Source: Candidatus Sulfidibacterium hydrothermale (GTDB lineage Bacteria > Bacteroidota > Bacteroidia > Bacteroidales > F082). Taken from it: a stretch of 64,000 nt of DNA. Numbering within the stretch: position 1 is the stretch's first letter; each line of letters begins with the position of its first letter. The stretch lies in assembly GCF_020149915.1 (NCBI RefSeq), contig NZ_CP083760.1, forward strand, positions 372,001-436,000, read 5' to 3'. The notes beneath the pieces are model-generated. The model did not search any database. It saw only the letters and a program-made list of their open reading frames with translations, and was not told the DNA's origin. Positions 1 through 64,000 of the stretch are shown piece by piece. Position numbers and translations under genes: made by a program.

Positions 1-744
1 AAAATGCACGACAACGGGTTGATCTGGGCCGGAGAACCCGGAAATGCTGTTACCTGGATGGACGCCATCGTTGCCGGGAAACCGGTAACCGGACGGATTG
101 GCTTTGCCGTGGAGATCAATGCGCTTTGGTATGAGGCGATCCGTTTTGCTTTGCAATTGGCTGAAGAAGCCGGTGACAAAAATTTTGTCAGCCGTTGGAA
201 AAAATGGCCGGAAAAAATTGAACACTCGTTTGCTGCCATGTTTTGGGACGGACAAAAAGGCGTGTTGGCCGATTATGTCACGTATGAAAATAAAGATTTC
301 ACCATCCGGCCGAATATGGTTATTGCTGTTTCTCTTCCGTTTACCCCGGCTACGCTGGACATGAAAATCGGTGTACTTGGGAAAGCCAAAAACGAACTGC
401 TTACGCCAAGAGGATTGCGCTCTTTGTCGCCTCGTTTCCCGGAGTACAAAGGAAAATATATCGGGAATCAGGAAGAACGCGACCGGGCTTATCATCAGGG
501 AACGGTTTGGCCGTGGTTGCTCGGACCATTTTCAGAAGCCTGGCTGAATCTTTATGGAAAAAAAGGAAAAGAATTTATTCTGAACCGGTATGCTGCCTTT
601 GAAGAAGTGATGACCGAGGCCGGTGTGGGAACGGTTTCGGAAATTTACGATGGTGACCCGCCACACGAAGCCCGCGGAGCGATTTCACAGGCCTGGAGTG
701 TCGCTGAATTGCTCAGAATAAAATGGCTGACAGACCATGTTTAA
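1..744 (+). CDS. Glycogen debranching enzyme (amylo-alpha-1,6-glucosidase, GH133-like), C-terminal part
   Basis: The reading frame is open from base 1, so the gene starts upstream and only the last 247 codons or so are seen. The remaining piece has the features of the C-terminal catalytic half of bacterial glycogen debranching enzymes: MHDNGLIWAGEPGNAVTWMD near the left edge, the QGTVWPWLLGPF block, and the final YDGDPPHEARGAISQAWSVAE segment. These enzymes hydrolyse alpha-1,6 branch points of glycogen in the cytoplasm. The GT4, GH57 and glycogen synthase/phosphorylase genes that follow on the same strand support a role in glycogen turnover. The substrate assignment rests on family resemblance and neighbours; the truncation is only the window edge. 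Confidence 0.9.
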   Translation, partial: KMHDNGLIWAGEPGNAVTWMDAIVAGKPVTGRIGFAVEINALWYEAIRFALQLAEEAGDKNFVSRWKKWPEKIEHSFAAMFWDGQKGVLADYVTYENKDFTIRPNMVIAVSLPFTPATLDMKIGVLGKAKNELLTPRGLRSLSPRFPEYKGKYIGNQEERDRAYHQGTVWPWLLGPFSEAWLNLYGKKGKEFILNRYAAFEEVMTEAGVGTVSEIYDGDPPHEARGAISQAWSVAELLRIKWLTDHV

Positions 745-797
745 TGAGAATAATGAACAAAATTTACGCTTGCTAACGATTTAAACGAAAAGAAGAC

Positions 798-2093
798 ATG
801 AGAGTTTTGATGTTCGGTTGGGAATTTCCGCCACATATTACCGGAGGACTGGGAACCGCCTGTTATGGCCTTACCAAAGGCTTAAGCAAACACGGTACCG
901 ACATTATTTTTGTGGTTCCGAAAGCCTATGGCGATGAAGACCAGCAAGTAGCTTCCATCCGTAATGCCAGCGGTATTCCTTTCGATATAAACGATGAAGA
1001 ATACAAAGCTTACTGGGAACATATTCAGTATATCGAAATTGGTTCCAACATCATTCCTTACGTCAGCCCTGAATATTTTTCAAAAGTTACGCAGAAAAAA
1101 CAAAAAACCGGTGAAGAGCTGATCAGTCATGTTTTTTCGCGTCATTTTGAGTTTTCCGGAACGTATGGCGGTAACCTGATGGAAGAGGTGGCCCGCTATG
1201 CACTGATTGCTTCTGCGTTAGCACTAAAAGAAAATTTTGATGTGATCCACGCCCACGACTGGTTGACCTATCCGGCGGGTATTGCCGCAAAAAAATCTTC
1301 CGGAAAAAAACTGGTAGTCCATATGCACGCCACCGAATTTGACCGTACCGGTGGAAATGTGAACCAACAGGTTTATGACATTGAACGCCAGGGTATGGAA
1401 GAAGCGGATGCCGTGATTACCGTGAGTAACCTGACCCGTAACATTGTCATTGAAAAATATGGAATTTCCCCGGAAAAAGTGTTTACGGTGCATAATGCAG
1501 TGGACCAAAACACCATGAAACAACATCGGGGAAATACAAAACATTTTAATGAAAAGCTGGTAACTTTTTTGGGACGGATTACTTTCCAAAAAGGTCCGGA
1601 TTATTTTATTGAAGCAGCCTATAAAGTTTTGCAAAAAGACCCGAATATTCGTTTTGCCATGGCGGGTTCGGGGGATATGCTATTCCGGATGATCCGGCGG
1701 GTAGCCCAGCTTCGCATGGCGGATAAATTTCATTTTACCGGATTTTTACAAGGCAATGATGTAGACCATATTTTCAGCATGAGCGATGTATTTGTGATGC
1801 CGTCGGTTTCCGAACCGTTTGGTATTGTTCCGCTTGAAGCGATGCGTTCCAGTGTTCCCGTAATTATTTCAAAACAAAGCGGGGTAGCCGAAATTTTACA
1901 TCACGCTTTAAAAGTAGACTTTTGGGATATCGATGCCATGGCCGATGCTATTTACGGCCTTTGCCACTACGACGGCTTGTCGAAAATGTTTAAAAAATAC
2001 GGCCGTCAGGAAGTGGAAAATTTAAAATGGGAAGATGCAGCCCTGAAAGTGATAGATATTTACAATAAATTGTTAAACAACAACATAAGATAA
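798..2093 (+). CDS. GT4 family glycosyltransferase, glycogen-cluster type
   Basis: 431 residues, the usual size for a two-domain GT-B glycosyltransferase. The N-terminus has WEFPPHITGGLGTACYGLTK, a glycine-rich acceptor/nucleotide loop of the kind found in GT4/GT5 enzymes. The C-terminal half has FLGRITFQKGPDYFIEA and the EPFGIVPLEAM block, which contains the E-x7-E motif of GT4 enzymes. No signal peptide or membrane segment is visible, so it should act in the cytoplasm with a nucleotide-sugar donor. It lies 53 bp after the debranching enzyme and 11 bp before the GH57 gene, so it is probably co-transcribed with them. A role in glycogen or maltooligosaccharide synthesis is inferred from position; donor and acceptor cannot be read. 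Confidence 0.88.
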   Translation: MRVLMFGWEFPPHITGGLGTACYGLTKGLSKHGTDIIFVVPKAYGDEDQQVASIRNASGIPFDINDEEYKAYWEHIQYIEIGSNIIPYVSPEYFSKVTQKKQKTGEELISHVFSRHFEFSGTYGGNLMEEVARYALIASALALKENFDVIHAHDWLTYPAGIAAKKSSGKKLVVHMHATEFDRTGGNVNQQVYDIERQGMEEADAVITVSNLTRNIVIEKYGISPEKVFTVHNAVDQNTMKQHRGNTKHFNEKLVTFLGRITFQKGPDYFIEAAYKVLQKDPNIRFAMAGSGDMLFRMIRRVAQLRMADKFHFTGFLQGNDVDHIFSMSDVFVMPSVSEPFGIVPLEAMRSSVPVIISKQSGVAEILHHALKVDFWDIDAMADAIYGLCHYDGLSKMFKKYGRQEVENLKWEDAALKVIDIYNKLLNNNIR

Positions 2094-2104
2094 TACATAC
2101 CGTA

Positions 2105-3688
2105 ATGAGAGCCATTTGTTTTTATTTTCAGGTACACCAGCCCATGCGGCTGAGAACCTACCGTTTTTTCGATATTGGAGAAAAACACGACTATTTTGAC
2201 GACCATAACAACAGTTATATCATGCGAAAAGTGGCGCAGAAAAATTATCTGCCCATGAATGCCCTGCTGCTCGATTTGATTAAAGAATACGGCAGCGCGT
2301 TCAAAGTCAGTTTCTCCATTTCGGGTACGGCACTCGACCAGTTTGAAGCCTATGCCCCGGATGTGCTGGAAAGTTTTAAACGACTGGCCGAAACCGGAAA
2401 TGTGGAATTTCTGGCCGAAACGTATGCCCACTCGCTGTCGGCTCTCAAAAGCAAAGAAGAGTTTACAGCCCAGGTGGCAGCACAGGCACAGAAAATCGAA
2501 CAGCTTTTCGGACAAAAACCCACCACATTCCGGAATACCGAGTTGATTTATTCGGATGAAATCGGTGCCATGGTGGCCGATATGGGTTATCAGGTGATGC
2601 TGACCGAAGGAGCCAAACATGTTTTGGGCTGGCGTAGCCCCAATTACATGTACACCAACGCCATCAATCCTAAGCTAAAACTGTTGTTGAAAAATTTCCG
2701 TCTGAGTGACGATATTGCTTTCCGTTTTTCGCAGCAAAGCTGGAGCGAATGGCCGTTGACCACCGAAAAATTTGTGGGATGGCTTTCGCAGATTAATCCG
2801 CAGGAAGAAGTGGTGAATCTGTTTATGGATTATGAAACCTTTGGCGAGCATCAGTGGGAAGAAACCGGTATTTTCGATTTTATGCGGGCTCTTCCGGCTC
2901 GTGTTTTTTCACATTCCGATTTTACTTTTGCCACACCAAAAGAGCTGGGCGAAAAATTGCAGCCCGTAGCTCCGATTCATGTGCCTTATCCGATTTCGTG
3001 GGCTGATGAAGAACGTGACCTTACCGCCTGGCTGGGTAACGAACTGCAGGACGAAGCATTTGATAAACTGTATGCTCTGGAAGAAAAAGTGAAAAAATGT
3101 GACGACCCGCAAATTAAGCACGACTGGCTTTATCTGCAAACGTCCGACCATTTTTATTACATGTGTACCAAATTCTTTTCCGACGGCGATGTGCATAAAT
3201 ATTTTAATCCTTATGGAACACCTTACGAAGCCTTCATCAATTACATGAATGTGCTTTCTGATTTTATTCTTCGCGTGGAAGAAAATACTGCCTTTGCCCG
3301 GTCGGATGCTGATGAGCTGAAAGAAGCGGCCAAAACACTGTTTGAAAAAACAGAAAAACTGGCCCGGAAAAAGACCCGTCAGACACAAAAAGTGGTCAAA
3401 GAAAAACTAAATAAAACCAAAGAGATGAATTTCGATGACATCAAAAACATGTCGGATACTGCGGTGAAAAAACTGTTGCGCGAAATTGATCTTCAAAAAC
3501 TGAGTGTGGCCATGGAAGGCGCCGGCGAAGAAATCCGTCAAAAGATCCTTCCTAATTTAGGTAAACGGGCCCGCAAACAATTTGATGAGCTGGAAAAAGA
3601 ACTGAAAAAAGTGAAAAAATCAGACATCAAAAAATTTAAAAAAGAAATTGAAGATAAGCTGAAAGACCTTTTTGGCAACAAGAAATAA
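2105..3688 (+). CDS. GH57 family alpha-amylase-like enzyme with lysine-rich helical C-terminal tail
   Basis: 527 residues. The first roughly 390 form a GH57 catalytic domain: FQVHQPMRLRTYRFFDIG at the N-terminus, TFRNTELIYSDEIG with the probable nucleophile E146, and MDYETFGEHQW with the probable acid/base D242. GH57 enzymes are retaining alpha-glucan amylases or transferases acting in the cytoplasm when, as here, no signal peptide is present. Residues from about 396 to the end are a separate low-complexity, charged, heptad-like helix rich in Lys, Glu and Leu (for example KKTRQTQKVVKEKLNK), not part of the catalytic fold. The gene starts 11 bp after the GT4 gene, so the two are probably one transcript. 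Exact specificity (amylase versus 4-alpha-glucanotransferase) is not decidable from sequence. Confidence 0.9.
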   Translation: MRAICFYFQVHQPMRLRTYRFFDIGEKHDYFDDHNNSYIMRKVAQKNYLPMNALLLDLIKEYGSAFKVSFSISGTALDQFEAYAPDVLESFKRLAETGNVEFLAETYAHSLSALKSKEEFTAQVAAQAQKIEQLFGQKPTTFRNTELIYSDEIGAMVADMGYQVMLTEGAKHVLGWRSPNYMYTNAINPKLKLLLKNFRLSDDIAFRFSQQSWSEWPLTTEKFVGWLSQINPQEEVVNLFMDYETFGEHQWEETGIFDFMRALPARVFSHSDFTFATPKELGEKLQPVAPIHVPYPISWADEERDLTAWLGNELQDEAFDKLYALEEKVKKCDDPQIKHDWLYLQTSDHFYYMCTKFFSDGDVHKYFNPYGTPYEAFINYMNVLSDFILRVEENTAFARSDADELKEAAKTLFEKTEKLARKKTRQTQKVVKEKLNKTKEMNFDDIKNMSDTAVKKLLREIDLQKLSVAMEGAGEEIRQKILPNLGKRARKQFDELEKELKKVKKSDIKKFKKEIEDKLKDLFGNKK

Positions 3689-3958
3689 CCGCCAAAATCT
3701 TCCGATTTTTTACCGGCAGAAGAAAATTCTACAAGCGGCTGTCCGGCAATTGAATTTTGCCGGTACATTCTCTGTACGTGAGAAGTTATTGTTAGCTTTG
3801 CAGGCCGTTTTTCTAAAAATAAATGAAACAAACACAGGCTCAAAAACGGAAGAAATAAATTAAAAAGAACGGCCCCGATTGTTTCGGGACAAAAAGAACA
3901 AACTGACAGGTATCTGCTATTTTGTTGCCCGTGTAAATAACCAAAATCAAAAAAACGA

Positions 3959-6900
3959 ATGAAACCGGATTATATATTTGAAACAAGTTGGGAGATTTGT
4001 AATAAAATCGGGGGGATCTATACGGTTCTTTCCACCAAAGCTCCTGTGATGGTCGAAAATTATGGCGACCATTATTTATTGGTTGGACCGGATGTCTGGA
4101 AAGAAACACGTGCCAATCCTGATTTTATAGAAGACAAAACCCTTTTCTCGGAATGGAAAGAAAAAGCGGCCTCTCAAGGGCTTCAGGTAAGAACCGGACG
4201 GTGGAACATTCCTTCACAACCACTGGTTATTTTGGTGAATTTTACCGGACTTTTTGCCAAAAAAGATGAGATTTTTGCCCGTTTATGGGAAACCTACAAA
4301 CTCGATTCGCTTTCCGGACAGTGGGATTACATCGAACCGGCCATGTTTGGTTATGCGGCAGGGCAGGTGATAGAAAGTTTTACGCATTTTTACCTGACGC
4401 CACAAACACATGTGGTGGCCCATTTTCATGAATGGATGACCGGTACCGGAATTTTATATCTGAAAGAAAAAATGCCGCGACTGGGTACCGGCTTTACGAC
4501 CCATGCTACGGTTCTTGGCCGTTCCATTGCCGGAAACGGTTTGCCGCTCTACGAAAAGCTGGAGACTTACCGGCCGCTGGAGATGGCAGAGAAATTTCAC
4601 ATTATCAGTAAAAACTCGTTGGAAACGCTCAGTGCTGCCCAGGCAGATGTTTTTACCACAGTAAGTGCCATAACTTCCCGCGAAAGCCGGCAGTTTCTTG
4701 GAAAACAGGCGGATATTCTTACTATCAACGGAATGGATTCTGGTTTTGTTCCGGCGAAAAGCCAATACAAAAAACTGCGGGATAAAGCCCGCCGGAAAGC
4801 CTTTGAAACGGCATCAAAATTGACCGGAAAAAATTATGATGAAAATACTTTCCTTGTCCTGACCAGTGGCCGTTATGAATTTAAGAACAAAGGAATCGAT
4901 ATTTTTATCCGTGCACTGGGAAAACTGAACCAGACCCTTCCGGAAGGGAAACAGATTTTGGCTTTTATTACGGTTCCGGCAGCTCATGATGGTCCGCAGG
5001 CTGTTTTTTCCGGCGAAAATGCATTACCTCAAAATCCGTATCTGACCCACAACCTGCTGGATGAAAACAATGATCCCGTTTTACAGGAAGCACGGAAAAA
5101 CGGTTTGAATAATACCGGCGAAGACCGTGTTCATCTCATCTTTGTTCCGGCTTATCTTAATGAGAACGACGGAGTAATTCAGTTAAAATATTATGACTTT
5201 CTCACCGGTTTCGACTACACGGTTTTCCCGTCTTATTATGAGCCGTGGGGATATACTCCTCACGAAAGTGTAGCTTTTGGTATTCCTACACTTACCACCT
5301 CCTATGCCGGATTTGGCACCTGGATTCAGGAACATTTTGACGACAGCCGGGTGGTAACTGTGATTGACCGGAATGGAAAAAATGAAGAAGACATTGCGGC
5401 GGAAGTTGCAGAAAAAATAATTCTCTTTTCTGAAAATAATGATACAGAGATCATCCAAAAAGAAACGGTGGCCATTACCCGCCGGTTAACCTGGAAAAAA
5501 CTGGAAAAGCAGTATGAGCAGGCATGGAAGATTGCACTGGAAAAAGCAGGAAAAAGAAAAGAAAAAGAGCAAACCCAATGGACAATGCCTGAGACCTTGC
5601 GTGTAGAAGCCAGTGTAAATCCGGATAAACCGGTATGGAAAAAAATTCTGGTGCAACCGGTTTTACCCAAAGCATTGCAACCGCTGAAAGAACTGGCTTT
5701 TAATCTTTGGTGGTCGTGGAATACCGACGCGGTGGAGTTGTTTCAAAGTATTCTTCCCGACCAATGGGAAGCCCTGGACACCAATCCGGTGATGGTACTG
5801 GAATCCCTTTCGCTGGATAAAATCAATGCACTGGTAAATGACGAAAAATTCATTGACCGGCTTCATCGGGTTTACCAGAAGTTTCAGGATTACATGAAGA
5901 GCAAAAACACCGATGCTCAAGATCTGATTGCTTACTTCAGCATGGAATATGGTTTGCACAACAGCGTGAAGATCTTTTCCGGCGGATTGGGAATGCTGGC
6001 GGGCGATTATCTGAAACAGGCCAGCGACTCAAATAAAAATATGATTGCCATCGGTTTGATGTATCGGTATGGATATTTTACACAGGTCATCAGTCATTTT
6101 GGTGATCAGATAGCCGAGTATCACATCCAAAAAACCACCCAGCTTCCCCTGATTCCGGTACGCGACAAAAAAGGAGATTTGATCCGGATTCCCATTGCAT
6201 TACCGGGGCGGGTAGTCTTGGCCAAAGCCTGGCGCCTGCAGGTAGGAAGAGTTTCGCTTTTTTTGCTTGATACAGACACCGCTCCCAACAGTGAAGAAGA
6301 CCGGAAAATCACGGCTCAGCTTTATGGCGGGGATAACGAACACCGCTTAAAGCAAGAAATGATTCTTGGTCTTGGCGGGATTCGCCTGATTGAAGAAATG
6401 GGATATGAACCGGCAGTATATCACAGCAATGAAGGGCATTCGGCTTTTATCGGGCTGGAAAGAATCCGGCATTTGATAGAAAAAGAACATATTCCGTATG
6501 CCGTAGCCCGCGAAGTGGTACGGGCCAACACGCTGTTTACCACACATACTCCTGTGCCGGCCGGACACGATAGTTTTGAAGAACATCTCATGCGGGCTTA
6601 TCTTTCGCATTTCAGTGATGTTTTCTCAATTTCGTGGGAAGAATTTATGGGATTGGGGCGTTTTAATCCGAACGACACCACAGAGAAATTCTCCATGAGT
6701 GTTTTGGCTACGCGCCTTTCGCAGGAAGTAAACGGAGTAAGCCGCATTCACGGCCGGGTTTCCCGCGAGATGTTCCGCCCGCTTTATCCGGGTTATTACG
6801 CTGAAGAACTGCATATCGGTTATGTAACCAACGGTGTGCACTATTTTACCTGGACGGATAAAATTTGGCAGGAACTCTACCGGAATACCTTTGACGAAGG

Positions 6901-8164
6901 CTTTGAAAACAATCAACCCGAACCGCGTTATTGGGAAAAGATTTATGATATTTCGGATAAAAAAATATGGGACAATCGTTTAATGGTGAAAAAACGCATG
7001 ATTGCTTTTGTAAAAGAGCATCTGCACCATGATATGCTGGCCCGCCAGGAGAGTCCCCGGCTCATCATTGAGTCGATGAAATATCTCAACGAAAACCATC
7101 TGATTTTTGGTTTTGCCCGTCGTTTTGCTACTTACAAAAGAGCTTATCTGCTTTTTACCAATCTTGAAAGGCTGGAAAAAATAGTAAATCATCCGGAAAA
7201 ACCGGTGCTTTTTCTTTTTGCAGGAAAAGCCCATCCAAACGACAAGGCCGGGCAGGATTTGATTAAGCGCATTATTGAAGTATCCAAAATGCCACAATTT
7301 GCCGGACGCATCATTTTCTTGGAAAACTATGACATGATTATGGGGAAAATGCTGACCAATGGTGTTGACGTGTGGCTGAACACACCTACCCGTCCGCTGG
7401 AAGCATCGGGAACCAGTGGCGAGAAAGCCATTATGAATGGCGTTGTAAACTTCAGTGTGCTTGACGGATGGTGGGCCGAAGGATACAAAGAAGGAGCCGG
7501 ATGGGCCATTCCGGAAAGCCGTACCTACGAAAATCAAAACTTTCAGGATGAACTGGATGCAGAGATGATTTACAACATGCTGGAAGAAGAGATTATCCCG
7601 ACGTATTATGCAAAAAATGCCGATGGCTTTTCCGAAAAATGGATACAGCACATTAAAAATACCATTGCCGGAATTGCACCGCATTTTACCATGCAACGCC
7701 AGCTGAATGATTATTACGAAAAGTTTTATACTCCCCTGCTGAAACAGAAAAAACGATTTACCGAACAGCATTTTTCAAAAGCCCGCGAACTGGCTGCCTG
7801 GAAAGAAAAAGTGTTGCAGGCCTGGGACAAAATTTCTGTTCTGTCACTGATTGTTCCTGATTCGGTGAAAGGGCCGGTGGCCTACGGAAAACATTTTGTG
7901 GCCGAAATTAAACTTTCGGCTCCCGGACTTACTGCCGATGATTTAGGTATAGAAATTATTATGGGCAACCGTACCAACGGAAACATCGAAAAAATCATTT
8001 ATAAACAACCGTTGCAGGCAAAACAAAAAGAGAATGATATCATCTGTTTTACCTGTAATTTCCCGTTGGCACACTCAGGCATCATGGATTATGCTTTCCG
8101 GTTATTTCCTAAACACGAGCTTTTAGTACACCGGATGGATTTTCCCTTGGTGAAATGGATTTAA
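3959..8164 (+). CDS. Fused glycogen synthase (GT3) - alpha-glucan phosphorylase (GT35)
   Basis: 1401 residues in one uninterrupted frame. Residues 1 to about 530 resemble a GT3 (eukaryote-like, UDP-glucose) glycogen synthase: ETSWEICNKIGGIYTVLSTK, AHFHEWMTGTGILYLKE, TTHATVLGRSIAGNG and FPSYYEPWGYTPHES. After a Lys/Glu-rich linker, residues from about 555 start a DUF3417-type phosphorylase N-terminus (LKELAFNLWWSWNTDAVELF), followed by YFSMEYGLHNSVKIFSGGLG near 657 and the pyridoxal-phosphate motif SGTSGEKAIMNG with the probable Schiff-base lysine K1156. The protein therefore joins chain elongation and phosphorolytic degradation. Related Bacteroidota carry these as adjacent genes or as a fusion. 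It closes the glycogen cluster; 270 bp separate it from the GH57 gene, so it may have its own promoter. Confidence 0.93.
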   Translation: MKPDYIFETSWEICNKIGGIYTVLSTKAPVMVENYGDHYLLVGPDVWKETRANPDFIEDKTLFSEWKEKAASQGLQVRTGRWNIPSQPLVILVNFTGLFAKKDEIFARLWETYKLDSLSGQWDYIEPAMFGYAAGQVIESFTHFYLTPQTHVVAHFHEWMTGTGILYLKEKMPRLGTGFTTHATVLGRSIAGNGLPLYEKLETYRPLEMAEKFHIISKNSLETLSAAQADVFTTVSAITSRESRQFLGKQADILTINGMDSGFVPAKSQYKKLRDKARRKAFETASKLTGKNYDENTFLVLTSGRYEFKNKGIDIFIRALGKLNQTLPEGKQILAFITVPAAHDGPQAVFSGENALPQNPYLTHNLLDENNDPVLQEARKNGLNNTGEDRVHLIFVPAYLNENDGVIQLKYYDFLTGFDYTVFPSYYEPWGYTPHESVAFGIPTLTTSYAGFGTWIQEHFDDSRVVTVIDRNGKNEEDIAAEVAEKIILFSENNDTEIIQKETVAITRRLTWKKLEKQYEQAWKIALEKAGKRKEKEQTQWTMPETLRVEASVNPDKPVWKKILVQPVLPKALQPLKELAFNLWWSWNTDAVELFQSILPDQWEALDTNPVMVLESLSLDKINALVNDEKFIDRLHRVYQKFQDYMKSKNTDAQDLIAYFSMEYGLHNSVKIFSGGLGMLAGDYLKQASDSNKNMIAIGLMYRYGYFTQVISHFGDQIAEYHIQKTTQLPLIPVRDKKGDLIRIPIALPGRVVLAKAWRLQVGRVSLFLLDTDTAPNSEEDRKITAQLYGGDNEHRLKQEMILGLGGIRLIEEMGYEPAVYHSNEGHSAFIGLERIRHLIEKEHIPYAVAREVVRANTLFTTHTPVPAGHDSFEEHLMRAYLSHFSDVFSISWEEFMGLGRFNPNDTTEKFSMSVLATRLSQEVNGVSRIHGRVSREMFRPLYPGYYAEELHIGYVTNGVHYFTWTDKIWQELYRNTFDEGFENNQPEPRYWEKIYDISDKKIWDNRLMVKKRMIAFVKEHLHHDMLARQESPRLIIESMKYLNENHLIFGFARRFATYKRAYLLFTNLERLEKIVNHPEKPVLFLFAGKAHPNDKAGQDLIKRIIEVSKMPQFAGRIIFLENYDMIMGKMLTNGVDVWLNTPTRPLEASGTSGEKAIMNGVVNFSVLDGWWAEGYKEGAGWAIPESRTYENQNFQDELDAEMIYNMLEEEIIPTYYAKNADGFSEKWIQHIKNTIAGIAPHFTMQRQLNDYYEKFYTPLLKQKKRFTEQHFSKARELAAWKEKVLQAWDKISVLSLIVPDSVKGPVAYGKHFVAEIKLSAPGLTADDLGIEIIMGNRTNGNIEKIIYKQPLQAKQKENDIICFTCNFPLAHSGIMDYAFRLFPKHELLVHRMDFPLVKWI

Positions 8165-8199
8165 GGAAACGGGGGAAAGTGTGAATGATGAACGATGGA

Positions 8200-8815
8200 T
8201 GGGGAAAGCTATTAGTTATTGGTTGATTTTCAATATGTTAACTGTGTTTTTTACTGTCATCCTGAACGAAGTGAAGGATCTCAAAAAATAATCACAGTTG
8301 TTAAAAGAGATGCTTCGCGTTGCTCAGCAAGACAAACCGGTTGGTTTTTGGGATTTGAGATTTTTTTGTGATTTGCCTTTTTGTTTTTTGTAATTTCCCA
8401 CTTTAGGCATTTGAAGTACTTGAAATTTGAAGTGTGAAGTACTTAAAGTTAACCTGATATTTATCTCGTGTTTGCGACCAATCCCGAAGGGATTAAACCA
8501 GAATAACCCTGTACGAAGTGCAGGGAAATAAACCCATCAGAAAATCATAACCCTGAAGGGGTTGAACACCGGCCTCTGAATAAATTCAGCGTCAATAGTA
8601 ATAAGTCGTCCCTACGGGACTCCAATACACAGCATCTTATCGATGAAGGAGGCCGTTAAACGAGATGCTTCGCGTTGCTCAGCAGGACAAAACTGTTGGC
8701 TTTTGGTATTTTGCGTTTGGGGCTTGGGATTTTTTTGTGATTTGCCTTTTTGTTTTTTGTGATTTCCCACTTTAGGCACTTCAAACTTCAGGCATTTGAA
8801 GTACTTGAAGTTTGA
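8200..8815. repeat. Palindrome-rich dispersed intergenic repeat, copy A plus partial second copy
   Basis: No gene is supported between 8165 and 9005. The stretch is built from short palindromes: TCATCCTGAACGAAGTGAAG at 8257-8276, AATCCCGAAGGGATT at 8480-8494, CCCTG...CAGGG at 8507-8525, AACCCTGAAGGGGTT at 8549-8563, CTGAATAAATTCAG near 8575, and GTCCCTACGGGAC at 8608-8620. The same blocks in the same order occur at 59911-60285 and in part at 60340-60680. From about 8660 a second partial copy repeats the GAGATGCTTCGCGTTGCTCA and TTTGAAGTACTTGAAG blocks. This is a REP-like, probably non-coding repeat family; its function is unknown. Confidence 0.85.
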
Positions 8816-8870
8816 ATGTTTAATGAGAGGAGCAGAATGAAAAACGATGAGTTGTTAATGTTTTGTGTTT

Positions 8871-8902
8871 TTGGACAGTAACTCTTTTTTTCGTTATCTT
8901 AG
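8871..8902 (+). promoter_or_regulatory. Possible promoter for the sensor-kinase cluster
   Basis: TTG at 8871-8873 is followed after 21 bases by TATCTTAG at 8895-8902, one base away from the Bacteroidota -7 consensus TAnnTTTG. It lies about 100 bp before the first kinase gene at 9006. Weak evidence by motif and spacing only. Confidence 0.35.
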
Positions 8903-9005
8903 CAGGCAAAACAAAAAGTAATAAAATCAACCTGCTTCTGAAAACCCCGGAGCAATGAACCGACTCATTGTTTCCTGCCGGCAAAAGCATTGTTTATAGT
9001 AAGTT

Positions 9006-11837
9006 ATGTCGTTAATAAAAACTTTATTTTTTCGGCTTTTCTTTTTTTTGGTATTGATCTGTTTTTATGCCTTTACGGAAGCCGGACCACAACGTCATTT
9101 GATGGAAAGCGGAATATCGCAGCATGTTTCCGGTATTGCTTCCGATTCTGTTCGTGTGGTGCAACAAATTTTCGGAGCAGATACATTGCTCAAACGAAAA
9201 GCCTCTTCCGAAGCAAAAAAACAGTTTTACCAGAAAATACAGCAGGCCATTGAATTTGCCCGGAAAACCGGACACCTTTCTGCTGCAGGTTATGCTGTGA
9301 ATAAACTGGGAGAACGGTTCCGTAATGAAGCAAAATATTCGATGGCTATCTGGCTGCACAAAAAAGCCATTGATATAGCCAAAGAAACAGGAAATAATAA
9401 ATTACTCATCTTTTCTTATAATGATTTGGGTGTGGTTTACCGCCGTATTGACAGTTACCAAAAGGCCATGGAGTATCACCTTAAGGCTTTAAAACTGGCT
9501 GCCCAAACAGGCGATTCTGTAAGCCGGGCCATGGCGGTGAACAGCATTGGCAATGTATATGTGATGCTGGGTGATTTTAATCAGGCGCTGAATTATTTTA
9601 GACAAAGTTTGCGGCTTGAGCAAAACCGGAACAACCCGATTGGCATTGCTATCAATCTGAATAACATTGGACATGTTTACGAAGAAAAAGGAAATCTTGC
9701 CCGTGCCTTTCAGTATTATAAACTTTCGCTTGCCATTAACCAAAGAATCGGTTCAAAAAGAGGGGTTGCTATTTGCAGTAACGATATTGCAGGGGTGTTG
9801 ATCAAAGAAAAAAAATACCGCGAGGCTTTGCAATTCTCCAAAAAGGCTCTTCAAATTACCCGCGAAGTAAAAGATTACGACAACATGGCTTATGCCTACA
9901 TCAAAACCGGTACAGCCTACAGTGCATTAAAAGAGTATACACAAGCTTTTCGGTATCTGTTACCCGGTATTGAACTGGCAAAGAAAATCAGGGCAAGAGC
10001 TATTCTGGAAGAGGGTTATGCCGTTTTGTTCAAGACTTACATGGCAATGAAAAACTATAAAAAAGCCATTGCCAGCCTGAAACTGAAAAACGCTTATCAC
10101 GACTCTCTGATTAATCTGGATGTTAAAAAAAATATCGCGCGTTTACAGATTCAGTTTGATACCGAACGCCAGAAGAGTCAGATGCAACTGGAGAAACAAA
10201 AAACCCGGATTGCTATTCTGCAACTGAAAAAACAGAAATATTTGCTCTATTTTACCTGGAGCGCTTTTGCTATCCTGCTTATTGTGCTCGCTTTTGTCAT
10301 TTTTTATCTTTTCAATAAAGAAAAACAAAACAAACTGTTACGGGAAAAAACAAAAGAAATAGAAAGAGCAGAAAAAGAATTGAAAAAAAGCAATCAGGCG
10401 CTCCAAAAAGCCATCCGGAAAGCAGAAGAAAGTGCCCGGGCAAAAACCGATTTTCTGGCCAATATCAGCCACGAAATACGGACTCCGTTAAACTCTGTCA
10501 TTGGTTTTTCCGATTTGCTTTACTCCATGACTACTGACGAAAAACAAAAAAATTATCTCCGTACCATTAAATCGAGCGGAGAAAGTCTGTTGGCGTTAAT
10601 TAACGATATTTTAAATCTTTCAAAAATTGAAGATGGAAATATTTCGCTTGAGTATAAGGAAACCGATCCGAGAAAAATTCTTCGTGAGGTATCTGAGATC
10701 TTTAGCATGGAAGCCTCCAATAAAGGATTGCATCTTTATGCCGAAACTGATGAAAATGTTCCGCCGACAATAATTTTTGATGAAGCCCGCTTACGGCAGA
10801 TTTTATTGAACCTGGTAGGAAATGCCATCAAATTTACGGAACGGGGAAGCGTAAAAGTTCATGCTTCCGTGACAAACGAAAAGGATCAAGACCAAACGGT
10901 GACGCTGATAATCGATGTGGAAGATACCGGCCAGGGAATTTCTCCTGAAGAACAAGAGAATATTTTTGAACCGTTTCATCAGGCCGAAACACGACAAAAG
11001 TCGGAAGGGGTAGGACTTGGACTGGCTATTACCCGGCGCATGATTCAGGCCATGAACGGCGAAATTCAGTTGGAAAGCCAACCGGGAAAAGGAAGCCGTT
11101 TTACTATTCTGTTTTACGGAGTGAAAAAAGTAGATGGCCATGTTGTTAAGCTGTCGGAACAAAAGATGATCCACACGGAAGAACAGATGAAGTGTATGTT
11201 CATCAGTGAATCGCATCCGCTAAAAGAAACAGCAATAAAAACTTTTACGGAGAATGGTTACCTTGTTGAAGATGTCGGACTTAATTTAACATGGGCCCGG
11301 AAAAATCTGGAAGAATACCGGATGGTCGTTTTCTGCTGTCTGCAAGAAGATATCTTAAAAAACACCCTGAATATCTTTGAAAAAGAAAACCTGGATAACC
11401 GTTACTGTTTTATCATTTTAAATATCAATAAAGAACCCGCTTTTAATATTGCCCATAGTGATGTTTTATCTTTGCATGACAAGAACATATCTCAGATAAA
11501 AGAAACGTTAAATGCATATTTGAGAAAATTAAAAGAATACGACAAAGCCGTAAAGCTTTTCGAGCCGCTGTCCGTTCAGACGGATGCTTTATTGTTTCAG
11601 GAGATCCAACAGATTTACCAAAAGGAGTTTTCAGAAGCGTATCAAACAAAAATGTTTGATAAGATCAATGATTTTACTGAAAAAATATTGCATTTTGCGG
11701 TTAAAAATAAGTTGTTCAATTTGGAAAACTTTGCCACAGAACTGAATGTATATGCTAAGAATTTCGATATCGTATTGATTGAAAATCAAATGCGTATCTT
11801 TCAGCAGGCTTACGATTTGATTTTTCATCGCAAATGA
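9006..11837 (+). CDS. TPR sensor histidine kinase with degenerate receiver-like C-terminus
   Basis: 943 residues. A hydrophobic N-terminal segment (about 3-23) suggests export of the sensor part; residues about 90-380 are tetratricopeptide repeats (NDLGVVYRRIDSYQKAMEYH, NNIGHVYEEKGNLARAFQYY). A membrane segment lies at about 412-436, then a coiled coil. The HisKA motif NISHEIRTPLNSVIGFSDLL carries phospho-acceptor H489, and the ATPase domain has NLVGNAIKFTE, DTGQGI and GVGLGLAI. Residues about 720-840 look like a receiver domain that has lost its acidic pocket and phospho-acceptor Asp. The end is a helical domain similar to that of the next kinase. The last bases overlap the next start (ATGA at 11834-11837), so translation is probably coupled. 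The signal sensed is unknown. Confidence 0.9.
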   Translation: MSLIKTLFFRLFFFLVLICFYAFTEAGPQRHLMESGISQHVSGIASDSVRVVQQIFGADTLLKRKASSEAKKQFYQKIQQAIEFARKTGHLSAAGYAVNKLGERFRNEAKYSMAIWLHKKAIDIAKETGNNKLLIFSYNDLGVVYRRIDSYQKAMEYHLKALKLAAQTGDSVSRAMAVNSIGNVYVMLGDFNQALNYFRQSLRLEQNRNNPIGIAINLNNIGHVYEEKGNLARAFQYYKLSLAINQRIGSKRGVAICSNDIAGVLIKEKKYREALQFSKKALQITREVKDYDNMAYAYIKTGTAYSALKEYTQAFRYLLPGIELAKKIRARAILEEGYAVLFKTYMAMKNYKKAIASLKLKNAYHDSLINLDVKKNIARLQIQFDTERQKSQMQLEKQKTRIAILQLKKQKYLLYFTWSAFAILLIVLAFVIFYLFNKEKQNKLLREKTKEIERAEKELKKSNQALQKAIRKAEESARAKTDFLANISHEIRTPLNSVIGFSDLLYSMTTDEKQKNYLRTIKSSGESLLALINDILNLSKIEDGNISLEYKETDPRKILREVSEIFSMEASNKGLHLYAETDENVPPTIIFDEARLRQILLNLVGNAIKFTERGSVKVHASVTNEKDQDQTVTLIIDVEDTGQGISPEEQENIFEPFHQAETRQKSEGVGLGLAITRRMIQAMNGEIQLESQPGKGSRFTILFYGVKKVDGHVVKLSEQKMIHTEEQMKCMFISESHPLKETAIKTFTENGYLVEDVGLNLTWARKNLEEYRMVVFCCLQEDILKNTLNIFEKENLDNRYCFIILNINKEPAFNIAHSDVLSLHDKNISQIKETLNAYLRKLKEYDKAVKLFEPLSVQTDALLFQEIQQIYQKEFSEAYQTKMFDKINDFTEKILHFAVKNKLFNLENFATELNVYAKNFDIVLIENQMRIFQQAYDLIFHRK

Positions 11838-14800
11838 AAGGAGCAGAAAAAATAGTTTATGGCAAAAATGCTGTTTTCCGCGTGTTTAAGCGGACCTTGT
11901 TTTTGTTGTCTGTTTTTTTACTCCTTACTCCCGGCAAAACTTTTTGTTCAGTACAGTTAGATACTGTTTCCGACACTGTTTCTATTTCGGCATTGCTAAA
12001 AGATAGTTTGCTCTCGCCATTAGACCGGTTAATTCTTTCTAAAAAGATGGCTGCGTTGTATCAAAAATCCGATCCTGAAAAAGCTTTGCCTTTAAACCTG
12101 CTTACCCTTCGGCTTGCCAAAAAGCTGAAAGATGATCCGGCATATGCTCATGCCATGTTTTATGCAGCCGAAAATTACCAGATGCTCGGGCAATACAAAA
12201 AAGCAGATTCGCTCTATGAGCAGATTATCCATACTTTCCAGATGTGTAATAAGGAACGGAAAGCCCGGTTGTATTTAAAACTGGCCAATAATTATTTTTC
12301 GTGGAGCCGGTATAAAAAAGCAGCAGAGTTTTATCAAAAAGCCCGCCTGCTTTTTGAAGAGTTGGGAATAAAATCAGGAATTGCAGATGCTTTACAGGGA
12401 GAAGGAAAAGTATGGACCAATTATAACGATTATGCCAAATCGATTGGCTTATTGCAGCGGGCTTATGATATATATAAAAGCCTGAATGACAAAAAAGGAC
12501 TGGCAGCCATTGACAACCAAATGGGCATTGTAATGGAAAACTGGGGGAAACCCGAACGGGCCAAAGAATTTTTTACGTCTGCGTATAAAATTTACCACGA
12601 AACAGGCGATCTTTTTCACGAAGCCAATATGTTCCTTCATCTTGGTGATATTCAGAAGAAACAAAATCATTATTTTGAAGCCCTGAGTTATTATATGAAA
12701 GCCGAGCGGATTGCCCGGAAAATTAACAGTAACATTCTTTATGTCATTGCCCTGAGTAACGAAGCAGAAGTTTATTACGAGCAAAAACGGTATGACCGGG
12801 CCCTGGACTTGCAAAAAAAGGTACTCCCGTTGAAAAAAGCCATCGGCGACCGTCGCCGGATTGCTATCAGCTTGCTGGATATCGGAAAAATTTATTACCG
12901 GAAAAACAAATTGTTACCGGCCAAAAAATATGCTGATTCTACTTTAACCGTGGCCAAAAGTATCGGTGCCAAAGATATTCTTCTCGAAGTCTATGATCTT
13001 TTATCGAAAATTTATCTCAAACGAAAAGATTACAAAAACGCTTATTTCAGTTTGTTGAAGTACAATAAAATTCACGAAAAGATCTTTTCCGACAAAAACC
13101 GGCAAATGATCAGTGAAATGGAAGTTCGGCTTGAAGCCGAAAAAAAAGAAAAAGAAAACATCCTTTTGCGTAAGCAAACCAAGCTAAACGAAGTACGGCT
13201 TGCCGAGGAAAAAACCACCCGCCTGATCCTGGTTATTTTTATCTCATTTTTTGTTTTTGCTTCGCTGATCGTTTTCTTTTTTATACAATACAAAAACAAA
13301 CTGCTCAACAAGAGTTACGCGATTTTAGCAGCCCGGAACCAGCAAATTTCTCATCAGGCTGAAGAACTGCGCAAGCTGAATGACGAGTTGTTTACTAGTC
13401 GTGAACAATACATGAGTATTGTGGAGAATGCCACTATTGGCATGTATAAAACTACGCCGGACGGAAAAATTTTGTTTGCCAATAAAACGTTGCTTCGCAT
13501 GCTGGGATATACTTCTGATGATTTGAAAAAAATCAATTTGAATGAAACCAAAAGAGAAGCGCGCAAAGTATTTATACAACTGATTGAAAAACAAGGAATC
13601 ATTACCGGGCGCGAAGATGTTTGGGAAAAAGCGGACGGAAGTAAGATTTATGTGAACGAAAGTGCCTGGATTATTCGTGATAAAAACAATAAGACCCTTT
13701 ACTACGAAGGAATTATTGAAGACATTACCAAGCGGAAACTGGCCGAGCAGACCGCCGAAAAGAGAAAAGAGCGACTCCGGAAAATAAATGCAGAGTTGCG
13801 CAAACGAAACATAGAAATCCGCAGAGCCAAAAACCAGGCAGAAGAAGCTAACCGGGCTAAATCGCTTTTTATTGCCAATATCAGCCACGAAATTCGTACG
13901 CCACTTAATTCCATCATTGGTTTTACCGACTTGCTTCTTCCGATGGCCAAAACCAAAAAAGAAGAAACTTTTCTGGAATCCATAAAAAACAGTAGTAACA
14001 GCCTGCTTTCGTTGATCAACGATATTCTCGATCTTTCTAAGATACAGGCAGATAAACTGGAACTGTTTTACGAGCCGGTATCTGTTTTTTCCATTATTGA
14101 AGAAATCCGCGGAATTTTTTACCCGCAAATCGAAGAAAAAGGCATCCGGTTTATTGCATCTGTTTCGTCTTCGCTACACGGATTGTTTTTATTGGACCGG
14201 GTAAGGTTCAAACAAATTCTTTTTAATCTCATTGGAAATGCCATTAAGTTTACAGATAAAGGCCATGTAAAGGTTTCTGCCCACGGAGATAAAATACCGG
14301 ATGAAAAAGATTACTTTGATATTACAGTAGTTGTTGAAGACACCGGATCCGGAATACCGGAGAAAGAGCAGGAAGTGATTTTTGAAGCATTTAAACAATC
14401 TTCCGAAACTTTTTCGCAACAACAGCAGGGAACCGGGCTGGGACTTAGCATTACCAAAAGATTGGTAGAAGCCATGAATGGGGTGATTTCTTTAGAAAGT
14501 CAGCCCGGAAAAGGTACCCGGTTTACCATTTGTTTCCACCATGTCGAAAGAGTTTCTTCCGAACCCTATCGTCCGGAAAAAAATCAACCGGAACCGGAAG
14601 TTGTTTCCGAAGACCGGTCAGAAACCCATTCTGCAGGAGAGATGGAAAGCCGGGTAAGAGCAGCTTTTTCAAAACAATTTCATACCACGTACGAAAAGAT
14701 TTATCGAAGCCGCGTGATTGATGATATTATTCTTTTTGGAAAAGAAATGATTGTTTTTGCCGAAAAACACCGGGTATTGTCGTTGAAAAACAAAGCCCAG

Positions 14801-14878
14801 GATTTGGTGAGCGCTGCCGAACATTTTGAAATTGAAACCATAGAACTGATTTTAAAACAAATAAAAATCTTCTTTTAA
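11834..14878 (+). CDS. TPR-PAS sensor histidine kinase
   Basis: 1014 residues. It has a hydrophobic signal/anchor segment near residues 15-37, TPR repeats (about 60-400, for example AAENYQMLGQYKKADSLYEQ), a membrane segment at about 464-486, a coiled coil and a PAS domain from about 523 (MSIVENATIGMYKTTPDGKI). The HisKA motif NISHEIRTPLNSIIGFTDLL carries H685; the ATPase domain shows NLIGNAIKFTD, DTGSGIPE and GTGLGLSITK. The final 80 residues form a helical domain resembling the end of the preceding kinase (both end with FxIxxIE-like helices). There is no receiver or DNA-binding domain. The start overlaps the previous gene by 4 bp and the next gene begins 13 bp downstream, so the three genes are probably one operon. 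Confidence 0.92.
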   Translation: MKGAEKIVYGKNAVFRVFKRTLFLLSVFLLLTPGKTFCSVQLDTVSDTVSISALLKDSLLSPLDRLILSKKMAALYQKSDPEKALPLNLLTLRLAKKLKDDPAYAHAMFYAAENYQMLGQYKKADSLYEQIIHTFQMCNKERKARLYLKLANNYFSWSRYKKAAEFYQKARLLFEELGIKSGIADALQGEGKVWTNYNDYAKSIGLLQRAYDIYKSLNDKKGLAAIDNQMGIVMENWGKPERAKEFFTSAYKIYHETGDLFHEANMFLHLGDIQKKQNHYFEALSYYMKAERIARKINSNILYVIALSNEAEVYYEQKRYDRALDLQKKVLPLKKAIGDRRRIAISLLDIGKIYYRKNKLLPAKKYADSTLTVAKSIGAKDILLEVYDLLSKIYLKRKDYKNAYFSLLKYNKIHEKIFSDKNRQMISEMEVRLEAEKKEKENILLRKQTKLNEVRLAEEKTTRLILVIFISFFVFASLIVFFFIQYKNKLLNKSYAILAARNQQISHQAEELRKLNDELFTSREQYMSIVENATIGMYKTTPDGKILFANKTLLRMLGYTSDDLKKINLNETKREARKVFIQLIEKQGIITGREDVWEKADGSKIYVNESAWIIRDKNNKTLYYEGIIEDITKRKLAEQTAEKRKERLRKINAELRKRNIEIRRAKNQAEEANRAKSLFIANISHEIRTPLNSIIGFTDLLLPMAKTKKEETFLESIKNSSNSLLSLINDILDLSKIQADKLELFYEPVSVFSIIEEIRGIFYPQIEEKGIRFIASVSSSLHGLFLLDRVRFKQILFNLIGNAIKFTDKGHVKVSAHGDKIPDEKDYFDITVVVEDTGSGIPEKEQEVIFEAFKQSSETFSQQQQGTGLGLSITKRLVEAMNGVISLESQPGKGTRFTICFHHVERVSSEPYRPEKNQPEPEVVSEDRSETHSAGEMESRVRAAFSKQFHTTYEKIYRSRVIDDIILFGKEMIVFAEKHRVLSLKNKAQDLVSAAEHFEIETIELILKQIKIFF

Positions 14879-14891
14879 TTTTTTAACCATC

Positions 14892-16037
14892 ATGATGCAA
14901 TCTTCCGGAAAACATAAAATCCTTATCGTGGATGATATCCCGAAAAACATTCAGATTCTGGGGAATATCCTGTCTAAAGAGAATTATCAGATTGCTTATG
15001 CGCAAAGCGGCAATCAGGCTCTTTCTATCACGAAATATGAGAAGTTCGATTTAATTCTGCTGGATATTATGATGCCCGGAATGGATGGTTTTGAAGTTTG
15101 CCGGGCTTTGAAAAACGATCCGGAAACCAGCGAAATCCCGATTATTTTTCTGACAGCAAAAGCGGATATGAACAGTATTGTGAAAGGTTTTGCCTCAGGC
15201 GGGCAAGATTATATTACCAAACCGTTTAATGCTTCGGAACTGCTGGCCCGTACCCGCACCCACATTCAGCTGCATGAACAAAAAATTGCCCTTCAAGAAC
15301 TGAATGAAAAACTGGAAGAAAAGGTAAGAGAACGTACCCGGCAACTGGAAGAAGCTTATGAAAGACTGAATCAGACCGAAAAAGCAAAAACCGATTTTCT
15401 GGATATTATCAGCCATGAGCTGCGAACCCCGTTGAACGGAATAGCCGGACTGACCACGTTGCTTAACCTTACCGAACTAAATGAAGAACAACGGGAATAT
15501 CTCCGGTATCTGGAAGAAGTAGCCGGACGGTTAACCCGGTTCTCGGAAACGGCTTTACTGATCACTGACTTAAAAGTCAATCAAAACCAACCCGATTTTC
15601 TTCCTACACAAATCAAGTATATCCTGGAATCTGTAATCCATCAATTCGAACAAAAATATCAGGGCAAATACGGAACGGTAAGGCTGGTCATGGACAATGA
15701 AAAGATGATGCTCTCTGCCAATACTTCGTTGCTCAAGAAATCGTTGGATATGTTGTTGGAGAATGCGGTAAAATACGGGGGGCCGGAAGTTAATATTCAG
15801 TTAACGGTAACCCGGACGAAAAAAAATACAATTATTTCGTGTGAAGATGACGGCCCCGGGTTTAATGAAAAAGCCCGGCAACGTCTTTTTGAAATTTTTA
15901 CCACCGGTGATATTCTGCATGACGAAGGTACAGGCCTTTCTCTGGCAGCCGTGAAGTTGATTATGGATTACCATAATGGGAAAACAGAAGCAGGAAACAG
16001 ACCAGAAGGCGGAGCATACGTCCGATTGATCTTTTAA
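14892..16037 (+). CDS. Receiver-histidine kinase hybrid
   Basis: 381 residues, cytoplasmic, no membrane segment. The N-terminal receiver domain has the acidic pair in KILIVDDIPKN, the phospho-acceptor D58 in LILLDIMMPGMDGFEVC, and the conserved lysine in DYITKPFNASELL. A coiled-coil linker (about 130-165) leads to a HisKA motif IISHELRTPLNGIAGLTTLL with H175 and an ATPase domain (LLENAVKYGG, CEDDGPGF, GTGLSLAAVKLI). It is the only protein of the three-kinase cluster with an intact receiver, so it could accept phosphate from the two upstream kinases and pass a signal on through its own kinase. That relay is an inference; the final output gene is not in the window. Confidence 0.92.
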   Translation: MMQSSGKHKILIVDDIPKNIQILGNILSKENYQIAYAQSGNQALSITKYEKFDLILLDIMMPGMDGFEVCRALKNDPETSEIPIIFLTAKADMNSIVKGFASGGQDYITKPFNASELLARTRTHIQLHEQKIALQELNEKLEEKVRERTRQLEEAYERLNQTEKAKTDFLDIISHELRTPLNGIAGLTTLLNLTELNEEQREYLRYLEEVAGRLTRFSETALLITDLKVNQNQPDFLPTQIKYILESVIHQFEQKYQGKYGTVRLVMDNEKMMLSANTSLLKKSLDMLLENAVKYGGPEVNIQLTVTRTKKNTIISCEDDGPGFNEKARQRLFEIFTTGDILHDEGTGLSLAAVKLIMDYHNGKTEAGNRPEGGAYVRLIF

Positions 16038-16235
16038 TAACATCGTTTTTTACAATATTATTTGTAATAACGCCGGCTTGAGATTAGATGTAAAATGATG
16101 CTATACTGCTGATTAGTGTCTGGTAATACATATTTCTGAAACAGGTCGAAAACAGCCGTTATATCCGTTTTTCCGGTGATTTTTCACTTGCCGAAAATTT
16201 TCCTGTTCCGGTATTCATCGAATAATGAAACTTTT

Positions 16236-16243
16236 TACATTTG
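16236..16243 (+). promoter_or_regulatory. -7 box TACATTTG before the CLC gene
   Basis: A perfect match to the Bacteroidota -7 element TAnnTTTG, 13 bp before the ATG at 16257. No clear TTG -33 element is seen. Its position argues that the upstream in-frame ATG at 16176 is not used, because that start would lie ahead of the transcription start. Confidence 0.5.
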
Positions 16244-16256
16244 TCCCCTGACAACC

Positions 16257-18032
16257 ATGAAAAGAAAAAGAAAATTCTCCGATACACTGCTTATACTCAG
16301 CAGAAGAATTCCCGACCGTCAATTGATGATTGTGCTCAGTGTGGTAGTCGGTTTTTTGGCCGGGATGGTAGCGGTTGTGATGAAAAATCTGGTTTTTATC
16401 ATCAAAAAATTGCTCACCGGAGGATTCGAAATCGATTATTCCAATTATTTGTATGTGGTATATCCGGCTATTGGTATTTTGCTGGTGATGCTTTTTATCA
16501 AGTTTATTTTGCGGCGGCCGGTGCGTGATGGAATTCCTAATGTGTTGTATTCCATTTCGCGAAATCACGGAATTATCAAACCACACAACACTTTTTCGTC
16601 AATTATCACCAGTACCATTACGGTGGGTTTTGGCGGATCGGTAGGATTGGAAGGTCCTACGGTGGTTACCGGAGCCGCTATTGGTTCGGTGATTGCCAAA
16701 AAACTGGGACTTAATTACAAACAGGTGGTTGCCGTGTTGGGGTTTGCCTCAGCAGCAGCGATGTCGGCTATTTTTAAAGCCCCTATTGCAGCGATTGTCT
16801 TTGCCTTGGAAGTGATTCTTTTCGATATGACCATGAGCTCGCTGGTCCCTTTGTTGCTGGCTTCCATTGTAGCTGCCATTACTTCATACGCTTTCCTTGG
16901 GCAAGATGTACTTTATCCTTTTCAGGTGGTGTATCGTTTTACGCTTTCCGATACGATTTACTATTTTGCCCTTGGGGTGTTTTGTGCCATGATTTCGGTG
17001 TATTACATCAAAGGATATGTACTTAGCGGACGTATCTTTGATAAGATTCCGGGTTGGCTTACCAAATTGTTGGTTGGCGCTTCGTTGCTTGGGTTTTTAA
17101 TTTTTCTGATGCCGGCACTTTACGGCGAAGGTTACGAAGCGATTAATACGGCTTTGAAGGGAAATCTTAGTTTTATTTTTGATAACAGTATCTTTTACGG
17201 CCTGCGCAGTAATCAGGCGGTGGCACTGGTGTTGTTGTTGGCGATTATTTTACTGAAAGTAGTTGCGACTTCGTTGACATTCAGAGCGGGAGGTATTGGG
17301 GGTGTTTTTGCTCCCACCTTGTTTATCGGTACCATGACCGGGCTTTTCTTTGCCAAAAGCATGAACTTTTTTGGAATGGCCAGCCTTCCGGTTAGTGATT
17401 TTGCTTTGGTGGGCATGGCCGGATTACTGGCCGGGGTAGTTCACGCTCCGTTGACTGCTATTTTTTTAATCGCTGAAATTACCGGTGGTTATTCGCTTAT
17501 CTTTCCTATTATGATTGTGGCTACCACCTCTTACGGATTAACACGGATTTTTTCCAGCCGCTCCATTTACACCATTCAGCTTTCCGGACACGGCGATATG
17601 CTTACCCATCATAAAGACCGGGCATTGCTCTCCATGATGAGCATCAAAACCTTGATCGAAACGAATTTTAAAACCGTACATCCCGAAGGAAACCTGGGGG
17701 ATTTAATTAAAGTAGTTGCCGAATCGACCCGGAATATTTTTCCGGTAGTGGACGAAGAAAATAACTTTTACGGAATTATTGTCATGGATCAGATCCGGCA
17801 TCTGATGTTTCATCCTGAAATGTATGAAAAGGTTTCGGTACGCAGCTTGATGTTTCACCCCTCCACTATTGTGGAACTGAGCGATGACATGGAAACGGTA
17901 GCGGGTAAATTCCAACATTCGGGAAAATACAACCTGGTGGTATTGGATAAAGGCAAATATGTGGGTTTTGTATCAAGAGCCAATGTTTTTTCGCATTATC
18001 GTCAATTACTGAAAGAGTTTTCTGAAGACTAA
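16257..18032 (+). CDS. CLC family chloride channel or Cl-/H+ antiporter with CBS domains
   Basis: 591 residues from the ATG at 16257; an in-frame start at 16176 would add 27 residues but lies upstream of the probable promoter. About ten or more hydrophobic segments fill residues 25-440. CLC signatures are visible: GFGGSVGLEGPTVVTGAAIG, which keeps the gating glutamate in GxEGP, and RAGGIGGVFAPTLFIG. The gating Glu is compatible with a proton-coupled antiporter, but channel and antiporter cannot be separated by eye. The C-terminal 140 residues form a pair of CBS domains (about 460-590), which often bind adenine nucleotides and regulate transport. It stands alone between the kinase operon and the Kdo transferase. 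Confidence 0.92.
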   Translation: MKRKRKFSDTLLILSRRIPDRQLMIVLSVVVGFLAGMVAVVMKNLVFIIKKLLTGGFEIDYSNYLYVVYPAIGILLVMLFIKFILRRPVRDGIPNVLYSISRNHGIIKPHNTFSSIITSTITVGFGGSVGLEGPTVVTGAAIGSVIAKKLGLNYKQVVAVLGFASAAAMSAIFKAPIAAIVFALEVILFDMTMSSLVPLLLASIVAAITSYAFLGQDVLYPFQVVYRFTLSDTIYYFALGVFCAMISVYYIKGYVLSGRIFDKIPGWLTKLLVGASLLGFLIFLMPALYGEGYEAINTALKGNLSFIFDNSIFYGLRSNQAVALVLLLAIILLKVVATSLTFRAGGIGGVFAPTLFIGTMTGLFFAKSMNFFGMASLPVSDFALVGMAGLLAGVVHAPLTAIFLIAEITGGYSLIFPIMIVATTSYGLTRIFSSRSIYTIQLSGHGDMLTHHKDRALLSMMSIKTLIETNFKTVHPEGNLGDLIKVVAESTRNIFPVVDEENNFYGIIVMDQIRHLMFHPEMYEKVSVRSLMFHPSTIVELSDDMETVAGKFQHSGKYNLVVLDKGKYVGFVSRANVFSHYRQLLKEFSED

Positions 18033-18158
18033 CCGGTCTAACTTCCACTGAAATTTGTATTTGACTTTTTTTTATTCCTTTTAATTTTTTGTCAATTTGT
18101 GGCAATAAAATCTGAAGAATCCGTTATAGTTTTACAGTTTTATAAAAGTAATTCTTAC

Positions 18159-18166
18159 TATATTTG
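18159..18166 (+). promoter_or_regulatory. -7 box TATATTTG before the Kdo transferase
   Basis: A TAnnTTTG match 48 bp before the start codon at 18215. The -33 region has T-rich sequence but no exact TTG at the usual spacing, so the assignment is tentative. Confidence 0.4.
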
Positions 18167-18214
18167 CAAAACGTAAGGGAAAAGGACAAAAGTAACGGAT
18201 TTATAACAGTTTAG

Positions 18215-19489
18215 ATGAGATTGTTTTATAACATCTTTATTTATGGCTATGGCTTCCTTATTCGGTTAGCTGCTCCTTTTTATGGCCCGGCCCGGCAGTG
18301 GATTGCCGGCAGAAAAAACCTTTTTTCTGACATGGAGAAAGTTGTGGGCAAACATGAAGATGTGGTGTGGTTTCATGCAGCCAGCCTGGGAGAATTTGAG
18401 CAAGGAAGACCGGTCATTGAAGCTTTTAGAGAAACTTTTCCCCGCTATAAAATTCTGCTTACCTTTTTTTCTCCTTCGGGTTATGAATTAAGAAAGAATT
18501 ACGATGGCGCAGATTATGTTTTTTATCTCCCGTTAGATAAACCCCGGAATGTCCGGCGGTTTATTCAAATTTTCAGGCCTAAACTGGCCGTTTTCATCAA
18601 ATATGAATATTGGTACAATTTTATTCAGGAGTTATCCAAAAACAAAATCCCGCTCTTTTTTATTTCGGCCATCTTCCGGAAGGAACAATACTTTTTTAAA
18701 CCCTGGGCCCGGTGGTTTCGGCATCAGTTGCAAAAAGTTACCTGGTTTATGGTGCAGGACAAAACCTCTTCTGACCTGCTTAATTCCATTCATATTTATC
18801 ACCATCAGATTATTGGTGATACCCGTTTCGACCGGGTTTTGAAGATCGCTCGTGAGGAAGTTGATTTTCCGGTAATTCAGCAGTTTGTAAATCACAGCGA
18901 TGTGATGGTTTGCGGGAGTACCTGGCCTGCCGGTGAAGATATTCTCAGTGCTTATCTGAAACAGAATCAAAAAATAAAAATGATTCTGGCTCCGCATAAA
19001 ATCGATGCAGAACATATTCAGGAGATCAGAAAAAAGTTTAACGCTTTTCATCCGGTTTTATATTCGGAAACCGGCAAGGCACCGGTGGATGAAAAATCAA
19101 GGATTCTGATCATCGACACGCTGGGAATCCTTTCTTATTTGTACCGGTTTGGCCAAGTGGCTTATGTGGGTGGCGGATTTGGTTCCGGAATTCATAATCT
19201 TCCGGAAGCTGCGGTTTATGGCGTCCCTGTTATTTTTGGGCCGCATTATAAGCCGTTTCGCGAAGCACACGATCTGCTGAAAAACGGAGGGGGTTTTACC
19301 ATTCAGGATAAAAAAAGTTTTTTTGCTGTGGCTGACCGTTTATTTCAGCAGCCGGATTTCCGCATCCAGGCCGGACAAGCAGCCAAGCAATATGTGGAAA
19401 AAGAAGCGGGAGCCACTTTTCAAACCATCGAAAAAATCAAAGAGTATTTGGTGGCTCAACAAAAAGAAAAATTATCACGGAACTTATAA
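18215..19489 (+). CDS. waaA: 3-deoxy-D-manno-octulosonic acid (Kdo) transferase
   Basis: 424 residues, the normal length for GT30 Kdo transferases, which attach Kdo from CMP-Kdo to the lipid A precursor at the inner face of the cytoplasmic membrane. The N-terminus has a hydrophobic anchor (FYNIFIYGYGFLIRLAAPFY) followed by WFHAASLGEFEQGRPVIE, where E60 lies at the position of the catalytic base in the family. Further family blocks are KYEYWYNFIQEL, GDTRFDRVLKIA, and the nucleotide-binding segment YVGGGFGSGIHNLPEAAVYG with FGPHYKPFREA. It shows that the organism makes lipid A-based lipopolysaccharide or lipooligosaccharide. The next gene starts 31 bp downstream and may share the transcript. 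Confidence 0.95.
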   Translation: MRLFYNIFIYGYGFLIRLAAPFYGPARQWIAGRKNLFSDMEKVVGKHEDVVWFHAASLGEFEQGRPVIEAFRETFPRYKILLTFFSPSGYELRKNYDGADYVFYLPLDKPRNVRRFIQIFRPKLAVFIKYEYWYNFIQELSKNKIPLFFISAIFRKEQYFFKPWARWFRHQLQKVTWFMVQDKTSSDLLNSIHIYHHQIIGDTRFDRVLKIAREEVDFPVIQQFVNHSDVMVCGSTWPAGEDILSAYLKQNQKIKMILAPHKIDAEHIQEIRKKFNAFHPVLYSETGKAPVDEKSRILIIDTLGILSYLYRFGQVAYVGGGFGSGIHNLPEAAVYGVPVIFGPHYKPFREAHDLLKNGGGFTIQDKKSFFAVADRLFQQPDFRIQAGQAAKQYVEKEAGATFQTIEKIKEYLVAQQKEKLSRNL

Positions 19490-19520
19490 ATCAATTTAAT
19501 ATCAACCAAAACAAGTAAAT

Positions 19521-20957
19521 ATGGATACAATACTAAAAAAGGCTTTACGAAAGCCTACAGCAGCCGACACCATTTTCCTGGTGAAAGACGGCAAAGACTT
19601 AACTCATCTCGGACTTACCGAAGAAGAAATTAACTATGTAAAAAAACAGCATCGCCTGAACCATAACGTGGTTTCAATTAACCGGTATAAAAATGTTTTA
19701 ACGGTTGTTTTTGGTGAAGTGGTCGGTACCCGTGCCGTTCGGCTTGAAGCTTATCGTCAGCGGGGTGACGAAGCACAGGCACAGCTTAACCAGGCCCGTG
19801 TAGAACGTACGGTTATCTTTAATGTAAGTGTGGAAAAAGAAGAAACCCTGGCTTTTACCGAGGGTTTCCTGTTGGGGAATTACGCATTTAACAAATATAA
19901 AAAACCGGATAAGAAAAAAGACAATACCATTGAAGAAGTCGATGTGTATGATGGCGAAGTAACGGAAGAGGATCTTCAGGAACTGCAAATTGTTTTGGAT
20001 GCGGTTTATGCAGCCCGTAATTGGGTAAACGAACCGGTTTCGTATCTGACAGCAACTCAATTTGCCGAAGAAATCAAAGCGCTGGCACAACAGGCAGGAG
20101 CCAAAGTGGAAATCTTTAACAAGAAAAAACTGGAAAGCCTGAAGTTTGGTGGGCTGTTGGCTGTGAACAGAGGCAGCGTGGAACCTCCGACGTTTACCAT
20201 TGTGGAATGGAAACCTAAAAATGCCAAAAACAAAAAACCTTATGTGTTTGTAGGTAAGGGGGTTGTGTACGATACCGGCGGACTGAGCCTGAAGCCGACC
20301 AATTTTATGGATACCATGAAAAGCGATATGGCCGGAGGCGCTGCAGTGGCTGCTGCGCTGTATGCTATTGCCAAAGCCAAACTTCCGGTATATGTGGTCG
20401 GACTGATTCCGGCAACGGATAACCGTCCGGATGGAAATGCTTATACCCCCGGTGATGTCATTACCATGCATGATGGTTCAACGGTGGAAGTGTTGAATAC
20501 CGATGCAGAAGGCCGAATGATTCTGGCTGATGCGCTGAGCTATGCCAAAGAATATAATCCGGAGCTGGTAATTGATATGGCTACACTTACCGGAGCGGCT
20601 GCCCGTGCCATTGGTCCGCAGGCTATTGTGGGAATGGAAGCCAAAGCAGATGACGATTTTGAAAATCTGAAAAAAGTAGCGGCATTAACCCACGAACGGA
20701 TTGTGGAATTTCCTTTCTGGGATGAATACAAGGAAGCTTTGAAATCTAAAATCGCCGACCTGAAAAATATTGGTGGCGTAGAAGCCGGTGCCATTACGGC
20801 CGGTAAATTCCTGGAGCATTTCACCGCTTATCCGTACATCCATCTTGATATTGCCGGTCCGGCATTTTTAGATAAGAAAGACAGCTATCGTGGTGTTGGC
20901 GGTACTGGTGTAGGAGTAAGACTCTTTTACCATTTTATCCGCTTTATCATGGAATAA
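19521..20957 (+). CDS. pepA: Leucyl aminopeptidase, M17 family
   Basis: 478 residues, typical for the cytosolic M17 aminopeptidases that release N-terminal residues from peptides using two metal ions. The C-terminal catalytic domain shows the family metal-binding blocks in order: VGKGVVYDTGGLSLKP, MKSDMAGGAAVAAAL, PATDNRPDGNAYTPGDVI and NTDAEGRMILADALSYA, the M17 signature with Met instead of the usual Leu after Arg. The N-terminal domain is poorly conserved, as expected. No signal peptide is visible. It lies 31 bp after the Kdo transferase, with a terminator directly downstream at 20981-21010. Confidence 0.95.
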   Translation: MDTILKKALRKPTAADTIFLVKDGKDLTHLGLTEEEINYVKKQHRLNHNVVSINRYKNVLTVVFGEVVGTRAVRLEAYRQRGDEAQAQLNQARVERTVIFNVSVEKEETLAFTEGFLLGNYAFNKYKKPDKKKDNTIEEVDVYDGEVTEEDLQELQIVLDAVYAARNWVNEPVSYLTATQFAEEIKALAQQAGAKVEIFNKKKLESLKFGGLLAVNRGSVEPPTFTIVEWKPKNAKNKKPYVFVGKGVVYDTGGLSLKPTNFMDTMKSDMAGGAAVAAALYAIAKAKLPVYVVGLIPATDNRPDGNAYTPGDVITMHDGSTVEVLNTDAEGRMILADALSYAKEYNPELVIDMATLTGAAARAIGPQAIVGMEAKADDDFENLKKVAALTHERIVEFPFWDEYKEALKSKIADLKNIGGVEAGAITAGKFLEHFTAYPYIHLDIAGPAFLDKKDSYRGVGGTGVGVRLFYHFIRFIME

Positions 20958-20977
20958 AATCACGTTGTTTGAAAACA

Positions 20978-21011
20978 AAAAAGCCGCAGAGAATTTTTCT
21001 GCGGCTTTTTT
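20978..21011. terminator. Bidirectional rho-independent terminator
   Basis: AAGCCGCAGA (20981-20990) pairs with TCTGCGGCTT (20998-21007... through 21008) around a 7-base loop, with A-runs and T-runs on the outside. It sits between two convergent genes (aminopeptidase and S9 peptidase) and can serve both. Confidence 0.85.
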
Positions 21012-21014
21012 TAT

Positions 21015-23159
21015 TTATGGTTTTAACCATTGATCGAAATAACTTTTGATTTTCCGGGTAAGTTGTAACCGGTCGCGGCCGGTTACGCCATGTTGATGCC
21101 CCGGATAAACAAAGTAATCCATCAATTTGTTATCGTGAATGGCTTTTTGAACAAACAATAAACTGTGTTGCCAAACAACTACCGGATCCATGGTGCCGTG
21201 TATCAGCAGAAGATGACCTTTCAGGTTATCCACATAATTCAACAGACTGGCTTCTTTATATCCTTCCGGATTTTGTTGTGGCGTATCCATGTATCGTTCG
21301 CCATACATGACTTCGTAATATTTCCAATCGATAACCGGTCCGCCGGCAACGCCCACCTGAAAAACACCTGGTGTACGAACCATTAACGATGTGGTCATAA
21401 AACCACCAAAGCTCCAGCCATCCACGCCCATGCGGGTAGTATCCACATATGGTAATGATTTCAGGTATTTTACTCCGGTAAGCTGGTCTTTTATTTCATT
21501 GGTTCCCAGATGACGGAAAATCACCTGTTCGAAATCGCGGCCACGGTTTTCAGAACCGTGATTATCGAGTGTAAAGATCAGATAGCCATTTTCTGCCAGG
21601 TAATTAAGCATAAATCCGGCGCCACCCAGCCAGCTGTCGGTAATGAGCTGGACGTGCGGGCCACCATAAACATAAACAATGACCGGATATTTTTTGGTGC
21701 TGTCAAATCCGACCGGTTTAATCATTCTGCAGTATAACGGAGCTCCGTCAATGGTTGATTTCAAGGTGAAGATCGACATTTTACCCAGTTTATAATCAGC
21801 CAGCGGGTCTTTATCATTCTGGATTACACGAACAATCCGGCCACGGTCATTTAAAACCTGATATCTGCGGCAAACATCCGTGCTGCTGAAAATATCGATA
21901 ATGTATTTACCGTCTTTGCTCACTTTTGCACTGTGTGTGCCGTGGTCAGGACTCAGCCGGATGACCTTGCCGTTTCGTAAATCAACCGAATAGATATTTT
22001 GTTGTAACGGACTTTCTTTGGTGGAGATAAAGTAAACATAATGTTTTCTGAAATATCCCAAAACATGAGTTACTTCCCACTTCCCTTTGGTAAGTTGTTT
22101 GATCAGCTTTCCATCGGTATTGTAAAGATACAGGTGGTTCCACCCGTCGCGGCGGCTGTTCCAGATAAATTCGTCAGGATTAAACGGATTGAAATACAGA
22201 GGAAACAGCGGCTCTACATATTTCGGATTCGTTTCTTCAAAAAGGGTTTTTACCAGCTTTCCGGTGGAGGCATCATACTTGTTCAGCCACATGTGATTTT
22301 GGTCGCGGTTGAGTACAGCAATGTAAATGTATTTTCCGGCCGGTCCCCAGGTGATGTTGGTCAGGTATTGTTCTGATTTCGGGTCGGTTTTCAGGAAAAG
22401 GGTTTTTCCGGTTTTAAAGTCATAAACACCAAGTGTAACGTATTCACTGGGCGTTCCGGCCATGGGATACTTAATGTATTTTACTTTGGCAATCCGGTGA
22501 TTGATGTCAACCAGCGGATAGTTAAAAACACGAGACTGATCTTTGCGGTAAAAAGCCAGTTTTTGTCCGTTGGGCGACCAGAAAATCCCTTTGGTAATTC
22601 CAAATTCGTTGCGCGATACAATCTGGCCATTTACATCGTCCGGATTTTTATCGTGGGTAATTTGGGTAACCTTTCCGTTTTCTGCAAAATAGAGGTTGTT
22701 TTTAATGGTGAATGCTACTTTGCCGGTTTTTGGGTTAAAACTTACGTTTTCGGCAGTATCCGGTATCTGATTAAGCTTTTTGATTTGATGTTGCGTATAA
22801 TCATACAAATAAAACCGGCCTTTGACCTCAAAATCGGCTTTTCCTGTTACAGGGAACTGAAAACGGGGGAATCGTTGTACGGTATCCTGTTCTGCTTTTT
22901 TCAAATCAAGATTTAATGTGTGAAGATCAAAAAGTAGTGTGGTTTTTCCGTGAAGCGCATCGGCTTTAAAAAGGCTGTCATTTTTTGAAAATACGTAATG
23001 ATCTGTTTTCCCCAGCCACTGTAACTGATTTACCCTTTTGGGAAATAATGCGGGATTCAGATAAGAAGCATCTGCAGCCGTCATGGTTTTTTGTTGGGCC
23101 TGCAGGCTAAAGGTGGTAGCAAAAAAGAGTGCCAGCACCGTAAATGTCCATTTTTTCAT
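21015..23159 (-). CDS. S9 family prolyl oligopeptidase (dipeptidyl peptidase IV-like), exported
   Basis: 714 residues, the usual DPP4 length in Bacteroidota. A signal peptide (MKKWTFTVLALFFATTFSLQAQ) directs it to the periplasm or outer membrane. Residues about 40-450 form the beta-propeller with repeats such as ITWGPAGKYIYIAVLNRD and NPDEFIWNSRRDGWNHLYLY. The C-terminal alpha/beta-hydrolase domain has the nucleophile S583 in DGWSFGGFM, the Asp in HGTMDPVVVW and the His in PGHQHGVTG. Family members cleave dipeptides after proline or alanine. It is transcribed alone; a -7 box (TAATTTTG on the minus strand, 23202-23195) lies about 40 bp upstream. Confidence 0.93.
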   Translation of the reverse strand: MKKWTFTVLALFFATTFSLQAQQKTMTAADASYLNPALFPKRVNQLQWLGKTDHYVFSKNDSLFKADALHGKTTLLFDLHTLNLDLKKAEQDTVQRFPRFQFPVTGKADFEVKGRFYLYDYTQHQIKKLNQIPDTAENVSFNPKTGKVAFTIKNNLYFAENGKVTQITHDKNPDDVNGQIVSRNEFGITKGIFWSPNGQKLAFYRKDQSRVFNYPLVDINHRIAKVKYIKYPMAGTPSEYVTLGVYDFKTGKTLFLKTDPKSEQYLTNITWGPAGKYIYIAVLNRDQNHMWLNKYDASTGKLVKTLFEETNPKYVEPLFPLYFNPFNPDEFIWNSRRDGWNHLYLYNTDGKLIKQLTKGKWEVTHVLGYFRKHYVYFISTKESPLQQNIYSVDLRNGKVIRLSPDHGTHSAKVSKDGKYIIDIFSSTDVCRRYQVLNDRGRIVRVIQNDKDPLADYKLGKMSIFTLKSTIDGAPLYCRMIKPVGFDSTKKYPVIVYVYGGPHVQLITDSWLGGAGFMLNYLAENGYLIFTLDNHGSENRGRDFEQVIFRHLGTNEIKDQLTGVKYLKSLPYVDTTRMGVDGWSFGGFMTTSLMVRTPGVFQVGVAGGPVIDWKYYEVMYGERYMDTPQQNPEGYKEASLLNYVDNLKGHLLLIHGTMDPVVVWQHSLLFVQKAIHDNKLMDYFVYPGHQHGVTGRDRLQLTRKIKSYFDQWLKP

Positions 23160-23194
23160 TTGTTTAAAATTTTAGTCAAATGCAATAAAACAGG

Positions 23195-23202
23195 CAAAAT
23201 TA
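23195..23202 (-). promoter_or_regulatory. -7 box TAATTTTG for the S9 peptidase
   Basis: Exact TAnnTTTG match on the minus strand, 36 bp upstream of the ATG at 23159. No exact TTG -33 element at the usual distance. Confidence 0.45.
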
Positions 23203-23283
23203 GCGGTTTTCAGCGAAAGAGGCGAATCTTTTTCAATCTGCCCTTTTGACCGGTTTTGCCGGAAAGTTTTTTGCAAAAAGGTT

Positions 23284-23291
23284 TACTTTTG
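23284..23291 (+). promoter_or_regulatory. -7 box TACTTTTG for the RNase H gene
   Basis: Exact TAnnTTTG match that ends only 4 bp before the ATG at 23296. If used, the transcript would be leaderless or nearly so. A proper -33 element is not obvious. Confidence 0.4.
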
Positions 23292-23295
23292 TGGC

Positions 23296-23934
23296 ATGGG
23301 CAAAAAAAACGGAAAGAAAAAGTACTATGTAGTTTGGCGTGGATTTCGTCCGGGGATTTATCATACCTGGGAAGCCTGCAAAGAGCAAATAAATGGTTAT
23401 GAACGCGCACAATACAAATCTTTTTCGTCGCTGGAAGAGGCCCGGGCTGCTTTTGAAAAATCGTATGAAGAAATTCGTGAGCTGAAGGGGAAAAAGAATC
23501 TGCACGAACTGACCACCGATAAAAAACCGATTTTAAATAGTCTTTCGGTTGATGCTGCCTGCAAAGGAAACCCCGGAATTTTGGAATTTCGCGGAGTGTA
23601 TACCGATACTGGTACTGAAATTTTCAGGCGAGGTCCTTATGATCAGGGAACGGTAAACATTGGCGAATTCCTAGCCATTGTTTTGGCGTTGGCCTGGCTG
23701 AAAAAAAACAAACTGGTGATGCCGGTTTATTCTGATTCGCGCACGGCGATTGCCTGGGTCAGAAAAAAACAGGTAAATACCAAACTCAAATGGACGAAAA
23801 AGAATGAGGAATTGCTCAAAGCAGTGCACGGAGCGCTTCGCTGGTTAAAAGAGAATGATTACAGCAACATTCCCATTTTAAAATGGGAAACCCGCCTTTG
23901 GGGAGAGATCCCGGCAGATTACGGAAGGAAATAA
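23296..23934 (+). CDS. rnhA: Ribonuclease HI with N-terminal viroplasmin (hybrid-binding) domain
   Basis: 212 residues. Residues 8-55 (KYYVVWRGFRPGIYHTWEAC ... YKSFSSLEEARAAF) form the caulimovirus-viroplasmin/RNase H N-terminal domain that binds RNA-DNA hybrids. The RNase H domain keeps the four acidic positions: Asp in SVDAACKGNPG, Glu in NIGEFLAIVLALAW, Asp in VYSDSRTAIAWV and Asp in IPADYG near the end. The enzyme degrades the RNA strand of RNA-DNA hybrids, for example replication primers and R-loops. This two-domain form is common in Bacteroidota. It is transcribed divergently from the S9 peptidase and ends at a terminator shared with groEL. Confidence 0.93.
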   Translation: MGKKNGKKKYYVVWRGFRPGIYHTWEACKEQINGYERAQYKSFSSLEEARAAFEKSYEEIRELKGKKNLHELTTDKKPILNSLSVDAACKGNPGILEFRGVYTDTGTEIFRRGPYDQGTVNIGEFLAIVLALAWLKKNKLVMPVYSDSRTAIAWVRKKQVNTKLKWTKKNEELLKAVHGALRWLKENDYSNIPILKWETRLWGEIPADYGRK

Positions 23935-23963
23935 AAAAAGCCGGTGTTTAACCGGCTTTTTTT
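23934..23963. terminator. Bidirectional rho-independent terminator
   Basis: AAAAAAAGCCGGT pairs with ACCGGCTTTTTTT (about 23934-23963) around a short GTTTA-type loop, between the convergent RNase H and groEL genes. Confidence 0.85.
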
Positions 23964-23987
23964 GAATATAAATTGAGGAGGAAATCA

Positions 23988-25649
<1,662 letters not shown>

Positions 25650-25665
25650 TTATTACTCGTTTTCT

Positions 25666-25944
25666 TTAAATAATTGCCAGTATATCTGACTGGTTTAAGA
25701 TCAGATAATCTTTCCCGTCAAGGGTAATTTCAGTTCCGGCATACTTTCCGTAAAGCACACGGTCACCGGCTTTTACTTTGATGTTATTGTCTTTATCATT
25801 GTCGGGAACAGCCACTACCGTACCCTGTTGGGGTTTTTCTTTGGCTGTGTCGGGGATAATAATTCCACTTTCTGTTTTTTCTTCTGCCGGAGCAGGTTCT
25901 ACAACCACCCTGTCTCCAAGCGGTTTGATGTTCAACTTATCCAT
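25666..25944 (-). CDS. groES: Co-chaperonin GroES (Hsp10)
   Basis: 92 residues. It begins with [27 protein letters not shown] and has the mobile loop and the [15 protein letters not shown] beta-barrel segment; the C-terminus [12 protein letters not shown] is typical. It caps the GroEL ring. It is the first gene of groESL. No CIRCE operator (TTAGCACTC-N9-GAGTGCTAA) is visible in the 80 bp upstream, so regulation by HrcA is not supported. Confidence 0.97.
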
Positions 25945-26023
25945 AATCTCTCTCTTTTGTTTTCGTTTAAAATTTTGAACTGCTCCCTTACTGTCATATA
26001 TTATGCCAAAGTGCAGGCATAAA

Positions 26024-26060
26024 AAAAATGTCAGAACGCTTATGACATTCTGACATTTTT
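26024..26060 (-). terminator. Stem-loop terminator between secG and groES
   Basis: AAAAATGTCAGAA (26024-26036) is a perfect inverted repeat of TTCTGACATTTTT (26048-26060) with an 11-base loop, followed by T/A runs on either strand. It probably ends the lptE-TPR-secG transcript and separates it from groESL. Confidence 0.75.
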
Positions 26061-26080
26061 ATGGGATAAATAAACCGGAA

Positions 26081-26449
26081 TTATTTTTTCTTCTTCTCGG
26101 TTGTTTTTCCGGTATTATTTTGTGTGGCCGGACTTATTGGGGGTGCCTGAAAGTCAACAGCCGGTTGTTTCAGATTATTAATTTTGTTCTGCAACTCCGT
26201 ATTCTGCATATTTCCGGTTTTGTTTCCACGGGGAATAATCATGGTAGCTGTAAGACTCAGCAAGAGTAATACTACAGCAAGTGTCCAGGAAGCTTTTTCG
26301 AGAAAATCAGCAGTTTGACGGGCTCCCATAAATTGGTTTCCACTACCAAAGTTAGCAGCCAGACCGCCTCCTTTTGGGTTTTGTACCAGCACAATCAATC
26401 CCAACAGGATACATACAATTAAAATCAGTATGGAAATGAAAATATACAT
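26081..26449 (-). CDS. secG: Preprotein translocase subunit SecG
   Basis: 122 residues with two membrane segments: residues 2-21 (YIFISILILIVCILLGLIVL) and about 53-72 (WTLAVVLLLLSLTATMII). Between them is the SecG signature VQNPKGGGLAANFGSGNQFMGARQTADFLEKA. The tail is polar and ends in lysines. SecG assists SecYE/SecA export through the inner membrane. It follows the TPR protein by 11 bp, as in many Bacteroidota. Confidence 0.95.
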   Translation of the reverse strand: MYIFISILILIVCILLGLIVLVQNPKGGGLAANFGSGNQFMGARQTADFLEKASWTLAVVLLLLSLTATMIIPRGNKTGNMQNTELQNKINNLKQPAVDFQAPPISPATQNNTGKTTEKKKK

Positions 26450-26460
26450 CGTTGTAATTT

Positions 26461-27273
26461 TTAAATGTTTACGTTCTTTTTTGCTTTTTCAATAAGGGCT
26501 GCAAAGTAACTACTTTTTTCCGGAAATTTCAAAATTAATTTTTCGTAAATGTGAATGGCTTTTTCGTAGTGCCCCTGAGTCATATAAATATTGGCCAGTG
26601 TTTCGCTCACAATGTTTTCCTGGTCAACCACGCTTTGTTTGGCGTATTCTACCGGATCGTAAAAAGTACTTTTAACAGGTGTTGAAATCGTCGGTTTGTT
26701 TTGAATGAACGAATCAATGAGTTCTTGTTTGGATAATGGTTTTTGTTTTTTCTTTTTTTCTTTCTTTTTCTGTTCCTTTTCGGCTTCAATTTCGCGGATG
26801 CGTTCTTCAATAATCTTTTTCAGTTCTTCGATGGTGTACGAACGGAGTTCATCTTTCGGTTTTTCCTGTTTTTCAGGTTCTTTTTTCGGCGGTTGGGGTT
26901 GGTCTTTTGTTGTTTCTTTTTTGTCCGCAGTTTCAGTTTCCGGTTTTTTTTCGCTTTGTTGGCGGGTTTTGTCAGAATGGCTTTTCTCTGTTTCTTCCGG
27001 AGCTTCCTCGTCAGGCAAGACAATACGTACCGGCTCGTCGCTCAAACGGTCAATATGTTTTTTTAAAATGCGGCGGTTTCCGGCATAAATGGCGGTCATC
27101 TTCAGTTCAGCATCATACAGTACATTTTTATCCATAAAATACTTGAGAACCAAAAGGGTACGAACAGTGGAACAGTACGGAAAATCTTTTACCAATGCCG
27201 TTAACTCAGACAACGGGGCTTCGGCCAATTGACGGGGTTGTTGCAAATAGGATGTAAACTGTTCGCGATTCAT
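26461..27273 (-). CDS. Conserved TPR protein of the lptE-secG cluster, function unknown
   Basis: 270 residues, no signal peptide. Residues 1-80 are a conserved helical part (LTALVKDFPYCSTVRTLLVL). The centre (about 85-175) is very rich in Glu, Lys and Gln and probably a coiled coil or disordered linker. The C-terminus (about 220-265) contains one TPR-like unit (ETLANIYMTQGHYEKAIHIYEKLILKFPE). Homologues sit between lptE and secG in many Bacteroidota, but I know of no assigned function. It is 24 bp from the lptE-like gene and 11 bp from secG, so almost surely co-transcribed. Confidence 0.85.
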   Translation of the reverse strand: MNREQFTSYLQQPRQLAEAPLSELTALVKDFPYCSTVRTLLVLKYFMDKNVLYDAELKMTAIYAGNRRILKKHIDRLSDEPVRIVLPDEEAPEETEKSHSDKTRQQSEKKPETETADKKETTKDQPQPPKKEPEKQEKPKDELRSYTIEELKKIIEERIREIEAEKEQKKKEKKKKQKPLSKQELIDSFIQNKPTISTPVKSTFYDPVEYAKQSVVDQENIVSETLANIYMTQGHYEKAIHIYEKLILKFPEKSSYFAALIEKAKKNVNI

Positions 27274-27297
27274 AATACGAAAGTAATAAAGTTTTGA

Positions 27298-27861
27298 TTA
27301 CCAGTTAGCCAGTGCCTTGTTAAAAATATTGTCCGTCAGGTCATCCACAATTTGCTTAATCAGGTCGGCTTTTATGGAATTGAAGTTTTCTGTGGACGGA
27401 TAATCTCTGTATTGGGTAAATGTGGTTTCAAAATCTTTGGAAGGATCCTGCTTGCTGGTGTAATGAACTTTTACCGAAATGGTAAGCCGGTTCAGTGCTG
27501 CGGTTTCGTCGCCCTGAATAGCTACCGGTGTGGTTGTATAAGAAACAATAGCTCCTTCCAGATTAATATCTCCGTTTTTTTCCACCATTTTCAGGTTGGT
27601 TTGCGAAGTAAAACGGTCGCGTAAGGCATTCGTAAAAATGGCACTTAAAGTGGGTTCAACAATATCGGCCTTGTTGGGGAAGTAGTGAATAGACATGGTT
27701 TTGGCTCCTGCCGGAATGGAAGCGCCTGTAAATGAATAAACCCCGCAGGAAGAAAAAAAGAGCACGGGTAAAATCAAAAACAGCACAGGAATAAACAGGA
27801 TATTCCTATCTTTGAAAGTTTTTGGAAAAACGGATATTTTCTTGAACAGGGCCAAAATCAA
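27298..27861 (-). CDS. lptE: LptE-like LPS-assembly lipoprotein
   Basis: 187 residues. The N-terminus has a hydrophobic segment ending in the lipobox-like FFSSC, so it should be an acylated outer-membrane-facing lipoprotein. The mature part starts GVYSFTGASIPAGAKTMSIHYFPN and contains ALRDRFTSQTNLKMVEKNGDINLEGAIVSY, the pattern of the Bacteroidota LptE family. LptE plugs the LptD barrel that inserts LPS in the outer membrane; the Kdo transferase at 18.2 kb shows LPS is made. In many relatives a sigma-54 regulator precedes this gene; here a divergent lipoprotein gene does. Confidence 0.88.
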   Translation of the reverse strand: MILALFKKISVFPKTFKDRNILFIPVLFLILPVLFFSSCGVYSFTGASIPAGAKTMSIHYFPNKADIVEPTLSAIFTNALRDRFTSQTNLKMVEKNGDINLEGAIVSYTTTPVAIQGDETAALNRLTISVKVHYTSKQDPSKDFETTFTQYRDYPSTENFNSIKADLIKQIVDDLTDNIFNKALANW

Positions 27862-27951
27862 ACTTTTTTACCGGGCAAAGGTAAAAAATCCGTTCGTTTA
27901 AATAGGGTCCTTTTTCAGTAAACCATCCGTTTCCGGTAAAAGATTAAGAAC

Positions 27952-29397
27952 ATGAAACGTTTTTCAAAGATATCCTATGCGTTTTTCTTTATGTTTTTAG
28001 GGGGTGTTTTTTTCCTTTCGGCTTGTCAGAATCATCGCCGTACAACAGCCGAGAAGGCAGCAGGGCCCGTTGCTAAACAACCCGTTTTTATTTCCGGACA
28101 GGTGTATGATACCGTAAAATGCGAAGCCCATCCGGATGAGTCGTATGCCCTTTATTTGCCGAAAAAATATACTCCGTCGCGATCGTTCCCGGTATTATTT
28201 CTATTTGATGCCCAGGCCAGGGGAATATTGCCGGTTCGTCGCTACCGGCCATTGGCAGATCATTTTGGATGGATCTTGGTTTGTTCCAATAATTCGAAAA
28301 ACGGACTTTCAGCGCCGGTGCGTAACCAGTATATTTATCATTTTATGGATGATGTGGAAAAACGTTTTTCACTGGATTCCCGGCGAATTTATACCGGTGG
28401 TTTTTCGGGAGGGGCCCGTATTGCTGCCGGAATTGGCCTGTCCAATCCGGGAATTGCCGGAACCATTGGCTGCGCGGCCGGTTTCCCGCCATTGAATAAA
28501 ATCGTGAACAAACAATTGACTTATATCGGTGTGGTGGGAAATACCGATTTTAATTATCGTGAAATGAAACGATTGTCTAATGAGCTGGAGGCCGCCGGTT
28601 GGCGTCATGCGCTGCTTATTTTTTCCGGACACCATCAATGGCCCCCGCTTCCGGTGATGAAACAGGCTTTTTATCTTTTGGATGCCGATGCCATGCAAAA
28701 AGGCAGTCTTGCTAAGAATCCGTCAGAAATAAATACCATAAAAAGAAGGTATGACTCAATCCGGCAGCAGGCGCTGCAGAAAAAAGATTACTTGTTATTG
28801 AAGCGTACCGATCGCCAGCTTATTGAGTTTCTGGGAAAACTAACCGATGTTTCTGCTTATCAAAAAGAGATCCGGCAGATTACAGAGAATCCTGTTTTCC
28901 AACAACAAAAAGAACAGCAGGCTCTCCTGAAAAAAGAAGAAAAAAAATGGCAGGAGATTTATACGCGAGCCCTGGAAAACAGAAATAGCGAATGGTGGAA
29001 AACATCGTTGCATCAGCTTTCGATGATGAAGAAAAAAGCCGAAACTCCGGCTCAACAACAAATGGTGCAACGTCTGTATAATTACCTGAGCCTGATGTCC
29101 TATTTATATGCCTACGGAAGCCTGAAAAATGAAAATACGCCGGCTGCTGCCAAATATTTGATGATTTATCAGTTTGTTGATCCCAATAATCCGGAAGTGT
29201 ATTATTTACAAGCCCGGTTATATGCCAAAACGGGCCAGCAATCAAAAATTCTTCCTGCATTAAAAAAAGCGGCAGACAAAGGTTTTTATGATTTTAAAAG
29301 ACTCCGTACCGATGTAAATTTCTCTTCTTTTCATCAGAACAAAACCTTTTTGAATATCTTGAAAGAAGTGAAAAACAATCCGATGAAAGAGATGTAG
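27952..29397 (+). CDS. Lipoprotein with alpha/beta-hydrolase domain and TPR-like C-terminus
   Basis: 481 residues. Signal peptide with lipobox (FMFLGGVFFLSAC), so membrane-anchored outside the cytoplasm. Residues about 50-245 resemble esterase/PHB-depolymerase hydrolases: YALYLPKKYTPSRSFPVLFLF, the nucleophile motif GGFSGGARIAAG (G-x-S-x-G) and a His near FSGHHQWPP. Residues about 250-480 are helical, with PEVYYLQARLYAKTGQQSKILPAL resembling TPR. The substrate cannot be told; a surface or periplasmic esterase is the most reasonable guess. No operon partner: the gene upstream is divergent and the next starts 147 bp on. Confidence 0.75.
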   Translation: MKRFSKISYAFFFMFLGGVFFLSACQNHRRTTAEKAAGPVAKQPVFISGQVYDTVKCEAHPDESYALYLPKKYTPSRSFPVLFLFDAQARGILPVRRYRPLADHFGWILVCSNNSKNGLSAPVRNQYIYHFMDDVEKRFSLDSRRIYTGGFSGGARIAAGIGLSNPGIAGTIGCAAGFPPLNKIVNKQLTYIGVVGNTDFNYREMKRLSNELEAAGWRHALLIFSGHHQWPPLPVMKQAFYLLDADAMQKGSLAKNPSEINTIKRRYDSIRQQALQKKDYLLLKRTDRQLIEFLGKLTDVSAYQKEIRQITENPVFQQQKEQQALLKKEEKKWQEIYTRALENRNSEWWKTSLHQLSMMKKKAETPAQQQMVQRLYNYLSLMSYLYAYGSLKNENTPAAAKYLMIYQFVDPNNPEVYYLQARLYAKTGQQSKILPALKKAADKGFYDFKRLRTDVNFSSFHQNKTFLNILKEVKNNPMKEM

Positions 29398-29543
29398 CAT
29401 TTCCCTCTCCTTTTTTTGTTATTTTTGAACAACAAAACATCCAAGTATGTCCGGCCTTCGAGAGAAAGAAGAATGTTTTTCCTGTTTTTGTCAGGAAAAA
29501 TTCCCTGAAAACTATTTTATAAACCATAAATTATACTTGCGTC

Positions 29544-31118
29544 ATGAAAAACTTTGTTGTTCATCAGCTGCTGCATCATGCGGTAATTACGTATCCTGAA
29601 CAGGAAATTATTTCCGGGAACACCCGTCTTACATTCAAAACATTTTACGATCGGGTGGTAAAGCTGGCTAATAGTTTAAGTAAAAGAGGCGTTAAAAAAG
29701 GGACGGTATTGGGCGTTTTAGAGGTAAATACTCATCGGTTTTTGGAGCTTCATTATGCTTCGTCCATGTTGGGGGCTGTTTTACATACGATTAATTTTCG
29801 ATTGGCTCCCGAGCAAATGGTTTATTCAATGAAACATGCCGGTGATGAGTGGGTATTTGTTTCAGAACTTTTTGCTCCGGCGATAAAACCAATTTTATCT
29901 CAGTTTCCTAACTGGGTTTATATGGGAGAAGATAAAAATGAAGAATTATCCGATGGATCACATCATTTTTTCTTGTACGAATCATTAATAGAAGAAGGAG
30001 AGAAAAAAGAACCTGATTTTGCTAAAGAAACCAACGAAAAAGACATTTTTTCCATTTTTTATACTACCGGAACAACAGGTAAACCCAAAGGAATTCGATA
30101 TACGCATCATGCTATATTACACGGAGCGATTCAACTTTTTCATCACCTGGCCATGCATAAATATGGAGCCCGTGTCAGTAGCCGGGATGTTTATATGCCG
30201 CTTATTCCGTTTTTTCATATTCATGCTTGGGGAATGGCTTTTTTTCCTTTATACATCGGGGCTAAATTGGTATTGCCCGGGGCGGCTGATCCTGCGCATC
30301 AATTGGAATTGATAAAAAGAGAAAAAGTATCGTGGATGAATATGGTTCCCACCCAGTTGCAGATGCTTTTAAATCAAGAAGGTTTTGAGAACATAAAGGT
30401 ACTTACCGGAGGAAGTCCGTTTGCTTCCGGAATTGCACAGCAGGCACATCGTGCAGGAATACAGTTTAGTTTGATTTATGGAGGATCTGATCAATTAGCT
30501 ACTGCGATATCTGTTGTTCCTGAAAATGTGGATCCTTCTTCACCGGAAGCTATGGAATGGCGCCGTGTAGGAATGCGCCCTTTGCCGTTGGTAGAAATTT
30601 CAATTAAAGATAAAGAAGGAAAAGAAGTTCCTCATGATGGGAAAACTTTAGGCTCTGTTTGGGTGCGTAGTCCATGGTTGCCCGAAGGATATTACAAAGA
30701 ACCGGAAATCACAAAGGAACATTTTATCGATGGTTGGTTCCGAACAGGAGATTTGGGATTCTTTTATGAAAATCATTCTTTGTATGTAGCAGATCGTGAA
30801 GGCGATGCGATAAAAAGTGGAGGAGAATGGATCCCAACAGGAATGTTGGAGGCCGTTATTTCTGAATATCCTGCAGTAGAACAAGTTGCCGTAATTCCTG
30901 AAAAAAATGAACAATGGGGACAACGGCCTCTGGCTGTGATTAAGGCAACAGAAAAAGTGACAGGACAGCAGCTGTCCGACTTTTTATTAACCAAGGTAAA
31001 AGAAGGAAAACTTGCCAAATTTTGGATTCCTGATAATTATTTGTTTGTAGATGAAATCCCCCTGACCAGTGCAGGAAAACTGAACAAAAAAGCGTTGCGA
31101 AAACAATATGGGAATTAA
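29544..31118 (+). CDS. Fatty acyl-CoA synthetase (AMP-binding family)
   Basis: 524 residues. ANL-superfamily motifs are complete: FYTTGTTGKPKGIRYTHHA (P-loop, residues about 171-190), FHIHAWGMAFF, LIYGGSDQLA, DGWFRTGDLGFF and the hinge region with DREGDAIKSGGEWIPTG, plus a C-terminal lysine in SAGKLNKKAL. It activates a carboxylic acid to acyl-AMP and then acyl-CoA in the cytoplasm. Size and the downstream acyl-CoA dehydrogenase favour a medium- or long-chain fatty acid substrate. The gene is slightly more AT-rich in codon choice than its neighbours, which is a visual impression only. Confidence 0.92.
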   Translation: MKNFVVHQLLHHAVITYPEQEIISGNTRLTFKTFYDRVVKLANSLSKRGVKKGTVLGVLEVNTHRFLELHYASSMLGAVLHTINFRLAPEQMVYSMKHAGDEWVFVSELFAPAIKPILSQFPNWVYMGEDKNEELSDGSHHFFLYESLIEEGEKKEPDFAKETNEKDIFSIFYTTGTTGKPKGIRYTHHAILHGAIQLFHHLAMHKYGARVSSRDVYMPLIPFFHIHAWGMAFFPLYIGAKLVLPGAADPAHQLELIKREKVSWMNMVPTQLQMLLNQEGFENIKVLTGGSPFASGIAQQAHRAGIQFSLIYGGSDQLATAISVVPENVDPSSPEAMEWRRVGMRPLPLVEISIKDKEGKEVPHDGKTLGSVWVRSPWLPEGYYKEPEITKEHFIDGWFRTGDLGFFYENHSLYVADREGDAIKSGGEWIPTGMLEAVISEYPAVEQVAVIPEKNEQWGQRPLAVIKATEKVTGQQLSDFLLTKVKEGKLAKFWIPDNYLFVDEIPLTSAGKLNKKALRKQYGN

Positions 31119-31174
31119 AAATTCAATAAAACCTATTACCTTTACCATTCGTTTGAAAATAAAAAATACGAACC

Positions 31175-32431
31175 ATGTCAATTGACCAAATCTTAACCAA
31201 AGAAGAACTGACCCTGCGCGAAAAAGTGCAGGATTTTGTAAAATGGGTTCCCCGGCAATTATTGCTGGATATGGATTCCGACAAAGTAAAATATCCCAAG
31301 GAATTTATCCGTGAAGCCGGTAAACGCAACCTGCTGGGTTTACGCTTCGATAAAAAATGGGGTGGAGCAGGAATGCCCTGGACCAGTGAAATGGTGGCTT
31401 TGGAAGAAGTAGGTATTCTCGGAACTTCGTTAGGTTGTCTTTACTCTTTGTTTTCCATAGTGGGCGAAGCGATCCATGTGTTTGGTACCGAAGAGCAAAA
31501 AGAGCGCTTTTTAATTCCTATGCTGAAAGGAGAAATCGGTGTAGCCGAAGGGCTTACGGAACCCCGTGGCGGTTCTGACTTTTTTGCTGCCACCACCAAG
31601 GCAGTCCGGAAGGGTGATATGTTTTATCTGAGCGGTCAAAAACGTTTCGTGGTGGGAGCTGAAGGCGCCGATCTGATTCTTGTTTATGCCAAAGTGGAAG
31701 GTATTGACGATGCTAAAAAAGCGATGACCGCTTTTTTGGTTGAACGCGGACCCGGTGTGGAAGTAGAGCATGTTTATGGCCTCATGGGTACCCGTGGGGG
31801 CGGAACAGGAAGACTGGTATTTAAAGATGCTGCTGTTCCGTTAAAAAATGTGCTGGGTGGTGAAGCCGGCATTGGCAATGGAACCCGTGTATTTCATCAA
31901 ATGATGGTTCCTGAACGGCTTACCTCTGCCGGTGGTGCTGTCGGTATGGCCCGGGGCGCTTTTGAAGTAGCTGCCCGTTATGCAGACAAACGCAAAGCCT
32001 TTGGACGAAAAATCCGTTCTTTTGAAGCGGTGAGTGCTAAAGTGTCAGACAGCCTTACTTTGCTTGATGCTTCGCGTGCTATAAACTATATGGCAGCTAA
32101 AACGGCTGATGCTCCGGTGTCGGCAGGTCAAATCAGACAGGTGGTTTCCGAAGCCAAGAAATTCTCCACCGAATCAGCCTGGAAAGTGGTGAATCATGCC
32201 ATGCAAATCATGGGAGGCATCGGTTATACCAATGTTTATCCGGTGGAAAAGATGCTGCGCGATATTCGCTTGATTACCATATGGACCGGGACCAATGAAA
32301 TTATGGATTTGGTGATACAACATGAATTTTATAAAGCGTTTTTAACGCAAAAACAAAAAAGTCGTGATATCGAGCCGGACGCAGAAGGAGCTGAACTTCC
32401 TGATGAAAAAATTTATAATGATGATGAGTAG
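31175..32431 (+). CDS. Acyl-CoA dehydrogenase
   Basis: 418 residues, a normal FAD-dependent acyl-CoA dehydrogenase. Family blocks: [20 protein letters not shown] (substrate/FAD contact), [20 protein letters not shown], and [20 protein letters not shown] followed by [14 protein letters not shown]. The enzyme introduces the alpha,beta double bond of acyl-CoA and passes electrons to an electron-transfer flavoprotein. It is 56 bp after the acyl-CoA synthetase, and together they form the first steps of fatty acid oxidation; a hydroxyacyl-CoA dehydrogenase lies at 51.6 kb. Confidence 0.94.
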
Positions 32432-32469
32432 TCGTCGGTTTATTTGCTCTGCCTAAGTCTAACGACAAG

Positions 32470-33759
32470 ATGGACAAACAAAAGAAGGAAGAGGTAAAAA
32501 GAGTAGTCCTTTTTTTAAGTGTATGGACGGGCTTTTTACTGTTTTTAGATCTTGCAACCGGTGTCTCGTGGTTCCATTCGGGCGATTTTTCTTACCGGAC
32601 AGCCATGGCATATCACGGATTGCTTATTCCGGTGTGGATGTTTTTGCTGCTGGCTTTTTCTGATGAGATACCGGAGTCTTTTCTTCGCCGGAGAACACTA
32701 GTTGTCGGCGTCTTGTCCGCATCGGTATTAACCGGTGCCGCCTCCTTGTTTATCCGGCAAAAAGGAATCTCCTTTCCGACGGTCATCTTGGTTTCCGGGC
32801 TTGTTATCGCTGAAATAACCGCGCTTGTTGTTCTTATCGGTGCTTTGCGGGCTTATCGTGTTTCTTCAGAAAAAAAACCGGTAAACCGGTTGGCATGGAC
32901 TACTGTTTTTATTGCCCTTGCCGGGATGTCGCTGGCAACTCCTGCCGGTCATCTTGTCGGCGCTTTTCAGGATGCGGAGCAATGGTTTTCGGGTTGGGCT
33001 GCTCATTTTCAGACAGACAGTCTGACGGATGCCCATAGCCATCAGATGCTGGCGTCGTTGCTGGCTGCTGCTTTTGCACTGCCTTTTTTAAAAAAAACGG
33101 GAACAGAACAAAAAAGAGTATGGCGATTACAAAATACAGGATTAATACTGATCATGGTGGCAACACTTGCTCAGATTGCCATTTACCAGGCTTCTGCCTG
33201 GGTTGGATGGGAACCGCCTGTATTGTTTTCGCATGGACTGAACGGCGTTCCGTTGGATGATGCGGTGTTGTCTGTTTTAGGAATGGGGATGCTGATGTTG
33301 GTTCCCGGACTTTGGATAAAAACAAAAGACAAAACGGTTTCCCCGACAAAAACAGTAATTATAAACCGGTTGCTGGCGGTTCTGCTGTTGTCTTACTTAA
33401 TGAGCGTCGTTGTTTTGGGAATTTATATTGAATTTCACGAGCCTTTTTTTGGACAGGCCGCCGGAAATGCTCCCGGGGTTCCCAATGATTTGGCTTTTAT
33501 CCGGGGACATCTGCTATTGGGTTTTATGCTCATTCCGGTTATGACTGGCGTTTTGCTGAACACACATCGTTTTGCCTTCTCTGGCAACAGCCTTTTTGTT
33601 GTTTCTGTTTTGCTGGTCGTAACTTCTGGTGTGGCCGGGATTTTTTTATGGACTTTCGGATTACATCCTGTCCTTATGCAGGTAGCGGTTTATCTTACCA
33701 TCGTTTTTCTCTGGCTCAGTGCTTATTTGTTCTGGTTGGATGAAAAAGAGACGGCTTAA
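32470..33759 (+). CDS. Polytopic membrane protein with conserved-looking histidines, function unknown
   Basis: 429 residues with roughly twelve hydrophobic segments (for example VVLFLSVWTGFLLFLDLATG, HGLLIPVWMFLLLAF, IVFLWLSAYLFWL). Histidines sit next to or inside several segments: YHGLLIPVW, PAGHLVGAF, DAHSHQMLASLLAAAF, FSHGLNGVPLDDAV and RGHLLLGFMLIPVM. Such a pattern would suit heme or metal ligands, as in oxidase subunit I-like or NnrS-like proteins, but I do not recognise the family. It starts 38 bp after the acyl-CoA dehydrogenase and may share its transcript. Confidence 0.7.
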   Translation: MDKQKKEEVKRVVLFLSVWTGFLLFLDLATGVSWFHSGDFSYRTAMAYHGLLIPVWMFLLLAFSDEIPESFLRRRTLVVGVLSASVLTGAASLFIRQKGISFPTVILVSGLVIAEITALVVLIGALRAYRVSSEKKPVNRLAWTTVFIALAGMSLATPAGHLVGAFQDAEQWFSGWAAHFQTDSLTDAHSHQMLASLLAAAFALPFLKKTGTEQKRVWRLQNTGLILIMVATLAQIAIYQASAWVGWEPPVLFSHGLNGVPLDDAVLSVLGMGMLMLVPGLWIKTKDKTVSPTKTVIINRLLAVLLLSYLMSVVVLGIYIEFHEPFFGQAAGNAPGVPNDLAFIRGHLLLGFMLIPVMTGVLLNTHRFAFSGNSLFVVSVLLVVTSGVAGIFLWTFGLHPVLMQVAVYLTIVFLWLSAYLFWLDEKETA

Positions 33760-34025
33760 CAACAGCTAGTTTCTTTACGGGTTGTTTTTCTATTGCGGTT
33801 ATTGTTAACCGGTCATTCATGTCTCTTCTTGCTAAACCGGAATTTATTTAATACCGGCAGTAAGCAGAAGAGAGCAATTTTAAGATAAAAGGATGCATCC
33901 AATCCGGCTGATGTTTTCAAATCGGTTGTTAGGTATTGTAGAACAGGCTTGTGTGGTTTTGATAAAGGTCCGTAAAAATTTTTGTAATTTTACAGATTAA
34001 ACATCGGATTACCATTATTATTTGT

Positions 34026-34619
34026 ATGGATATCGATAACAATGAAGAGAATGAAAAACTTTTAATTGCCTCTTTTAAAAGAGGCGACCAGGAAGCATTC
34101 ACTAAATTGTATAAAAAATATAGTCCTGCTCTTTATCAATACATCTTTTTTATTACTCAAAACAAAGAGCAATCGGAAGGAATTGTTCAGGATGTTTTTT
34201 TGAAAGTTTGGGAAGGAAAAGACAGAATAGATGAAAACCTTTCGTTTGAATCATATATTCACACCATTGCGAAAAATAAGTTTTATGATTTTATTCGTAA
34301 ATCAGTTCATCGCGAAGCCTATTTAACATTTCTTGCCGAGAAAAGACGTCTCAATCTTAACCAGACAGAACTCGAAATAAATTATCTGGAATTGGTTAAT
34401 GTCATTAATGAATTAATTGCCCAACTTCCTCCCAAAAGAAAACGTATTTACGAATTGAACCAAAAAAATGGTTTAACAAGAAAGGAAATTGCCGAAAAAT
34501 TGTGTTTATCAGTAAGTACGGTTGACAATCAGCTTGTTAAGGCGTTTAAATTTATTCGTTCAGGGTTAAAAGATTTGGGATATTTTATTCTGTTGCTGCT
34601 TTTTTTTCAGCAGTTTTAA
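34026..34619 (+). CDS. ECF sigma factor (sigma-70 family)
   Basis: 197 residues. Region 2 is seen in FTKLYKKYSPALYQYIFFIT and IVQDVFLKVWE; region 4 has the helix-turn-helix LPPKRKRIYELNQKNGLTRKEIAEKLCLSVSTVDNQL. It directs RNA polymerase to a small set of promoters when released from its anti-sigma factor. The FecR gene follows 109 bp downstream and the STN-type TonB receptor after that, the classical cell-surface signalling order. The C-terminus is unusually hydrophobic (YFILLLLFFQQF), which is seen in some Bacteroidota ECF factors. Confidence 0.95.
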   Translation: MDIDNNEENEKLLIASFKRGDQEAFTKLYKKYSPALYQYIFFITQNKEQSEGIVQDVFLKVWEGKDRIDENLSFESYIHTIAKNKFYDFIRKSVHREAYLTFLAEKRRLNLNQTELEINYLELVNVINELIAQLPPKRKRIYELNQKNGLTRKEIAEKLCLSVSTVDNQLVKAFKFIRSGLKDLGYFILLLLFFQQF

Positions 34620-34728
34620 AGGATTTGTTAATTCAACAGGCCGGGTGTTTGAAAATTTTTCTGATTAATTTTTTGGGGGAATAGTGATTTCTTCTTTTTC
34701 AAACGTAATATAAACAGAAAGATAACTT

Positions 34729-35808
34729 ATGATTTCTGAAAGCAAAATAAAACTTTTACAAAAGTTTTTTAAGGATCAGTGTACAGAATATGAATTGCTG
34801 GATCTTACCCGGTGGATTAATCAACCGGAAACATTAGATGAAATTTTACCGGAGTTTAAAAAATTGTTGGCTGAATATAATCCTGATATGGAAGGGGCTT
34901 TCGATTCTGAAAAAGTTCTTGAACAAATTCAGAAGAAAATTGCCAATAACAAAGAACAAAATAACAAGAAGGTCTTTAAGCAGGCCAAACAGCGTATCCT
35001 TTTCCGGAATCTGTTAAAGTATGCTGCTGTCTTTTTCATCGCATTAACTGTATTTGCTTCCGGGTATTTCTTATTGGTAAAACCGGAGAGTCATCAAATT
35101 ACGTATATTGAAAAAACAGTTCCCAATGGAAAAAAAGCAAAAATTGTTCTTTCTGACGGAACCAGGGTTTGGATCAATGCCAACAGTACTTTAAAGTATC
35201 CGCTGAAGATGGGAAAGCATTTCCGGAAAGTGTTTTTGACCGGAGAAGCTTATTTTGATGTGGTGAAAAACAAGAAGAAACCATTCATTGTTATTACCAG
35301 AGACATTAAAATTAAAGTGCTGGGAACAGCTTTTGATGTAAATGCTTATCCGGATAATGAACGAATTAAAACAACGCTGGTTCGGGGCAAGGTAAATATA
35401 ACCGGTAACAACAAAAAGAATCAGGAACAACATGTTGTTTTACTTCCCGGACAGCAGGCCATATATTTCAAAAATGCAAATTACATTCAGGTACATAAAG
35501 TAAATACAGCACAATATACTGCCTGGATAAAAGGCGAATTGATCTTTAACGAAACAACACTCGAAAACGTGGTTAAACAGTTAAGACGGCGGTTTAACCT
35601 GAACATCTCAATCCAGGATACAGAAATAAGAAATTATAAATATACCGGACAGTTTTCTCATGAATCTCCTGAAGAAATTATGCGTATTCTGGAAAAAGTT
35701 ACCCCAACCCAGTTTATAAAAACAGATCACGGTATCATTGTTAAATTTGATAGTAAAAGAAAAAACATGCTATATAAACGAAAAGAAGAAAATAATACGA
35801 GAAACTAA
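34729..35808 (+). CDS. FecR-like anti-sigma factor / sigma regulator
   Basis: 359 residues. A cytoplasmic N-terminal part (1-90) is followed by one membrane segment at about 98-120 (YAAVFFIALTVFASGYFLLV). The periplasmic part has the FecR signature VPNGKKAKIVLSDGTRVWINANSTLKYPL and FLTGEAYFDVVKNKKKPFIV, and ends with a DUF4974-type domain (GELIFNETTLENVVKQLRRRFNLNI). It senses the STN domain of the partner TonB receptor and controls the ECF sigma factor encoded just upstream. Confidence 0.95.
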   Translation: MISESKIKLLQKFFKDQCTEYELLDLTRWINQPETLDEILPEFKKLLAEYNPDMEGAFDSEKVLEQIQKKIANNKEQNNKKVFKQAKQRILFRNLLKYAAVFFIALTVFASGYFLLVKPESHQITYIEKTVPNGKKAKIVLSDGTRVWINANSTLKYPLKMGKHFRKVFLTGEAYFDVVKNKKKPFIVITRDIKIKVLGTAFDVNAYPDNERIKTTLVRGKVNITGNNKKNQEQHVVLLPGQQAIYFKNANYIQVHKVNTAQYTAWIKGELIFNETTLENVVKQLRRRFNLNISIQDTEIRNYKYTGQFSHESPEEIMRILEKVTPTQFIKTDHGIIVKFDSKRKNMLYKRKEENNTRN

Positions 35809-35994
35809 ATTCCTGCTCATGTAGAATTGTTGTAATGGAACCAAAATGTTTTCTGTACAAGAAGAAAAAAAGAGTAAAAAAAACGGGAAATGCGGCAACA
35901 TTTCCCGGAAAAAAATAATTAATGTTAATGATAATAAGCAACTTAACCGGTGAAATTATCATTAACCAGTATTAACTAAATTTTTTTTAAAAGT

Positions 35995-38940
35995 ATGAAA
36001 AATAAATTTACATTCAGATGGCACAAAACCATCTCCGGAAAAAAAGTAATTATGGTTACTAAATTAACATTTCTTCTAATGTTAGTTAACATTTTTACGG
36101 TTTCTGCCAAATCATACTCGCAGGAAACCAGGTTCTCTCTCCAGATGAATAATGTTACGGTAAAGCATGTTTTAAATGAGATATCTCAATTAACCGATTA
36201 CCAGTTTGTTTGGAGTAGTAGTACGGTCAACACGGATAAAAAAGTAAATTTTCATTGTGAAAACAGTACAATCCGGCAGGCGCTAAATCAGCTTTTTTTA
36301 GGAACAAACATTAAATATGAGATTATTGACCGAAATGTTGTGTTGATGCCAGCGGAAAAAAATGTTGTCAATGCTCAGCAATCAACGGGTACGATCAAAG
36401 GAGTTGTCAAAAGTAACACCGGAGAAACGCTTCCGGGTGTTAATGTGGCTATAAAAGGAACTTATCAGGGTACAGTAACAGATGCCAAAGGTGTTTTTGA
36501 ACTCAACGGCTTATCTCCGGGAGATTATGAGCTGATCATTAGTTTTGTGGGGTTTAAACCGAAAACAGTAAAAGTAACGGTTACACAGGGACATACTTCT
36601 GTAGTTCACGTAAATCTGGTTCCTGATATGTTGAACCTTAATACGGTGGTTGTAACGGGTATGCTGAATCCGAAGTCAAACATGCGTTCGAGTGTTGCCA
36701 TTACAACCATGAATAAAAATGAAGTTGAAAAACTAAATACCGGAAGTTCTGCCAAGTTGCTCTCTTATGTTCCTGGTTTTTATGTGGAAGCCTCTGGCGG
36801 AGATGTTGGAAATAACCTGTTTGTGAGAGGGATTCCTGCTGCCGGTGCTTATCAGTTTACCCAAATACAAGAAGACGGACTTCCTGTATTTGAAGATGGA
36901 GCCCTGCAGTTTAGTAATGTGGATAATTATTACCGTGTGGATGCCAATGTTGATCGGGTAGAAGCAGTCCGGGGTGGCTCTTCTTCTATTTTTGCCAGTA
37001 ATGCTCCCGGCGGCATCGTTAATTTTATCAGTAAAGTAGGAGGTCCGGTATTTAACGGATATGCCAAAATTACAACGGCCGATTACGGTATGTTAAGAAC
37101 CGAAATAAATATTAATGGCCCGCTGTCTTCCAAAATACGCTATAGTATCGGCGGCTTTTACAGAGTGGGAAACGGTGTTAGAGATGCCGGATTTAAAGGA
37201 AATAAAGGCGGACAAATAAAAGCAAACCTAACTTTCTTGCATAAAAATGGATATGTAAGAACGTATTTTAAATTTTTAAACGATAGGAACATCTTTTATC
37301 TCCCGATTCCTTTGCAAAATCAGGATAATCCGGAAGGAATTCCTGGTTTCGATCCCAATTATGGAACCATGACCAGCTTTTATGCCAGTAAGATAAGTGT
37401 TCCTATGCCTGGTGGCGGAACCTGGAACAGAAACCTTGAAAATGGAATTCATCCTATTGTTGCCGCAATTGGTGCCGAATTATTTCAGGATCTTAAAAAT
37501 GGCTGGACCATTAAAGATGCTTTTCGTTACACCAATATCAATCTTACGTATGATGCCATGTTTTCCATGGGGAGTCCTGTTTACGCAACAGACTTGGGCG
37601 AATCTGTTTTTGGCGCAGGAAATTATCAATATTCTTATGCCGATAACGGACAGGTTATTTCTGATCCCAGTCAGTTAAATGGAAACGGATTGGTTGTTCA
37701 GCCCGGTTTTTGGAGTATTGACCGAAAAATGAACAATTTCGTTAATAATTTAAGCATCACAAAAAAAATTGGCACACATAAAATTACCGGAGGATATTAT
37801 TTTTCTCAGTACAATGCCACTCAACATTGGTATTGGTCACAAGTGTTGATGGAAGTTACCGACCAGGCTCATCTTCTTAATTTAACCAATCCGGCAACCG
37901 GACAGTCATATACCTGGAACGGAATTAGTAACATTGGATTTTACGGAAGAAACAGTGATATTTATGGTACAATTAATGCCTTTTTCCTGGATGATGAATT
38001 TAATATCACAGAAAAATTATCAGGAGAAGTTGGATTAAGATACGATGCCGATAGATATTCAGGCGACAGAGAAGGAGACAAATGGAGCGATTTGCCCAAT
38101 CAGGATACTTTGCTTACACCGGCTCTTAATACTGCGTGGAGTGGAAATGGCCAGATGAAATATTTTGTTTATGATGTAGATAAACTTTCATGGACCTTTG
38201 GTCTGAATTATTCTTTTTCTGAAAGAATGGCTGCCTATGTCAGGGTAAGTAGTGGTTTCCGTGCTCCTATTGAAGAATCATTTATGGATAATATCGACGA
38301 CGAAAGCAAACTTAAAACAACCGACGTTAATCAGTATGAATTGGGATACAAATATTCTTCCCCCAATTTGGCCGTGTTTGCCAATGCCTTTTATATGAAA
38401 ATGTCGAATCTTCCGTTTACAGATATTTTAGCCAGCGGACAGTCTGAAAATAAATTTGCCGGAGCCGATAACCTGGGACTGGAAATAGAATCGATTGCCA
38501 AAATCGGAATTTTTAGCTTGCGTTTTAACGGAACATTCCAAAATCCTGTGTTTACTGATTTTGCATATCATACCTCGGATGGAACGCTTGTTGACAACTC
38601 AGGAAATCAGGTGAGACGTATTCCTAAATACTTTTTCCATTTAACCCCTTCGTTGAATTTTAAAAATGGTTTGAGCATTTATACAACGTTTCACTATTAC
38701 GGAAAGAAATACCAGGATAATGAAAACCTGGCAACTTTACCGTCATATTCAGTGTTTGATGCGGGGATTTCGTACAAGTACAACAATATTTTGTTCACCA
38801 TTGATGGGTATAATCTTACAAACACCATTGGCTTAACAGAAGGTGATCCGAGAGTTAGTCCTGATGCATCGGCAAAATACTATATGGCACGGCCGATACT
38901 GGGGAGAAACTTCAGGTTTTCAATCAGTTATAAATTTTAA
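35995..38940 (+). CDS. TonB-dependent receptor with STN signalling domain and carboxypeptidase-regulatory-like domain
   Basis: 981 residues. An N-terminal signal segment (about 17-42) leads to an STN domain (about 44-118), a CarboxypepD_reg-like domain (about 130-210, TGTIKGVVKSNTGETLPGVN), a plug domain (LLSYVPGFYVEASGGDVGNN, VRGGSSSIFASNAPGGIVNF) and a 22-strand barrel ending in an aromatic terminal strand (FRFSISYKF). The STN domain fits signalling to FecR and the ECF factor. There is no SusD-like gene next to it, so this is a FecA-like receptor and not a SusC. The substrate is unknown. Confidence 0.94.
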   Translation: MKNKFTFRWHKTISGKKVIMVTKLTFLLMLVNIFTVSAKSYSQETRFSLQMNNVTVKHVLNEISQLTDYQFVWSSSTVNTDKKVNFHCENSTIRQALNQLFLGTNIKYEIIDRNVVLMPAEKNVVNAQQSTGTIKGVVKSNTGETLPGVNVAIKGTYQGTVTDAKGVFELNGLSPGDYELIISFVGFKPKTVKVTVTQGHTSVVHVNLVPDMLNLNTVVVTGMLNPKSNMRSSVAITTMNKNEVEKLNTGSSAKLLSYVPGFYVEASGGDVGNNLFVRGIPAAGAYQFTQIQEDGLPVFEDGALQFSNVDNYYRVDANVDRVEAVRGGSSSIFASNAPGGIVNFISKVGGPVFNGYAKITTADYGMLRTEININGPLSSKIRYSIGGFYRVGNGVRDAGFKGNKGGQIKANLTFLHKNGYVRTYFKFLNDRNIFYLPIPLQNQDNPEGIPGFDPNYGTMTSFYASKISVPMPGGGTWNRNLENGIHPIVAAIGAELFQDLKNGWTIKDAFRYTNINLTYDAMFSMGSPVYATDLGESVFGAGNYQYSYADNGQVISDPSQLNGNGLVVQPGFWSIDRKMNNFVNNLSITKKIGTHKITGGYYFSQYNATQHWYWSQVLMEVTDQAHLLNLTNPATGQSYTWNGISNIGFYGRNSDIYGTINAFFLDDEFNITEKLSGEVGLRYDADRYSGDREGDKWSDLPNQDTLLTPALNTAWSGNGQMKYFVYDVDKLSWTFGLNYSFSERMAAYVRVSSGFRAPIEESFMDNIDDESKLKTTDVNQYELGYKYSSPNLAVFANAFYMKMSNLPFTDILASGQSENKFAGADNLGLEIESIAKIGIFSLRFNGTFQNPVFTDFAYHTSDGTLVDNSGNQVRRIPKYFFHLTPSLNFKNGLSIYTTFHYYGKKYQDNENLATLPSYSVFDAGISYKYNNILFTIDGYNLTNTIGLTEGDPRVSPDASAKYYMARPILGRNFRFSISYKF

Positions 38941-38960
38941 TTATTAGGTTTCATGCGATA

Positions 38961-39000
38961 AAAAACTAATCCCATAGTTTTTTAGATGGGATTAGTTTTT
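38961..39000 (+). terminator. Rho-independent terminator after the TonB receptor
   Basis: AAAAACTAATCCCAT (38961-38975) pairs perfectly with ATGGGATTAGTTTTT (38986-39000) around a 10-base loop, followed by TT. The symporter downstream therefore probably depends on its own promoter or on read-through. Confidence 0.85.
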
Positions 39001-39068
39001 TTATTTATTGCTGAACTTTTCAAGCTGTTTTTCAACGGCATATTTTTTACCCGTCAAATTATTGTTGT

Positions 39069-40955
39069 ATGATAGATTTAATTTTAGTTGCAGCATTTGT
39101 TATATACAGTGTTAGTGCCGGTTTTTTTGCAAAATCAAAGGCATCAAAAAACCTTACAGAATATTTTTTAGCCGGAAGAAGTATAAAAGGATGGAAATCT
39201 GGTGTTAGTATCGCTGCAACACAGTATGCGGCAGATACGCCTTTGCTGGTGACCGGTTTGGTGGCTACCGGTGGAATTTTTATGTTGTGGCGTTTGTGGA
39301 TATATGGAATCAGTTTCTTGTTTATAGGATTCGTGTTGTCCAAATCGTGGTGGCGTTCAAGAATTCTTACGGATGCCGAGCTGACCGAAGTAAGATATAG
39401 CGGAAAAGTCGCTTTATGGCTGCGCGGCGTAAAAGCGTTGTTTTATGGTATTATTATCAATAGTATTGTTCTTGCCATGGTATTGTTGGCAGCAACCAGA
39501 ATTTCAGAAGTTTTTCTGGTTTGGGATCAATGGTTGTCCCCCTCCATATATAATACCCTTTTGCATTGGGTAACCCATGCCGGAATTAATTTTTCAATGG
39601 GAATTTCGAGCGGCAATATTTGGGTGTCTTCTACCAACAATATTATCAGTATGACCCTGATTATTGCCTTTGTTACCCTGTATTCTACCACCGGAGGACT
39701 AAGAAGTGTAATCGAAACAGATGTTGTACAGTTTGTTATAGCAATGGTTGCCACTTTGCTGTATGCAATTTTTGTAGTACAAAAAACAGGCGGCTTGGGA
39801 AATATGATTCATCAGTTGGTCGCTTTATACGGAGAAGCAAAAACAAAACAGTTTTTGTCTTTTATGCCAACAGGCGGGGAGGCTGTTTTTCCTTTTTTGG
39901 TAATCATAAGTTTGCAATGGTTATTTCAAATGAACAGTGACGGTACCGGCTACATCGCACAACGATTGATGGCTACAACATCAGAAACAGAAGCCAGAAG
40001 AGCCGGACTTGTTTTTTCTATTTTTCAGATATTGGTTCGGAGTCTTTTTTGGCTGCCGATTATCATCGGGGCTTTAATCCTTTATCCATTTAATCCGGCA
40101 ACCCCCATAAATACGGCTTTTACGGCTCATAGAGAAATGACGTTCGTCATGGGGATAAAAGATATACTCCCCCCGTTAGTACAGGGTCTGATGCTTTTGG
40201 GAATGCTTGCGGCATTATCTTCTACAATCAGTACGCTTTTATCCTGGGGTGCCAGTTACTGGAGTAATGATATTTATAAAAGAATTATTAATGAAGCCTG
40301 GTTGAAACGAAAACCCAAACATGCTGAGCAGGTAGTGGTGGCCAGAATCACAAACTTTCTGGTTTTATTATTTGCCCTTGTCATTATGGGACAAATGGGA
40401 TCAATTCAGGCGGCATGGTATTTGTCTTTGTTGTTTGGTGCCGGTGTGGGGTCGGTATTAATATTACGCTGGTTATGGGAACGAATAAATATATATTCAG
40501 AGATTGCAGCCATTGCTTCTTCGTTTGTCATAGCGCCGATTATTCTTTATACCGTAGATGCCGAATGGCTTAAGTTATTGATAATGTCTGCTTCTTCTAC
40601 GATTATTGTTATTGTAGTCACGTATTTGACCCCGCCAACAGAACAAAAAATACTGGCTGCTTTTTATCAGCGGGTTTCTCCATCGGGCTACTGGCGAAAG
40701 ACAGCCAAATATATTGGCGAAAATCCTGAAAATTCCATTAAAGAACTGTGGAGCAATATTGTTGTTGTTACCCTTTCGTCGATTACAATCTTTTTGCTTC
40801 TTGTTGGAATATCAAAGCTTTTGTTTCCGCAACCCGGTCAAAGTATCTATTATCCTATTTTGTTGATTGTAATTGCTTTAGGGGCATTACCTTTCTGGTG
40901 GAAAAAAGCGTGGGGAAAAACCGTTGTGAATGAAAAAGTGGTTACCCCAAAATAA
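39069..40955 (+). CDS. Sodium:solute symporter family transporter
   Basis: 628 residues with about 13-14 hydrophobic segments. SSS-family blocks include FFAKSKASKNLTEYFLAGRS, VSIAATQYAADTPLLVTGLV (sodium-site region) and LYSTTGGLRSVIETDVVQFV, plus LLGMLAALSSTISTLLSWGAS. It should import a small solute with Na+ across the inner membrane. It lies 128 bp after the TonB receptor on the same strand, so the pair could move the same solute across outer and inner membrane, although a terminator lies between them. The substrate is not readable. Confidence 0.9.
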   Translation: MIDLILVAAFVIYSVSAGFFAKSKASKNLTEYFLAGRSIKGWKSGVSIAATQYAADTPLLVTGLVATGGIFMLWRLWIYGISFLFIGFVLSKSWWRSRILTDAELTEVRYSGKVALWLRGVKALFYGIIINSIVLAMVLLAATRISEVFLVWDQWLSPSIYNTLLHWVTHAGINFSMGISSGNIWVSSTNNIISMTLIIAFVTLYSTTGGLRSVIETDVVQFVIAMVATLLYAIFVVQKTGGLGNMIHQLVALYGEAKTKQFLSFMPTGGEAVFPFLVIISLQWLFQMNSDGTGYIAQRLMATTSETEARRAGLVFSIFQILVRSLFWLPIIIGALILYPFNPATPINTAFTAHREMTFVMGIKDILPPLVQGLMLLGMLAALSSTISTLLSWGASYWSNDIYKRIINEAWLKRKPKHAEQVVVARITNFLVLLFALVIMGQMGSIQAAWYLSLLFGAGVGSVLILRWLWERINIYSEIAAIASSFVIAPIILYTVDAEWLKLLIMSASSTIIVIVVTYLTPPTEQKILAAFYQRVSPSGYWRKTAKYIGENPENSIKELWSNIVVVTLSSITIFLLLVGISKLLFPQPGQSIYYPILLIVIALGALPFWWKKAWGKTVVNEKVVTPK

Positions 40956-40961
40956 AATGAT

Positions 40962-41028
40962 AAATATCCCCCGGCATAACATGTTTCTTTGCTTTTGACA
41001 AAATACCAATTGAAGCAGGGGGATATTT
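40962..41028. terminator. Possible terminator or structured 3' end between convergent genes
   Basis: AAATATCCCCC (40962-40972) pairs perfectly with GGGGGATATTT (41018-41028). The 45-base loop contains a second weaker hairpin (TTGCTTTT with GAAGCA). The location between convergent genes suits a terminator, but the loop is long. Confidence 0.5.
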
Positions 41029-41049
41029 TTACTTTATCTGCTGGAAAAA

Positions 41050-42552
41050 TTACCGGTAAACCTGGCTTTTTACTTTTACCAGCAGCTTTTTAGAGGCTTT
41101 TAAAGCATCTGTGGCCAGCGAATTGGAATAGTTTTGAAGAAAAAGAATCGCTTTTTTCGGATTGGTTTTGTAAAGTGTCAGGGCACTTTTTTCAATGGCC
41201 GGTTGCCAGGCAAAAGCCTCTTTTTCTTTTGCTTTCCACACTTTTTGAATCATTCCGATGGTTTCGAAATAGCGGATCCCGCTGATGTTTTCCAAATCGT
41301 TGAAAATCCAAAATGCTTTATCCGGCTGATAGGTAAACGTACCGGGCAACGGTTTTAGCTGATGTTGCAACGAAACCTGCCAGTTGCCGTTTCCGGGAAC
41401 AAAATGATAACACGCCGGTATTTGTGCTGCCACAGGATAAAAAGGCACATAGGTGTTTACGTCCGGTCTTCCGAAGCTCAGCCACAACACCGGGCCGATT
41501 TCTTTCGGCAGGTTGCTTCTCAACTGGGCAACGACTGACACCTGGGTGGAAAGCGTGCAAATGGTCCGTTCGCTGCCGTTATTGGGATTTGCCTTTTTGT
41601 CGCGTGTCATATCGTAAGGTGTTCCTTCGTAATGGTCACGCAATACCTGCATCAGGTCGGCAGGAGTCAGTTTGCGGTCGGGAATTACCGAAAAAGGCAA
41701 TCCTGATTTTTTGGCTTCTTTTGCCGAAACCGTTTTTCCCGAAAGTAATTGTTGTCCGCGCCATTGGCGGGTGTCGAATCCCCGTTCCTTAAAATGGCGG
41801 GCACGGAATTCCGAAAAGATATACGAGAAATCAAAAACTTTGTCTTTTTTCGGGTTATACCATCCTTTGCTGATGGCATATTGCCGGATGTCTTTTTTGG
41901 AAAAAATAAAATTGACCGTATCATTAAAATCCACTTTCCGGATAACGTAAATATTTGGCTGTAATACAACAGCATCATCCGGAACCCGTTCGGCAATCCA
42001 GTATTTTCCGGGCAGGATATCCAGCAGCCAGGCCTCGTTTTTGTCGGCAATTACCAGGGTACGTCCTCCTTTTGGTCCGACAGCGTAACCAAATTTATCC
42101 AGTAGTTGTCCGGCAATTTTTACCCCTTCGCGAGCTGTTCGGGCGCGCTGAGCCACAATCCGGCGCAGCATATAACCTATTCCGCCGTCTGTTGTTTCCG
42201 GGTCGGTTATTCGCGAGCCACAGGCATTGCTGGCAATGGTTACGCCCCACTCGTTCATGTAAAGATCGCTAAATTCCTGATGTACGTCCTGTATCCAGCT
42301 GAAAGCCCATGTTTCGGACACTTGGGGCAACGTGCCTCCCCGTACCAGAGTGACTACAGCTCCCGGCTTGAAATGCTGCCGCGGAACGTTCCAAAAATTC
42401 ATGAGCTGAATACCCCAATCGTCTTCGTTGTGGGCAAACAATACCGACCCGTCGGCCGTGGCTTTTTTGCCCGCTACAATGGTATAACAGGCTTTTGAAG
42501 TAAAAGGCAGAAAAATAAAAATCAACAGGCTGAAGAACAGGAATTTTTTCAT
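41050..42552 (-). CDS. C69 family dipeptidase (exported Ntn-hydrolase)
   Basis: 500 residues from the ATG at 42552, where a typical signal peptide begins (MKKFLFFSLLIFIFLPFTSKA). An in-frame ATG at 42612 adds 20 residues without signal character and is less likely. After cleavage the chain starts with Cys in CYTIVAGKKATADGSVLFAH, the N-terminal nucleophile of C69/PepD-type Ntn hydrolases. Other family segments are YMNEWGVTIASNACGSRI, AREGVKIAGQLLDKFGYAV and NNGSERTICTLSTQVS. It probably cleaves dipeptides in the periplasm. The next minus-strand gene upstream ends 95 bp away. Confidence 0.92.
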   Translation of the reverse strand: MKKFLFFSLLIFIFLPFTSKACYTIVAGKKATADGSVLFAHNEDDWGIQLMNFWNVPRQHFKPGAVVTLVRGGTLPQVSETWAFSWIQDVHQEFSDLYMNEWGVTIASNACGSRITDPETTDGGIGYMLRRIVAQRARTAREGVKIAGQLLDKFGYAVGPKGGRTLVIADKNEAWLLDILPGKYWIAERVPDDAVVLQPNIYVIRKVDFNDTVNFIFSKKDIRQYAISKGWYNPKKDKVFDFSYIFSEFRARHFKERGFDTRQWRGQQLLSGKTVSAKEAKKSGLPFSVIPDRKLTPADLMQVLRDHYEGTPYDMTRDKKANPNNGSERTICTLSTQVSVVAQLRSNLPKEIGPVLWLSFGRPDVNTYVPFYPVAAQIPACYHFVPGNGNWQVSLQHQLKPLPGTFTYQPDKAFWIFNDLENISGIRYFETIGMIQKVWKAKEKEAFAWQPAIEKSALTLYKTNPKKAILFLQNYSNSLATDALKASKKLLVKVKSQVYR

Positions 42553-42647
42553 GGCAAATGTTTTTGACGGATGAACAACAAAGGTGCACACTTTTGGGCA
42601 AATATCCGACAAAAGTATGCACCTTTTTCATCGAAAAATATCCGGTT

Positions 42648-43454
42648 TTATTTTCCGTATTTGGCTTTCAGTCCTTTTTTAGGATTGTAACCGAAGAATT
42701 GACCTTCGAGCATAAACAGGTATAATGTGTTTTTTACCTGTTTTTTTGCAATGGCTTCCGGTGGTTTCGGAGCATTTCCTTTGTAGAATTTATTCAGTGT
42801 TTCCAGGTTTCCTGTGGGCGGGATGTACATAAAAACTACCACCGTGGGTTTTCCTTTGATCACATTTTCCAAAACCACTTTTTTCCCGTCAGCGGTTTCT
42901 GCAGTTACATCCTGTGGAAAAGGATGACCGGTAAGGAATGGCGACCGGACAACCGCCGAATGCCGCAAACCGACTTTCAGTTTGGGATGCACATGTCCCC
43001 AGGGATAATCACCCGATTTTACCTTGGCGGTTTTTCCTTTTTTAACCACATCTTTCAAATTATCCCCAAATTCTTTTCCGTTAGAACACAGTGCCTTGGA
43101 AATGTCCACACTTTCCAGCAAATCGCTTCCTTCGGTGTAACAAATCCCGTTTTTGTCAAACAACAGAAAATCATATTGTTTTAGATGCCTCTCGTTGTAT
43201 GCCCGGACGATAAATTCCGGACTTCCGGTGATGTCAAATTTGTGGTTGATATCTGCTCCGTTCGCGACCTGGATATCCGGCAAATAATAAAATTTCAGGT
43301 GCGGATAAATCGCCTCGTCAAAATGCGGATTTTTCGGACCAAGATTCACCACAATAACCTGCGGAGCCAGTTTTATCAGGTTTTGGGCCATTACACCGGT
43401 CCCGCTGATGAGCGCAAAAATCAAAACAAAAAAAGTAGATAATTTCCTTTTCAT
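42648..43454 (-). CDS. Exported protein of unknown function
   Basis: 268 residues with a signal peptide (MKRKLSTFFVLIFALISGTG, cut near VMAQ). The mature part contains QVIVVNLGPKNPHF, YDFLLFDKNGICYTEGSDL and TADGKKVVLENVIKGKPTVVVFMYIP. The last segment resembles the start of a peroxiredoxin or thioredoxin-like fold, but no CxxC is present, so no redox activity is claimed. Its two Cys residues lie at C-Y-T-E and A-L-C-S-N. It lies just upstream of the C69 peptidase on the same strand. Confidence 0.7.
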   Translation of the reverse strand: MKRKLSTFFVLIFALISGTGVMAQNLIKLAPQVIVVNLGPKNPHFDEAIYPHLKFYYLPDIQVANGADINHKFDITGSPEFIVRAYNERHLKQYDFLLFDKNGICYTEGSDLLESVDISKALCSNGKEFGDNLKDVVKKGKTAKVKSGDYPWGHVHPKLKVGLRHSAVVRSPFLTGHPFPQDVTAETADGKKVVLENVIKGKPTVVVFMYIPPTGNLETLNKFYKGNAPKPPEAIAKKQVKNTLYLFMLEGQFFGYNPKKGLKAKYGK

Positions 43455-43818
43455 ATCGCTTTAATTTTTTTGGTTAAACAAATAAGCAGCAACTGGTTAC
43501 GGGCAAATATATAAAATTTTATTTTTTGAAACATTCATTTTTTTGAGGTTCTGTTTTTGCTTTTTACCGGATAGGATCCGATGCCTTTTTATCCCCATTG
43601 TATTTTAAAATACGCAAGTTTTCTTCTTCACCACAAGTATTCCGGCGTCAATATTTTTTGGCTTTTGGCGTTGGTTTCCCGTTCCTGCCTGCCGTTTTTA
43701 AAAACCGCTTCTTCTTTTTTCTCTGACGGAGGCTTTACTTTGTCGTCGTAAAAAGATCCAAAACAATGTTAAAAAAGTATAAATATTTAGTAATCAATAG
43801 TTTTAATTTGTTTTAAGC

Positions 43819-43849
43819 TTGACTTTCTTGTTTAAAGAATGTAATTTTG
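43819..43849 (+). promoter_or_regulatory. Bacteroidota-type promoter for the EF-hand lipoprotein
   Basis: TTG at 43819-43821 and TAATTTTG at 43842-43849 with a 20-base spacer match the Bacteroidota -33/-7 consensus in sequence and spacing. The ATG follows 62 bp later. The rest of the 457-bp gap 43455-43911 shows AT-rich sequence and no other feature that I can support. Confidence 0.7.
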
Positions 43850-43911
43850 TGCTGAAAGAAAAAACAAAAAACGACTCAAACAATCGAATTGAAACTTAAA
43901 AAACAAAAGCC

Positions 43912-44385
43912 ATGAAAAAAATCATTTCATCAGGGAAATGGGTGATGTACACCTTACTTTTCTCAACCCTTCTGTTTGCCGCCTCGTGTGCCAACCAGGC
44001 CAATAAAAAAGAATCGACCCAGCAAAAACTGGAACAAGAACCCAAAACGGTTCAGAAAGAAGCCAAAGTAGAAGAAAAACAAGACAGCGTGATGTTTCAG
44101 AAGAAGATGGATTTCTTTAAAAAGTTTGATACCAACAACGATAAAAAAATCTCTGAAAAAGAGTACATGGCCATGGCAACACAAAAATTTGCGGCCCTGG
44201 ATGCTAATCATGACGGTATTTTAACCGCTACCGAATCCGATTTGGTTACAGCTATTGCTCCACAGGGAAAAACATCCGTTACCAAACAACAGTTTTTGGA
44301 TTACTACAAAAAGAAATTCCAGACCATGGATAAAAATAAAGACGGTTATGTGATGATGGAAGAGTTGGATGTGAGGGAGAACTAA
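43912..44385 (+). CDS. EF-hand lipoprotein
   Basis: 157 residues. A signal peptide ends in the lipobox LLFAASC, so the mature protein is lipid-anchored. A charged linker (about 27-65) leads to EF-hand calcium-binding loops: DTNNDKKISEKE, DANHDGILTATE and DKNKDGYVMMEE, each with the Asp/Asn spacing of canonical loops. It probably binds calcium in the periplasm or on the outer membrane; partner and role are unknown. It is a single-gene unit with a clear promoter and terminator. Confidence 0.88.
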   Translation: MKKIISSGKWVMYTLLFSTLLFAASCANQANKKESTQQKLEQEPKTVQKEAKVEEKQDSVMFQKKMDFFKKFDTNNDKKISEKEYMAMATQKFAALDANHDGILTATESDLVTAIAPQGKTSVTKQQFLDYYKKKFQTMDKNKDGYVMMEELDVREN

Positions 44386-44410
44386 ATTTTTTCAAAGTGT
44401 TAAAGGGAAA

Positions 44411-44439
44411 AGCAGCGGAAGTCTTCCGCTGCTTTTTTA
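44411..44439 (+). terminator. Rho-independent terminator
   Basis: AGCAGCGGAA (44411-44420), loop GTC, TTCCGCTGCT (44424-44433), then a T run. It ends the EF-hand lipoprotein transcript. Confidence 0.92.
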
Positions 44440-44526
44440 TATTCATACAGAACCTGTTGATTTGGAATGTGTTTGGTTCTCATAAAGAAAATTTTTCGGA
44501 GAAGATGTTGTTCAAAAGATTTTTTA

Positions 44527-44534
44527 TAATTTTG
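44527..44534 (+). promoter_or_regulatory. -7 box TAATTTTG for the tRNA gene
   Basis: Exact TAnnTTTG match that ends 10 bp before the tRNA 5' end. A TTG at 44508-44510 is closer (16 bases) than the usual 19-20. Confidence 0.5.
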
Positions 44535-44543
44535 CGCCCACAT

Positions 44544-44616
44544 TGCCCGATGGTGTAATTGGCAACACGTCTGACTCTGGATCAGAAGAGTCCAGGTTCG
44601 AACCCTGGTCGGGCAA
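44544..44616 (+). tRNA. tRNA-Gln (anticodon CTG)
   Basis: A full cloverleaf can be drawn: acceptor stem TGCCCGA with TCGGGCA, D arm with GGTGTAATTGGCAACAC, anticodon stem TCTGA/TCAGA around the loop CTCTGGA with anticodon CTG, and a T arm CCAGG-TTCGAAC-CCTGG. The discriminator base is A. The 3' CCA is not encoded. The gene is alone and followed directly by a terminator. Confidence 0.95.
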
Positions 44617-44617
44617 C

Positions 44618-44646
44618 AAAAGCCTCTACGATAGCAGGGGCTTTTT
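44618..44646 (+). terminator. Terminator after tRNA-Gln
   Basis: AAAAGCCTC pairs with GGGGCTTTT (one G-T pair) around an 11-base loop, followed by T residues, starting two bases after the tRNA. Confidence 0.75.
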
Positions 44647-44766
44647 GTTTATTACCAGGTGGGCGTGAATAATGATGGGTAGTTCAGTGTTACGCAAAAA
44701 CACTTTTTCTTTTTCCAGACAATCTTTTGATACAACTGATACAACCAGGAGAAAAGCTGGTGGTTT

Positions 44767-45027
44767 ATGTCGAAAAAGAAATTATTTTTGATACCACTTA
44801 CTCGTCAACAGGAAACATTAGTTCTAATGAATTTATTGAAATTCACAGGCGGTATTTTTTCTTTGGTCTTTGGAATCTGGTTTTTCTGGTATCTGGTAAA
44901 ACACCCCATTGACCCGGAACAGGATATTAGCAAATCAATGCTTCAGGGTTACATTAGTGCTGTTGGGGCTATTGTTTTGGGTTTTTTGTTAATATACAGT
45001 GAATTAGATCTGTATTTTCATAATTAA
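44767..45027 (+). CDS. Small membrane protein, unknown
   Basis: 86 residues with two hydrophobic helices: GGIFSLVFGIWFFWYLVKH and GYISAVGAIVLGFLLIYSE. The start is uncertain: the ATG at 44767 gives a polar N-terminus, while an internal ATG at 44827 begins directly before the first helix (MNLLKFTGG). I do not recognise the family. It ends 28 bp before the arsenate reductase gene on the same strand and might be co-transcribed with it. An overlapping ORF in another frame (44727-44912) shows no protein-like features. Confidence 0.6.
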   Translation: MSKKKLFLIPLTRQQETLVLMNLLKFTGGIFSLVFGIWFFWYLVKHPIDPEQDISKSMLQGYISAVGAIVLGFLLIYSELDLYFHN

Positions 45028-45055
45028 TGGCGACAGGTTTTAATAAATTGGCAAC

Positions 45056-45475
45056 ATGAAAATTCTCATTCTTTGTACCGGAAATACTTGTCGCAGCCAA
45101 ATGGCCGAAGGTTTTTTAAAAGCGATGGATCCTTCGCTGGACGTTTGCTCGGCGGGTACTGAACCGGGTAAAAAAATTCATCCTGTGGCTGTAGCGGTGA
45201 TGAAAGAAAAAGGAATAGACCTAAGTCAGAACAAGCCCAAACCCGTCGAAAAATTTCTGAATACCGCATTCGATTATGTCATTACGGTTTGCGACGGTGC
45301 CCGGGAATCTTGTCCGGTTTTTACCGGTAGTGTAAAGCACCGGTTACATATCGGTTTTGACGACCCGGCCGAAGCCACCGGAACTCCGGCAGAAATCAAA
45401 GCGGTTTTTGTCAGGGTTCGTGATGAAATAGCCTCTGCTTTCGGGAAATTTTACCGGGAAAATGTAAAAAATTAA
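45056..45475 (+). CDS. arsC: Arsenate reductase, thioredoxin-coupled (LMW-PTP fold)
   Basis: 139 residues. The active-site loop CTGNTCR (C7 to R13) is the C-x5-R motif of low-molecular-weight phosphatases. Two further cysteines, C79 and C86 in VCDGARESC, have the same spacing (72 and 7 residues) as the three redox cysteines of the staphylococcal ArsC, and FDDPAEATG supplies the general-acid Asp. This argues for arsenate reduction to arsenite and not for a plain tyrosine phosphatase. No arsB, arsR or acr3 gene is next to it, so its role in resistance depends on an exporter elsewhere. Confidence 0.9.
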   Translation: MKILILCTGNTCRSQMAEGFLKAMDPSLDVCSAGTEPGKKIHPVAVAVMKEKGIDLSQNKPKPVEKFLNTAFDYVITVCDGARESCPVFTGSVKHRLHIGFDDPAEATGTPAEIKAVFVRVRDEIASAFGKFYRENVKN

Positions 45476-45563
45476 TTTCTGCACGGTTACCCTGCTTTTT
45501 TTGCAGCCCGTTCATTAAGGTCGTTGTGTTTTTCATTAGTTTTACAAAAAAATCAGCGAAAGC

Positions 45564-46535
45564 ATGAAAGGCATCCAAACCGGTAAAAAGCGATTCGTTT
45601 TTGCGCTTATTATTTTATTATTCCTGCTTTTTTTCTATCCGTTTAGCGGGCCGCAACCAGTTCGTTATGTAGACCGTGCCACCGGACAGGTTAAAACCGA
45701 GCAGATAGAAGCCGGGGGCTGGCTTTTCTGGCTGTACAACAATCCGGTGGGAGAACTTTCGCTACAGGCGCTCATCAAACGTAAATGGGCTTCGGAATGG
45801 TATGGAAAACGTATGGACAAACCGGAATCGGTCAGTAAAATTGCGCCGTTTATCCGGAAGTACCACATCAACATGAATGATTTCCAAAAGAAAAAATATA
45901 CTTCATTTAACGATTTCTTTATCCGTAAGCTCAGACCCGGTGCCCGGAAAATCGATACGAACAGGAACGTGGTCATTTCTCCCGGTGATGGAAAAATACT
46001 GGCTTATGATAACATTGGCCGACAAGATTTTATCGTTAAAGGATACCGGTTCAATTTGCGTAGTTTTTTAAAAAACGATTCGCTGGCCCGGGTTTATTCC
46101 GGCGGAAGTTTACTTTTATTGCGGTTGTGTCCGTATGATTATCACCGGTTTCATTATCCTGTAAGCGGACACCTTTCGCCGATAGTAAAAATCAAGGGCG
46201 ATTATTACTCGGTAAATCCGATTGCTCTGCGGCAAGATATCCGCATCTTTTGCGAAAACAAAAGAGAATACCAGATCATCACGTCAAAAAATTTTGGTCC
46301 GGTGCTTATGGCTGAAATCGGGGCAACATTCGTCGGCAGTATTGTGATTACACACAAAAGCGATACAGCTGTAAAAGGACAGGAAGCCGGTTACTTTAAA
46401 TTTGGCGGGTCGTCGGTTATTTTGCTTTTCCGCAAAGGTAAAATACAAATAGATAAAGACTTGTTAATCAATACCCGCAGGCATCTCGAAACGGAAGTAA
46501 AAATGGGGGAAGCCGTAGCGAAAAAACGGCTTTAA
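45564..46535 (+). CDS. psd: Phosphatidylserine decarboxylase
   Basis: 323 residues. It has an N-terminal membrane segment (about 10-28), FNDFFIRKLRPGAR, the PYDYHRFHYPVSGHL block and EIGATFVGSIVITH. The self-cleavage motif is GGSS at 281-284, equivalent to the LGST of other members; Ser283 should become the pyruvoyl group. The enzyme converts phosphatidylserine to phosphatidylethanolamine in the inner membrane. The long form with a membrane helix resembles type I enzymes. It ends only 3 bp from the convergent AI-2E transporter gene, with no visible terminator between them. Confidence 0.94.
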   Translation: MKGIQTGKKRFVFALIILLFLLFFYPFSGPQPVRYVDRATGQVKTEQIEAGGWLFWLYNNPVGELSLQALIKRKWASEWYGKRMDKPESVSKIAPFIRKYHINMNDFQKKKYTSFNDFFIRKLRPGARKIDTNRNVVISPGDGKILAYDNIGRQDFIVKGYRFNLRSFLKNDSLARVYSGGSLLLLRLCPYDYHRFHYPVSGHLSPIVKIKGDYYSVNPIALRQDIRIFCENKREYQIITSKNFGPVLMAEIGATFVGSIVITHKSDTAVKGQEAGYFKFGGSSVILLFRKGKIQIDKDLLINTRRHLETEVKMGEAVAKKRL

Positions 46536-46538
46536 AAA

Positions 46539-47612
46539 TCACAATACCGATTTCTTTTTTTCTTCAATCAGCACCAGGGCATCCTCATCGGTACCCAGCA
46601 GAGCCGCCAGCGGACGGGTTGATTCGTTGTATTCCAGCACAATTTTAATGGTCATGGTCAATGGTACGGATAAAAACATGCCCACAATACCCAGTACATA
46701 TCCCCAAACAATTAACGAAAGGAAAACCACCAGCGTGGAAAGGCCCATTCCTTTTCCCATTACCCGTGGTTCTATCATGTAACCGATCATCAGATTAACG
46801 ACAGCAAAAATAATCATGGCCCAAACGGCATGAGCAAATCCTAATTGTATCCAGGCGAACATTACCGCCGGAATAGCAGCAATAATGGAACCGATATTGG
46901 GAATATAATTGAGCAGGAAAGCAATCAGTCCCCACAAAATCGCATATTCCACTCCCAGAATCCATAAAAGAAGACCGACCAGGATTCCGGTAAGCAAACT
47001 GACAAAAGTTTTAATTACAAGGTAGTGACGGACACTTTTTTCGATACGTGTCAGGTTTTCCATTGATTTTTTAGAAGAAGCGGCTCCCAAAGCTTTTGCT
47101 TTCAGCCCGATGCTTTGCATTTCAAGCAGGATGAACAAAACGATGAAAAAAATCAGGGCGGTATTGCTCATTACATTTCCCAGCTGTCCCAGGGTGGAAG
47201 CGGTAAAATCCAGTACTTTGGCCGGATCAAAAAGTTGTGTTAGCCGGTCGGTAGAAAGGTTGATGCCATATTGGCTAAAATCGTTATTGATGGAGGATAA
47301 AATAACACTGAGACGCGTTTCGTATTTGCCAAGATGGGAAGTAAAGCTGCTGACCGAACTTCCCACAATACCGCTTAAGCCGGAAATGATCAAAATAAAC
47401 CCCAATAGAACAATAGTGACGGACAACCAGTGAGGAACTTTTTTCCGGTCGAGCCACGATACCGGATGGACTCCGATAATACTTACAAAAACAGCCAGCA
47501 GAATAAGGGTGATAAACGATTCGGCCATCATCATTCCGGCAATAATAATGAACGATGCCGCCACAAAAAGAGTTACACGAAAAAGACGGTCGCTGATAAA
47601 AATGTGTTTCAT
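46539..47612 (-). CDS. AI-2E family transporter (TqsA/PerM type)
   Basis: 357 residues with about eight hydrophobic segments, the family's usual length and plan. Signatures include LLNYIPNIGSIIAAIPAVMF and YMIEPRVMGKGMGLSTLVVFLSLIVWGYVLGIVGMFLSVPLTM. Members export autoinducer-2 or work as Na+(Li+)/H+ antiporters; sequence alone does not decide. No luxS or other quorum gene lies nearby. Confidence 0.92.
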   Translation of the reverse strand: MKHIFISDRLFRVTLFVAASFIIIAGMMMAESFITLILLAVFVSIIGVHPVSWLDRKKVPHWLSVTIVLLGFILIISGLSGIVGSSVSSFTSHLGKYETRLSVILSSINNDFSQYGINLSTDRLTQLFDPAKVLDFTASTLGQLGNVMSNTALIFFIVLFILLEMQSIGLKAKALGAASSKKSMENLTRIEKSVRHYLVIKTFVSLLTGILVGLLLWILGVEYAILWGLIAFLLNYIPNIGSIIAAIPAVMFAWIQLGFAHAVWAMIIFAVVNLMIGYMIEPRVMGKGMGLSTLVVFLSLIVWGYVLGIVGMFLSVPLTMTIKIVLEYNESTRPLAALLGTDEDALVLIEEKKKSVL

Positions 47613-47756
47613 GGTGGTGGTGTGTTTCTGATGTCAAAAATAACGAATCAACAGCGAATGAAAAAGATTTTCTTCGGCTTGTTTTGAGCAGCAAAATGTT
47701 AATAAAATCGGTTTTGTCTTCGATTTTAAATTTCTGATTTCCCGCTTTAACAGGAC

Positions 47757-49262
47757 CTACCAGTTAAGAAAATGCACTTCAAATCCGGAGGCTTTGTAAG
47801 ATTCTATAACCTGCATGCGAGAAGCTTCGGCCTCCCGGTACGTTTTAAATGCATTGGATGTACGGTGACCGCTATCGGTTTTTCCCCAGTTGGGCACCGC
47901 TTTAATCAACAGGGCATTAAACTTATAATTCAGGTCGTAAGCGCGTTTTTCTTTATGAATGTTACTGATGAAGAGATGATATTTCGGATGATCGCCGCCT
48001 GACGGGTCGCAAAAGCAGGAAGCAAATACATAATAGTAGTACGGACCGTTGGATAAACGGGGAATCGGCTGGATGGTAGTAACTTGTCCGTTTTCCACTT
48101 TCGGATTTTTGTCATTCCGGTAAATCCGGGTGATGAAGTCATAACAAATGGTAATACCGGAAACCAGCAAATCCATATCTCCGTCATGGTCAAAATCGCC
48201 CCAGATGGCTTTTCCTGAACTTACTCCGGGAATTCCGGTAAGGATACGTTTGAAATCGAAGGCCAGTTCGTTTTCATAAACTTCGGTATATGATCTTTCC
48301 ATGGATTCGCCGGTCATCACAATGTCCAGGTCGCCATCGTGGTCATAATCAGCCAAATCGATGGTACATGATTTAAGCGACCGAATGGAAACCGGTACAT
48401 TCATGAAATAATTGTTGAGTTCGTTGGAATAAATGCGACAATCGGGGAATCCGTCTTTATCTTCTCCGCTGATAATAAAATCCAGGTCACTGTCGCCATC
48501 CAGATCACCCCATTGGGCATCGCTGTTTTGCAGCTGAACAAAATGATCTTTTACCGGATAATATTTGTTTTTTATGTTTTGATAAAGTGCTGTAAACGGG
48601 CCGTTTCCATCGTTTCCGGTAATCAGCAGATCCAGATCGCCATCCTGGTCGTAATCTCCCCAACGGGCTACGCCATGATAAACACCGGGAACATTGACCG
48701 GAATTTCGGTAAAAACGCCATTATCGTTACGGTAAATCAAAGTAACTAATTTGTTATCGTACCGTTTTCCGGTTTCCAGAATATCCAAATCGCCGTCATG
48801 GTCATAATCACCCCATTCTATAGAGCCGTCTGTCAGCGGAGTAAAAGCTTGTGGAACGACGGTAAAATGTCCGTGTCCGTCATTTCTGTAAAGTCGCATT
48901 TCCGGCTGTCCCTGGGCATTTAATCCGGTCATGACAATATCCTGATCGCCATCGTGATCGTAATCTGCCACGGCAGCATCTCCCCGGTACAACGCCGGAA
49001 AGGGAGAACGGGAAGCTGCAAACCGGAGATTTTTTCCGTGAACAGTAAGTTGAGAAACAATGACATGTTTGTCATTTACGTAATAATCACCGGCCACAAA
49101 AGCCTGAAGCTGATGATTGTTTTTCACGTCTATCCAGCTCATTACAGGGTCTATTACACCGTGTAAATTACTGCTTACCTGCGTAAAAACCTGGGCAAAA
49201 ACCGGTCCTGTGATCAAAAAAAGAAACAGGAGAAAAAAGTATTTTTTCAACATCAACATCAA
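47757..49262 (-). CDS. Exported FG-GAP/VCBS repeat protein
   Basis: 501 residues with a signal peptide (LKKYFFLLFLFLITGPVFAQ). The body carries about seven repeats of roughly 45 residues with calcium-loop motifs of the DYDHDGDLDI type (for example near residues 100, 150, 200, 250, 310 and 350), which should form a beta-propeller. The last 60 residues lack the repeat and end ASRMQVIESYKASGFEVHFL, a pattern that recalls SPOR-like peptidoglycan-binding ends, though this is weak. No type IX secretion C-terminal domain is evident. Role unknown; such proteins often bind polymers or other cell-surface proteins. Confidence 0.85.
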   Translation of the reverse strand: MMLMLKKYFFLLFLFLITGPVFAQVFTQVSSNLHGVIDPVMSWIDVKNNHQLQAFVAGDYYVNDKHVIVSQLTVHGKNLRFAASRSPFPALYRGDAAVADYDHDGDQDIVMTGLNAQGQPEMRLYRNDGHGHFTVVPQAFTPLTDGSIEWGDYDHDGDLDILETGKRYDNKLVTLIYRNDNGVFTEIPVNVPGVYHGVARWGDYDQDGDLDLLITGNDGNGPFTALYQNIKNKYYPVKDHFVQLQNSDAQWGDLDGDSDLDFIISGEDKDGFPDCRIYSNELNNYFMNVPVSIRSLKSCTIDLADYDHDGDLDIVMTGESMERSYTEVYENELAFDFKRILTGIPGVSSGKAIWGDFDHDGDMDLLVSGITICYDFITRIYRNDKNPKVENGQVTTIQPIPRLSNGPYYYYVFASCFCDPSGGDHPKYHLFISNIHKEKRAYDLNYKFNALLIKAVPNWGKTDSGHRTSNAFKTYREAEASRMQVIESYKASGFEVHFLNW

Positions 49263-49437
49263 AAAACAATTTCAATCAATAAAAGTAAAAATTATTTCCA
49301 CATGCGAAAAGCCGCTTTTTCACTTTTTTCTTCGGCTTTTTCTTTGGGAGGCACGATAAGAAGTCCGAAACACTTGCTCCGTTTTGAAGCGGTTTGTGGG
49401 AATTTTTTATTTTAGTCAACATAAAAGCGGGGTTTTT

Positions 49438-50868
49438 ATGAGGAAAACAATAGGTATTTCTTTGATTCTGTTGCTGTTGATTGCTTCTTGCCAGCATCCG
49501 GTCCGGCAGGAGCAAAAACAGATAAAAACGGAAAAACAGACTCCGGACTTTCTTGATTCAATTTTAGTACACAAAAAATTAACCGCGTTAACCGATTACA
49601 GTGCCAACACGTATTTTATTTATCGCGGTGAACGCATGGGTTATCAGTATGAACTTTTAAAAGCTTTTGCGAAATATCTGGGGGTATCACTCGACTTGCG
49701 TATCGAAGCTAACCTGGACAGCAGTTTTAAAAAGCTGGAAGAAGGAAAAGCCGATGTGCTGGCGATGGGACTGACGGTAACGCAAAACCGGTTAAAGTTT
49801 TTGCGTTTTACGCGCCCGTTGTTTTATACCCGCGAAGTGCTGGTGCAGCGTAAACCGGATAATTATCAGAAAATGGCTACTGCCGATGAAATTAATTCTC
49901 ATCTGATCCGTAACCGGATTGATTTGGGAGGCCTGACGATTCATATCCGGAAAGGTTCGGTGTATTATCAGCAACTCCGAAGTTTACAAAACAGTATTGG
50001 CGACACTATTCATATTATTCAGGATACGCTCAGCTCGGAAATGCTTATTCGTGAAGTAGCGGAACATAAAATCGATTATACCATTGCCGATGAGTTTGTT
50101 GCCCGTAATGCGGCCAGGGTTTACCCGAATATTGATGTGAAAACGCCGGTAAGTTTTGAACAAAAAATCGCCTGGGCTGTCCGTAAAGACCAAAAACATT
50201 TGGCTGATACGCTGGATGCCTGGCTTATGAAGTTTAACAAAACACTGGAAGCCCGTCTTTTGTACAACAAGTACTTTAAGAATATGCGGGTTCGCCGTTT
50301 GGTGAAAAGTAAATATTTTTCATATACCGGCGGAAAACTGTCGCCGTATGACGATTTGATTAAAAAAGCCGCCCGGAAAATTGGCTGGGACTGGCGTTTA
50401 CTGGCATCTATGATTTATCAGGAATCGGAGTTTAAACCGAATGTTACCTCTTGGGTGGGAGCATACGGTTTGATGCAGCTGATGCCGGAAACCATGAAAG
50501 AGTTCGGAGTAACCGAGAATTCCTCTCCCGAAGAGCAGATCAATGCCGGGGTGGAATTGTTAAAATCGTTTGAAAGCCAGCTTCCGGATTCGGTTACCGA
50601 CTCGGTGCAGCGCATTAAATTTACCCTGGCTTCTTACAACGGCGGGCTGGCGCATATTTTAGATGCCCGGCGGCTGGCCCGTAAGTATGGTAAGGATCCA
50701 AATGTATGGGACAATAATGTGGACTTTTTTGTGCTGCATTTGTCGGAAAAGAAATATTATCACGATCCAGTGGTGCGCAACGGTTATATGCGGGGTTGGG
50801 AAACGTATGAATTTGTAAAACAGATTTTTGACCGCTATAAAAGCTATAAGTTACTGATTGATAAATAA
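49438..50868 (+). CDS. mltF: Membrane-bound lytic murein transglycosylase F-like lipoprotein
   Basis: 476 residues from the ATG at 49438, where a lipoprotein signal starts (ISLILLLLIASC). An in-frame ATG at 49384 would put 18 residues before the signal and is unlikely. Residues about 45-270 form a type 3 solute-binding domain (LTALTDYSANTYFIYRGERM, GKADVLAMGLTVTQNRLKFL). Residues about 305-450 are an SLT domain with the catalytic Glu329 in IYQESEFKPN and GAYGLMQLMPETM. MltF cuts peptidoglycan glycan strands with formation of 1,6-anhydromuramic acid. A terminator follows. Confidence 0.93.
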   Translation: MRKTIGISLILLLLIASCQHPVRQEQKQIKTEKQTPDFLDSILVHKKLTALTDYSANTYFIYRGERMGYQYELLKAFAKYLGVSLDLRIEANLDSSFKKLEEGKADVLAMGLTVTQNRLKFLRFTRPLFYTREVLVQRKPDNYQKMATADEINSHLIRNRIDLGGLTIHIRKGSVYYQQLRSLQNSIGDTIHIIQDTLSSEMLIREVAEHKIDYTIADEFVARNAARVYPNIDVKTPVSFEQKIAWAVRKDQKHLADTLDAWLMKFNKTLEARLLYNKYFKNMRVRRLVKSKYFSYTGGKLSPYDDLIKKAARKIGWDWRLLASMIYQESEFKPNVTSWVGAYGLMQLMPETMKEFGVTENSSPEEQINAGVELLKSFESQLPDSVTDSVQRIKFTLASYNGGLAHILDARRLARKYGKDPNVWDNNVDFFVLHLSEKKYYHDPVVRNGYMRGWETYEFVKQIFDRYKSYKLLIDK

Positions 50869-50888
50869 TCTACAAAAAGTAAGGAAAT

Positions 50889-50919
50889 AAAAAAAGCCGC
50901 TTTTTGAGCGGCTTTTTTT
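50889..50919. terminator. Bidirectional rho-independent terminator
   Basis: AGCCGCT (50895-50901) pairs with AGCGGCT (50907-50913), extended by A-runs and T-runs, between the convergent transglycosylase and flavodoxin genes. Confidence 0.88.
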
Positions 50920-50935
50920 GATACGTGTATTTTTA

Positions 50936-51460
50936 TTATTCTTCCATCTCTTTTTTCAGTTGGGCAACCCACTTTTTGGCTCGCTCTTCTGTTTTTTCCG
51001 GCTCATTGTCTTCGTCCAGTGCCAGTCCGTAAAAGTAATCGCCTTCAACGCCTTCAGAATCGGTAAAACGGTAACCTTCTGTAGGCCAGCGACCGATTAC
51101 CCGGGCATTGGTTTTACTGATTTCTTCATGGAAAAATCCGAGTCCGTCCACAAAATGGGCCGGGTACAAAACCTGATCTCCCAGGCCAAAAGCAGCAAAA
51201 GTGATGTGTGATAAGTCTTTGTGTTGAATATTCCTGAAAAAGTTATTCCAAAGATTGTCGTTGGAAGTGTCTTCCCAGTTCTCGGCACCTACCGTAGAAC
51301 CGCCTAAAATAACCAGACTGTACTGGTCCAGATCTTCCGGATTAAATTCATCCAAAGGCATAAAATCTGTCGTTTGCGGGTCCAGTTGCCGGTAAATAAT
51401 TTTTGCGGCATTTTCTACGTTTCCGCCTTTTCCCCAATATAATAATGCTGTTTTTTTCAT
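50936..51460 (-). CDS. Flavodoxin
   Basis: 174 residues. The start ALLYWGKGGNVENAAKIIY is the FMN phosphate-binding loop region (G-x-G-N-x-x-x-A pattern), LVILGGSTVGAENWEDTSND corresponds to the second FMN-binding loop, and FAAFGLGDQVLYPAHFVDGL is the long-chain flavodoxin segment. It carries single electrons in the cytoplasm in place of ferredoxin. The charged C-terminal helix is normal. A TAATTTTA element on the minus strand about 30 bp upstream resembles a -7 box with one mismatch. Confidence 0.92.
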   Translation of the reverse strand: MKKTALLYWGKGGNVENAAKIIYRQLDPQTTDFMPLDEFNPEDLDQYSLVILGGSTVGAENWEDTSNDNLWNNFFRNIQHKDLSHITFAAFGLGDQVLYPAHFVDGLGFFHEEISKTNARVIGRWPTEGYRFTDSEGVEGDYFYGLALDEDNEPEKTEERAKKWVAQLKKEMEE

Positions 51461-51539
51461 GTGCTGTGTCCATTAAAATTTCCGTAAAATTACTACTTTT
51501 TTAGTTACCCGTTTCTGGAAGCGTTGTGTACAGCCTCTT

Positions 51540-51569
51540 TTGGTGGCTTAGGTGAAAAGTGTAAATTTG
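51540..51569 (+). promoter_or_regulatory. Bacteroidota-type promoter for the hydroxyacyl-CoA dehydrogenase
   Basis: TTG at 51540-51542 and TAAATTTG at 51562-51569 with a 19-base spacer fit the -33/-7 consensus. It places the transcription start near 51576, which supports the ATG at 51597 over the in-frame ATG at 51552. Confidence 0.65.
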
Positions 51570-51596
51570 CTTTTTTTCAAAACCAAAATCAGAAAA

Positions 51597-52487
51597 ATGA
51601 AGAATATTGCAGTATTAGGGGCCGGTGTTCTCGGTTCACAGGTAGCCTGGCAGGCAGCTTTTCATGGAATGAACGTTTCGGTGTATGACATTTCACCGGA
51701 GGCTTTGCAAAAAGCCCGAGAGAAGCATCGGGAGTTTGCTGTCCTGTTTCAGGAGAAATATCATGTTACGGAAGAAGAAACAAAAAATGCACTAAAGCGG
51801 CTCCGTTATTTTGAAAATCTGGCAGAGGCGGTTCAGGATGCCGATATTACCAGTGAATCGGTGCCGGAAGTGCTGGAGATAAAAAAAGATTTTTACCGGA
51901 AACTGGCCGCTGTGGCTCCGGAAAAAACCATCTTTACGACCAACTCTTCTACCATGATTCCCAGTATGTTTTCGCAGGAAACCGGGCGGCCGGAAAAATT
52001 TCTTGCCATGCATTTCGCCAATCCGGTTTGGGAAGCCAATATTGCCGAAGTAATGGGCCATGCCGGAACTCAAAAAGCTGTTTTTGATGCGGTGGTAGAT
52101 TTTACCCGCGAAATGGGAATGGTTCCGGTTCCGTTGTACAAAGAACAACCCGGATATGTGATTAACAGCTTGCTCTCTCCGTTTTTGTCGGCGGCAGCCA
52201 ATCTTTACTTTAACGGGGTAGCGGATTATAAAACAATTGATAAAACCTGGATGATTAGTACCGGTGCCCGCTCGGGGCCGTTTGGTATTATGGATTTGGT
52301 CGGTATGCAAACCATGTACAACGTGATGATGCTAAAAGCCAAACAAACCGGAAATCCGGATGCGTTAAAAAGAGCCGAAGCCATTAAAACGCAGTTTATC
52401 GACAAAGGAAAAATGGGAATTGCCAGTGGCGAAGGTTTTTATCGCTATCCCAATCCGGCGTATAAAGATCCGGATTTTCTCAAATAA
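51597..52487 (+). CDS. 3-hydroxyacyl-CoA dehydrogenase
   Basis: 296 residues from the ATG at 51597, where the Rossmann fold begins at once (KNIAVLGAGVLGSQVAWQAA); the upstream ATG at 51552 lies ahead of the promoter. The catalytic His is in AMHFANPVWEANIAEVMGH, and NSSTMIPSMF and QPGYVINSLLSPFLSAA are typical of the family. The enzyme oxidises L-3-hydroxyacyl-CoA with NAD+, either in fatty acid oxidation or, reversed, in butyryl-CoA formation. The HFANP sequence in place of HFFNP places it somewhat apart from classical FadB/Hbd, so the exact substrate is open. Confidence 0.9.
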   Translation: MKNIAVLGAGVLGSQVAWQAAFHGMNVSVYDISPEALQKAREKHREFAVLFQEKYHVTEEETKNALKRLRYFENLAEAVQDADITSESVPEVLEIKKDFYRKLAAVAPEKTIFTTNSSTMIPSMFSQETGRPEKFLAMHFANPVWEANIAEVMGHAGTQKAVFDAVVDFTREMGMVPVPLYKEQPGYVINSLLSPFLSAAANLYFNGVADYKTIDKTWMISTGARSGPFGIMDLVGMQTMYNVMMLKAKQTGNPDALKRAEAIKTQFIDKGKMGIASGEGFYRYPNPAYKDPDFLK

Positions 52488-52557
52488 AAATAAGGTTTCG
52501 CATGCATTTCTTCCTTATCTTTGAACAGATATAAATACCTAGATTAAAGAATTTTTA

Positions 52558-53289
52558 ATGATGAATCCAGAGATTTTTTATTCCCTTTCTTACGGCCTTT
52601 ATCTTGTTACTGCCCGCTATGCGGAAAAGAAAAATGGTTACGTGGCGAATACGGTTTTTCAGGTTACTGCTGAGCCGGCACAAGTTGCCATCAGTTGCAA
52701 TAAAGACAACCTGACTGCCTCCATGATTGCCGGTAGCGGTTATTTTGGGGTTTCTGTTTTGGCACAAGATGCCTCCAAAACATTGATCGGCCGTTTTGGA
52801 TACCGGAGCGGAAAAGAAATCGATAAGTTCGAAGAAACGGCATTCATTGAAACGCCGGAAAATATTCCGGTTGTTACCGAAGATTGTGTGGCCTGGTTTA
52901 CCTGTAAAGTAGTGCAAACTGTGGATACCGGTTCGCACCTGCTTTTTATCGGAGAGATACTTACCGGCGATGTAATTGATGCACATCAGCAACCGCTTAC
53001 TTATGATTATTACCGGAAAAACCGGCATGGCCGGTCGCCAAAAAATGCCCCGACTTATATCAAGCCGGAAAAGGAAAATGAAGTTGTTGAAATTCAGAAA
53101 GAACAAGCATCAAAAACGGTTGCCGGACAAAAATGGATATGTACGGTATGCGATCACATTTATGATCCTGCCGAAGGTGATCCGGAAGCCGGTGTAGCTC
53201 CGGGTACGCCGTTCGAGTCGTTACCCGATAACTGGGTTTGCCCGGTTTGTGGTGCTGAAAAAGCCGATTTTGAACCGTATCAGGAATAA
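52558..53289 (+). CDS. Flavin reductase-rubredoxin fusion (high-molecular-weight rubredoxin, Hrb-like)
   Basis: 243 residues. Residues 1 to about 155 form a flavin reductase-like FMN-binding split barrel ([34 protein letters not shown]). After a linker, residues about 190-240 are a rubredoxin with the two iron-binding knuckles [12 protein letters not shown] and [13 protein letters not shown]. Such fusions pass electrons from NAD(P)H to rubrerythrin or flavodiiron proteins and protect anaerobes against oxygen, peroxide or nitric oxide. The rubrerythrin gene lies 27 bp downstream and is the likely partner. Confidence 0.92.
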
Positions 53290-53316
53290 TTTTAACTGTT
53301 AAATAATACCCTTATC

Positions 53317-53892
53317 ATGAAATCACTAAAAGGAAGTAAAACCGAGCAGAATTTGCTGAAAGCGTTTGCCGGAGAATCACAGGCGCGAATGCGTTATAAC
53401 TATTTTGCCAAACAGGCTAAAAAAGAAGGACTGGAACAGATTGCTGCTATTTTTGAAGAGACAGCCATCAACGAAAAAGCCCATGCCAAACGCTTTTTTA
53501 AATTTCTGGAAGGTGGGATGGTGGAGATTACCGCTGCTTATCCGGCCGGTGTAATTGGTACAACCCTTCAGAATTTAAAAGCAGCTGCCGAAGGAGAAAA
53601 CGAAGAATGGACAGAACTTTATCCTGAGTTTGCCCGCGTTGCCGAAGAAGAAGGATTTAAAGAAGTAGCTACGGCTTTTCGTATGATTGCCAGGGTAGAA
53701 AAAGCCCATGAAACCCGTTATTCCAAACTGTACAAAAATCTGGAAGAAGGTCGTGTTTTTGAAAAAGACGGTGTTGTTGTTTGGAAGTGCCGGAATTGCG
53801 GTTACCTGCACGAAGGCAAAAAAGCACCCAATAAATGTCCGGCTTGTCAGCACCCGCAGTCCTATTTTGAAGTGGAAACGTTTAATTACTAA
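53317..53892 (+). CDS. Rubrerythrin
   Basis: 191 residues. The N-terminal four-helix diiron domain shows LLKAFAGESQARMRYNYFAKQA, EETAINEKAHAKRFFKF and ARVEKAHETRYSKL, which supply the Glu and His ligands. The C-terminal rubredoxin-like domain has WKCRNCGYLHEG and NKCPACQHPQSYF. It reduces hydrogen peroxide to water in anaerobes and microaerophiles. It follows the flavin reductase-rubredoxin gene by 27 bp, and a strong hairpin terminator lies 30 bp downstream. Confidence 0.96.
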   Translation: MKSLKGSKTEQNLLKAFAGESQARMRYNYFAKQAKKEGLEQIAAIFEETAINEKAHAKRFFKFLEGGMVEITAAYPAGVIGTTLQNLKAAAEGENEEWTELYPEFARVAEEEGFKEVATAFRMIARVEKAHETRYSKLYKNLEEGRVFEKDGVVVWKCRNCGYLHEGKKAPNKCPACQHPQSYFEVETFNY

Positions 53893-53921
53893 ACAAAGCC
53901 GTTTTTGTATTTTCTAATCGG

Positions 53922-53951
53922 TTGCGCCACAGCTTTATCGCTGTGGCGCAA
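53922..53951. terminator. Stem-loop terminator after rubrerythrin
   Basis: TTGCGCCACAG (53922-53932) pairs perfectly with CTGTGGCGCAA (53941-53951) around an 8-base loop. It sits between convergent genes. The T run after the stem is weak, so its strength is uncertain. Confidence 0.7.
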
Positions 53952-53978
53952 TGGTTTTATAAGGAAAAATTTTCTTTA

Positions 53979-55841
53979 TCAGGGTAAAATTCCCACCACA
54001 ATTTTTGACGGATATTCTTTTGAGAACCAAACGCTTTGCGTAGCTTTTACAAAATCACCGGGTTTGGCTTTGTAGATATTAGTAAAGGTTTGCGGATTCA
54101 CATCGAAAAACGGAAACCAGCTGCTTTGAATCTGGATCATAATCCGGTGACCCTTTTTAAAAGTATGCAATACATCCTGTAAGGGGAGTTTGATTTCTGT
54201 TATTTTTCCCGGGGTGAAAGGTTCCGGTTTTTCCGGGTTGTTCCGGTATTTCCCGCGTAAAATATCTCCACGTATCAGCATTTGATATCCACCGGCTTTC
54301 ATTTTTGTCGGATTGGGATTGGGGTCACGGGCGCTGTCCGGAAAAACGTCAATGAGTTTTACCACCCAGTCGGCATCTGTACCGGTGGTAGAAACATACA
54401 GGTCAGCCAGCAGCGGCCCGGCCAGGGTTACGTCTTTTTCCAGCGGAGCGGTTTCAAATACCAGTACATCCGGACGGCGGGCAGCAAAGCGCTGGTCTTC
54501 ATTCATGTACGGGTGATAATAAAAAGCACGCGAGTCCATGATATGGGCCGTGTAAGGTACCGGCTTATGCGGATCGCTTACATAACTGTAATGATTGACT
54601 TTGGCGGATTTGGGCTGGCCAAAAGTAAGCTGATGACCGCTTTCGAGCGACAAAGCTGCTTTTTGTACATCCTTGGGGGGCCACTGGTCAAAAGAACGCC
54701 ACCTATTGACTCCGGTATTGAACATCCGGGCTTCCGTGAGCGGAAAATGTCCTTTTCCTTTTAGATAATAACGGAAAAACGGCAGCTGGATCTCTTTCCG
54801 GAAATATTCGGCGGTAGCCGAACCGTAAGTGATGTCGCCTAAACGATAGCCTTTGGTGCTGGCCCACCAACCGTGAGGCCACGGACCAATAATCAGCATA
54901 TTTTGTGCCCCTGGATTTTTTGCTTCAATACTGTGATACGTGTGCAATGTTCCATAAAAGTCTTCACTGTCGTACCAACCGCCCACGGTAAGCACTGCCG
55001 GGGTTACGTGATGAAAATGGGGCAGCGTGTTGCGTTTTTTCCAGAATTTGTCATAATTCGGGTGCTTTTTGATTTGTTCCCAAAAAGCAATTTTCCCATG
55101 ATAGAATTTTTTGTCCACGTTGGGTAACGGTTCCAACGACATGAAATAGTTGTAGGCATCCGGCGAAATTCGTGGCATGGGATGCGGCCAGTGCGAGATA
55201 AGGCTGTCGCGTTTTATGCCAAAAACAGAGAAAAAATTCAACGTCATCTGCATTGACAGGACTCCGTGATGATGCATGTCGTCATCTACCCACCAATTGG
55301 CAATGGGTGCTTGCGGCGAAGCGGCTTTCAGCGCAGGGTGCGCATCAATGCAGGCCATTGCTGCATAAAAGCCGGGGTAGGAGATTCCAAAGATCCCGAT
55401 TTTCCCGTTGTTGTGTTTGATGTGTTTTATCAGCCAGTCTTCGGTATCCCAGGCATCGCTGCTTTCATCAGTTTGTTTGCCTTTTTTGTTGGGGATGTAG
55501 GGCCGCATATTTACAAATTTTCCTTCCGACATAAATCGTCCGCGGACATCCTGATATACAAAAATAAATCCGTCTTTGGCCAGTTCAACCGGCAATTGAC
55601 GAAATTTATCTTTACCATAAGGCCAGCAGGAATAGGGTGTCCGCCAGATTAAAATAGGATAATTTTTTGTGGTGTCTTTGGGGGTATAAACGGCGGTAAA
55701 TAATTTCACTCCGTCACGCATCGGAATACGGTATTCGGCTTTATTGTAATGATCTTTTACCGAATAGGTTTCCTGTGCAGCAAGTGACGAAGAGAACGCC
55801 ACGACGAAAAAGAGAACAAAAATCCGGGTAAAATTTTTCAT
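53979..55841 (-). CDS. Exported CocE/NonD (X-Pro dipeptidyl peptidase, S15) family hydrolase
   Basis: 620 residues with a signal peptide (FTRIFVLFFVVAFSSSLAAQ). The hydrolase domain has IPMRDGVKLFTAVYTPKD, LIWRTPYSCWPYGKD, YQDVRGRFMSEGKF and the nucleophile motif GIFGISYPGFYAAMA (G-x-S-Y-x-G). Helical cap and the C-terminal jelly-roll domain (about 400-620, LLADLYVSTTGTDADWVVKLIDV, HRIMIQIQSSWFPFFDVNP) follow, as in CocE and alpha-amino-acid ester hydrolases. Family members cleave acyl esters, amides or X-Pro dipeptides; the substrate cannot be told. Confidence 0.9.
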   Translation of the reverse strand: MKNFTRIFVLFFVVAFSSSLAAQETYSVKDHYNKAEYRIPMRDGVKLFTAVYTPKDTTKNYPILIWRTPYSCWPYGKDKFRQLPVELAKDGFIFVYQDVRGRFMSEGKFVNMRPYIPNKKGKQTDESSDAWDTEDWLIKHIKHNNGKIGIFGISYPGFYAAMACIDAHPALKAASPQAPIANWWVDDDMHHHGVLSMQMTLNFFSVFGIKRDSLISHWPHPMPRISPDAYNYFMSLEPLPNVDKKFYHGKIAFWEQIKKHPNYDKFWKKRNTLPHFHHVTPAVLTVGGWYDSEDFYGTLHTYHSIEAKNPGAQNMLIIGPWPHGWWASTKGYRLGDITYGSATAEYFRKEIQLPFFRYYLKGKGHFPLTEARMFNTGVNRWRSFDQWPPKDVQKAALSLESGHQLTFGQPKSAKVNHYSYVSDPHKPVPYTAHIMDSRAFYYHPYMNEDQRFAARRPDVLVFETAPLEKDVTLAGPLLADLYVSTTGTDADWVVKLIDVFPDSARDPNPNPTKMKAGGYQMLIRGDILRGKYRNNPEKPEPFTPGKITEIKLPLQDVLHTFKKGHRIMIQIQSSWFPFFDVNPQTFTNIYKAKPGDFVKATQSVWFSKEYPSKIVVGILP

Positions 55842-55852
55842 GTTTATTTGTG

Positions 55853-56344
55853 TTAAAGATTTTTTTCTGAAAATGAAGAGGGATTATAAACCAGGTGAAC
55901 TATTTTTTCCAGTGCAGCAGCATCGGTTTCATCAAAACGGTTCAGTTCCCGGCTGTCCACATCCAGTACGCCGCGAATGGTGCCCGATTCATCATACACC
56001 GGAACCACAATTTCCGAACGGCTGCGTCCGTCGCAGGCAATATGTCCCGGAAAAGCTTCCACATCCGGAACAATAAGCGTTTTTTTCTGTGTGATGGCCG
56101 CCTGACAAACACCGGTTCCTGCCGGAAGATCAATACAAGCCAAAGAACCCTGATACGGCCCAACCTGCAGCTTGCCCTTTTGCAGTAAATAAAAACCACA
56201 CCAGAAAAAGTAATCCATTTTATGGTACAATACGGCATTGATGGTCGCCATGTTTGATAACGGATTATTACTGCTTTTCAGAATTAAGTCTCCAATCTGT
56301 TGATAAAGTCTTGAGTAGCGTTTTTCTTTCCTGGTTTTCTCCAT
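55853..56344 (-). CDS. msrC: Free methionine-(R)-sulfoxide reductase (GAF domain)
   Basis: 163 residues, one GAF domain. Three cysteines, C70 (GSLAC), C80 (GTGVC) and C104 (HIACDGRSRSEIVVPV), have the same spacing (10 and 24) as the catalytic cysteines of the E. coli fRMsr, and NAVLYHKMDYFFWCGFYLL is typical. The enzyme reduces free Met-R-sulfoxide in the cytoplasm and fits the oxidative-stress genes nearby. It ends 11 bp after the start of the S15-family gene on the same strand, so the two may be in one transcript. Confidence 0.93.
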   Translation of the reverse strand: MEKTRKEKRYSRLYQQIGDLILKSSNNPLSNMATINAVLYHKMDYFFWCGFYLLQKGKLQVGPYQGSLACIDLPAGTGVCQAAITQKKTLIVPDVEAFPGHIACDGRSRSEIVVPVYDESGTIRGVLDVDSRELNRFDETDAAALEKIVHLVYNPSSFSEKNL

Positions 56345-56388
56345 GCTGCCGGTGTTTCTTGCTTTTTCAAAAATAAAAAAACATTCCG

Positions 56389-57012
56389 TTATAAACGGGG
56401 TGGTTTGCCAAAATACCGGGCGTATTCTTTGGCGGTATTGATATTGATATGAATACGGTCATCATTCACCGGACAATGGATTTTGGGATACCGTGACAGA
56501 AAAGCCCGCAGGTTGATGGTACTGTCCGGAAAAGCCGTAAGATCACGAACAATTTCTTGTGCTATCAGGATAGGATGCCCGCCGTGGTGGTTGTGTCGGG
56601 GTACCATAAAACTTCCCGGCCGAAAACAGTTTGTCAGCTGCCGGATGGTTTCGGTATTTACAAAAGGATTATCCACATTGTGAAGAAAAACCGCCTGAAA
56701 ACCGGTTAATGTTTTTAATCCGGTTTGTAACGAAAAAAAGCGTTCTTTCTCGGGGAAAGGGTTGAGCACCTGTTCCACTTTTTCTTCTTCTTGCAAGAAC
56801 AGGCTTTTTTTCAGCTGTTTCATGCCGTCGGCATTAACAACCAAAACGACTTTTGCCACGCCGGCTTTTAAAAAAGTTTGGGTGATCTGTTCGGCAAAAG
56901 TGAATTTTTCATCAAAAGCCAATGCTGCTTTTGGAATGCCCATCCTCCCGGAAAACCCGGCAGCCGTAACGACAACGGCCATACGGTTGATTTGAGCAGC
57001 TTGTTTTTGCAT
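56389..57012 (-). CDS. MobA/MocA-like nucleotidyltransferase
   Basis: 207 residues; the ATG at 56979 (residue 12) is an alternative start directly before the conserved part. The N-terminal loop VVVTAAGFSGRMGIPKAAL matches the nucleotide-binding motif A-A-G-x-S-x-R-M-G-x-x-K of molybdenum-cofactor cytidylyl- and guanylyltransferases; VFLHNVDNPFVNTETI holds a metal-binding Asp, and HNHHGGHPILI a family HP(V/I)L block. It transfers a nucleotide, possibly to molybdopterin, but no other molybdenum-cofactor gene is in the window, so the acceptor is uncertain. Confidence 0.82.
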   Translation of the reverse strand: MQKQAAQINRMAVVVTAAGFSGRMGIPKAALAFDEKFTFAEQITQTFLKAGVAKVVLVVNADGMKQLKKSLFLQEEEKVEQVLNPFPEKERFFSLQTGLKTLTGFQAVFLHNVDNPFVNTETIRQLTNCFRPGSFMVPRHNHHGGHPILIAQEIVRDLTAFPDSTINLRAFLSRYPKIHCPVNDDRIHININTAKEYARYFGKPPRL

Positions 57013-57180
57013 GGCCTGGCAAAGGTAAACATTCTCCGGTGTTTTGGGGATGTTGGTCTTGATGGGAGATGTAAAGATGGAGGATTTTCGATGTGCGATG
57101 TGAAGTGTAGATGCCTGAATATGGTTGACCGTTTTTACTTACTTATTTTCATTATTTACGTTGTTCATTCATGAGTGATC

Positions 57181-58011
57181 TTAGAGACTGAAGGATTGTT
57201 GTCCATTACAAAGATAACTTTTTTCAAATTCATTGGGGCTTTTTCGTTGTAACTCTATATGAGGCTTTTCCTGGTTGTAAAGTAACACGGTTCGGTCAAC
57301 CTCTTTTTGAAGTTCTTCAAAACTGTTTATCTGACGATGGTTCAGGTAATTGTTTTTTATAACCCCGTTTAGTCTTTCTACTTTCCCGTTCTCCCACGGG
57401 TATTCGCACATGCTGTTTTTAAAGCCTTCTTTTTGAGTCAGCTTTAAAAAAGCCTTGTCGTAATATTGACCCCCTCCGTCTGAGTGAAATACAATACCGG
57501 TTGTCATTGTGTTTTCCTTCATCCGAAGTTTAATAGCCTTCTGTAAAGCCGGTAATGTAGTCTGTTCTGTAGTCAGCCTTTTTGAAACAGAATGACCTAA
57601 AATCCGTCTGGAATAGGAATCTTCAATAAAAGTGATGTAATAGAATCTGCTGTTTATTTCATAGTAGGTAATATCACTTTGCCATGCCTGATTAATTCCG
57701 GTTAAAGTCATGCTTTTTAATAAATTATCAAACCGGACAACGCCTGTGCTATCGGTGGTTCTTCGCCAGTTTTTTACCTTTGCTACCGTTAACCCTTCTG
57801 ATTTGCAAAAGGCTTCAAACCGGTCTCTGCCCATGGTCTGGGGACGTAACTTATAATACATATCCCGTATTCCCATTGTAGGATGATCCTCTCGTATTTG
57901 ATAAATCATAACCAGTAATTGCTTTTGCTCTGAGCGTATTCTCAGCTTTTTATCCAGCATCTTATGAAAAGCCTGTTTACTAATCCCTATGCTCTTATAC
58001 AGACGGTTCAT
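57181..58011 (-). CDS. IS3-family transposase OrfB (DDE integrase domain)
   Basis: 276 residues from the ATG at 58011. The integrase core shows the three acidic residues: Asp in WQSDITYYEIN, Asp in FHSDGGGQYYDKAF and Glu in PWENGKVERLNGVIKN. An N-terminal HTH_21-like region (REDHPTMGIRDMYYKLRP) precedes it. The OrfB frame stays open upstream of this ATG to a run of nine A residues (58077-58069), so the active transposase is probably an OrfAB fusion made by -1 frameshifting. The ATG overlaps the orfA stop (ATGA), so independent OrfB synthesis by coupling is also possible. Confidence 0.92.
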   Translation of the reverse strand: MNRLYKSIGISKQAFHKMLDKKLRIRSEQKQLLVMIYQIREDHPTMGIRDMYYKLRPQTMGRDRFEAFCKSEGLTVAKVKNWRRTTDSTGVVRFDNLLKSMTLTGINQAWQSDITYYEINSRFYYITFIEDSYSRRILGHSVSKRLTTEQTTLPALQKAIKLRMKENTMTTGIVFHSDGGGQYYDKAFLKLTQKEGFKNSMCEYPWENGKVERLNGVIKNNYLNHRQINSFEELQKEVDRTVLLYNQEKPHIELQRKSPNEFEKSYLCNGQQSFSL

Positions 58012-58433
58012 GCTGTATCGGTATTGTTCTCTGTGGTGCCAGAAATATTCGAGGGTCGGGTAGAAAACTTTTTTTTTATATCTACGCCATAGGTCTCTTC
58101 TGCCAGTTCTATCATCTTATCTTTGAAATCAATCAGGATTTGCTTTTGGCCGATTATCCGTTCAAGTTCTGCTACTTTCTTTTTGAGTTCCAATAGCTGC
58201 CTTGTGTCACTATCTGTTTCAATAATAAGTTTCTCTTTCTTGTCTTTCATAGTTCCGAATTTGTTTAACCACCGATAAACGTTAGTAGTGGTTACTTCAT
58301 ATTGTTTGCTAATTTCGGAAACTTTTGTTTTGCCTGTTTCTATTTCCCTGACTTTTTGAATCTTGAAACTGTCGCTGAAATGACGACGCCTTCGCTCGGC
58401 GGTGGTCATTTTAAATTGTCTTCTTGTTGCCAT
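58008..58433 (-). CDS. IS3-family transposase OrfA (HTH and leucine zipper)
   Basis: 141 residues from the ATG at 58433 (MATRRQFKMTTAERRRR). An upstream ATG at 58478 lies inside the terminal inverted repeat and is less likely. The helix-turn-helix is in ETGKTKVSEISKQYEVTTTNVYRWLNKFG, followed by a leucine-zipper-like coiled coil (LLELKKKVAELERIIGQKQ). OrfA binds the element ends and regulates transposition. Near its end, DIKKK is encoded by the A-run that can act as a slippery site. Confidence 0.9.
   Translation of the reverse strand: MATRRQFKMTTAERRRRHFSDSFKIQKVREIETGKTKVSEISKQYEVTTTNVYRWLNKFGTMKDKKEKLIIETDSDTRQLLELKKKVAELERIIGQKQILIDFKDKMIELAEETYGVDIKKKFSTRPSNISGTTENNTDTA
58069..58077 (-). 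promoter_or_regulatory. Probable programmed -1 frameshift site (A9 G)
   Basis: On the minus strand, nine A residues followed by G (read as ATA AAA AAA AAG in the orfA frame). The -1 frame entered here stays open through VFYPTLEYFWHHREQYRYS to the orfB ATG. This is the normal expression signal of IS3-family transposases. Confidence 0.75.
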
Positions 58434-58619
58434 TTTTAACTGTTTTTTAAAGTGAATTCTTATGTTAAAAGTGGTCAACCTATTTCAGGCATTGACAAAG
58501 ACGGAAGGATGTTTGGATGTTCGATAGGTAGATGTGTGGATGTTTGATGTTTTATCTTTAGTGGGGAAAAGGGCATTGGGAAAGGATGAATGATGAGTCT
58601 AGAATGATGAACCGATGAA

Positions 58620-58690
58620 TAGGAAAAAGTTATTGGTCATTGGCGATTGGTTGATTTTTAATATTTTACTCATGTTTTCATTGTCATCCT
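58620..58690. repeat. Dispersed repeat, left part of copy B (interrupted by IS110)
   Basis: GTTATTGGTCATTGGCGATTG and the following bases up to TTGTCATCCT resemble 8211-8263 (TTAGTTATTGGTTGATTTTC ... TGTCATCCT). The copy continues after the IS110 element at 59911. The preceding stretch 58492-58620 is non-coding, rich in GGATG and GATG words, with no supportable feature. Confidence 0.8.
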
Positions 58691-58719
58691 ATGTTTGCAA
58701 AAAGAAATAATTACAGGAA

Positions 58720-58900
58720 GTGTTAAGTTTGAAAATTATTAACCAATCAGAAGAGAAAAAGGAGAAAGATAAAGACTAATGGTTGTCATTAGGCTAAAAA
58801 AGCCCGTTCAGGATGATAGTCCCTTTCTCCTTTCTACTCAATCTTGAACAGTTCGTTAGGCATGAAAGCCTGTATTTAGGATTGAAAAGACAAAGTAGAA
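58720..58900 (+). ncRNA. Candidate bridge RNA of the IS110 element
   Basis: Three hairpins can be drawn in the left non-coding end. A small 5' hairpin GTTAA/TTAAC lies at 58722-58743. The target-binding loop has an 11-bp stem (58758-58768 with 58823-58833), a 5-bp stem GACTA/TAGTC (58774-58778 with 58817-58821), an internal loop, and an apical GGCT/AGCC hairpin. Its internal loop holds TTGTCAT (58783-58789), equal to the left flank, and GTTCAGGATGA (58806-58816), complementary to TCATCCTGAAC of the restored target. The donor-binding loop has an 8-bp stem (58838-58845 with 58878-58885), an AGGC/GCCT apical hairpin, and ACAGTTC (58848-58854), equal to the right end of the element (59899-59905). 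Exact RNA ends are not known. Confidence 0.82.
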
Positions 58901-58925
58901 TCCCTTCTGATAAAAACATCTTGTC

Positions 58926-59897
58926 ATGTGCAAAGTTATAGGAATTGATGTATCAAAATTAACTTTTGATGTTGCTTTTCAAAAAAAAGATGAAAAGTTC
59001 TCTTTTTTCAAATACAGTAATGATGCCAAAGGGTTTACAAAGTTTATGAAGATTATTGATAAAGAGGATCTCTGTGTAATGGAAGCAACAGGCCCTTATT
59101 ATCTGTTTTTAGCCCGGTTTCTTTTTAAACAAGGGGTAAAAGTATCCGTAGTTAATCCATTGCAGATTAAACACTTCGTAAGAATGCGAATGGTAAAAGC
59201 CAAAACGGATAAAAAAGATGCCCTGATGATCGCTTTATATGGCCAATCAGAACAACCCGTTTTGTGGCAACCCGATGAGCCGGTGATTATGCAGGTTCAG
59301 CAAATTCATTCTGCCATTGAAGGTTTGCAAAAACAGGCAACCATGCTTCATAATCAACTGGAAGCATTTTCCCGGTTTCCTGATTGCGACAAGAAAGTAA
59401 TGCGTGAGTTAAGAGCATTGTTAAAAACGATTAAACTGAAAATAGCTAAACTGGAAGCCGGAATACTTGAAAAAATAAAAATACATTATGCCAATACATT
59501 TAATGCGCTGACATCTATTCCGGGTATTGGACCAAAAACAGCGGCCATCCTGATAGCAATTACCAATAACTTTCAAAAATTTGACAATGCTAAGAGATTA
59601 TCTTCTTACGTAGGGTTGGTTCCCAGGATATTTTCATCAGGGACAAGTATAAACGGAAAAGGACACATTACAAAAATGGGGAACAGATATATACGCAAGC
59701 TATTGTATTTATGTTCATGGTCAGCAAAAAAACACAATAGTCAATGTATAGCACTCTATGATAGATTATCAGAAAAAGGAAAGCCCGAAAGAGTTATAAA
59801 AATTGCAATTGCAAATAAGTTGTTAAGACAGGCCTATGCTATTGGAACAAAATTGAATAAATACGAAGAAAATTATGAAAAAATATTTGCTTTTTAA
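58926..59897 (+). CDS. IS110-family transposase (DEDD recombinase)
   Basis: 323 residues, normal for the family. The N-terminal RuvC-like DEDD domain begins IGIDVSKLTFDVAFQKKD with the first Asp, followed by CVMEATGPYYLFLARFL with the Glu and KAKTDKKDALMIALYGQ with the last acidic pair. A coiled-coil middle region (about 130-180) leads to the Transposase_20 domain with LTSIPGIGPKTAAILIA and YVGLVPRIFSSGTSINGKGH and the catalytic-Ser region (SGTSI). The enzyme is guided by a bridge RNA in studied relatives. It appears intact and probably active in recent time. The stop codon is 13 bp from the element end, so there is little right non-coding sequence. Confidence 0.95.
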   Translation: MCKVIGIDVSKLTFDVAFQKKDEKFSFFKYSNDAKGFTKFMKIIDKEDLCVMEATGPYYLFLARFLFKQGVKVSVVNPLQIKHFVRMRMVKAKTDKKDALMIALYGQSEQPVLWQPDEPVIMQVQQIHSAIEGLQKQATMLHNQLEAFSRFPDCDKKVMRELRALLKTIKLKIAKLEAGILEKIKIHYANTFNALTSIPGIGPKTAAILIAITNNFQKFDNAKRLSSYVGLVPRIFSSGTSINGKGHITKMGNRYIRKLLYLCSWSAKKHNSQCIALYDRLSEKGKPERVIKIAIANKLLRQAYAIGTKLNKYEENYEKIFAF

Positions 59898-59910
59898 CAC
59901 AGTTCATCCT

Positions 59911-60690
59911 GAACGAAGTGAAGGATCTCAAAAAACTGGCAATAGTTAAAATAGATTCTTCGCTACGCTCAGAAGGACAAAAGAAGTTGATTTTTTTGCG
60001 ATTTGCTCTTTTGTTTTTTGTGATTTCCCACTTTAGGCATTTGAAGTACTTAAAGTTTGAAGTGGGAAGTACTTCAAGTTAGACCGACTTTTTCTCGTGC
60101 TTATAACTAATCCCGAAGGGATTAAACATGAATAACCCTGTACGAAGTGCAGGGGAATAAACACATAAAAAATCATAACCCCGAAGGGGTTGAATACTGG
60201 CCTCTGAATAAATTCAGCGTCAATGGTAATGAGTCGTCCCTACGGGACTCCATTACACTACATCTTATCGGTGAAATTCATCGTTCGAGCGGATGCCCAA
60301 ACGATGAGTGATGATTTTCATTGCTTTATCCATGTTTTTTGTTGTCGTTCTGAACGGAGCGATAGCGAAGTGAAGAATCTCAAAAATAATTACAGTCGTT
60401 AATAGAGATGTTTCACTGCGTTCAACATGACAAAACAGTTGGCTTTTGGAGTTGTCATTTGCTTTTTTGTTTTCTGGGATTTCCAACTTTAGGCACTTCA
60501 AACTTCAGGCATTTGAAGTACTTGAAACTTGAAGTGTGAAGTACTTAAAGTTAACCTGATATTTATCTCGTGTTTATAACTAATCCCGAAGGGATTAAAC
60601 CGGAATAACCCTGTACGAAGTGCAGGGAAATAAACACATCAAAAAAATCATAACCCCGAAGGGGTTGAATACTCCCGTTTCTTATTGCTT
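59911..60690. repeat. Dispersed palindromic repeat, right part of copy B and a further partial copy
   Basis: The order of blocks is the same as at 8.2 kb: GAACGAAGTGAAGGATCTC (59911), TTTGAAGTACTTAAAG blocks, AATCCCGAAGGGATT (60109-60123), CCCTGTACGAAGTGCAGGG, AACCCCGAAGGGGTT, CTGAATAAATTCAG and GTCCCTACGGGAC (to about 60285). From 60340 a second, partial copy repeats GTCGTTCTGAACGGAGCG, the TTGAAGTACTTGAAACTTG block, AATCCCGAAGGGATT and AACCCCGAAGGGGTT, and stops near 60680. The 900-bp stretch to 60796 has no credible gene; an ORF on the minus strand is a translation of the repeat. Confidence 0.85.
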
Positions 60691-60761
60691 CTGATTTTTT
60701 GGGGTGTAAAAAAGAATTGTGAATTTATAAACAAAAGGGTTTCCTTCCTGTGATTTTATCG

Positions 60762-60769
60762 TATTTTTG
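60762..60769 (+). promoter_or_regulatory. -7 box TATTTTTG before mutA
   Basis: Exact TAnnTTTG match 27 bp before the ATG at 60797. No clear -33 TTG. It lies across the in-frame ATG at 60767, which argues for the downstream start. Confidence 0.45.
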
Positions 60770-60796
60770 TCTTCAAGACAATTCAAGGCTTTATCC

Positions 60797-62638
60797 ATGA
60801 AAAAACAAACCTTATTTGGCGATTTTTCTCCCGTTTCACCGGCACAGTGGAAAGAGAAGATCATCCGTGATTTAAAAGGGGCCGATTACAATAAGTTGAT
60901 TACACTGCTTGACGAAGGTTTTGATGTTCAACCTTTTTATCAGAAAGAGCATATCCGTGATTTTTCATTTTCTGCTTCCGGTCCGGGAAATTTTCCTTTT
61001 TTACGCGGGAAAACCGGTACAGGAAATTTTTGGCGTGTAAATCAGGTTTTTCAGGTCAAAGAACCCCGGCAAACCCATGAAGAAATAGAAAATGCCCTGG
61101 CTCGTGGAATCAATTCGGTTACGCTTGTTTTTGACGACACATCTCCGGAAAAACAAATTGATCCGGTTGATTTTTTACCTTTTGCCGAGCATCCGGATGT
61201 GGAATTTCATTTGCGTGGAACAATTCCGGCGCAGTGGTTTGAAACAGGACGAAAAAAGGAGTTTCCGGCCACCTGGAAAGGTTCGGTGGAATGCGATCCG
61301 TTGGCCTGGCTGACGAAAAAAGGAGATTATCCGGAAGCGTCTCCTTTTGCCGGAATGGCAAAAATGATAAAAGCGGCGAAATCATGGCCTGGTTTACGTG
61401 TAGTTACCGTAGATGGAACGCCTTTTCATAATGCCGGCGGAACAACTGTCAGCGAGATGGCTTTTACTTTGGCAATGGGGAGCTCTTATTTGCAACAGCT
61501 TACTGATCAGGGGTTCCCGGCTGTTGAAATAGCAGAAAAAATACTTTTCAGGCTGGCTGTCGGGTCAGATTATTTTATGGAAATTGCCAAGCTCCGGGCT
61601 TTTCGTTATTTGTGGGCACAGATTCTGAAAGCTTACGGAGTACCGGAAGAAAAAACGGCAGCCGTTATTCACGCAGAAAGCTCATTCCGGAATAAAACGG
61701 TTTACGATCCTTATGTAAACATGTTGCGAACCACCACCGAAACCATGTCGGCTATTGTGGGAGGGGCTGATGTGGTTACGGTATTGCCTTTTGATGCTGC
61801 TTTTGAAGTTCCTTCGGAGATGGCCCGGCGGATTGCCCGTAACCAACAGTTAATTTTAAAGGAAGAATCTTATTTTGATAAAGTGGCTGATCCGGCGGCA
61901 GGAGCTTACTATATTGAAAATTTAACAGCGCAGCTTATTGAAAAAAGTTGGGCGTTGTTTCTTGAAACGGATGAAAAAGGCGGATATCCGGTTGCTTTTG
62001 AGCAAGGATTTGTTCAGGCGCGGATTGAAAAAGAAGCCCGGAAAAAAGATGAAGATCTTGCCCGCCGTAAAATTTCTGTTCTCGGGGTTAATCAGTTCCC
62101 CAATGTTACGGAACGAATCACAGCGCCGCTGGATCCGGCGGTTTTTGAACCTTTGCCGGTACCTTCCGGCACGCGGGCGAAACCATTACGTTTGTACCGG
62201 GCTGCTGCTCCTTTCGAAAAACTACGCTACGTCACAGATGTTTATGCCCAAAGTCACCAGCGCCCCCGGGTTTGGTTGTTTACGCTTGGTGATTTGGCCA
62301 TGAGACGGGCCAGAGCGCAGTTTGCCGAGAATTTTTTCGGCTGTGCCGGTTACGAAATTATTGACCATACCGGGTTCGCTTCTGCCGAAGAAGGCATCGC
62401 TGCTGTAAGGAAAGAACAACCGGAAATCGTCGTGCTTTGCAGCGATGATAAAACATATGAAGAGGTAGCCCTGACTGTTTTTGATGCGTTGAAAGATCAA
62501 ACCCTGCTTGTGCTGGCGGGCTATCCCCGGCCTTTGACAGAACAGTTAAAAGCTGCCGGAATGAATCATTTTATTCATGTACGAAGTAATGTGCTGGAAA
62601 CCTTGCAACAATTTCATCAGTTGCTGGGGATCGGATAA
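60797..62638 (+). CDS. mutA: Methylmalonyl-CoA mutase, small (beta) subunit
   Basis: 613 residues from the ATG at 60797 (MKKQTLFGDFSPVSPAQW). The TIM-barrel part includes ALARGINSVTLVFDD, DGTPFHNAGGTTVSEMAFTL, and MLRTTTETMSAIVGGADVVTVLPFD, then VADPAAGAYYIENLTAQL. The C-terminal B12-binding-like domain (about 480-613) is degenerate in the small subunit, as expected, with VWLFTLGDLAMRRARAQFAE lacking the cobalamin His motif DxHxxG. It pairs with the catalytic large subunit encoded 36 bp downstream. The complex interconverts succinyl-CoA and (R)-methylmalonyl-CoA for propionate production or use. Confidence 0.95.
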   Translation: MKKQTLFGDFSPVSPAQWKEKIIRDLKGADYNKLITLLDEGFDVQPFYQKEHIRDFSFSASGPGNFPFLRGKTGTGNFWRVNQVFQVKEPRQTHEEIENALARGINSVTLVFDDTSPEKQIDPVDFLPFAEHPDVEFHLRGTIPAQWFETGRKKEFPATWKGSVECDPLAWLTKKGDYPEASPFAGMAKMIKAAKSWPGLRVVTVDGTPFHNAGGTTVSEMAFTLAMGSSYLQQLTDQGFPAVEIAEKILFRLAVGSDYFMEIAKLRAFRYLWAQILKAYGVPEEKTAAVIHAESSFRNKTVYDPYVNMLRTTTETMSAIVGGADVVTVLPFDAAFEVPSEMARRIARNQQLILKEESYFDKVADPAAGAYYIENLTAQLIEKSWALFLETDEKGGYPVAFEQGFVQARIEKEARKKDEDLARRKISVLGVNQFPNVTERITAPLDPAVFEPLPVPSGTRAKPLRLYRAAAPFEKLRYVTDVYAQSHQRPRVWLFTLGDLAMRRARAQFAENFFGCAGYEIIDHTGFASAEEGIAAVRKEQPEIVVLCSDDKTYEEVALTVFDALKDQTLLVLAGYPRPLTEQLKAAGMNHFIHVRSNVLETLQQFHQLLGIG

Positions 62639-62674
62639 ATTTTCGGAAATACCCAATGATAAAAATACAAATCC

Positions 62675-64000
62675 ATGAAACCCAATTTTCATTCCATAAA
62701 TATTTTTCAGGTTCCTGAAAGCCCATCCCGCGGAAACAAAAAAGAAAAAATAACTTCCTGGGTTCCGGCAGAAAAGATCAACATTAAAAGTCTTTACACC
62801 GATAATGATGTTGCCGAACTGGAACATCTGGATTTTGCTGCCGGTATTCCGCCTTTTTTGCGTGGACCGTATTCTACGATGTACGTTACCCGTCCGTGGA
62901 CCATTCGCCAGTATGCCGGATTTTCTACCGCCGAAGAATCCAATGCTTTTTATCGCAGAAACCTGGCTGCCGGGCAAAAAGGACTTTCTGTGGCTTTCGA
63001 TCTGGCTACTCATCGCGGTTATGATTCTGATCATGAAAGAGTGGTGGGTGATGTGGGAAAAGCCGGAGTAGCCATCGATTCGGTACTTGATATGAAAATC
63101 CTTTTTGATGAAATCCCGCTGAACAAGATCTCTGTTTCCATGACCATGAATGGTGCCGTATTGCCGGTAATGGCTTTTTATATTGTTACGGCACTGGAGC
63201 AGGGAGCCCGGTTAGATGAACTTTCCGGAACCATCCAAAACGACATTTTGAAAGAATTCATGGTGCGGAATACATACATTTATCCTCCCGGACCTTCCAT
63301 GCGGATTATCTCGGATATCTTTAAATATACTGCTCAAAACATGCCACGGTTTAACAGTATTTCCATTTCGGGATATCATATGCAGGAAGCGGGTGCTCCC
63401 GCCGATTTGGAATTGGCTTATACTTTGGCAGATGGTTTGGATTACATCCGTACCGGATTAAAATCCGGATTAAAGATTGATGATTTTGCACCACGGCTCT
63501 CTTTTTTCTGGGGGTTGGGAATGAATCATTTCATGGAAATTGCCAAACTCCGTGCTGCCCGTATGTTGTGGGCCAAGCTGGTGAAACCGTTTCGTCCGGA
63601 GAATCCCAAATCCATGGCACTGCGTACCCATACGCAGACTTCGGGTTGGAGCCTTACCGAGCAGGATCCGTTCAATAACGTGGCCCGTACTTGCATTGAA
63701 GCGTTGGGTGCTGCGTTGGGTCATACCCAATCGTTGCATACCAATGCGCTGGATGAAGCCATTGCTTTGCCTACGGATTTTTCAGCCCGTATTGCCCGGA
63801 ATACCCAGATTTACCTGCAACAGGAAACCGGTATTTGCCGGACGGTAGATCCGTGGGCGGGATCTTATTACGTGGAAAGCCTGACCCACGAAATTGCACA
63901 CAAAGCCTGGCAACATATTCAGGAAGTGGAAGAAATGGGCGGAATGGCCAAAGCCATTGAGACGGGCTTACCTAAAATGCGGATTGAAGAAGCAGCAGCC
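62675..64000 (+). CDS. mutB: Methylmalonyl-CoA mutase, large (alpha) subunit, N-terminal part
   Basis: The frame starts at the ATG at 62675 ([20 protein letters not shown]) and is open to the window edge, giving 442 codons of an expected 700 or so. Family blocks are [20 protein letters not shown] with the substrate-binding Tyr and Arg, [50 protein letters not shown] and [20 protein letters not shown]. The B12-binding domain lies beyond the edge. It follows mutA by 36 bp as in other mutAB operons. The enzyme needs adenosylcobalamin. Confidence 0.96.

What the first reader, a model, noticed from the sequence alone, without database searches (positions are those of the whole stretch)
58720..58900. 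Bridge-RNA candidate whose guides match the real insertion site of its own IS110 element
The left non-coding end folds into a target loop and a donor loop. In the target loop TTGTCAT (58783-58789) equals the left flank at 58681-58687, and GTTCAGGATGA (58806-58816) is the exact complement of TCATCCTGAAC, the target restored by joining 58684-58690 to 59911-59914. In the donor loop ACAGTTC (58848-58854) equals the right end of the element at 59899-59905. Bridge RNAs of IS110 enzymes such as IS621 are known to hold a left and a right guide for target and donor in two internal loops. Independent agreement of structure, guides, flanks and element end is hard to explain by chance. The right-donor guide is less clear: only UAGGAU opposite ATCCTA at the left end is seen. 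This particular RNA is, to my knowledge, undescribed.
Basis: partly seen in the sequence, partly recalled or inferred. Interest (0 to 1): 0.93.

Follow-up and report, generated by a model that had tools for sequence, protein, structure and literature searches.

The report
Bacteroidota IS110 element with bridge RNA
A small jumping DNA element carries the gene for an RNA whose two loops spell out where the element inserts (a dispersed palindromic repeat of this genome) and where its own ends lie; across 14 related elements the RNA changes together with the target, which is strong evidence for RNA-guided insertion, a mechanism already known from other IS110 elements.

Summary
The window holds an IS110-family element, 58688-59907. 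Five identical copies lie in the host genome, all at the same site, [TC]TGTCAT|CCTGAAC, of a dispersed REP/BIME-like repeat. Its left end encodes a predicted bridge RNA of about 165 nt. I tested it on related elements in other genomes (transposases 38-52% identical). In 14 distinct elements the right target guide matches that element's own flank at 68 of 70 positions next to the core, and the left target guide at 62 of 70; no permutation of the targets did as well (0 of 100,000 each). The stems covary too. In the host genome, 5 of 24 perfect target sites are occupied and 0 of 78 one-mismatch sites (P = 5e-4). Mechanism and REP targeting were already known for IS110, so this is a new member of a known kind, with a somewhat variant RNA. 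No transcript or activity was shown.

The parts
58688..59907 (+). IS110-family element (1220 bp, counting one AT core copy at the right)
   Evidence: Five identical copies in the genome; identity stops at these ends apart from bases shared with the target repeat
58681..58687 (+). Left target (LT) flank TTGTCAT, ending in the AT core (58686-58687)
   Evidence: Equals the left target guide
59908..59914 (+). Right target (RT) flank CCTGAAC, rest of the interrupted REP-like repeat
   Evidence: Complement of the right target guide
58690..58697 (+). -7 promoter box TATGTTTG (fits TAnnTTTG) at the left end
   Evidence: consensus from PMC7366714
59886..59889 (+). -33 promoter box TTTG at the right end; lies 20 bp from the -7 box only when the two ends are joined in a circle
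   Evidence: absent at that place in all five inserted copies
58746..58753 (+). Closing stem, 5' arm (ATCAGAAG)
   Evidence: Covarying; pairs 58904-58911
58904..58911 (+). Closing stem, 3' arm (CTTCTGAT)
58748..58912 (+). Predicted bridge RNA, folded core (the transcript may start near 58700)
   Evidence: Fold z -4.65; covariance model finds exactly the five copies in the genome
58761..58830 (+). Target arm: stem GGAGAAAG/CTTTCTCC (58761-58768/58823-58830), GACT/AGTC (58774-58777/58818-58821), apical hairpin GGC/GCC (58792-58794/58802-58804)
   Evidence: Compensatory changes, permutation tests
58783..58789 (+). Left target guide (LTG) TTGTCAT
   Evidence: Covaries with left flank in relatives
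58806..58814 (+). Right target guide (RTG) GTTCAGGAT
   Evidence: Covaries with right flank in relatives
58815..58816 (+). Candidate handshake guide GA (complement of donor TC, 59904-59905)
   Evidence: By analogy with IS621 (PMC11208158); G conserved in the alignment; weak
58832..58900 (+). Donor arm: lower stem TTCTAC/GTAGAA (58832-58837/58895-58900), apical hairpin TAGGC/GCCTG (58857-58861/58868-58872)
58848..58856 (+). Left donor guide (LDG) ACAGTTCGT; pairs with the right end ACAGTTCAT, one G.T wobble in the core
   Evidence: AGATC and AGTAC variants covary in relatives
58877..58882 (+). Right donor guide (RDG) TAGGAT; pairs with ATCCTA (core AT + left end CCTA)
   Evidence: ATCGT and ATCAT variants covary in relatives
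58926..59897 (+). IS110 recombinase, 323 aa; D8, E53, D95, D98 and S238 align with IS621 D11, E60, D102, D105, S241
   Evidence: Pfam PF01548 + PF02371, NF033542 'IS110 family RNA-guided transposase' 232 bits, alignment to 8wt6/9t56
59899..59907 (+). Left donor (right end of the element) ACAGTTC + AT core
59908..59979 (+). Rest of the interrupted REP/BIME-like repeat (CCTGAACGAAGTGAAGGATCT ... AGATTCTTCGCTACGCTCAGAAGGACA)
   Evidence: Same imperfect palindrome at many other loci, often in arrays about 210 bp apart

Best explanation
This is an IS110-group insertion sequence that moves by bridge-RNA-guided recombination. After excision the two ends join in a circle; the junction rebuilds a promoter (-33 TTTG from the right end, -7 TAnnTTTG from the left end) that drives a left-end RNA of about 165-220 nt. 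The RNA forms a target arm and a donor arm held together by a closing stem. In the target arm, TTGTCAT (pairs with the bottom strand) and GTTCAGGAT (pairs with the top strand) bind TTGTC-AT-CCTGAAC in a dispersed palindromic repeat; in the donor arm, ACAGTTCGT and TAGGAT bind the circle junction ACAGTTC-AT-CCTA. The DEDD/serine recombinase, with this RNA, exchanges strands next to the shared AT core and inserts the circle into the repeat. Shown by sequence: element, copies, target, guides, covariation, stems, catalytic residues, composite promoter. Inferred from IS621: transcription, RNA binding, circle, cleavage after the core T.
For: Five identical copies, all at the same site of the repeat. 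RTG-RT 68/70 and LTG-LT 62/70 matches over 14 distinct elements versus permuted means 40.5 and 44.9, 0 of 100,000. Inside one genome (G892) two element versions with GTCCGGGAT and GTTCGGGAT sit at ATCCCGGAA and ATCCCGAAC. Donor guides covary: LDG AGTTC/AGATC/AGTAC with the right end, RDG ATCCT/ATCGT/ATCAT with the left end. Four helices supported by re-pairing tests. Model R1 finds only the five copies in the 3.27-Mb genome, and in other genomes finds held-out relatives upstream of IS110 genes. In the host genome 5 of 24 perfect sites are occupied, 0 of 78 one-mismatch sites (Fisher P = 5e-4). Recombinase aligns over 303 residues with IS621, all catalytic residues kept. Element L045 has GT at its left junction and AT at its right, as expected if cleavage is after the T, as in IS621.
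Against: No transcript, RNA-protein binding or recombination shown. The donor guide has a G.T wobble where most relatives have A-T. Element L074 has target guides that match but a donor loop that does not. Elements L049 and L050 have one RTG mismatch each. The 14 elements are related, so permutation counts are not strict probabilities, although the guide changes are many and differ between close relatives.
Confidence: 0.95

Rival explanations
1. The loop sequences are copies of the target repeat caught by chance or by homology (for example the left end contains a piece of a REP), and the recombinase protein itself chooses the site.
For: Target and element ends share TCATCCT, so parts of the match are not independent; REP sequences are abundant (190 loose matches).
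Against: Two separate guides on opposite strands in the same aligned loop positions in 14 elements, each matching a different target; paired changes within one genome; guides of relatives at other targets, TTGCGA, TCCGA, CCCGGA, TGTTG, match those instead.
Confidence: 0.02
2. The structured left end is a cis-acting DNA or mRNA element (recombinase binding site or translation control of the transposase, as with the antisense and sense RNAs of ISPpu9), not a guide RNA.
For: The RNA lies just upstream of the start codon, and small RNAs that regulate the transposase are described for ISPpu9 (PMC8450116).
Against: Regulation alone does not explain why the loops track the external target. Both roles could coexist.
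Confidence: 0.02
3. The five copies spread inside amplifying repeats (REP arrays duplicated with the element inside) rather than by five insertions.
For: The element is identical in all copies and the repeats form arrays about 210 bp apart.
Against: Flanks differ within a few bases outside the shared repeat and both orientations occur; relatives target unrelated sequence.
Confidence: 0.03

Closest known systems
IS621 and orthologues (IS110 group; Durrant et al. 2024 PMC11208160, Hiraizumi et al. 2024 PMC11208158)
   Same: DEDD + serine recombinase, left-end RNA with target and donor loops, LTG/RTG/LDG/RDG on the same strands and in the same order, core included in every pairing, REP as target, promoter rebuilt at the circle junction.
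   Different: AT core instead of CT; right target guide pairs 5-7 bases beyond the core (IS621: RTG of 4); [quoted passage not shown] Bacteroidota promoter boxes instead of sigma70.
seekRNA of ISEc21 and of IS1111-type elements such as ISPa11 (REP) and ISKpn4 (attC) (Siddiquee et al. 2024 PMC11187229)
   Same: Guide RNA from the non-coding region that selects REP or attC sites; natural re-aiming between close relatives.
   Different: IS1111-type elements carry the RNA in the right end and have subterminal inverted repeats; here the RNA is in the left end.
REP-targeting IS elements ISPpu9, ISPpu10, ISPa11, ISRm19 (Tobes and Pareja 2006, PMC1525189)
   Same: IS110-family elements whose copies all lie at one point of a genome's REP sequence.
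   Different: Proteobacterial hosts and other REP sequences; at that time no RNA was known.

Membership tests
IS110 family (IS110 group) | RuvC-like DEDD domain plus Transposase_20 domain with conserved serine | tested here: met
   PF01548 4e-23, PF02371 4e-24; NF033542 232 bits over cut-off 140; catalytic residues aligned with IS621
IS110 family (IS110 group) | Long left non-coding end, short right end | tested here: met
   Left 238 bp before the ORF, right about 10 bp after it
IS110 bridge RNA | Structured RNA in the left end with a target loop and a donor loop | tested here: met
   Fold z -4.65; compensatory changes and re-pairing tests
IS110 bridge RNA | LTG same as left target top strand, RTG complementary to right target top strand, both covering the core, covarying with target | tested here: met
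IS110 bridge RNA | LDG and RDG pair with the RE-LE junction and covary with it | tested here: met
   (one G.T wobble here; one relative, L074, does not fit); few variants, not tested by permutation
IS110 bridge RNA | Expressed RNA that binds the recombinase and is needed for recombination | not testable with these tools
   No transcriptome or assay available
IS621-type bridge RNA in the narrow sense | CT core | tested here: not met
   Core is AT in this subgroup; AT cores worked less well in reprogrammed IS621 (PMC11208160)
IS621-type bridge RNA in the narrow sense | 5' stem-loop, then two arms in series, no closing stem | tested here: not met
   Closing stem covaries in 12 of 13 elements aligned
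IS1111 group | RNA in the right end | tested here: not met
   RNA lies in the left end, right end about 10 bp
IS1111 group | Subterminal inverted repeats of 7-17 bp | not tested
   No inverted-repeat search of the element ends was run
Rfam families | Match to any described RNA family | tested here: not met
   Only chance microRNA-model matches far below gathering score, elsewhere

The most novel reading that the evidence does not exclude
The element represents a Bacteroidota-specific branch of bridge-RNA systems with its own RNA architecture (closed three-way junction), an AT core with a long right target guide, and expression only from the circle through a Bacteroidota promoter; within the branch the target loop has been re-aimed between different dispersed palindromic repeats and, in a sister subgroup, at integron-attC-like sites.
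Probability: 0.55. Interest if true: 0.6.

Novelty: new member of a known kind. Interest (0 to 1): 0.45.

Why it matters
It gives independent evidence, from multi-copy elements with known targets, that bridge-RNA guidance operates in Bacteroidota, the host phylum suggested by the promoter boxes and by the nearest plasmid matches. It supplies a natural AT-core system with a longer right target guide, which matters because reprogrammed IS621 with non-CT cores worked less well until that guide was lengthened. It also makes a testable regulatory prediction: the RNA should be made from the excised circle and not from the inserted copy.

Tried and rejected
Rfam search of the region: no relevant family. 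Close relatives of the protein in genome contigs and viral contigs and similar DNA in plasmids: none; the element itself is known only from this genome, so covariation had to come from elements with 38-52% identical transposases. Extra CTATCATCCTGAAC sites looked like solo RNA copies; the three I read are plain repeats without element sequence. Y1_Tnp genes (candidate REP transposases) exist in the genome but have no copy of this repeat within 1.5 kb, so no link could be made. The two short model hits in G547 are contig ends at broken assemblies. RNAalifold's pairing of LTG with RTG was dropped from the model structure: it follows from both guides covering the core. A match of the bases after RDG to the target (IS621 'handshake') was not convincing.

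Full report
WHAT IS THERE. The window is positions 372001-436000 of a single 3.27-Mb contig. At 58688-59907 lies a complete IS110-family element: a 238-bp left end, an ORF of 323 aa (58926-59897) and a right end of about 10 bp. The protein carries DEDD_Tnp_IS110 and Transposase_20 domains, scores 232 bits to NCBI's 'IS110 family RNA-guided transposase' (cut-off 140), and aligns with the IS621 and ISCro4 transposases of solved structures; D8, E53, D95, D98 and S238 fall on the catalytic D11, E60, D102, D105 and S241 of IS621.

COPIES AND TARGET. The genome holds five copies, identical over 1221 bp, in both orientations. All sit at the same site, [TC]TGTCAT|CCTGAACG, of a dispersed repeat, and the flanks diverge just outside it. 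The repeat is an imperfect bipartite palindrome (TGTCATCCTGAACGNAG..GAAGGATCT ... AGATTCTTCGCTACGCTCAGAAGGACA) found across the genome, often in arrays about 210 bp apart: 190 matches at up to two mismatches against 15 for the reversed pattern. By form it is a REP/BIME-like element. Of 24 perfect TGTCATCCTGAAC sites 5 are occupied; of 78 one-mismatch sites (83 less the five guide copies inside the elements themselves) none is (Fisher P = 5e-4).

THE OBSERVATION. The left end folds with z = -4.65. A closing stem (58746-58753/58904-58911) holds a target arm (58761-58830) and a donor arm (58832-58900). Target arm: LTG TTGTCAT (58783-58789) and RTG GTTCAGGAT (58806-58814). Donor arm: LDG ACAGTTCGT (58848-58856) and RDG TAGGAT (58877-58882). 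With AT (58686-58687 and 59906-59907) as the core, all four guides cover the core, as in IS621. The LDG has one G.T wobble at the first core base.

TEST BY COVARIATION. Related transposases (38-52% identical) were found in genomes of the same order, class and phylum. Element ends were set from copies or conserved ends, not from the guides. Guides were read from the same alignment columns as in this element, with one element (L046) shifted by one base by hand. Over 14 distinct elements the five RT bases after the core match that element's own RTG at 68 of 70 positions (mean of permuted targets 40.5, maximum 60, 0 of 100,000 as good), and the five LT bases before the core match at 62 of 70 (mean 44.9, maximum 59, 0 of 100,000); the two bases further left show no signal, which marks the guide's end. 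Sliding the target along the left end puts the unique best RT match on the RTG in 12 of 14 elements. The sharpest case is inside one genome, G892: two copies with RTG GTCCGGGAT lie at ATCCCGGAA, a third version with GTTCGGGAT and an extra G in its LTG lies at CGGTCAT/ATCCCGAAC. Donor guides covary too: AGATC in L049 and L050 and AGTAC in L054 in both LDG and right end; ATCGT in L059 and ATCAT in L076 and L082 in both RDG and left end; L074 does not fit. Because elements are related, the permutation counts are a guide and not exact probabilities.

STRUCTURE. RNAalifold finds 27 pairs, 15 with changes on both sides. Re-pairing 5' and 3' arms among 13 elements: target stem, lower donor stem and closing stem each beat all 20,000 re-pairings, the apical target hairpin all but 2. 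The closing stem is absent in one element (L051). A covariance model finds exactly the five copies in the host genome and, at lower scores, held-out relatives upstream of IS110 genes in other genomes.

PROMOTER. Joining right and left ends as in a circle gives TTTG-N20-TATGTTTG, the Bacteroides -33/-7 consensus (PMC7366714). Of 14 elements of this subgroup, 13 keep a -7 box (in L076 and L082 TATATTAG) and all 13 keep TTG at exactly 20 bp in the joined ends; none of the five inserted copies here has it at that place. IS621 does the same with a sigma70 promoter (PMC11208160).

MECHANISM. The best reading is bridge-RNA-guided recombination. In IS621 the top strands are cut after the T of the core, whose first base is less conserved (PMC11208158). 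Element L045, with GT left and AT right, shows that here too the exchange follows the first core base. Transcription, RNA binding and the circle are inferred, not shown.

WHAT IS KNOWN AND WHAT IS NEW. IS110 elements in REP have been known since 2006 (PMC1525189) and RNA guidance since 2024 (PMC11208160, PMC11187229); bridge RNAs were predicted for 85.7% of catalogued IS110 elements. This is therefore a new member. Different from IS621: AT core, right target guide pairing five to seven bases past the core, closing stem, Bacteroidota promoter. IS621's RNA is described as a 5' stem-loop followed by target and donor arms in series. No held paper joins bridge RNA, IS110 and Bacteroidota, but the library is incomplete, supplements could not be read, and structures in the figures of PMC11208160 could not be seen; the closing stem may already be known from one of them.

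SISTER SUBGROUP. Elements L007, L057, L081 and others keep the same RNA plan but have other ends (CTTAAGTTTG / CAGTTCTTT) and targets of the type TATACANN..TGTTR or AAACCR..TGTTA. In G615 five copies lie in one orientation within 28 kb among unoccupied CCAAACG-NN-TGTTAGC sites that look like integron attC, 8 kb from a tyrosine recombinase with a weak match to integron integrase, below that family's cut-off. This was followed only in part.

Noticed in passing
L095/L096/L097 (G615:C1:98000-140500): A sister IS110 subgroup has five copies in one orientation within 28 kb, among unoccupied repeats CCAAACG-NN-TGTTAGC that look like integron attC sites; a tyrosine recombinase with a below-cut-off match to integron integrase lies at 146593-147408. 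Suggests left-end bridge RNAs aimed at attC.
   Followed up: partly
window 59908-59979 and about 100 other places in the genome: Dispersed bipartite palindromic repeat (REP/BIME-like), often in arrays with a period near 210 bp; its own mover is unknown. Six Y1_Tnp genes exist in the genome (L089-L094), none with this repeat within 1.5 kb.
   Followed up: partly
window 8254-8267 and 60342-60355: Unoccupied copies of the target repeat in the same window (CTGTCATCCTGAAC, perfect for the RTG, and TTGTCGTTCTGAAC, with mismatches).
   Followed up: no
window 57181-58478 (-): A two-ORF transposase pair that looks like an IS3-family element just upstream of the IS110 element.
   Followed up: no
L115 and L123 (G547): Two contigs end exactly inside the donor loop of a relative of this element: an assembly break at a repeated element.
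   Followed up: yes
L074 and L078 (G922): Element with perfectly matching target guides (GACAT / TTGCGC) but a donor loop that does not match its own right end; degenerate, or differently organised.
   Followed up: no
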